Source: a virus
Length of the DNA stretch: 23,135 nt
Virus record (IMG/VR): IMGVR_UViG_3300029448_000066
Span: 24,065-47,199 of that record
Direction: 5' to 3' (one strand)
Shown here: positions 1-23,135 of the stretch, piece by piece
Numbering within the stretch: the stretch's first letter is position 1
Layout of the letters: every line of letters begins with the position of its first letter
Made by a program: the position numbers and the translations under genes
Notes under the pieces: generated by a model
Database searches by the model: none
Told to the model about the DNA's origin: nothing
What the model saw: the letters and a program-made list of their open reading frames with translations, nothing else

Positions 1-252
1 TTTATTAACATCTTTAACATCTTTGTCAAAGTCTTTAATTATATACTCTAATGGCGGTGCTTTTTTACGCTTCCATTTCCAATGTGAAAAAGCTGACCAT
101 TCCCCTACATCTCCCAGATCAACATATATATCTGGCTTTACTATTTCTATTGCTTTACATAGTGCATTAATCGCTGGTGTATCATGTAGCGGAAAATGCT
201 TATCTGGCGTCGCTATTGCTCTTCTAACGACACCAACGTCTTGTTTAGACAT
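1..252 (-). CDS. Calcineurin-like metallophosphoesterase, N-terminal part (cut by window edge)
   Basis: The 84 visible codons start at the ATG at 252, behind a GGAGAG ribosome binding site, and run off the left edge without a stop. Residues 17-19 (DKH) followed by F-P-L-H-D look like the first metal-binding motif (D-x-H) of calcineurin-like phosphoesterases. Residues 45-51 (DLGDVGE) look like the second, GDxx(D/E). Family members use two metal ions to hydrolyse phosphomonoesters, phosphodiesters or nucleotides; the substrate here is unknown. The remaining metal ligands (GNHE and the two later His motifs) would lie outside the window. It sits 8 bases downstream of a small coiled-coil gene at the distal end of the leftward late operon. 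The family call rests on two motifs only. Confidence 0.6.
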   Translation of the reverse strand, partial: MSKQDVGVVRRAIATPDKHFPLHDTPAINALCKAIEIVKPDIYVDLGDVGEWSAFSHWKWKRKKAPPLEYIIKDFDKDVKDVNK

Positions 253-260
253 ATTCTCTC

Positions 261-410
261 CTATTTTGTTTTTTTGTTTTGAGAACCTTCTTTAGATTCT
301 CCATCTTGAATAGCTTCTAATGCTTCTACAGCTCCCAAGATCTTATAGTAAACTACCTCTGCCTCTTTAAGTTGTTTTTTAAGTTGACTGAGATTATTCT
401 CTATATCCAT
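261..410 (-). CDS. Small coiled-coil protein, 49 residues
   Basis: The ORF starts with ATG at 410 behind AGGAGAG and ends with TAG at 261. The first 35 residues are rich in Leu, Lys, Glu and Gln with a heptad-like pattern (for example LSQLKKQLKEAE), and the C-terminal 14 residues are Lys/Ser-rich and probably disordered. It has no membrane segment. It lies between the holin-like gene and the metallophosphoesterase gene, so it may belong to a lysis or late accessory module. I do not recognise a family. The good ribosome binding site and tight packing support it as a real gene. Confidence 0.7.
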   Translation of the reverse strand: MDIENNLSQLKKQLKEAEVVYYKILGAVEALEAIQDGESKEGSQNKKTK

Positions 411-419
411 TACTCTCTC

Positions 420-566
420 CTATTTCATTAATTTATATATCTTTACACTTACGTAGATTATGTTAGCGACAATTAACATTGCTCCTAACACTTCAGGAAC
501 TAGCTGCCACCAATTAACAGCTAAAGTTCCTGTGCTTGTACCTACAGTTTTTAAAGTATCTTCCAT
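420..566 (-). CDS. Holin-like single-span membrane peptide, 48 residues
   Basis: The ATG at 566 shares a base with the TAA of the upstream gene (TAATG), so translation is probably coupled; there is no strong ribosome binding site. After a polar N-terminus there is one hydrophobic segment at about residues 20-41 (LVPEVLGAMLIVANIIYVSV), followed by a short basic tail. Small membrane proteins late in phage operons are often holins or other lysis helpers, and holins release endolysin through the inner membrane. The lysozyme of this phage lies about 10 kb away in the same operon, so holin function is an inference from size, topology and place. It could equally be another small membrane protein. 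Confidence 0.5.
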   Translation of the reverse strand: MEDTLKTVGTSTGTLAVNWWQLVPEVLGAMLIVANIIYVSVKIYKLMK

Positions 567-871
567 TAAGGTTTTTTCTTTTTAGGTGGTGCTTTAGGTG
601 GTGCTTTAGGTGGTGCCTTAGGCGGTGCCTTTGGTTTTTCTGCTTTTTTTGGAGAAGCCTTAACAGATTTAGATACTGCTGCTGATTTAGACGATACTGT
701 ATATCTCCCAGACTTTCCTTTAACAGATCTTAATCCTCTACTATCTTTTTTACCACCACTTTTTTTTCTACTTTTTGAGCCGTATCCACTCTCTTCATCT
801 TTTGATTTTTCTTTTTTCTTCCCGAACAAATTGATCGATTTTTGTCCTTTCAGAAATGAATTGTCTGCCAT
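566..871 (-). CDS. Basic Lys/Ser-rich protein with Pro-Pro-Lys-Ala tail repeats, 101 residues
   Basis: The protein is strongly basic and low in complexity. A short N-terminal stretch (residues 1-18) is followed by Lys/Ser/Gly-rich sequence, then by four tandem APPK units near the C-terminus and a final poly-Lys run. The repeats are encoded by a 12-nt tandem repeat. No fold or enzyme motif is visible. Basic, disordered proteins of this kind in phage late regions may bind DNA or sit inside the virion, but that is only suggested by composition. It is directly upstream of the holin-like gene and downstream of small structural-type genes. Confidence 0.6.
   Translation of the reverse strand: MADNSFLKGQKSINLFGKKKEKSKDEESGYGSKSRKKSGGKKDSRGLRSVKGKSGRYTVSSKSAAVSKSVKASPKKAEKPKAPPKAPPKAPPKAPPKKKKP
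584..631 (-). repeat. Four tandem 12-nt coding repeats
   Basis: Four consecutive 12-nt units (584-595, 596-607, 608-619, 620-631) differ at only one to three positions. On the minus strand they encode the Pro/Lys/Ala repeats of the basic protein. Such arrays change copy number by slippage or recombination. Confidence 0.85.
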
Positions 872-893
872 GTTTTACTCCTTTTTATTTATA

Positions 894-1214
894 TTAACTA
901 ATTGGGTTACCATAGTAACACAACACTTGTATTGAGCTTATGCTTAAATTTGTTATAGTAATGCTTTTAAAAGCACCATAAATTACTTCTCCAGTTACAA
1001 CATTATTTGCTGATAAAGCATCTCCTTGATGACAAACAGCATCAATATCTACATTAGCTGTCGCTAATTCTCCAAGAACTTTAATCATAAAAAAATTACC
1101 ATCACCAGTAGTTAATGTTCCTGTTGTTAATGCTTTAAATCCTAACTGACCTAAACCTATGTTACCTGATTCATCTCCTTGATATTGTCTTATACCTCTA
1201 TGTGTATGTGCCAT
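894..1214 (-). CDS. Small structural-type protein, 106 residues
   Basis: The protein starts with ATG at 1214 behind a GGAGTAATT leader. It is rich in Gly, Thr, Ile and Val with alternating hydrophobic residues, as in small beta-structured virion proteins, for example the stretch FKSITITNLSISSIQVLCYY near the C-terminus. It lacks a signal peptide, membrane segment or catalytic motif. Its neighbours are another small beta-type protein and the connector-like genes, so a head-surface or head-completion role is plausible. I do not recognise a named family. Confidence 0.55.
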   Translation of the reverse strand: MAHTHRGIRQYQGDESGNIGLGQLGFKALTTGTLTTGDGNFFMIKVLGELATANVDIDAVCHQGDALSANNVVTGEVIYGAFKSITITNLSISSIQVLCYYGNPIS

Positions 1215-1223
1215 AATTACTCC

Positions 1224-1457
1224 TTAATATAAAAAGAGCACAGAAGCATCTGCTGCTGTCGCTGCTATTGGATATAAAACTCCTCGATTCATACGAACCA
1301 CACCTGATGTTCCGTCTGCAAAAGTAATTGTTATATCGGCATCTGCCGCATTGTTTATTATAGCTCTTGAAGGGGTACTTGACGTAGTACCAACGACTCC
1401 CTTAAAATACGGATTGGTTGATTCCTGTACCGTATATGCTTTATTTCCTGCTGCCAT
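1224..1457 (-). CDS. Small structural-type protein, 77 residues
   Basis: The ATG at 1457 follows a strong GGAGGTAAAT ribosome binding site. The product is rich in Ala, Thr and Gly with short beta-like stretches (ADITITFADGTSGVVRM), typical of small virion or decoration proteins. It lies 9 bases upstream of the 106-residue structural-type gene and 49 bases downstream of the connector-like gene. A weak GGAC/GTCC hairpin sits in that gap. I recognise no family, and the function is inferred from position only. Confidence 0.55.
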   Translation of the reverse strand: MAAGNKAYTVQESTNPYFKGVVGTTSSTPSRAIINNAADADITITFADGTSGVVRMNRGVLYPIAATAADASVLFLY

Positions 1458-1506
1458 ATTTACCTCCTACCCTAAGGACTGACCGTCCGTGAATGGGTTT
1501 GTTTTG

Positions 1507-2214
1507 TTATCGTATTGCATGGCGTCCTGGCATAGCCAATCTTGGGCCAGCCACTTTAGCATTCTCATGCTTCTCCACCATTTTTCTAAATTCTTTCATA
1601 AAATATTCTTTTACTTCTATGTTCATTGTATCTTCTGCAAGCCTAGCTCTAACATAATAAACTAAAGCTTGAGCTAAATATCTAGGTAAATCTATATCAT
1701 CATTCTCATCATTTAAAACATTTATATTATAATACATATTAACTGTTTCTTCAAATGCAACATTAGAAGCTTTTGAATTAGGAGTAGTAGTATCAATAAC
1801 ACCTGTTCGCAAAGCTGATATTTTATGCAACCCGTTCCATTTACCTGCATTTCTAAGCAATATATAATCGTTAACCGCTAAGCCTAAAGTAGTAAAATCT
1901 AATGTTGTTGTGCTATCAACTAGACTTAAAAATCCATCGTCGTTACCTATAACGCTATTTAACACTGTAGATACATCATCAATGTCATTAATTCTATAAT
2001 CAGGAATATGAACATACTCTATCTCTAAGCCATCTGCTATTGTAGTAAGCGGAGATTTGTAAACGGTAGAACCTGAAGGTATGTTGTCAGTAATACCATC
2101 TCCACTAGTACCTGAGTATACATAGTTTAATCCGTCAGTAGTTGTAAAATCTTTTTCTACTAAAGAAAGTTTACTGCCTTTTATTTGATATCCATATTCT
2201 TTTTTATTGGCCAT
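1507..2214 (-). CDS. Putative head-tail connector or tail-completion protein, 235 residues
   Basis: I chose the ATG at 2214 rather than the ATG two codons upstream at 2220, because the AAGG ribosome binding site touches 2220 but is six bases from 2214. The first half is Asp/Thr/Gly-rich and beta-like. The C-terminal 70 residues are helical and charged, with DLPRYLAQALVYYVRARLAE and a later KEFRKMVEKHE segment. The C-terminal helix pattern and the position after portal, scaffold and capsid suit a connector (adaptor) protein, but I see no motif that proves it. It overlaps the upstream 95-residue gene by 11 bases. Confidence 0.5.
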   Translation of the reverse strand: MANKKEYGYQIKGSKLSLVEKDFTTTDGLNYVYSGTSGDGITDNIPSGSTVYKSPLTTIADGLEIEYVHIPDYRINDIDDVSTVLNSVIGNDDGFLSLVDSTTTLDFTTLGLAVNDYILLRNAGKWNGLHKISALRTGVIDTTTPNSKASNVAFEETVNMYYNINVLNDENDDIDLPRYLAQALVYYVRARLAEDTMNIEVKEYFMKEFRKMVEKHENAKVAGPRLAMPGRHAIR

Positions 2215-2491
2215 CAGCATCCTTATTCGACACAGAACCTATTCCCCTAGGAATACTTCTATATTCATCTTTTGTATTTAAATGATTTTTACACCTTACA
2301 TCTAATATTTTAATATAATCTCCTGGTAACTCATAAAACCTTTGATCTTTTGTTATATCAAATCTTTCAGTAGTTACATGCGTTTCAGATATAGTATTCA
2401 TCTCAACCATGCCATCTTTAATATACGCAATTAATCTACCAGTAGGTAAATTTTCTGCATTAATTCTTTGAGCTAATTCTTTAACTTTCAT
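2204..2491 (-). CDS. Putative adaptor/neck protein, 95 residues
   Basis: A GTG is available at 2497, but the ATG at 2491 fits better because an AGGGGTGG ribosome binding site, lying inside the end of the upstream gene, is correctly spaced from it. The product begins with a helix (KVKELAQRINAENLPTGRLI), followed by beta-like sequence with FYELPGDYIKILDVRC. The phrase ELP-x-D-x-IKI is of the kind seen in small phage adaptor proteins that bind under the portal. It overlaps both neighbours (11 bases each), which suggests coordinated translation with the connector-like genes. The role is inferred. Confidence 0.5.
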   Translation of the reverse strand: MKVKELAQRINAENLPTGRLIAYIKDGMVEMNTISETHVTTERFDITKDQRFYELPGDYIKILDVRCKNHLNTKDEYRSIPRGIGSVSNKDADGQ

Positions 2492-3470
2492 TTCCACCCC
2501 TTTGCTGTGGAGCCATAATCATAAATGCTCCATCATACTCTGATTTCAATTCTTTATATTTAGCATTATACCAATTGTAATCTTGTGATAATAAACCTAA
2601 TCTTGAACTTACTTCAGCCATAAAGCCTTGAGATTCTTTTAAAGGAAGATCTACCATTACATTTAATTCTGTTAAAACTTTTTCTGCGACAGATGCTTCT
2701 GTTTGTATAGAAGTCAAACTAGCCTCTATCATTTCTGGATCTTCCATTTTTAAATAGCTCTCAGTATCTGAAAGAGTATTTGGAAAGTCTCCGTTAAATA
2801 ACTTAGATGCATTATCTAATGCTACTTTAACTTGTTTAAATCTTTTATGAGCTTCGTCATAATTATCAATACCATTATATAAAGAACTAGATATTCTATC
2901 TAATGCTGTATTTGCATTAGCTATAGCAGTTGTAATATCAGAGTTTTCAGACAAACTGCCCATTTTGTTTTGTAATGATCTCATGCTAGCATATAATGCT
3001 ACTAAATATTCATATTCGCTAGGCATAAAACTTACTGCACTAGATGCAAAGGTTATATCAGTATCGTATTGCACTTGAGTAACTTGTAATGCTACTCCAT
3101 CTGCAATAGGTACAGAGTGTATAATATCATCTAATACATAATATCCTGGATTATGTTTTGACCTATATTGAAAACTATCTACATCTGTTGCTTCATATCT
3201 TAAACTAGGATCAATTGGATCACATTTACGCAATACACTGCCACCTTCTTCTTCTCTGACTACTGAGTATAATGCACCAGTTTGTGCTATAGTACTAGAG
3301 CTTGTAGTAGTATTGCAAAATCTAGGTGTTTCAATTGGCTTAACTAATAGAATGCGATTAGCTACTTCTTTTACACCGTCTACTAAATATTGAGTTACCT
3401 CAGCAGTTGTTGGTGCAGTATCAATCGTTAAACTTGTTAAACCTTCTATCTGTGCTTGAAATGTTGCCAT
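2481..3470 (-). CDS. Virion structural protein, possibly neck/connector, 329 residues
   Basis: The ATG at 3470 follows AAGGAGATAA. The N-terminal third (about residues 1-140) contains TAEVTQYLVDGVKEVANRIL and a beta-rich part ending in the GYYVLDDIIHSVPIAD region. Residues about 150-320 are predominantly helical, with long charged and Leu-rich stretches that could form coiled coils or helical bundles. Proteins with this layout lie beside capsid genes in marine phages, and I believe they are structural. I cannot name the exact component. It comes after the candidate decoration genes and before two adaptor-like genes. Confidence 0.55.
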   Translation of the reverse strand: MATFQAQIEGLTSLTIDTAPTTAEVTQYLVDGVKEVANRILLVKPIETPRFCNTTTSSSTIAQTGALYSVVREEEGGSVLRKCDPIDPSLRYEATDVDSFQYRSKHNPGYYVLDDIIHSVPIADGVALQVTQVQYDTDITFASSAVSFMPSEYEYLVALYASMRSLQNKMGSLSENSDITTAIANANTALDRISSSLYNGIDNYDEAHKRFKQVKVALDNASKLFNGDFPNTLSDTESYLKMEDPEMIEASLTSIQTEASVAEKVLTELNVMVDLPLKESQGFMAEVSSRLGLLSQDYNWYNAKYKELKSEYDGAFMIMAPQQRGGNES

Positions 3471-3494
3471 TTATCTCCTTATATGAAACCCACC

Positions 3495-3510
3495 CTCTCC
3501 GCGGGGAGAG
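3495..3510 (-). other. Perfect 6-bp hairpin between decoration and connector-like genes
   Basis: In the 74-base gap between the stop at 3545 and the start at 3470, CTCTCC (3495-3500) and GGAGAG (3505-3510) are perfect inverted repeats with a 4-base loop. No U-run follows on the minus strand, so it is unlikely to be a simple intrinsic terminator. It could be an mRNA stabilising or processing hairpin in the leader of the 329-residue gene. Confidence 0.4.
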
Positions 3511-3544
3511 AATATCCCTAAGGAAAGGGCAGGTCCATTTTTAT

Positions 3545-4006
3545 TTATGCAAAGCTCATATGATCATTAGCAGTTGCAAAACCATCAACTTGCCACCAAC
3601 TGGTAGTTCCATTTCCTACTTTAGTAGCAGAAAAAGAATCACCATGGCAACAAGCAGATAAGAAGTTTACTTCTGCTTTTTCAGTATCGTCACTAGTTTC
3701 ACCACCAGAACCATCTCCTGATGCTATTACTCCTAAAATGCAAGCAGAATCGCTTGAATGATGAGCAACAGTTAAATCATTAGATGTTGTAGCGTCAACT
3801 ATAAACTTCACTGTATAACCAAGGTCGACATCAGCTAATAAAGGTAGATATACAAATGCTTGCGCTGAAGCTGCCATATCTGCGTCTAGCACAAATATTT
3901 TACCTGCATCGCCAGGAGCTAATTGAGTTCCTGCAGTATTTATAAAGTCTACTCTTTTATAACCCCATCCACTTGATGAGCCTACGTATGTTTTTGAATG
4001 CGACAT
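3545..4006 (-). CDS. Putative capsid decoration or head protein, 153 residues
   Basis: The gene starts with ATG at 4006 behind GGAGGTAGCTA. The protein is Gly/Ser/Ala/Asp-rich with alternating hydrophobic residues (FVYLPLLADVDLGYTVKFIV), suggesting a beta sandwich. It has neighbouring Cys residues near residue 120 (LSACCHGDSFSA) and two Trp near the C-terminus. Together with the next gene upstream it lies directly after the major capsid gene, the usual place for decoration or head-fibre proteins. I know no family name for it. Confidence 0.5.
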   Translation of the reverse strand: MSHSKTYVGSSSGWGYKRVDFINTAGTQLAPGDAGKIFVLDADMAASAQAFVYLPLLADVDLGYTVKFIVDATTSNDLTVAHHSSDSACILGVIASGDGSGGETSDDTEKAEVNFLSACCHGDSFSATKVGNGTTSWWQVDGFATANDHMSFA

Positions 4007-4017
4007 TAGCTACCTCC

Positions 4018-4518
4018 TTAACTGAATGCAGCGAAATCGCTACCGTTGCCTGTGTGAGCGCTATTAATAGTGACACACCATTCATTCTCAGCAACAACTT
4101 CAAACATCATAGTAGAACCTACTGCAAAACCACAATTAGTATCAGCTCCAGTAAGAGTCAATATAGTATTTGTGTCTGCTGCAGGACCACAGTCAGTTTG
4201 AGCATGTCCAGTCACAGTTGATGCCATAGAGTACGTATCTCCAGAAGCACATGTTGCCGTAATAACACCACTACCTGCAAATACTGCGTTACTAATAACT
4301 AGTATTTTTCCACCTATATCACTTGCACTAATTGCAGGTAATACAAGTGGTTTACCAGCAGCGTTAGTAACAACAATTCTATAGATACCATCTATAGCAA
4401 GAGTAATACTAGCAGTATCATTAGCAAGGTCAGTTTTAACAACGCTAGGAACTGTTCTTTGTTTAGCTTGAACAACTAAATTATCGGACTTATTTTGTCC
4501 ATACATTGGATTAGCCAT
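4018..4518 (-). CDS. Putative capsid decoration or head-stabilising protein, 166 residues
   Basis: It follows the major capsid gene after 11 bases, starting with ATG at 4518 behind GGAGGTAGATT. The sequence is rich in Thr, Ala, Val and Gly with repeating beta-strand-like stretches (ASITLAIDGIYRIVVTNAAG and GGKILVISNAVFAGSGVITA). This fits a small beta-structured head protein. Position and composition support a decoration role, while no motif identifies a family. It resembles the next gene (3545-4006) in size and type, but the two are not obviously homologous by eye. Confidence 0.5.
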   Translation of the reverse strand: MANPMYGQNKSDNLVVQAKQRTVPSVVKTDLANDTASITLAIDGIYRIVVTNAAGKPLVLPAISASDIGGKILVISNAVFAGSGVITATCASGDTYSMASTVTGHAQTDCGPAADTNTILTLTGADTNCGFAVGSTMMFEVVAENEWCVTINSAHTGNGSDFAAFS

Positions 4519-4529
4519 AATCTACCTCC

Positions 4530-6074
4530 TTAAGTCCACATAGCGTGACACTCAGGCATACTTAGCTCAAGTCCAGCTTCTGTGAGGATTAAATCAACTC
4601 TACGGTCAATACCACTGTTTTCAAGTGTTTGCACACCTACGTAAACAGATGTATCTCTGTTGATACCGTTGCCTATTAAAGGACGATACGCAGCATACTT
4701 CATGTTAACACCTAGCATTTTAACATTAGTACCATCTAAGTGAATATTACGTGCAACATTCATATCACCATAAGGCGTTGAGAACGTAGTAATATCTACA
4801 CCCATTATTTTTTTCTTGCCAGTCATAGCAAAGTCAGCTCTAAAGTTAGCTGAAACCTCAAGATTATTCTTAAAGTAACCACCTAATTTATGCATCCAGT
4901 TATAAACAGCAGTGCCTACAAAAAATACATTTGCAGTGCTATTGTTATATCTTGGGTCCATATAATTAGATAGATCGTCTAAGAAATCATCTGCTGTTTT
5001 AGTTGCTGTATCAAGTGAAAATACGTTACCAAATGTACTAACATAATCAACTACACCTTGAGTAGTGTAATTGTCATCACTTTGAGCACCAAACAACAAT
5101 GAGCTTTCAATATCAAACTTATGCTCAATTAACTTTTCTTTCCATACTCTAGCCCATTCATTAGAATCATATTTTAATGAAGTTGCTCTAGCAGTATTAG
5201 TCATTGCACAAGATGTTTTCCATATTTGTGTACGACCATAGTTAGTTGAATAAGGTTGATCTTTCCATGTTTCAGGATAACCAGATCCTTCATCATGAGC
5301 AGTACCTATAACATAAGAACGAAGATTTTCTAATGTATCAGCAACACTTGCTTGATAAGCCTCGTTTGATCCAGCAGCTTGACTTGTACTAAAACCAGTA
5401 TCTAAAACAAAAGAAGCAAGCTCATTGTCACTTGCTTTTTTAGTTACAATACCAGTAACTAATTTACATTCTGCATTGTCATTGTCAACACCCATATTGC
5501 CACTAAGATCACTAGTAGCTACAGATGTAACTTTAACAATATGATAACCAGTAGTTGCACCAGTAGCAGACGCTACCGCTCTTACAGGAACTTTAATAAG
5601 TTGACCTGGTAAGAAAAACTCTGGACGAGTATTAGCGCCACCAACTGTTATGTTATTGCCACCTTGACCATAAACATTCTGCATGTTACCTTTAGACGCA
5701 TAGTCAGTTGCCATATATAATTGCACTGTACCGCCTTCAGCTACTGCTGAACCTGTACTAGAATCATCTAACTCTGCATCGTGCACCTCTGCGCTTCCGC
5801 CTGAGTTAAATCCAACTACATATGCATATCTTTTATGCCATGAGTCTCTTTTTTCTGTCCACTTAAATTGTGGATCATCTGTAGGTTTTTTACCTACTTT
5901 ACTTACGAATCTAAAGAACGGATCTTGTGGAATTGCTAACTCAGAGACTCTGTCTCCAAAGTTATACTTTCTACGCAGATCACCTGTATTTGTAGTAGTG
6001 TGAGGTGTACCAACACCGCCACCACTATCAAAATCATCTACACCTAGATTCGATAACTGAAATAAATCTGCCAT
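4530..6074 (-). CDS. Major capsid protein, 514 residues
   Basis: This gene lies directly after the scaffold gene and before the candidate decoration genes, the canonical place of the phage major capsid gene. The length suits HK97-fold capsid proteins of podovirus-like phages with a P22-type portal. The N-terminus has a flexible Gly/Asp/Thr-rich arm (residues 1-30), then LRRKYNFGDRVSELAIPQDP and FFRFVSKVGKK, which I take as the start of the capsid fold. The C-terminus ends in MPECHAMWT. Its ribosome binding site is strong (AAGGAGG) but lies inside a predicted hairpin, so translation may be controlled. The call rests on position, size and general resemblance. Confidence 0.8.
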   Translation of the reverse strand: MADLFQLSNLGVDDFDSGGGVGTPHTTTNTGDLRRKYNFGDRVSELAIPQDPFFRFVSKVGKKPTDDPQFKWTEKRDSWHKRYAYVVGFNSGGSAEVHDAELDDSSTGSAVAEGGTVQLYMATDYASKGNMQNVYGQGGNNITVGGANTRPEFFLPGQLIKVPVRAVASATGATTGYHIVKVTSVATSDLSGNMGVDNDNAECKLVTGIVTKKASDNELASFVLDTGFSTSQAAGSNEAYQASVADTLENLRSYVIGTAHDEGSGYPETWKDQPYSTNYGRTQIWKTSCAMTNTARATSLKYDSNEWARVWKEKLIEHKFDIESSLLFGAQSDDNYTTQGVVDYVSTFGNVFSLDTATKTADDFLDDLSNYMDPRYNNSTANVFFVGTAVYNWMHKLGGYFKNNLEVSANFRADFAMTGKKKIMGVDITTFSTPYGDMNVARNIHLDGTNVKMLGVNMKYAAYRPLIGNGINRDTSVYVGVQTLENSGIDRRVDLILTEAGLELSMPECHAMWT

Positions 6075-6081
6075 CAGTTAC

Positions 6082-6116
6082 CTCCTTTTCGTTATTTAAT
6101 TAAGTTCGAATAGGAG
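6082..6116 (-). promoter_or_regulatory. Hairpin occluding the major capsid ribosome binding site
   Basis: On the minus-strand RNA, CUCCU-A-UUCG (6116 to 6107) can pair with CGAA-A-AGGAG (6091 to 6082): nine pairs interrupted by one A-A mismatch, with a 15-nt loop. The 3' arm contains the AGGAG of the major capsid ribosome binding site. It could limit translation initiation or stabilise the capsid mRNA. Confidence 0.5.
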
Positions 6117-6132
6117 TTTTAAATTTGTTTGC

Positions 6133-6990
6133 CTACCCGAACAGGTTATCTATATCTCCATCAGATCCAAGTAATGCATCAAACACTTCGTCTTTATGAC
6201 TAGGTTTTGCATCGCCTTGGCTGTTGGCTCCACTTGCACTCGCGGGTATGTTTCTTACATTTTTCATTTGGTTAAGAAGATCCTCTTTAGTAGAATTAGC
6301 TACATTTTTATTAGCCTGGTCTCTATTCACTAAATAATGAATGTCATCCAAAGTTAATACATGTTGTTTAGCCTGATTTACTAAGGTTTGAAATTCATCA
6401 TCTCCCATATTGTGTTTTTGTCTAAACTCTACTTCTTGCTTTTTTTGAGCAATCTTACGTTGAGTCATTTGCGCTTTTTGTTTCTCTCTTCCAAGAACAT
6501 CATTAACACGTCCTTGAACCATAGAATCAATATGTGCATTAAACACTTTGGCAGAATCTGAATCTGGATTTTCTAATGCTTCACCTTGATCGTACACAAA
6601 GTCTTCGCCTAAGCCAAGCTTTTCCTGTACACTCTTAACTGGAGCACCACCACCTTCAAAGTAATCACGTACATGCGATACAAGTCCACTATCTTGTTTC
6701 ATTGCATTAAGCACGGGTACAAAAGGTTTCAAACTTTGAAGAGTATTATGCATTTTCTGCGCCTCTCTGCTTGAATCTTTATACCTTTTTTCCCAATCCA
6801 CATTGTTATTGGAGCCTTCCGATGTTTCTTGCTGGGTTGCCTGTTCAGGTCCATCGTTAGTCGGAGGGGTTGCCTCAGTGGTTTCAAATGGGTCTTGTAT
6901 GCCGCCATTAACGGCATTTTCCATAGCATCAAAAAAATCACCACTAGAGCTATCATCTAGGTTACTAGCAGTTTGTTCGTTATCAGTCAT
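6133..6990 (-). CDS. Capsid assembly scaffolding protein, 285 residues
   Basis: The gene lies between portal and major capsid genes, the usual place for the scaffold. The protein is acidic at the N-terminus and Gln/Lys/Glu-rich and helical in the middle (residues about 70-230). It contains WEKRYKDSSREAQKMHNTLQ and a long charged segment around KQKAQMTQRKIAQKKQEVEF, and ends in an Asp-rich tail. Such a soluble helical protein fits a scaffold that fills the procapsid and is later released. No protease motif is visible, so it does not look like a fused protease-scaffold. The role is inferred from position and composition. Confidence 0.7.
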   Translation of the reverse strand: MTDNEQTASNLDDSSSGDFFDAMENAVNGGIQDPFETTEATPPTNDGPEQATQQETSEGSNNNVDWEKRYKDSSREAQKMHNTLQSLKPFVPVLNAMKQDSGLVSHVRDYFEGGGAPVKSVQEKLGLGEDFVYDQGEALENPDSDSAKVFNAHIDSMVQGRVNDVLGREKQKAQMTQRKIAQKKQEVEFRQKHNMGDDEFQTLVNQAKQHVLTLDDIHYLVNRDQANKNVANSTKEDLLNQMKNVRNIPASASGANSQGDAKPSHKDEVFDALLGSDGDIDNLFG

Positions 6991-7030
6991 GTTTCTCTCC
7001 TTTTTCTTAGTATCTAATATAATAATAAAT

Positions 7031-9343
7031 TTATTCTTGTGTCAAGGATTCTTTTTCTGTATTAGCTAAACGATTAGCCATCTTGTCAATTGCACCTTTT
7101 GCTTGCATATCTTGAGCTTGCACATTACTTTTCATTTGGTTTGTCAATTGATCAACTTGACCTTGGCCTTCTACTAATTTAGAGTTCAAGTCTCCTTTAA
7201 CTTCTTCTTTTTTCTTATTAATCTCAACTGATGCTTGCATTACTTTATTTTTAATACCTGCTTGTACCAATTGTCTTTCAAGTGTTTCAATAGTACCAGC
7301 TTGATCTTTAAGCTGTTGTTGAGCTCCTTGTATTTGACCTTGCAATTGAGAATAAACACTTTTTCTTTTAGCAATTTGTTCTTTATTCCTAATATCAGTT
7401 TCGGCTAATAATGCAATGTCATCAATAACACCAAGTTGCATTAATTGTTTTAATTCATCTAAATAAGCCCATCTGTTAATAGGTAGTGTAGAACCTGCAA
7501 TTATTCTAATATCAAATTTAGCAGCTGCATAGTCATGAAACTTTCCAATTACTTGACCAAAGTCATTATACATTGGCACATTAATTTCTACTTCTCTATC
7601 TTCTTGTAATGCACTAGGTTGTACAATTCTAAATACTTTATGAGCAGTATATACAGATTGAGAAAATTGCATTACAACTTCTCCTAATTGCATCAATGCT
7701 GTTTCTATAGAATTTTTCATCCATTGTTTAATTCTTCTAGTACCATATTCATCCATAGCAAGCATACCTCTATAAGTATCATGCTGTGCAGATACATCAC
7801 CTTGCATAGCTCCGTAAATACCTGCTAAATATTCCATATCTCTTTTACCTTCTTGGACAATGCCAAAGAATGCATTAGATAATGGCATAGGTTGAACAGG
7901 TGTTGGAGGAGTAGCTCCTGGTCTTATAGGAAGCAATGCCCCTGGTGAACTAGAATACTGTTCCCAATGATCTGTATCAATAGAGCCCTCTTCATGCATC
8001 CATCTTAAAGAAGAACCTAATGAAGCATTATGAACCATAATTTGATGAGCTTTATTTAATTCCATTTGCTTACCTATCAATGGTGACACAGCAGATATAG
8101 GATAAGGAGTACCTGTCCATTTGTAATGAAATGGTACAATAGGATATTCTTTTATCTTATCAGGCAATACATTTTCAAATAATGTCTTATCGCCAACCAC
8201 TGTAGTTACTCGTATTCTATTTCCATAAAACTTAACATTATCTAGTAATGAATTTTTAAATACTTCATTTTTCATCATTACTTTAAATTCTTTTTCTGTA
8301 ACAACTACATTTTCAATCTTAGACATTTGCGCTTGAAGCTCACTAATGTATTGTTGTTCAGCAGCTTTTAATTGATTAGCCATCATTTCTTGAGCTTTTT
8401 TAATTTCTAACTCATATCGTTGAGGCAACATTTCACCTGACTCTACAGCTTTTTGCATTTCTTGATTTTGCTCTGCAAACTGAACTTGCATCTCAGCAGC
8501 CATTTCTTCCATCCTAACAGCTACTTGTTGTTTAATTTGTTCTAATTGCTTTTTGTCAGGAGGTATACGATAAAATACATTGATATATGGAATCTTTACT
8601 TTTTCATAAAACTCATAAAATTCTATTAATGTATCATGTTCGCCTGTTTCTGAATCAATAGATTCTGACTCTCCAATATCTTTATAATGAAAATCTTTTT
8701 GTAATGCATCTGTAGATTTTTCTGAATAGTATTCATAGCTACTTCTTTCCCCAACGGCATTTTTAATCTTCTTTGCATGTGAAGGATATTGTTTCATTAA
8801 ATGTTGTTTTGGCAACAGCTTTCTAATTAATATAAAAGATGCATCTCTAAACATTATATCTCTTGCTTTAGGGTCTACATAAACATCAAAAGGATCAGGT
8901 TGTTCAATTTTTACTTCTCCCATACCATTGTCAGCATCTTGATCTACAGTTACCAATAGATATCCTATTGATTTAGTTATAGCATCATTAACTGCATTAG
9001 CATATTTACATGCTCCATCTGATTGTGCCCATACATAGTCTGCTAAATCAGAATGCAATGCAGCTACATCAATATCAGATCCTTCAGCTCCCACAGCTTG
9101 CCATCTAGGTCCTTGTGCTGTTGCATAAAAATTTAACATCTCCACTACTGGTACAATACGATTAATTGTAAAAGTAGGCATGCCTTGCTCTTCTAAAGTC
9201 CGTCTTTCTTCAGCAGATATTTGATTGTCATTAGAAAAATCATAACCTTTCTGGTTAATATATTCCCATTGAGCTCTACTGTTGGTTCTTGATTTATTAA
9301 ATATTTGTTTTATTCTCTCAGCTTTTTTATCAGTCTTGGCCAT
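7031..9343 (-). CDS. Portal protein, P22-like, 770 residues
   Basis: Portal proteins form the dodecameric ring at one capsid vertex through which DNA is packaged. The length and several segments match the long P22-type family. The N-terminal region has TINRIVPVVEMLNFYATAQG, then a YVDPKARDIMFRDASFILIR segment. The middle has PLIGKQMELNKAHQIMVHNA and PGALLPIRPGA, and the stem/crown part has EYLAGIYGAMQGDVSAQHDT. About residues 280-350 and the last 110 residues are Gln/Glu/Lys-rich and probably coiled coils, the latter resembling the helical barrel of P22. The start at 9343 has GAGGA in front and overlaps a 36-residue gene by 14 bases. Confidence 0.85.
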   Translation of the reverse strand: MAKTDKKAERIKQIFNKSRTNSRAQWEYINQKGYDFSNDNQISAEERRTLEEQGMPTFTINRIVPVVEMLNFYATAQGPRWQAVGAEGSDIDVAALHSDLADYVWAQSDGACKYANAVNDAITKSIGYLLVTVDQDADNGMGEVKIEQPDPFDVYVDPKARDIMFRDASFILIRKLLPKQHLMKQYPSHAKKIKNAVGERSSYEYYSEKSTDALQKDFHYKDIGESESIDSETGEHDTLIEFYEFYEKVKIPYINVFYRIPPDKKQLEQIKQQVAVRMEEMAAEMQVQFAEQNQEMQKAVESGEMLPQRYELEIKKAQEMMANQLKAAEQQYISELQAQMSKIENVVVTEKEFKVMMKNEVFKNSLLDNVKFYGNRIRVTTVVGDKTLFENVLPDKIKEYPIVPFHYKWTGTPYPISAVSPLIGKQMELNKAHQIMVHNASLGSSLRWMHEEGSIDTDHWEQYSSSPGALLPIRPGATPPTPVQPMPLSNAFFGIVQEGKRDMEYLAGIYGAMQGDVSAQHDTYRGMLAMDEYGTRRIKQWMKNSIETALMQLGEVVMQFSQSVYTAHKVFRIVQPSALQEDREVEINVPMYNDFGQVIGKFHDYAAAKFDIRIIAGSTLPINRWAYLDELKQLMQLGVIDDIALLAETDIRNKEQIAKRKSVYSQLQGQIQGAQQQLKDQAGTIETLERQLVQAGIKNKVMQASVEINKKKEEVKGDLNSKLVEGQGQVDQLTNQMKSNVQAQDMQAKGAIDKMANRLANTEKESLTQE

Positions 9344-9440
9344 TATCCTCTTCCTCTTCGTTATTAGGGTTAGTAGGGTCGTCCTCTCTTTGAGATGGAA
9401 TCCTAACTGTTAAATCTTCTAATGTAAATATATCAGGCAT
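9330..9440 (-). CDS. Small acidic peptide, 36 residues
   Basis: The ATG at 9440 overlaps the stop of the previous gene as TAATG, and the TGA at 9330 lies inside the portal gene. The product starts with PDIFTLEDLTVRIPSQ and ends in a run of Asp, Glu and Asn. Its 3' end supplies the ribosome binding site of the portal gene, so one function may be to couple portal translation to the upstream genes. No family is recognisable. Exact stop-start overlaps on both sides support it as translated. Confidence 0.5.
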   Translation of the reverse strand: MPDIFTLEDLTVRIPSQREDDPTNPNNEEEEDNGQD

Positions 9441-9646
9441 TATGTTGCCTCATAAAATTTTTTCATAAATATAAATACACATATAATAATAGCAATACTC
9501 ATTACGTCTAATGTATGGTTTCCACTATCACTTTCTATTGTTCCAATAGGCGTTTTTATACTCATCTTTTTTGAATCAAGATGTTTGTCCATTAAATGTT
9601 TAGGTTTTTCTAATGTCTTGTTCATTAATCGTCTATAGTTAACCAT
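9440..9646 (-). CDS. Small membrane-anchored protein, 68 residues
   Basis: The N-terminal 45 residues are basic and polar, and residues about 48-63 (DVMSIAIIICVFIFMKK) form one hydrophobic segment near the C-terminus, so the protein is probably tail-anchored in the host inner membrane. It starts at ATG 9646, inside the end of the upstream structural gene (22-base overlap), without a clear ribosome binding site. The ATG at residue 8 is an alternative start. It could be a lysis accessory protein (lysozyme is two genes upstream) or a small virion protein; the sequence does not decide. Confidence 0.5.
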   Translation of the reverse strand: MVNYRRLMNKTLEKPKHLMDKHLDSKKMSIKTPIGTIESDSGNHTLDVMSIAIIICVFIFMKKFYEAT

Positions 9647-9990
9647 TCTATTAAAGCGGTTCCTGAAGCTGTATCTCCAAATAAATCGCCATTAGCTCTA
9701 AATAATGCAAACTCTCCAGGCTTTAGCTGGATTACATGATTAGATGTTGCATGAGTTCCAATAGTTGCTGTTACTGTAGTAGATAAGTTTTTTAAAAAAA
9801 CCCAGCCTACAGTGTCTTCAGCTAATAATTCTGCGTGCTCTAATGCAGTACCGCTATCGCCTACAGATGTTATTCCATGATGAATTGAATCTCCACTCAT
9901 ATCTATACTTGCACTGTCTGACCTATCTGCTTTTATTCCTAATGCGCTTACTACAGAAAGTGCTACAGATGCTGTTATTTCTTTTGCCAT
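9625..9990 (-). CDS. Small structural-type protein, 121 residues
   Basis: The product starts AKEITASVALSVVSALGIKA and is rich in Ala, Ser, Thr and Gly, with beta-like stretches such as VIQLKPGEFALFRANG near residue 90. The sequence HVIQLKPGEFALFR resembles the closing strands of small phage beta-sandwich proteins that coat virions. It lies between the peptidoglycan-binding protein and the small membrane protein. The ATG at 9990 has a GGAGTAATTT leader. No named family is recognised. Confidence 0.5.
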   Translation of the reverse strand: MAKEITASVALSVVSALGIKADRSDSASIDMSGDSIHHGITSVGDSGTALEHAELLAEDTVGWVFLKNLSTTVTATIGTHATSNHVIQLKPGEFALFRANGDLFGDTASGTALIEWLTIDD

Positions 9991-10002
9991 AAATTACTCC
10001 TT

Positions 10003-10281
10003 CTATCCAAATATACTTGCAACATTATTTTTAATTAATTCCCAAGAAAAATCAGGATCTTTTTGTATATCTTTAACCCATTCCCATCTGGCTTGATCAA
10101 CAATCGCAGTATACTTGCCATTAATTTCTCCTTTATAATACCCGCTTGCCCGTAGAATCTGTTGCACCTCTTTTACTGAATTTTTATTATCAACATCAAC
10201 TGCATTAGGCCCAGCAGACATTAATCCCCAATACTGTATTAATTCAGGCATTACATTTTCATCTGCTACATCTTTATTCAT
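10003..10281 (-). CDS. Peptidoglycan-binding domain protein, 92 residues
   Basis: Residues about 35-62 (VKEVQQILRASGYYKGEING and the following K-Y-T) match the core of the PG_binding_1 repeat: a helix with V-x-x-V-Q-x-x-L, then a G-Y-x-x-G-x-x-x-G turn. The domain binds cell-wall peptidoglycan and is often fused to phage lysozymes. Here it is a separate gene directly after the lysozyme gene, starting at ATG 10281 with an AAGGAG site and overlapping the lysozyme stop by 8 bases. It probably targets or cooperates with the lysozyme. It has no catalytic residues of its own. Confidence 0.65.
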   Translation of the reverse strand: MNKDVADENVMPELIQYWGLMSAGPNAVDVDNKNSVKEVQQILRASGYYKGEINGKYTAIVDQARWEWVKDIQKDPDFSWELIKNNVASIFG

Positions 10282-10684
10282 CTAAGCTCCTTACAATTTC
10301 GCTTAAATCCTTTGCGCGATTCGGTGTTTGACGATGCCATTTTGAGTCTAACATCTCTTCGGCTGCACGAGTCCAGTTATGATGTTCCATAAATTTTAAA
10401 GCTTTTTTAAATTTAGATACACCAGATACGCCCATTTGATAAGCCATTTCAATCAATACTTCTCTTACTTCCTCTGGAGCCATTTCAAGCCAAGGAAAAT
10501 TTTTATCTATTCTTACACCAAGATGATCAAGCTTGTCCATTAATATTTGCTCTGCTATATCTTCTTCTAAAACTAAATCTTTAATTGCAAACCCATAGCC
10601 AATAGTATCAAATCCTTCAGTGCATTTATAGACCTTAGATCTAAATCCTTCATGATGTTTTACTCTATCTATTAATTTTTCCAT
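10274..10684 (-). CDS. Endolysin, T4-type lysozyme (GH24 muramidase), 136 residues
   Basis: The enzyme cleaves beta-1,4 links between N-acetylmuramic acid and N-acetylglucosamine in peptidoglycan to free phage progeny. The catalytic signature E-8x-(D/C)-5x-T is present: E12 in HHEGFR, C21 in YKCTEG and T27 in FDTIGYGF. The position of the T4 Asp is a Cys, a known variant in this family. The length is close to other single-domain GH24 lysozymes. No signal-anchor segment is visible at the N-terminus, so export would need a holin. It overlaps the peptidoglycan-binding gene and follows the 281-residue gene of unknown role. Confidence 0.85.
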   Translation of the reverse strand: MEKLIDRVKHHEGFRSKVYKCTEGFDTIGYGFAIKDLVLEEDIAEQILMDKLDHLGVRIDKNFPWLEMAPEEVREVLIEMAYQMGVSGVSKFKKALKFMEHHNWTRAAEEMLDSKWHRQTPNRAKDLSEIVRSLDE

Positions 10685-10715
10685 ACTATTTTCCTTTAAT
10701 TATTTGCTTTTCCAA

Positions 10716-11561
10716 TTACCGTTCTTTTGGATCTTTCCTTACATGTTTCTCCCAATTTTCAAGATCTCGAGAGAATCTTTCACGTGTAAGAGGTACTTTT
10801 TCTCCAAACAAAGTAGTCTCGTCGAATAAACTAGGGAACGTTTCATATGATTTTTCGATCAACTTTTTTGTACCTTTTATTTCTAGATCTCTGAAATCAT
10901 CTTTTAAATCATTAACAGTGTAGCCTAATACATTTTTAAATCCTTCTCTTGTGCCTATAACAGGAACATTGTCAGCTATCCAACCTTCAGGATCTGTTGG
11001 GTCTTGAAGAAGTTTCATATAAGAATCCTCTGGTGCTGCTTGTTGCGTTTTTTCTAAAGCGTGATCGGCCATCGCTATAAACTGATCTTTATTTTCATAC
11101 AATTCATCCGATTGAATTAAATCATAAAAATCGCTACCAGTATACCCAATGCCTTTTCCAGTTTCATACATTGCAAGAAGATTATTATATAAGTCAGCAG
11201 ATGTTTCTGGCATACTATTTTCTTGAAAGAAAAATGATATCTCGTGACCAGTTGATGCAAAAGCTGCAGCTGGAATACCATAATTTTCAGATATCAACTT
11301 AGTGCCATAATAATGTCTAATAGCATCAATTTCACTTTCGTTATACAAAGCTCCATCATTAACAACATTGCCATACTCATCGTATACAGCTGACTCTTGA
11401 AAGGTGTCATAAGTTTCCCAAAGTTTATTTTGAAAATCTCTAGACTCTCTATCAAGCAAAGTTCCTTTATCTTCACCTAACATTTTATTTAAAACTTTTA
11501 CGCCAGCTCTTTCTAAACCGCTAACACTAGTCATTTCATTATATACATTTTTTAGATTCAT
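10716..11561 (-). CDS. Unknown protein with a His-Glu domain resembling DUF6973, 281 residues
   Basis: The start ATG at 11561 overlaps the large terminase stop as ATGA. Residues about 74-107 contain NESEIDAIRHYYGTKLISEN, then YGIPAAAFASTGHEISFF. This spacing of D-A-x-RH, an aromatic pair, Y-G and a later G-H-E resembles domains such as DUF6973 found in phage and toxin-like proteins, but the comparison is from memory. The C-terminus has GTREGFKNVLGYTVNDLKDD and a charged tail. There is no signal peptide or membrane segment. It sits between large terminase and lysozyme, so it may be a virion-packaged or lysis-linked protein. Confidence 0.45.
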   Translation of the reverse strand: MNLKNVYNEMTSVSGLERAGVKVLNKMLGEDKGTLLDRESRDFQNKLWETYDTFQESAVYDEYGNVVNDGALYNESEIDAIRHYYGTKLISENYGIPAAAFASTGHEISFFFQENSMPETSADLYNNLLAMYETGKGIGYTGSDFYDLIQSDELYENKDQFIAMADHALEKTQQAAPEDSYMKLLQDPTDPEGWIADNVPVIGTREGFKNVLGYTVNDLKDDFRDLEIKGTKKLIEKSYETFPSLFDETTLFGEKVPLTRERFSRDLENWEKHVRKDPKER

Positions 11562-13114
11562 GCTACTACCCAGTTCTTAACTTTTGGTTTCTTTTTATAC
11601 CAATCACCTTCTTTATTTTTTTTATATGTTTTTGGAGGATGTGCGTATTTACATGCATATGCTAATGCATCAATAGTATCATCGTGACCCATACGTGGAC
11701 CAAATGTAAATATCTCATGCTGTAAATCGTACATATCCTTTTTCAAGTGTATACCTCCTATTGCGAATCTTTGCGCCAAAATTTCTTGAATCCTATCCCT
11801 TTTAGACATTCTGTTACCAGGTTTTTCGGCAGAATATTTAATAGTAAAGTCATTCCTTCTCCGCATTTCTGCATTAATTGACTGAAACACTGGCTTAGAC
11901 ATTGTTGTGTCTTCGATGCAAAAGAGGTTAGGCCTGTAAATCTTGTTGTAACTAAAGATATAATCCACAATCCCTTTTTTGCTATCACCTGGAATGCCAA
12001 GTACAGGTAATGACCGCTTACGTAAATACTCCAAAATATAGACGTTATTATTACTATCAATCCCAAGAAAAAGTAAAACACTGAAATCACTATCCCTCCT
12101 AGTAGAATCAGTAGCGGGATCAACTCCAGCAAATACGCTAATAGGAATTTGATCGCCTTCTTTAGTATTGATAAATGACATTTCAGAGTCTTCATCATAA
12201 ACATAGTCCCCTTCCCAATATTTTATATGATTCCTTGTAAATATTGAATCTTCTTCATTTTGAACTTCCATCATGTACTCTTGATAAAACTTCTGTGGCT
12301 GACCTGAGTCAGCATAAAACTTTTTCTTTCTTGCCATCTCTTTTGCACCAAACCAACTAGGCCAAAGAGGAGTACCGTCTGGCTGTACAGCTTTATAAGT
12401 TATGACATTCCAACTATATTTTTCACCCATTTTTTTATTTTTTTCAAACCCATTAAGAATGTTGGTAATAAAAGCATCAAAATGAACGGGAGTACCATTA
12501 ATGCGGAGACGACCGCTATGAGGTTCGAGAGCAGGGAAAACAACAGCCGTAACAAGGTTAGCGATTTTACTCCTAGACTCAGAGGTAACGGTATTATTTT
12601 CGTCCTCAAAGTCGTCAAGCACGATAAGATCGTAACGTTTGTGGAGCTTAGCTCCTCCTCTAATGCCTGATAGATTACTTTTACTAATAAGTTTGCTTCC
12701 GTTCTTAAGTTCGATATCATCCTCTGTCCATTTCCTTCCTTTTAAGTCACCAAAGTAATATGTAAATCTATCGTTATATTCTAAGTGATATTTAATATAA
12801 TCTAAATTTGGTACTGATATTTTAGAACTAGCAGCAACCCATCCATAAAACAACGGCTCTTCTGCAAATACAAAATCATGCAATATAGAACATTTAGTTA
12901 AAACTGTTTTACCGTGACCTCTAGGTAATATAACAGCTAGCTGTCTTTTAGATAAGTCATTTAAAGCATCTGCTACTTCATAATGAAAAAATGGAGTCTC
13001 ACTTCTCATGTAATCATCAGGAAGAAATAATTTACCAAATGCTATTAAATCATTTTTACACATTCTAAGCTGTTCTTCCATCTCAGAAACATTATGCAAA
13101 TTAATATTAGCCAT
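11558..13114 (-). CDS. terL: Terminase large subunit, 518 residues
   Basis: The enzyme pumps DNA into the procapsid with its N-terminal ATPase and cuts the concatemer with its C-terminal RNase H-like nuclease. Walker A is PRGHGKT at residues 64-70. Walker B is LIVLDDFED at 163-171. A coupling-type motif is INGTP at 205-209. The nuclease acidic residues are D332 in AGVDPATD, E401 in CIED and D478/D479 in GHDDTIDALAYA. The length is normal for full two-domain terminases, so it looks intact. The start at 13114 overlaps the previous stop (TAATG). The part between 12481 and 12660 is unusually GC-rich. The next gene starts inside the stop codon. Confidence 0.95.
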   Translation of the reverse strand: MANINLHNVSEMEEQLRMCKNDLIAFGKLFLPDDYMRSETPFFHYEVADALNDLSKRQLAVILPRGHGKTVLTKCSILHDFVFAEEPLFYGWVAASSKISVPNLDYIKYHLEYNDRFTYYFGDLKGRKWTEDDIELKNGSKLISKSNLSGIRGGAKLHKRYDLIVLDDFEDENNTVTSESRSKIANLVTAVVFPALEPHSGRLRINGTPVHFDAFITNILNGFEKNKKMGEKYSWNVITYKAVQPDGTPLWPSWFGAKEMARKKKFYADSGQPQKFYQEYMMEVQNEEDSIFTRNHIKYWEGDYVYDEDSEMSFINTKEGDQIPISVFAGVDPATDSTRRDSDFSVLLFLGIDSNNNVYILEYLRKRSLPVLGIPGDSKKGIVDYIFSYNKIYRPNLFCIEDTTMSKPVFQSINAEMRRRNDFTIKYSAEKPGNRMSKRDRIQEILAQRFAIGGIHLKKDMYDLQHEIFTFGPRMGHDDTIDALAYACKYAHPPKTYKKNKEGDWYKKKPKVKNWVVA

Positions 13115-13971
13115 TAAAATTTATGTGTTTTAGTTAAAAATTCAAATGGCAATCCATCTGTAAATATTACATTGGGATGAGAATCCCAGAAAAACATTTC
13201 TGCTCTTTTATCATAACCGCCATTCCTACCAATATTATATCCAGATGCAAATCTGCCATTTTTATTTATATAACTTTTAGGAACTTCAAATTCTAAAACC
13301 ATTCTGTTAGTTTGTTTAGCACCAAATCCAGCTCCTTTAGCATATCTAGTAGCATAATCTAAATCTGTTGTTGTAAAAAGTATATTAGTGTCGTCAACAT
13401 CAAGAGGCAATGTTGCTGACATTGGCATACCTGCTTTAGGATTCCTAGGATCTTTAACCATTATACCATCAAAATCTTTACGTTTTTCTGTCGTATAAGT
13501 AGATTTATCTTTCCAGTTAAATTTTTTACCTGGAACAGTCTTAGGCATATTATGTACTCTTCTATATTTAAATTTATTGCTAAAATCACCTACGATCATA
13601 TTTCCCTTAACCATAGCTTTAGGGTCTGGTACACCCATAACACCTCTATACACCTTAACCATTTCTTCGCCAGACTTTTTAGCCGCGTTAAGAGCACGTC
13701 TACCAGAAATATATTGACCTATTATAGGCACCATAGATAAAGCTGATAATCCTGCTTCCCCTACTTTTCCTTCAGATAAATAAAGCAATGCATCAGCTGC
13801 ATCTGCAACATTGCCAATTCCAGGAGTCATCCCTGCTGCCATTAAAGAATTATGAAGAGTATCTTTAGTGATGCGAGAACCTTTTTCTTTAAATAAATTA
13901 CTTACTCCAGTTTTGTCAGCTGATGCATAATTCATTTTATTAAATACCGACTTATCGATCTTATCACTCAT
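13114..13971 (-). CDS. Putative pre-toxin/ADP-ribosyltransferase fusion, 285 residues
   Basis: Residues 47-92 (GMTPGIGNVADAADALLYLS, then VGEAGLSALSMVPIIGQYIS) match the Gly/Pro-rich pre-toxin segment that precedes toxin domains in polymorphic toxins. The C-terminal part shows a pattern like R-S-E ADP-ribosyltransferases: YRG at 108-110, FTTTDLDYATRYAKG at 199-213 and RAEMFFW at 256-262, with E258 as the candidate catalytic Glu. Such enzymes transfer ADP-ribose from NAD to target proteins; T4 packages some in its head to modify host RNA polymerase. Classic ExE spacing is not obvious, so the ART call is moderate. The gene lies between a zinc protein and large terminase, with a TAATG junction. 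Confidence 0.5.
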   Translation of the reverse strand: MSDKIDKSVFNKMNYASADKTGVSNLFKEKGSRITKDTLHNSLMAAGMTPGIGNVADAADALLYLSEGKVGEAGLSALSMVPIIGQYISGRRALNAAKKSGEEMVKVYRGVMGVPDPKAMVKGNMIVGDFSNKFKYRRVHNMPKTVPGKKFNWKDKSTYTTEKRKDFDGIMVKDPRNPKAGMPMSATLPLDVDDTNILFTTTDLDYATRYAKGAGFGAKQTNRMVLEFEVPKSYINKNGRFASGYNIGRNGGYDKRAEMFFWDSHPNVIFTDGLPFEFLTKTHKF

Positions 13972-14167
13972 CTGTACTCCATATACCTATAGGACATTTA
14001 GCTTTTTTAAATTTTACTTTCATTTTCATAAAACAACCGCACTTAGAACATCTATTTAAATCTCTTAAAAAAGTACAAGCTTTACAATGTTCAAATCTTT
14101 TTTTTTCAATTTCTTTAGAAACTCTTCCACTTGTTATTGAAGTTAGTCCCTTAAAATCTATACTCAT
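13964..14167 (-). CDS. Small Cys-rich zinc-binding protein, 67 residues
   Basis: Six cysteines lie at residues 28, 31, 40, 43, 45 and 58: C-x2-C, C-x2-C-x-C, then CPIGIW near the C-terminus. The last motif (CP-x-x-x-W after a Lys-rich stretch) is common in a family of small phage zinc proteins, for example those annotated as DUF6171-like. Zn binding is inferred from the Cys spacing. It overlaps the pre-toxin gene start by 8 bases, suggesting joint expression, and follows the Gly-rich gene. The biological role is unknown. Confidence 0.6.
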   Translation of the reverse strand: MSIDFKGLTSITSGRVSKEIEKKRFEHCKACTFLRDLNRCSKCGCFMKMKVKFKKAKCPIGIWSTDE

Positions 14168-14176
14168 TCTATCTCC

Positions 14177-14962
14177 TTAAAAACAGAATTGATATTCACC
14201 AGCAGCACATCTAGCTAAATTTTGTTCTTCTAGAGAAGAATCTTGATCACTTCCACCGCCCGTTCCAAGTTCACCTGGATAATTATAATCAGGCATTTGT
14301 TCTCCAGGATTTATACCAAGACCTAATGAGCTTCCTATGCCAACAGCGCCGTAACCAGGTTTTTGTTTATCTAAACCCATTCCTCCGCCACCACCCATTC
14401 CTCCGCCACCAGGTAAACCTAAATCGCCATCTCCATAAGAATCTTTACCTATGCCAATAAAATCGTAACCAGGTCTTTTGCCAATTCCTATTTGGTCTGG
14501 TAAAGTCCCTGGAAAATCTGGCAAACCTAAATCATCTGGCAAGCCTAAATCGTCTGGTAAACCTAAATCGTCATCTTCAACTGGATCTATGCCTCCACCC
14601 CCGCCCCCAGAAGGTTTAACTGGTAATATTGGTGGTTTTTTTGTACCAACAGACTTGCCTCCAGGGCCAGCTGATTCTTTTTGTCGTGCCACCCAATCTT
14701 TCATCGTACCTTTAAACCATATTGGTAATGGCATAAAAGGAACATGTCCTTGCGTTGCGCCTCCCATGTAAGCTCTACCACTTCCTGGTTTTCTACTGTA
14801 TCCATTTCTTCCACTAGTAGTATTAAGGCCATTATTTAGTCTTTGACCTAGCATGCCAAATAAATCTCTACCTCCTGTTGCTCTTTTGTAAGGAGTAGTA
14901 GGCTTAGCAGCGCTAGCGCCTTGAGCACTTCTTACTCCTCCGCTTTTATTACCCTTTACCAT
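14177..14962 (-). CDS. Gly/Pro-rich low-complexity protein, 261 residues
   Basis: The sequence is dominated by Gly, Pro, Leu and Asp, with no visible globular fold. Residues about 1-75 are basic with a few aromatic residues. About residues 130-150 hold three DLGLPDD-type repeats, and further Gly runs and GLGINPG-like motifs follow. The C-terminus has two Cys (CAAGEYQFCF). It starts at ATG 14962, 14 bases before the small terminase stop. A structural or disordered linker role is possible, but nothing shows it. The antisense frame is a shadow. Confidence 0.55.
   Translation of the reverse strand: MVKGNKSGGVRSAQGASAAKPTTPYKRATGGRDLFGMLGQRLNNGLNTTSGRNGYSRKPGSGRAYMGGATQGHVPFMPLPIWFKGTMKDWVARQKESAGPGGKSVGTKKPPILPVKPSGGGGGGIDPVEDDDLGLPDDLGLPDDLGLPDFPGTLPDQIGIGKRPGYDFIGIGKDSYGDGDLGLPGGGGMGGGGGMGLDKQKPGYGAVGIGSSLGLGINPGEQMPDYNYPGELGTGGGSDQDSSLEEQNLARCAAGEYQFCF
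14518..14571 (-). repeat. Three tandem 18-nt coding repeats
   Basis: Three units at 14518-14535, 14536-14553 and 14554-14571 differ at only one to three positions. They encode the repeated DLGLPD motif of the Gly/Pro-rich protein. Confidence 0.85.
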
Positions 14963-15692
14963 TTTTTACCTCAATTTCTTTAGGTCTTATTGCACCTTCT
15001 ATTTCTTTATTTGAGAATCCTTGAAACAGCGCTCCAGTTACTTGTGTTACTTTGGTGCTAGATTTGTCTTCAAGATCCATAATGTCAGCCAGTTTAAAAA
15101 GCGCTTTTAGTCGCGTTTCATCCTTGTCGGTAGAGTGAATCACCTCCTTGATAGTTTTTAATACATATTCTTCATTAATACCTAGCTCTTCTAAAACTGG
15201 CTTTAATTCTTCTTTCATTGCTGTTTTCACCCTTTCGGTTTTCATTAATGTACCTGACTTTTCAAAAGCATATTTTCTATTTTCAGTAGGATATGCTTGT
15301 AAATAAGCATCCTCAGGAGATATGCCTGCAGACATTAATGCTACAAACTTTTCTTCATACGTACTTAAATTTTTTTTATCTTTCATTCTGTCTTGGGCTC
15401 TCTTGCCACTAAAAGAATATATGTCTTCTCTTCTACTTGTATCCATTTTAACAGAATTATTAACAGGGAATGTTCCAGTGCAAGTGCCAACATATTCTTT
15501 GACTTTACTTTTGCCCATTCTTTTCAACATCTTCCCTTTTCTTAATATTTGAATAACGCATCCATCATCCGCCATAACCCATTCACCTACTTGAGCGCAT
15601 CTCCAATCTTTTAATACTAATAAATCTAATGGCATTTCATCATCGGGTTCATAGACTCTATGATTTATACCATTAACTTTATAAAATCTCAT
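14949..15692 (-). CDS. terS: Terminase small subunit, 247 residues
   Basis: The small terminase recognises the phage DNA and stimulates the large subunit. Residues about 112-170 contain a typical helical DNA-binding region: YEEKFVALMSAGISPEDAYL, then QAYPTENRKYAFEKSGTLM, then helices around RVKTAMKEELKPVLEELG. This is the pattern 'sxxEAYxxAYP' seen in several small terminase families. The helix at 175-210 may mediate oligomerisation. Residues 1-100 form a separate domain with beta-like sequence (HRVYEPDDEMPLDLLVLKDW) that I do not recognise. Three genes separate it from terL, which is somewhat unusual. Confidence 0.7.
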   Translation of the reverse strand: MRFYKVNGINHRVYEPDDEMPLDLLVLKDWRCAQVGEWVMADDGCVIQILRKGKMLKRMGKSKVKEYVGTCTGTFPVNNSVKMDTSRREDIYSFSGKRAQDRMKDKKNLSTYEEKFVALMSAGISPEDAYLQAYPTENRKYAFEKSGTLMKTERVKTAMKEELKPVLEELGINEEYVLKTIKEVIHSTDKDETRLKALFKLADIMDLEDKSSTKVTQVTGALFQGFSNKEIEGAIRPKEIEVKNGKG

Positions 15693-15695
15693 TAA

Positions 15696-15977
15696 TTAAC
15701 AGTTCCATTTTCTTAAAGACTTATTAATTCTTGAATCAGGATCGCTAGCTGTTTTTTTACTAGTAAGCTTTTTCTTCATACCGCTCATTCTAGCACAAAA
15801 CGACTTCCGTCTATTTGCAGATTTACTACCTTTTTTTAACTTAGAAGGCTTAGTAGTTACTGCAGTCTTTAATTTAGAACCAGGATTAGCTTTTTTGTAA
15901 GATGCTACTCCTTTTTGATTTAATCCACCTTCAGGATTTTTACCTTCTTTTCTTTGCCACGCTGGAGTCTTAGCCAT
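15696..15977 (-). CDS. Basic protein with RRKSFCARMSG motif (DUF6321-like), 93 residues
   Basis: The protein is very basic. Its N-terminus (AKTPAWQRKEGKNPEGGLNQ) and the C-terminal block RRKSFCARMSGMKKKLTSKK, followed by D-P-D-S-R-I-N-K-S-L-R-K-W-N-C, closely resemble a small protein family I recall from marine phages, annotated as DUF6321. The function of that family is unknown; a DNA-binding or head-associated role is conceivable from its charge. It starts at ATG 15977, behind GGAGGGTAAGT, overlapping the stop of the preceding ORF as TAATG. The small terminase gene follows after three bases. Confidence 0.7.
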   Translation of the reverse strand: MAKTPAWQRKEGKNPEGGLNQKGVASYKKANPGSKLKTAVTTKPSKLKKGSKSANRRKSFCARMSGMKKKLTSKKTASDPDSRINKSLRKWNC

Positions 15978-16114
15978 TACTTACCCTCCTTATATTTAGA
16001 CCTACCATCTCTAAACCCGTGCTTATCTGTCTTTGTATGCTTTTGCCCAACTGGGTGCAATTCTCCAGAGTATGGTCATACATGCATTTCAGGCTGTTTT
16101 TTCTTAGTAGCCAC
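15977..16114 (-). pseudogene. Small basic ORF interrupted by one in-frame TGA
   Basis: Read from the GTG at 16114, this frame gives MATKKKQPEMHV, a TGA at 16078-16076, and then 32 more residues (PYSGELHPVGQKHTKTDKHG, then FRDGRSKYKEGK) to the TAA at 15979-15977, which overlaps the next start as TAATG. The C-terminal part has the basic, His/Gly/Lys-rich composition of its neighbours, so the two parts probably form one gene. TGA is used as a normal stop elsewhere in the window. It is therefore a broken gene, a read-through gene, or a sequencing error. Confidence 0.45.
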
Positions 16115-16274
16115 CAGAGTTTCTTTTCATCACCATATTCATTTTTTTTCTTTTACCATTATTATCCATAGATCTTCCTTGTGGCTTCATGCTTGCATAT
16201 TCACCTTTATATGCTTTACAATCAGCTCTTTTCTTTGGATCTTTTATTTTATTACACATACTTTTACCTGGCAT
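16104..16274 (-). CDS. Small basic protein, 56 residues
   Basis: The ATG at 16274 follows a GGAG site and overlaps the previous gene by 11 bases; the TAA is at 16104. The sequence is rich in Lys, Met, Asn and Gly (MPGKSMCNKIKDPKKRADCK at the N-terminus, KRKKMNMVMKRNSGGY at the C-terminus), with two Cys. It has no membrane segment. Composition and place resemble the other small basic proteins of this operon. The function is unknown. Confidence 0.6.
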   Translation of the reverse strand: MPGKSMCNKIKDPKKRADCKAYKGEYASMKPQGRSMDNNGKRKKMNMVMKRNSGGY

Positions 16275-16449
16275 TCTTAGTCTCCTTTTTTGTTGGCGCT
16301 TTTGCTTTAGTGCTTAAAGTTGAAAAACGCTCATCTATATCTCTCATTTCAGTTTCTATTCTAAATCTTAATACAGCTATCTCTTCTTTTAGATCATCAA
16401 TGCTTCTATCTATCTTTTCATTTAAACTATAACCATCTAAACTAGTCAT
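16264..16449 (-). CDS. Small coiled-coil protein, 61 residues
   Basis: Residues 10-48 (LNEKIDRSIDDLKEEIAVLR, then FRIETEMRDIDERFSTL) form a strong heptad pattern, and a short Lys-rich tail follows. It starts at ATG 16449, where its ribosome binding site (GGAGAGAAG) lies in the end of the previous gene (8-base overlap). Both this gene and the previous one encode short coiled coils, so they could form a heteromer. No named family. Confidence 0.6.
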   Translation of the reverse strand: MTSLDGYSLNEKIDRSIDDLKEEIAVLRFRIETEMRDIDERFSTLSTKAKAPTKKETKNAR

Positions 16450-16594
16450 CTTCTCTCCTTATTGTTTTTAAATCAATTATTTCAGCAGTAAGTTTTGCAA
16501 CCTGTTCTTCTAAAAAATCTAATTTATAATGCAAATCTACAATATCTGAACCTAATCGACCTACTGTTTCTTTTATCATCATTTCATCTTTCAT
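16442..16594 (-). CDS. Small coiled-coil protein, 50 residues
   Basis: The ATG at 16594 lies two bases after the stop of the paralogous structural gene, so translation is probably coupled; no ribosome binding site is clear. The sequence (LGSDIVDLHYKLDFLEEQVA, then KLTAEIIDLKTIR) is a typical leucine-rich coiled coil with no membrane segment. It overlaps the next coiled-coil gene by 8 bases. The function is unknown. Confidence 0.55.
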   Translation of the reverse strand: MKDEMMIKETVGRLGSDIVDLHYKLDFLEEQVAKLTAEIIDLKTIRREDD

Positions 16595-16596
16595 TA

Positions 16597-17112
16597 TTAA
16601 CTTGCTACAAAAATTTCTATATCTACAGCTGTACTAGCGCTTTCATTAACAACTTTTAAGCTTGTAATACCATCTAAAGTAGGCGCATCTACTTCAGTTC
16701 CTGCATCAAAAGCAGCATCAAACTTGTTTAATATAAAACTTTTACCTTCCTCTATTAAAATCCATGCACAATGATCGTCAGTTAAATCAGCATCATCATC
16801 AATAACTATTTGTAATAATATGCCTTCTCCTGCACCTGTGTTTAAATTTGTAATACGAAAATATTTTAAATCTCCTATTATAAAGTTAGCAGGGCCTACA
16901 GTAGTACTACTATCAGCAGTTGTTCCAAGTATTTCAATATGATCATTAGCTCCTATGCTACCATCATTAACAGGAATAGTCATAACTCTTTTATATATTT
17001 CAGATACAGAGGAAATAGTTTGTGTTGTAGTAGTGCCTTGTTGCAATCCATTCAATGTAATATCTTCTTGAATGCTTATTTTTAATGTTGATGCTGTTAC
17101 ATTACTTGCCAT
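16597..17112 (-). CDS. Beta-rich structural-type protein, paralogue of the next upstream gene, 171 residues
   Basis: The protein begins with TASTLKISIQEDITLNGLQQ, matching the N-terminus of the 153-residue neighbour (SASNLNIKIEEDIVFNGVQQ) almost position by position. Both end with a similar strand (VDIEIFVAS versus DLEIVVASK). The middle is Asp/Thr/Ile-rich and probably beta-sheet, with FRITNLNTG matching VRITNLDDT in the neighbour. The two genes thus come from a duplication. Both could be virion or fibre-associated subunits, though they sit unusually far from the capsid genes. A good GGAGGAATA site precedes the ATG at 17112. Confidence 0.6.
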   Translation of the reverse strand: MASNVTASTLKISIQEDITLNGLQQGTTTTQTISSVSEIYKRVMTIPVNDGSIGANDHIEILGTTADSSTTVGPANFIIGDLKYFRITNLNTGAGEGILLQIVIDDDADLTDDHCAWILIEEGKSFILNKFDAAFDAGTEVDAPTLDGITSLKVVNESASTAVDIEIFVAS

Positions 17113-17121
17113 TATTCCTCC

Positions 17122-17583
17122 TTACTTAGAAGCTACAACTATTTCAAGGTCACATGCCCCTGCATTAGCTATTGCTTTAATTGTTTGTAATTTTTCTAAA
17201 GTAACGCCATCATCATCACAATGATCATCTACTCCTAAAGAATCGTGTGTAGCTAAAATTACATAACTTGCTCTATTTTTATCTAACCTTATTGAGTAAT
17301 CAGTAGTATTTGCACCTTCAAAATTTAAGGTTACATAATTAGTATCATCTAAATTTGTAATACGTACATACCTAACATCAGTATCATGAAATGTACCTGC
17401 CCCTACATCATCCCCAAAAGAAACAACTGTTACTTCAGCAGTAGGTACTGTTACACTGCGTCTACTAAACTCAGCTATATCTGTAAAAGATACTATATTA
17501 GTAGTACCTTGTTGAACTCCATTAAATACTATGTCTTCTTCAATCTTTATGTTTAAATTAGACGCACTTATACTTGTACCCAT
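17122..17583 (-). CDS. Beta-rich structural-type protein, paralogue of the next downstream gene, 153 residues
   Basis: The N-terminal 25 residues, an internal Y-V-R-I-T-N-L motif and the C-terminal strand are shared with the 171-residue neighbour. Between these blocks the sequences differ freely, and each has a DDHC motif near the end (LGVDDHCDDD here, LTDDHCAW there). This is a duplicated pair, expressed from one operon with a 9-base gap. It starts at ATG 17583 after AAGGAGAATATGT. The function is unknown; small beta-type virion proteins look like this. Confidence 0.6.
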   Translation of the reverse strand: MGTSISASNLNIKIEEDIVFNGVQQGTTNIVSFTDIAEFSRRSVTVPTAEVTVVSFGDDVGAGTFHDTDVRYVRITNLDDTNYVTLNFEGANTTDYSIRLDKNRASYVILATHDSLGVDDHCDDDGVTLEKLQTIKAIANAGACDLEIVVASK

Positions 17584-17628
17584 ACATATTCTCCTTAACT
17601 ATACTATAAGAATGATCACCCGATAAGC

Positions 17629-17645
17629 AAATCACGTAGTGATTT
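17629..17645 (-). terminator. Perfect 7-bp hairpin just after the 67-residue gene
   Basis: AAATCAC (17629-17635) and GTGATTT (17639-17645) form a perfect 7-bp inverted repeat with a 3-base loop, immediately downstream (minus strand) of the TAA at 17647. There is no U-run after it, so it may be a weak or partial terminator, or an mRNA processing or stability hairpin. Confidence 0.4.
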
Positions 17646-17646
17646 A

Positions 17647-17850
17647 TTAAGATTCTCCAATCTCTCCTGAGTAATACTTTCTTATCAATTCTAAAGTTTC
17701 TTTGTCAAACTTGAGATCGGCGCCAATATTGACAATAACCTCACCTTTGCTCTCTTCAGGTTCTTTTCCTAATATTTCCTCTTGAATATACTCAACTTCT
17801 TCAGTTTCATCATTATATTCAATCGTTAGCAAGTATGTTTTAATTGCCAT
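17647..17850 (-). CDS. Small acidic protein, 67 residues
   Basis: It starts at ATG 17850 behind a strong GGAGGTTCGC ribosome binding site. The sequence begins with a beta-like stretch (IKTYLLTIEYNDETEEVEYI) and has a helical C-terminus (FDKETLELIRKYYSGE). Charged residues are mostly acidic. Fold and function are unknown. It lies next to the predicted leftward promoter at 17889-17917, so it is probably the first gene transcribed from that promoter. Confidence 0.6.
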   Translation of the reverse strand: MAIKTYLLTIEYNDETEEVEYIQEEILGKEPEESKGEVIVNIGADLKFDKETLELIRKYYSGEIGES

Positions 17851-17888
17851 GCGAACCTCCTATTAATTGTTTAGAGCGATAACCCACT

Positions 17889-17917
17889 ATATTACTATCT
17901 TTTAAATAAATAATCAA
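17889..17917 (-). promoter_or_regulatory. Sigma70-like promoter for the leftward operon
   Basis: On the minus strand, TTGATT (17917-17912) is a -35-like box, then 17 bases, then TAATAT (17894-17889) as a -10-like box. An A-run just upstream could act as an UP-type element. Transcription would start near 17882 and give a short leader before the gene at 17850. Confidence 0.5.
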
Positions 17918-18004
17918 TAGTTTTTTTTGTGGCCTAAGTCACTAATTTTATTGAACTTAGCATTTTACTAATTCTTGTTTTTAAAACAGAAACAGCAATC
18001 CAAA

Positions 18005-18127
18005 CTACTTTTTGCTATTTTTATTCTGTTTATGTGAATGACCTATCTGCTCACTTATGTCAAATCTATTAATTGCTTTGCCTGCTTTAAACATAAATAC
18101 TAATACTATAAGCAGAACCCACCTCAT
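18005..18127 (-). CDS. Small membrane protein, 40 residues
   Basis: The ATG at 18127 shares a base with the TAA of the 27-residue ORF (TAATG), so translation is probably coupled. It starts RWVLLIVLVFMFKAGKAINR, giving one short membrane segment, and continues with a polar, basic tail with two His. The role is unknown. The strong sigma70-like promoter upstream of the first ORF supports expression. Confidence 0.45.
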   Translation of the reverse strand: MRWVLLIVLVFMFKAGKAINRFDISEQIGHSHKQNKNSKK

Positions 18128-18210
18128 TATACGTCTTTGCTTTCCCACGCTCCCCATAATAACAATACTATTATCATTATAGTGTAAATAATTTCCTCAA
18201 TGTGTAACAT
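18127..18210 (-). CDS. Tiny membrane peptide, 27 residues
   Basis: Read from the ATG at 18210 (GGGGGC lies in front), the ORF gives MLHIEEIIYTIMIIVLLLWG, then AWESKDV, with one hydrophobic segment at about residues 8-20. A promoter with good boxes lies 22 bases upstream. Very short ORFs can arise by chance, but the promoter, the ribosome binding site and the TAATG coupling to the next ORF favour a real gene. Function unknown. Confidence 0.4.
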   Translation of the reverse strand: MLHIEEIIYTIMIIVLLLWGAWESKDV

Positions 18211-18231
18211 AAAGCCCCCATTCTATATCGT

Positions 18232-18261
18232 AATATACAACAAAAAAAGGTTAACTTTCAA
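18232..18261 (-). promoter_or_regulatory. Sigma70-like promoter for the leftward block
   Basis: On the minus strand, TTGAAA (18261-18256) and TATATT (18237-18232) match -35 and -10 consensus boxes at five of six positions each, with an 18-base spacer. Transcription would start near 18225, just ahead of the two tiny membrane genes. It is the best promoter I can see in the window and may drive the late block together with 17889-17917. Confidence 0.6.
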
Positions 18262-18302
18262 AAATTATGCAATTTCTATGTGTGGTGTTTTATTAATGGT
18301 AT

Positions 18303-18321
18303 ACCCCCTATCGAGGGTTTT
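18303..18321 (+). terminator. Weak hairpin with T-run
   Basis: ACCC (18303-18306) can pair with GGGT around 18315-18318, and a T-run follows. The stem is only about 4 bp (alternative CCCT/AGGG pairing), so it would be a weak rightward terminator or a spacer hairpin ahead of the early genes. Confidence 0.3.
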
Positions 18322-18399
18322 TCGTTATCACGTTTTGGTTATTTTTGGTTTGTGGTATGTTTTGATTAAGTTAATTAAATAATATAAAGGGTAAGTAAT

Positions 18400-18675
18400 A
18401 TGGATAAGTGGTCTAAACAGGACGTAAGTAAAGGATTTAAAAGGATAGAAGGTGTTGAGGTAAGCCCAGAGCTGAAGGCTAATATAGAGAAAGCTGCTTC
18501 CTTACATTTGTTAGCTGGTAATATGACTCAATATATGTTAGCGATGAACTCATTAGCTAAAATTGATTCGCAAGCTAGTCTTAATAATGCTGTAGTTGCA
18601 TTGGCTAATAAAGTATTAACACTAGAACAAGGTAGTTCTAAAGATCCTAATGATTCGTTTGACGGTATTGTTTAA
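18400..18675 (+). CDS. Small helical protein, 91 residues, first rightward gene
   Basis: The ATG at 18400 follows AAGGGTAAGTAAT, a weak ribosome binding site. The sequence is helical (SKQDVSKGFKRIEGVEVSPE, then a long helix with LHLLAGNMTQYMLAMNSLAK and a third helix ALANKVLTLEQGS). There is no membrane segment or known motif. As the first gene of the rightward block it is likely expressed early. It is followed after 8 bases by a structured hairpin. Confidence 0.7.
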   Translation: MDKWSKQDVSKGFKRIEGVEVSPELKANIEKAASLHLLAGNMTQYMLAMNSLAKIDSQASLNNAVVALANKVLTLEQGSSKDPNDSFDGIV

Positions 18676-18678
18676 CTT

Positions 18679-18717
18679 TAACAGGGGAAGTGTAATAGCT
18701 TCCCCATTTCCCTGTTA
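18679..18717 (+). terminator. Nested inverted repeats with loop TGTAATAG after the first rightward gene
   Basis: GGGGAAG (18684-18690) and CTTCCCC (18699-18705) form a perfect 7-bp hairpin with loop TGTAATAG. Around it, TAACAGGG (18679-18686) and CCCTGTTA (18710-18717) form a second perfect 8-bp inverted repeat. The two share the GGG, so they can compete. No long U-run follows. The element may be a terminator, a processing site or a switch-like structure. Confidence 0.5.
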
Positions 18718-18743
18718 TATATATTATTATTTACTGTTATTGT

Positions 18744-18777
18744 GATGATGAGGTGATGTGATGAGATGATGTTGATG
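18744..18777 (+). repeat. Seven GATG units in 34 bases
   Basis: GATG occurs seven times between 18744 and 18777 (starting at 18744, 18747, 18755, 18760, 18765, 18768 and 18774). The intervening sequence is simple. It could be a protein-binding array, a translation-enhancing stretch or plain low complexity. A 19-residue hydrophobic ORF overlaps it. Confidence 0.6.
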
Positions 18778-18825
18778 GTTGTAGTATTATTCTTATCATT
18801 ATGTAGGTGTGTGTGTGATTATTAG
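18766..18825 (+). CDS. Possible 19-residue hydrophobic peptide
   Basis: The ORF from ATG 18766 gives MMLMVVVLFLSLCRCVCDY. It lacks a clean ribosome binding site and overlaps the GATG array. It is included because several other tiny membrane peptides occur in this block. It could well be chance. Confidence 0.15.
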   Translation: MMLMVVVLFLSLCRCVCDY

Positions 18826-18873
18826 AATACACTTATAGCACACAAAAGATTAAATTAAAAAAGGGAGATGAAT

Positions 18874-19080
18874 ATGTTATTATGGGTAAAATCATGGTTA
18901 TATAGGTTGTTTGAAACTAAAGAACAAAAAGCTGATAGAATGCTATTAGATGAGTTTGTTAGTGTGTGGGAAAAAAGGATAGAGCAAAGAATGTCCCCAG
19001 ATTTTGATTGGGATACAATGACTCATCCTGATGATGAAGACTATTGTGATGATGATGAGATATTGCAAGAGTTGATATAA
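18874..19080 (+). CDS. Small protein with acidic C-terminus, 68 residues
   Basis: I chose ATG 18874 over ATG 18868, because GGGAG (18863-18867) directly touches the first ATG and is six bases from the second. The N-terminus (LLWVKSWLYRLFETKEQKAD) could be a short amphipathic or membrane-peripheral helix. The C-terminal third is Asp-rich (HPDDEDYCDDDEILQELI). No family is recognised. A hairpin with loop TGTAATAG follows 7 bases after the stop. Confidence 0.65.
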   Translation: MLLWVKSWLYRLFETKEQKADRMLLDEFVSVWEKRIEQRMSPDFDWDTMTHPDDEDYCDDDEILQELI

Positions 19081-19087
19081 CAATTTC

Positions 19088-19109
19088 GTGCGGCTGTAAT
19101 AGGTCGCAC
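19088..19109 (+). terminator. Hairpin with loop TGTAATAG after the 68-residue gene
   Basis: GTGCGGC (19088-19094) and GTCGCAC (19103-19109) form a 7-bp stem (one G-U pair) with loop TGTAATAG. The loop is identical to that of the hairpin at 18684-18705 although the stems differ. The element follows the stop of the upstream gene directly and is followed by an A/T-rich stretch with only a short T-run. Confidence 0.55.
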
Positions 19110-19138
19110 ATTATTTTAACTAAATAGGGAGTATGTGT

Positions 19139-19270
19139 ATGAATGTGCCAGGTAAGTCATGGTTTGATCCAGTGAGATGTCTACAATGTTGGATGTGGCT
19201 AGGATTGAATATAATTTGTTTAACTGTTATAATAAAGCTAGGTAAGCTGTTATTATACGTAGCACTGTAG
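19139..19270 (+). CDS. Small membrane protein, 43 residues
   Basis: ATG 19139 is spaced 7 bases from GGGAG, better than the ATG at 19133. The N-terminus is polar with C-x2-C (RCLQCW) near residues 14-17. The rest is hydrophobic (MWLGLNIICLTVIIKLGKLL), giving one or two short membrane spans. Function unknown. The stop is followed at once by the ribosome binding site of the next small membrane gene. Confidence 0.5.
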   Translation: MNVPGKSWFDPVRCLQCWMWLGLNIICLTVIIKLGKLLLYVAL

Positions 19271-19278
19271 GAGGTATC

Positions 19279-19422
19279 ATGTTATTTATATTATTCATGT
19301 TTGGTACAACCTTGGTGTTGTTGAATGTCCTGATGTTAATGGATGTGTATGAAAGAGTATATGTTAGATATATTGGATCATGGTTACAGTCAGGAGTTAG
19401 GAAGTTATTTAGAAGATATTAG
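19279..19422 (+). CDS. Small membrane protein, 47 residues
   Basis: It starts at ATG 19279 after GGAGG. The N-terminal 20 residues (LFILFMFGTTLVLLNVLMLM) are strongly hydrophobic and form one membrane span, and the C-terminal part is basic and aromatic (RYIGSWLQSGVRKLFRRY). This topology would place the basic tail in the cytoplasm, a layout seen in many small phage membrane peptides. Function unknown. Confidence 0.55.
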   Translation: MLFILFMFGTTLVLLNVLMLMDVYERVYVRYIGSWLQSGVRKLFRRY

Positions 19423-19433
19423 TGAGCGATTGC

Positions 19434-19533
19434 AGTGTGGTCAACAATGTTGAAGGCTATCATTTGGCGAGTGGAAACCAGTGGAACGACTGGAAATGAG
19501 CCACAGATAGTTTGAATTGGGGGCCACTTCACT
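19434..19533 (+). ncRNA. Candidate structured RNA (100 nt, nested stems)
   Basis: The 140-base gap between genes folds into nested stems. Outer stem: GTGGTC (19437-19442) with GGCCAC (19522-19527), plus AGT/ACT beyond a bulge. Second: AAGGCTATC (19453-19461) with the GATAGTTT stretch (19506-19513). Third: TGGC (19465-19468) with GCCA (19500-19503). Inner: CCAGT (19478-19482) with ACTGG (19489-19493). No ORF with a ribosome binding site is present. I recognise no known RNA family; it could be a small RNA or a leader element of the next gene. Confidence 0.4.
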
Positions 19534-19562
19534 AACAAACATAATAAATAGGGAGATAATAA

Positions 19563-19742
19563 ATGGGATTAGTAGAAAAGCAAGGTATGACACCAAGTGA
19601 TGTTAGAAAGTTTTATAGAAACCAGCTTGAAAGATTTAAGAAGATTGGGCTTGGTAACAAGACTGATAATGGTGTTGTAGTAACTGAAGTATTAATGGAA
19701 GCTACTATGCGTAGGCTTAGTCAGCTAAATGGAGGATTATAA
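19563..19742 (+). CDS. Small helical protein, 59 residues
   Basis: The ATG at 19563 has GGGAGATAATAA in front. The product is basic and helical (GMTPSDVRKFYRNQLERFKK and VVVTEVLMEATMRRLSQLNG), with no membrane segment or zinc motif. It ends with TAATG, so translation couples to the next small gene. No family is recognised. Confidence 0.6.
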   Translation: MGLVEKQGMTPSDVRKFYRNQLERFKKIGLGNKTDNGVVVTEVLMEATMRRLSQLNGGL

Positions 19743-19903
19743 TGTCTAAACAAATTCATCTAGATAGATTAAAGAAAGATCTGAATGATTTCGCTGATGA
19801 TTTGTGGGATTCAATGCAAAAAGATGATCCTGATATAGTAGGATTACATAATAAGCTACGATTCATCATTAATGATAATTTAGACTTTAAGTTTGATAAT
19901 TAA
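19742..19903 (+). CDS. Small acidic helical protein, 53 residues
   Basis: It begins at ATG 19742, sharing a base with the previous stop, and has a GGAGG ribosome binding site inside the end of the preceding gene. The sequence is acidic (KKDLNDFADDLWDSMQKDDP and FIINDNLDFKFDN), without known motifs. It could be a partner of the preceding basic protein, as the coupling suggests; this is inference. Function unknown. Confidence 0.6.
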   Translation: MSKQIHLDRLKKDLNDFADDLWDSMQKDDPDIVGLHNKLRFIINDNLDFKFDN

Positions 19904-19910
19904 ATAATTC

Positions 19911-20207
19911 TAGAGAGAAGAGAGTGATATCAGTGGGACTACCTAGGTGAAAGAGTCTTAAAGTTCCCGTATCTAGTAACTATGGCTGCGTGTAGGTACT
20001 TATGTGTAGCGTTAGATTACAAGCTCTCTTTAAAATTAATGAATGGTTGGTAGCGTGCCATCCTATACAGCGGAAGACGCACCGCAAAGCATATACTGAA
20101 TCAGGGAAAGGTATACTTAGGTATATACTCCAAACTAGATTATGTGGTCGGATTATATGCAAAAGAGTGATTGGCCTAGGCTCTTACAAATTTAAACAAG
20201 GAGATTT
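19911..20207 (+). ncRNA. About 290-nt non-coding stretch with several candidate stems
   Basis: No ORF with a ribosome binding site fits. GC content is about 41 percent by my count (19921-20160), above the neighbours. Candidate stems: 19917-19925 with 20023-20031 (AAGAGAG/CTCTCTT plus wobbles); GGGACT at 19935 with AGTTCCC at 19962; GCTGC at 19985 with GTAGC at 20006; GGTAGCGT (20049-20056) with ACGCACC (20077-20083); GCATATA (20089-20095) with TATATGC (20154-20160); AAGAG (20163-20167) with CTCTT (20181-20185). Chance stems are possible, and I recognise no known RNA family. Confidence 0.35.
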
Positions 20208-20354
20208 ATGAAATTATATGAATTGACTGATAAAGGTAGAGCTTTATTAGCTAAACCAAGGCATCCAGAGCCTACAAACTGGGAACATTGTTGTAGTTGT
20301 TGTGCTGTTCTTGAAAAAGAAATAAAACAATTAAAGGAGAAGTTTAATGGATGA
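20208..20354 (+). CDS. Small Cys-rich protein, 48 residues
   Basis: The ATG at 20208 follows AAGGAGATTT. Four Cys are packed in HCCSCC (residues 27-32), which may bind metal. The N-terminus resembles a short helix (ELTDKGRALLAKPR) and the C-terminus is a Lys/Glu-rich helix (LEKEIKQLKEKF). The stop overlaps the next gene by 8 bases. Function unknown. Confidence 0.6.
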   Translation: MKLYELTDKGRALLAKPRHPEPTNWEHCCSCCAVLEKEIKQLKEKFNG

Positions 20355-20505
20355 AGATATAAAATATATTAATGAAGATATAGAGGACGCTTATGATGCA
20401 AATATATATATACAAAAGATTACAAGAAGAAATAGATCTTTGGTACGGTGGACTAAATTAGGAGAAGTGATTCATGAAAAAACAAAACGATTCAAGAAAA
20501 AGTAA
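20347..20505 (+). CDS. Small basic/acidic helical protein, 52 residues
   Basis: The ATG at 20347 uses AAGGAGAAG inside the preceding gene. The N-terminal half is acidic and Tyr/Ile-rich (DEDIKYINEDIEDAYDANIY), and the C-terminus is basic (KTKRFKKK). The last 32 bases overlap the next gene in another frame. No known motif. Function unknown. Confidence 0.6.
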   Translation: MDEDIKYINEDIEDAYDANIYIQKITRRNRSLVRWTKLGEVIHEKTKRFKKK

Positions 20506-20635
20506 TCATTATAGAGCTTATAAGACTAATAAGAGCGCAATGAAAAGGCATCAAGAAGTGTTAGATAGTATACCTGAACATTGTTGGTGGTTAAGAACGT
20601 ATTTAAGAGGGATATACTTTACAAAAGGGAGATAA
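20474..20635 (+). CDS. Small basic protein, 53 residues
   Basis: The ATG at 20474 has GGAGAAG nearby upstream and lies inside the previous gene in another frame. The product is Lys/Arg/Tyr-rich (SNHYRAYKTNKSAMKRHQEV) with an aromatic stretch (HCWWLRTYLRG) near the C-terminus. Function unknown. The next gene starts directly after the stop, within the ribosome binding site region (GGGAGATAAATG). Confidence 0.55.
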   Translation: MKKQNDSRKSNHYRAYKTNKSAMKRHQEVLDSIPEHCWWLRTYLRGIYFTKGR

Positions 20636-20743
20636 ATGATAGAATATATAGAACTAGCTTTATTAATAGCTGTAATACCTTTAGTTATAGGTGTTAACAT
20701 ATTAATGTATTATGTAATAAAACAAGCAATCAACAATAAATGA
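20636..20743 (+). CDS. Tiny membrane peptide, 35 residues
   Basis: It starts at ATG 20636 after GGGAGATAA. Residues 5-27 (IELALLIAVIPLVIGVNILM) are one continuous hydrophobic segment with a short polar tail. Single-span peptides like this can act on the host inner membrane, but no function is shown. The next gene begins 9 bases later. Confidence 0.55.
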   Translation: MIEYIELALLIAVIPLVIGVNILMYYVIKQAINNK

Positions 20744-20752
20744 GGGAGATTT

Positions 20753-20956
20753 ATGGAACTAGATGAAAACATTATGCAGACTAAAACAGTCGGGCAGATA
20801 TGTGAAGTGATAGACGAGGCTATGGATGATATGCATCCGTATTCTTATGGATTTAAAAAGTTTAAAGAGATTATAGCAAAAAGAAAACGTGCTATGAATC
20901 TATTAGGGTCTTATGCAGTAAATAAAGGTCCAGCTAGGAGTGGCAAAAATGAGTGA
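20753..20956 (+). CDS. Small helical protein, 67 residues
   Basis: ATG 20753 follows GGGAGATTT. The sequence has an acidic first helix (QICEVIDEAMDDMHPYS) and a basic second helix (KKFKEIIAKRKRAMNLLGSY), and ends polar. It overlaps the start of the next gene by 8 bases. No family is recognised. Confidence 0.65.
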   Translation: MELDENIMQTKTVGQICEVIDEAMDDMHPYSYGFKKFKEIIAKRKRAMNLLGSYAVNKGPARSGKNE

Positions 20957-21188
20957 TGCGGCTTATGTCGTGTTCATCTCCCTTAAGGAGGAGGGGAAGG
21001 TCGTTGATCATCCCCTTGCTCCGCTTGATACAGAGATGGAAGCACGAGCATATAGAGATGGATATATTGATGCTATAGTTAATCACACTGAAAGAAGTGA
21101 TAGAGCTCAAGTATTCGGACTCTTTGGAATTAAAAGAGTTGGAGAAGAATTAGTAACTAATAACAAAAAAGAAGAAGGAGATGAATAA
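20949..21188 (+). CDS. Small protein, 79 residues, upstream of the beta-grasp gene
   Basis: ATG 20949 is preferred over the GTG at 20940, since AGGAG touches the GTG but is 8 bases from the ATG. The sequence has a beta-like start (SDAAYVVFISLKEEGKVVDH), then a helix (MEARAYRDGYIDAIVNHT) and a strand-like segment before a Lys/Glu-rich tail. The first 120 bases are about 49 percent GC, higher than the rest, which may mark a different origin. It overlaps the next gene by one base (TAATG). Function unknown; it could belong to the beta-grasp cluster. Confidence 0.6.
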   Translation: MSDAAYVVFISLKEEGKVVDHPLAPLDTEMEARAYRDGYIDAIVNHTERSDRAQVFGLFGIKRVGEELVTNNKKEEGDE

Positions 21189-21415
21189 TGCCTGATATTA
21201 AAATACTAGAAGGTGGTGGATTTGTAGACCATAGTGTCTCATCTACTACTGTCGGTGGACTCAAGTCAGAGAAAAATATACCTGCTGGTGCAGCAGTTTC
21301 TGTCGGAGGAAGAACAGTCAACGATGATCATCCAATAAGTGATGGTGATTTGGTGGCTGCAGTGCATAATGATAAGACTGGTGGTCTTTATTTAACACCA
21401 TTGCTAAATAAATAG
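21188..21415 (+). CDS. Beta-grasp (MoaD/ThiS/ubiquitin-like) protein, 75 residues
   Basis: After two short strand-like segments, residues 20-66 follow the MoaD/ThiS plan: TTVGGLKSEKNIPAGAAVSV, then GGRTVNDD, then ISDGDLVAAV and finally a Gly-Gly at 65-66 in DKTGG. The 'V-x-V-x-G-x-x-V-x-D-x-x-L/I-x-DGD-x-V' pattern is typical of these sulfur-carrier and ubiquitin-like folds. Unlike ThiS or MoaD it continues nine residues after Gly-Gly (LYLTPLLNK), so it would need cleavage to expose the diglycine. It starts at ATG 21188 with AAGGAG and sits before a zinc ribbon and a possible E2-like protein. The fold is likely; the role is inferred. Confidence 0.6.
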   Translation: MPDIKILEGGGFVDHSVSSTTVGGLKSEKNIPAGAAVSVGGRTVNDDHPISDGDLVAAVHNDKTGGLYLTPLLNK

Positions 21416-21431
21416 CCAGTTTGATCACGCT

Positions 21432-21463
21432 TAGGGGTCAGTTATAGCCATTTCTGGCCCCTA
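21432..21463 (+). terminator. 10-bp inverted repeat between beta-grasp and zinc-ribbon genes
   Basis: TAGGGGTCAG (21432-21441) pairs with CTGGCCCCTA (21454-21463) with one G-U pair and a 12-base loop. A run of U does not follow. It may be a weak terminator or an mRNA stabiliser in the otherwise tight cluster. Confidence 0.5.
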
Positions 21464-21481
21464 TAAATTAAGGAGATGAAT

Positions 21482-21676
21482 ATGATAGTTAATAGTGAAA
21501 GAACACATGATTGTCCTGATTGTGGACTAGATGGAACAGTAATAGAAGTAGAATTTTCTAATGGATATGCTGCTCCTACTGGCACGCCTGGAATAATGTG
21601 TCACGTTTGTAATTTTAAATTAAGTATAGAAGAAATGGAAGGAGACGACAATTGGCATCAAGTTATAACGTTATAG
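21482..21676 (+). CDS. Small zinc-ribbon protein, 64 residues
   Basis: ATG 21482 is preferred over ATG 21476, because AGGAG (21471-21475) touches the first. Residues 11-14 (CPDC) and later CHVC form two CxxC knuckles about 30 residues apart, the typical layout of a zinc ribbon (treble-clef-like) that binds nucleic acid or protein. It overlaps the next gene start by 25 bases. Treble-clef and RING-type zinc proteins occur with prokaryotic ubiquitin-like operons, but no RING spacing is seen here. Function unknown. Confidence 0.65.
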   Translation: MIVNSERTHDCPDCGLDGTVIEVEFSNGYAAPTGTPGIMCHVCNFKLSIEEMEGDDNWHQVITL

Positions 21677-23135
21677 ATTCCTTTGAAAACTGGAATCCAA
21701 ACATTCAAAGCCTTGCAGATCGGCTATTAATAGGTCCGCAAAGAGATTTATTGGAAAAAGTTCAAAATCTAAACAATAGACATGGGTTAAACTTAAATAT
21801 AACAAGAACATATCGCTGGTCACCAGGATATATGGATCAAATTAAAGACTTTATGGTTGATAAATATCTACAAAAGCATATGAAACGTAAAATATCTACA
21901 TTCTTTAAGCAAATAGATGAGAAATCTTGGATGTTAAACGGTTTATCAAGAACATTAAATCAAATTGATAATACTATGGCAGAGAAAAGGAGAACTAGAG
22001 CTGTATTTCAAGATAATTCTGATATTATAGAGGATAGATGGGAGATATTACACAAAATAATAGTTAAAGAGACTAAAAAAGTCACAAATACTATGGAACA
22101 TATTCAATTTAATACAGAAGTTTTAGAATCTGAGAATCAAAAGACTGCAATATCATTTACATGGGCATTTCCAGAGATGGATATGAATATATTTGTAGGA
22201 CAAGAGTATTTTCCTGTAGAGATGGGTAAAGTAGAGGTTAATATCACGTTTGATATAGATGATTTAGTTACTCAATTATGTAATGATGGGCTGGTACAGT
22301 TTGTAACTATAGGTGATGATGAAAATTGTGGTATAAGATTTTCTAATTTATCTAGAGGAAGTAGCTATGGTAGAATAGCAGGATGGTATGAACCTAAGTA
22401 TATAGGTGGACAGTCTAGATTATTGCATCCATTTATTAGTGCTTATGCTAATGATATAAGAAGAATCGATGGTAATCCATTCACTAGTACATGTTTAGGT
22501 GATTTGACAGGGAGAATATGGTCTGAATTATCAGAGATGGACTTATTATCAGTAACATTAACACTTCAACAATGGTTGACAACGTTTAATGCTAGAGATA
22601 CTAGGCCATTAAATAATGTTAGAACAACTTTCTGGGGTTTACCAGAGCGACTTAATAATGATACGTTTCTTAATGTATATTCTATGAATCCAGATAGTTG
22701 TGGTTATCCTGATTCTGATTATCAGCATTATGAAAGTGGAGAAGAAGCTAGAGCAGCTGGATTTAATAATAGTTATTGCGATACAATCAATTGTGAATTA
22801 GCAGAGCATTGTGATTACTATAACTTTATTGAAGGAACTGAAGGTATGGCAACACCAGCAGAAGAACCATTAGCAGATGATCGAGATGCTGATAATATAC
22901 ATGGTGGTGAATATGCTCAAACACATACAGTTGATAGAGATGACGAAGCTGAGATTGAAGAAATTAATAGAGTCAATATAGAGAATGGCTTAGTTGATCC
23001 TGAAGTAACTGCTAATTATCAAGAAGAGATGGACAGGATAAATGGTGACGATCCAATGAGTGTTCCATTACCTGAAGATCCATTAACTGAAGAACAAATG
23101 TTAGAACAATTAATCAGACAACAATATCGAGTAAT
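21652..23135 (+). CDS. Long protein with a possible E2-like (UBC) segment, TTG start, cut by window edge
   Basis: The frame is open for 494 codons to the right edge. It starts at TTG 21652, which has AAGGAG seven bases upstream, and there is no other ATG, GTG or TTG back to the stop at 21616. Residues about 1-160 are helical and charged. Residues about 165-335 are beta-rich and contain RLLHPFISAYAND (H259-P260), then TSTCLGDLTG (C281), then SEMDLLSVTLTLQQWLTTFN. The order His-Pro, then Cys-Leu-Gly, then a helix resembles E2 conjugating enzymes and their prokaryotic relatives. The His-Pro to Cys distance is longer than usual. C350, C376, C381, H386 and C387 may bind metal, and the tail is acidic. 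Confidence 0.55.
   Translation, partial: MASSYNVIDSFENWNPNIQSLADRLLIGPQRDLLEKVQNLNNRHGLNLNITRTYRWSPGYMDQIKDFMVDKYLQKHMKRKISTFFKQIDEKSWMLNGLSRTLNQIDNTMAEKRRTRAVFQDNSDIIEDRWEILHKIIVKETKKVTNTMEHIQFNTEVLESENQKTAISFTWAFPEMDMNIFVGQEYFPVEMGKVEVNITFDIDDLVTQLCNDGLVQFVTIGDDENCGIRFSNLSRGSSYGRIAGWYEPKYIGGQSRLLHPFISAYANDIRRIDGNPFTSTCLGDLTGRIWSELSEMDLLSVTLTLQQWLTTFNARDTRPLNNVRTTFWGLPERLNNDTFLNVYSMNPDSCGYPDSDYQHYESGEEARAAGFNNSYCDTINCELAEHCDYYNFIEGTEGMATPAEEPLADDRDADNIHGGEYAQTHTVDRDDEAEIEEINRVNIENGLVDPEVTANYQEEMDRINGDDPMSVPLPEDPLTEEQMLEQLIRQQYRV

Follow-up and report, generated by a model that had tools for sequence, protein, structure and literature searches.

A candidate ubiquitin-like conjugation cassette encoded beside the replication genes of an uncultured phage

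Bacterial ubiquitin-like (Ubl) pathways with a comparably complete set of components, such as CBASS Cap2/3, Bil and Bub, are cellular and mostly tied to anti-phage defence. The Bil system (BilABCD) comprises a Ubl, an E2, an E1 and a JAB-type DUB that exposes the C-terminal Gly, and it protects bacteria by tagging the tail proteins of incoming phages; BilA contains two Ubl domains, BilB carries CEHH, and BilD is built of an inactive and an active adenylation domain (IAD and AAD) and a Cys domain (PMC11354881). In operon type 6d of Iyer, Burroughs and Aravind, Ubl, JAB, E1 and E2 are encoded together with an alpha-helical protein (PMC1779556), while an operon of Caldiarchaeum subterraneum likewise encodes a Ubl, an E1, an E2 and an Rpn11-type DUB, and in addition a small RING E3. 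Phages were also found to encode a Ubl and a JAB protein, namely TAPI (Ubl) and TAPK (JAB-NlpC/P60), among the tail genes of Lambda/T1 (PMC1779556).

The cassette described here consists of genes for a Ubl, an E2-like protein, a JAB protease and an E1. With type 6d and PRTRC operons it shares the separate Ubl, E2-like, JAB and E1 genes and the small Ubl with a C-terminal Gly (PMC1779556). PRTRC had been named as an example by an earlier sequence-only reading of this locus, yet membership is not supported and PRTRC identity was rejected, the scores being far below the cut-offs (26.9 against 144.75 bits for the E1 and PRTRC_ThiF, 14.6 against 101.8 for the JAB protein and PRTRC_A); inspection of the neighbouring ORFs in the record, made without a ParB profile, revealed neither a ParB-like nor a PRTRC_B-type gene. 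Bil identity was also rejected, since the two-Ubl architecture of BilA and the IAD/AAD architecture of BilD are absent: the cassette has a single 75-aa Ubl, a one-domain E1 of 220 aa and no CEHH at Cys281 of its E2-like protein, and it is phage-borne. Unlike TAPI and TAPK, which come without E1 or E2, it includes both an E1 and an E2-like gene and stands beside replication genes, and unlike the Caldiarchaeum operon it has no recognised RING E3. The phage module was not reported in the open-access literature searched, and neither ThiF nor ubiquitin is mentioned in the main texts of the crAss001 paper and a 2021 crAss-like paper; subscription papers and supplements were outside this search, hence prior notice cannot be excluded.

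Gene layout at the right edge of the window

The window, that is the whole stretch of 23,135 nucleotides that was analysed, corresponds to positions 24065-47199 of the 48,950-base record of an uncultured phage. The features are as follows (window coordinates, unless the record is named):

20949..21188, + strand: protein of about 79 aa of the 'YVVFISLKEEGKV..HPL' family, from the ATG at 20949 (alternatively 82 aa from the GTG at 20940)
21188..21415, + strand: Ubl modifier, 75 aa, single predicted beta-grasp domain, with K-T-G-G and a further 9 residues at the C-terminus
21380..21385, + strand: Gly65-Gly66 codons, predicted mature C-terminus of the modifier, invariant in 29/29
21476..21676, + strand: 66-aa protein with two CxxC pairs, zinc-ribbon-like
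21652..23135, + strand: E2-like protein with a TTG start; 494 aa lie in the window, whose edge truncates the gene, and about 506 aa in the record, where a 10-N gap interrupts it
22426..22431, + strand: His259-Pro260, corresponding to the 'HPN' motif of E2s, Pro260 invariant in 54/54
22492..22494, + strand: Cys281, predicted thioester-forming E2 cysteine, invariant in 54/54
22699..22812, + strand: C350-x25-C376-x4-C381-x5-C387 cluster, possibly binding metal, with all four Cys conserved in 90% or more of the aligned sequences
Record 47233-48099, + strand: JAB gene (P0004), 288 aa, PF14464, just right of the window
Record 48100-48762, + strand: E1/ThiF gene (P0005), 220 aa, PF00899, after the JAB gene

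The sequence-only reading had described three open reading frames (75 aa, 66 aa with two CxxC pairs, and 494 aa) and the motifs Gly65-Gly66, His259-Pro260 and Cys281-Leu-Gly; all three frames are in place and all motifs are present, and only the length of the long product had to be corrected, as its frame continues to about 506 aa in the record. It had also set rightward extension, in search of E1 and JAB genes, as a test of its proposal, and this test was passed, because a PF14464 JAB gene and a PF00899 E1 gene follow directly.

One may object that the E2-like open frame (21652-23133) exits the window and crosses a 10-N scaffold gap in the record before its stop overlaps the JAB start. The join across the gap is confirmed by gap-free relatives (L004 and L005, contig 3300030329_004935), in which the Ubl, CxxC, E2-like, JAB and E1 genes follow one another in unbroken order; in L004 the E2-like gene is complete (474 aa) and the JAB gene comes directly after it.

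Two further small genes belong to this layout. The 'YVVFISLKEEGKV..HPL' gene lies directly 5' of the Ubl gene and overlaps its start; its product gave no match in Pfam and PHROG searches, and it is found upstream of the Ubl in L004-L008, L011, L014, L018 and L019, which form the window's nearest subgroup, while it is absent from the wider family. In the same subgroup the gene before the E2-like gene encodes a two-CxxC protein, and elsewhere the Ubl gene is mostly placed directly before the E2-like gene. Since both occur mainly in the nearest subgroup, they are probably accessories, lineage-specific in the case of the two-CxxC protein, rather than core parts. The genes beside the cassette encode Erf, a primase-helicase and RusA, thus functions of early recombination and replication. 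The host is not indicated by the remote ThiF matches in genome contigs, as there were only two, in Bradyrhizobium.

Predicted components of the cassette

The assignment of the 75-aa product as a MoaD/ThiS/ubiquitin-like protein held. Its AF2 model (mean pLDDT 81.4) has the b-b-a-b-b-b order of a beta-grasp fold, and the nearest structures in Foldseek were Mth1743, SUMO, NEDD8, ubiquitin, ThiS and MoaD (probability 1.00, best E 1.6e-3); Pfam ThiS (PF02597) was matched by 18 of the 29 homologues at E values up to 1, the best being 1.9e-5. The model and these matches place the protein among the beta-grasp Ubls of the ThiS/MoaD/Ub superfamily, its fold being predicted. K63, G65 and G66 are invariant in all 29 aligned homologues, and the tail after the Gly-Gly is missing in seven of them and does not exceed 9 residues in 26. 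Such a short or absent tail is likely to be the signature of a modifier used directly or after trimming, although this is inferred from sequence and cleavability is only apparent. The K-x-G-G ending is above chance, because it was found in 38/38 homologous Ubls, while just 2 of the 635 other small ORFs of the same loci have it close to the C-terminus.

The two genes to the right of the window are recognised by curated profiles. The JAB protein scores 27.2 bits with PF14464 (Prok-JAB) against a cut-off of 25, and its JAMM residues (E28 and H89-x-H91-x7-S99-xx-D102) are invariant in 43/43 sequences; the JAB profile matches archaeal and eukaryotic Rpn11, and the closest solved structure is archaeal (6fjv, E 1.1e-5), a 26S proteasome RPN11-like protein that we take to be CsRpn11 of Caldiarchaeum subterraneum (PMC6043591). 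The E1 contains one ThiF domain (PF00899, 72.5 bits against a cut-off of 28.1, E 3.7e-20), and invariant in 46 marine E1 sequences are the nucleotide/Mg residues (G22-x-G24-xx-G27, D46, N54, K69 and D110) as well as C171. Cys171 aligns with the invariant Cys of the E1s of crAss-like and Fpv phages and is predicted to be the catalytic thioester cysteine, the chemistry itself being inferred. In profile searches the E1 matched MccB, UBA5, UBA6, ThiF, MoeB, Cap2 and BubCD, with MccB on top among solved structures (E 4.4e-11).

The E2-like protein is the component most open to question. Pro260, Cys281 and Trp308 are invariant across its family; position 259 is usually His, with Phe or Tyr in several members, and Cys281 is followed in most by L/F/M/T-G. 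Near-invariant are also G28-P29-Q30, P319, N321 and the cysteines C350, C376, C381 and C387, which could form a metal site, although this function is no more than inferred. The full-length AF2 model, predicted from 42 sequences (pLDDT 78.9), shows a helix, a beta-meander, the Cys after a strand and two helices (helix 123-147, strands 152-201, strand 275-280 followed by Cys281, helices 283-294 and 298-310). The best PDB matches in Foldseek were the UEV domains, of E2 fold, of Vps23 and TSG101 (E 0.68, probability 0.21), which is not significant. Thus the UBC-like fold that had been proposed for residues 165-335 fits in topology and has UEV as its top match, but remains weakly supported.

Profile searches gave no help with this protein. 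Its scans against Pfam, PHROGs, NCBIfam and PADLOC returned no E2 model; the proposed Prok-E2 family does not match it, as neither Prok-E2 nor a UBC family was among the listed matches when it and 41 relatives were scanned with Pfam. No E2 was found in a PDB profile search with the family, no detectable relative in the phage record collection searched, and in a BFVD structure search the only good matches were six uncharacterised viral proteins. Searches with Prok-E2_B and Prok-E2_D, carried out on the record and 289 bacterial genomes, were silent, and so were their controls, hence they are uninformative on absence; the alignment of the family is too diverged for a degenerate-pattern scan. The long protein is nevertheless likely to be an E2, because of its HP(Y/F)...Cys pattern, the predicted topology and synteny.

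Recurrence of the cassette and related sets in other phages

Scanning viral contigs with the E1 yielded 218 relatives; 80 of them were retained, and the order Ubl-E2-like-JAB-E1 recurs in these approximately 80 environmental viral contigs wherever the contig is long enough. The Ubl was present in all 41 loci that extend 2 kb or more upstream of the E2-like gene. To avoid selection by the E1, loci were also picked by the downstream primase-helicase as an anchor, with at least 7 kb upstream required. Among the 26 loci of this sample all four genes were present in 13 and none in the other 13, without any partial set. It has to be noted that this all-or-none pattern needs at least two changes on the primase tree, which means two joint events rather than thirteen. 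Seven module-free records searched whole (up to 54 kb) contained neither E1 nor JAB. Most module-free loci carry another pair of genes, for a 'YQQGDV...GEVTGHTH' protein of about 130-140 aa and a protein of about 340-376 aa; where the loci were inspected, the pair precedes Erf, and among the loci collected it was never found alongside the E1 (14 to 19 loci with the pair against 101 with the E1). The four module proteins have strongly correlated pairwise distances (r 0.71-0.89), which could also be explained by common phage ancestry. In all likelihood the cassette is an accessory, exchangeable unit in these phages.

Related sets exist in other phages. With tblastn the E1 matched 78 phage records, most of them from crAss-like phages of Bacteroides or from Flavobacterium phages. 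Genomes of crAss001 and further Steigviridae encode first a protein whose N-terminal region is Ubl-like, then an E2-like candidate containing HSH...C(L/T)G, and finally JAB and E1, and the gene order of Flavobacterium phage Fpv3 is identical, so that the gp79-gp76 block of crAss001 and its Fipvunavirus counterpart share their order with the window cassette. In crAss001 these genes are annotated as hypothetical (gp79 and gp78), metalloprotease domain (gp77) and thiamine biosynthesis ThiF (gp76). The E1s of the two groups are homologous over their full length (HHalign E 1e-42) and have in common (I)D-G-R-(x3)-E-(x2)-Q and C-x2-K-x-T; the JAB proteins align with E 2.5e-10 and share HxHx7SxxD, and the Ubls with E 7.6e-4 but a probability of only 20. 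There are also differences: the crAss-like/Fpv Ubl domain ends in a KKIKSG-like sequence, not KTGG, and its C-terminal extension is usually long; the flanking genes are unlike those of the window cassette, the crAss-like set being located in the replication region between the primase and uracil-DNA glycosylase genes. When the two phage E2-like families were compared with HHalign, only the short Cys motif aligned and no significant relation emerged.

Conjugation reading, its rivals and its meaning

The gene families, the operon order, the invariant catalytic residues and the co-inheritance are shown by the sequence data. The best explanation is that the cassette is a phage-encoded reversible Ubl conjugation module used during infection, to which we give a probability of about 0.75; the sequence-only proposal of a phage protein-conjugation system is in this respect supported, with the enzymatic steps and conjugation itself inferred. 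In such a module the JAB protease would trim the modifier by removing the few residues that follow Gly66, the E1 would adenylate the Gly-Gly C-terminus with ATP and then form a thioester at Cys171, and the modifier would be transferred from the E1 to Cys281 of the E2-like protein. Since no separate E3 was seen, the target may be chosen by the extra N- and C-terminal domains of the E2-like protein, and the JAB protease would also strip the tag from the target. Against this reading stand the lack of an E2 profile match, the weak Foldseek match to UEV, the variable His259, the scaffold gap inside the E2-like gene, the absence of a significant HHalign link to the crAss-like E2 candidate and an all-or-none pattern for which two events may suffice; neither a conjugate nor a target nor a host has been identified.

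One alternative is a sulfur-carrier module, in which a ThiF-like enzyme would thiocarboxylate the Ubl for metabolite or tRNA thiolation, JAB would trim it, and the long protein would be a sulfur acceptor or an unrelated enzyme. ThiS is indeed the best family match of the Ubl, Mth1743 and MoaD are among its structural matches, the E1 matches ThiF/MoeB models, and sets of Ubl, JAB and E1 without E2 are known in sulfur pathways (PMC1779556). However, the genes beside the cassette include no recognisable rhodanese, cysteine desulfurase or thiolation enzyme, the long protein with its invariant Cys281 is present in every set, and the E1 also matches the conjugation E1s UBA5, UBA6, Cap2 and BubCD, which makes this alternative unlikely. 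Still less credit can be given to peptide or RiPP-type chemistry, where an MccB-like E1 would adenylate the small protein, with a modified peptide or an adduct of Ubl and nucleotide as the product instead of a protein tag: MccB is the top solved-structure match of the E1 and some Ubls have short C-terminal tails, but the small protein is modelled as a folded beta-grasp domain with conserved GG, and the active site of its JAMM partner is intact, as in Ubl systems.

Another reading considered is that the long protein acts as a substrate or a nucleic-acid-binding protein instead of an E2, and that the E1 transfers the Ubl directly, like SAMP/Urm1. This would agree with the missing E2 profile match and the non-significant fold match, yet Pro260...Cys281 is invariant in an E2-like arrangement, a beta-meander followed by helices is predicted and UEV domains are the top PDB matches, so that we regard it as improbable. 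Superinfection exclusion, i.e., Bil-like conjugation that tags proteins of competing phages, is similarly doubtful. The four component types match Bil (PMC11354881) and the cassette is accessory and swappable, but its single-domain Ubl and minimal 220-aa E1 stand against the two-Ubl BilA and two-domain BilD, and the related crAss-like set is located in a replication region, from primase to uracil-DNA glycosylase.

If the conjugation reading is right, what would be tagged? The targets are unknown. Host proteins, in takeover or counter-defence, are ranked first, though with slightly less than even confidence; this early-infection role is suggested because the cassette is all-or-none, lies beside Erf, primase-helicase and RusA and is replaced by a different gene pair in related phages. 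Phage replication proteins, ranked second, remain a possibility, and proteins of competing phages come third. A bolder reading, which we favour by a narrow margin, is that several lineages of tailed phages, including gut crAss-like phages, own a complete Ubl conjugation/deconjugation pathway that would tag host or rival proteins, with phage-typical E1s and an E2 family not yet modelled.

The analysis may help to name conserved crAss-like genes that are currently annotated as 'thiamine biosynthesis' or 'hypothetical', and it offers candidates for new E2 families. The related set is testable in a laboratory strain, because crAss001 is cultured on Bacteroides intestinalis. The bolder reading, if true, would mean a viral ubiquitin system in bacteria. 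A phage-borne set of the same component types as the cellular defence pathways reverses the question that those pathways have posed: what does the virus's own tag target, and does it serve counter-defence, takeover or competition?

The virus record and two features of its module

The virus record is likely a fragment whose cut falls within the replication region, since its right end stops in an Erf-like start and its left end begins inside a RusA-like gene; a relative contig is 54.9 kb in length. Two features were located within the module:

Window 21432-21463: hairpin in the gap that separates the Ubl gene from the CxxC gene
Window 22699-22812: cluster of four near-invariant Cys, C-terminal part of the predicted E2-like protein

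The hairpin consists of ten base pairs and a small inner stem (z -1.9), with no T-run found 3' of it, and it might tune expression downstream of Ubl. The four-Cys cluster may represent a zinc or Fe-S site; no such cluster was observed among the E2 candidates of crAss-like phages.

Counterparts in crAss-like and Flavobacterium phages

Bacteroides phage crAss001, L093:3750-8160: Ubl-like/E2-like/JAB/E1 set
Flavobacterium phage Fpv1, L097:6011-6760, strand opposite to JAB: LAGLIDADG endonuclease gene

The four-gene set is also present in other crAss-like Steigviridae loci (L085, L086, L090-L092, L094-L096); in all of these, crAss001 included, it is flanked by primase and uracil-DNA glycosylase genes and annotated as hypothetical, hypothetical, metalloprotease and thiamine biosynthesis. 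KK(I)KSG closes the Ubl-like region, to which a long extension is usually attached; in cr106_1 (L092), however, the Ubl-like protein is free-standing (92 aa, C-terminus KKIKSGKF).

In Fpv1 the JAB gene is in two pieces with the endonuclease gene between them, whereas in Fpv3 it is uninterrupted.

A gene pair in module-free relatives

Uncharacterised gene pair, in four relatives:
L160:5963-7472
L157:4568-6098
L147:6045-7473
L111:6760-8180
DUF6878 protein, score just above cut-off:
L154:6724-7332

The phage with the DUF6878 protein has neither module nor pair. Most module-free relatives carry the pair, which encodes a protein of about 130-140 aa ('YQQGDV...GEVTGHTH') and a second of 340-376 aa ('NPSTGE.H.EG'). 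Nothing in Pfam matched either protein. The pair and E1 were never found together (0 overlap, 101 E1 loci), and the pair may constitute an alternative cassette to the module.
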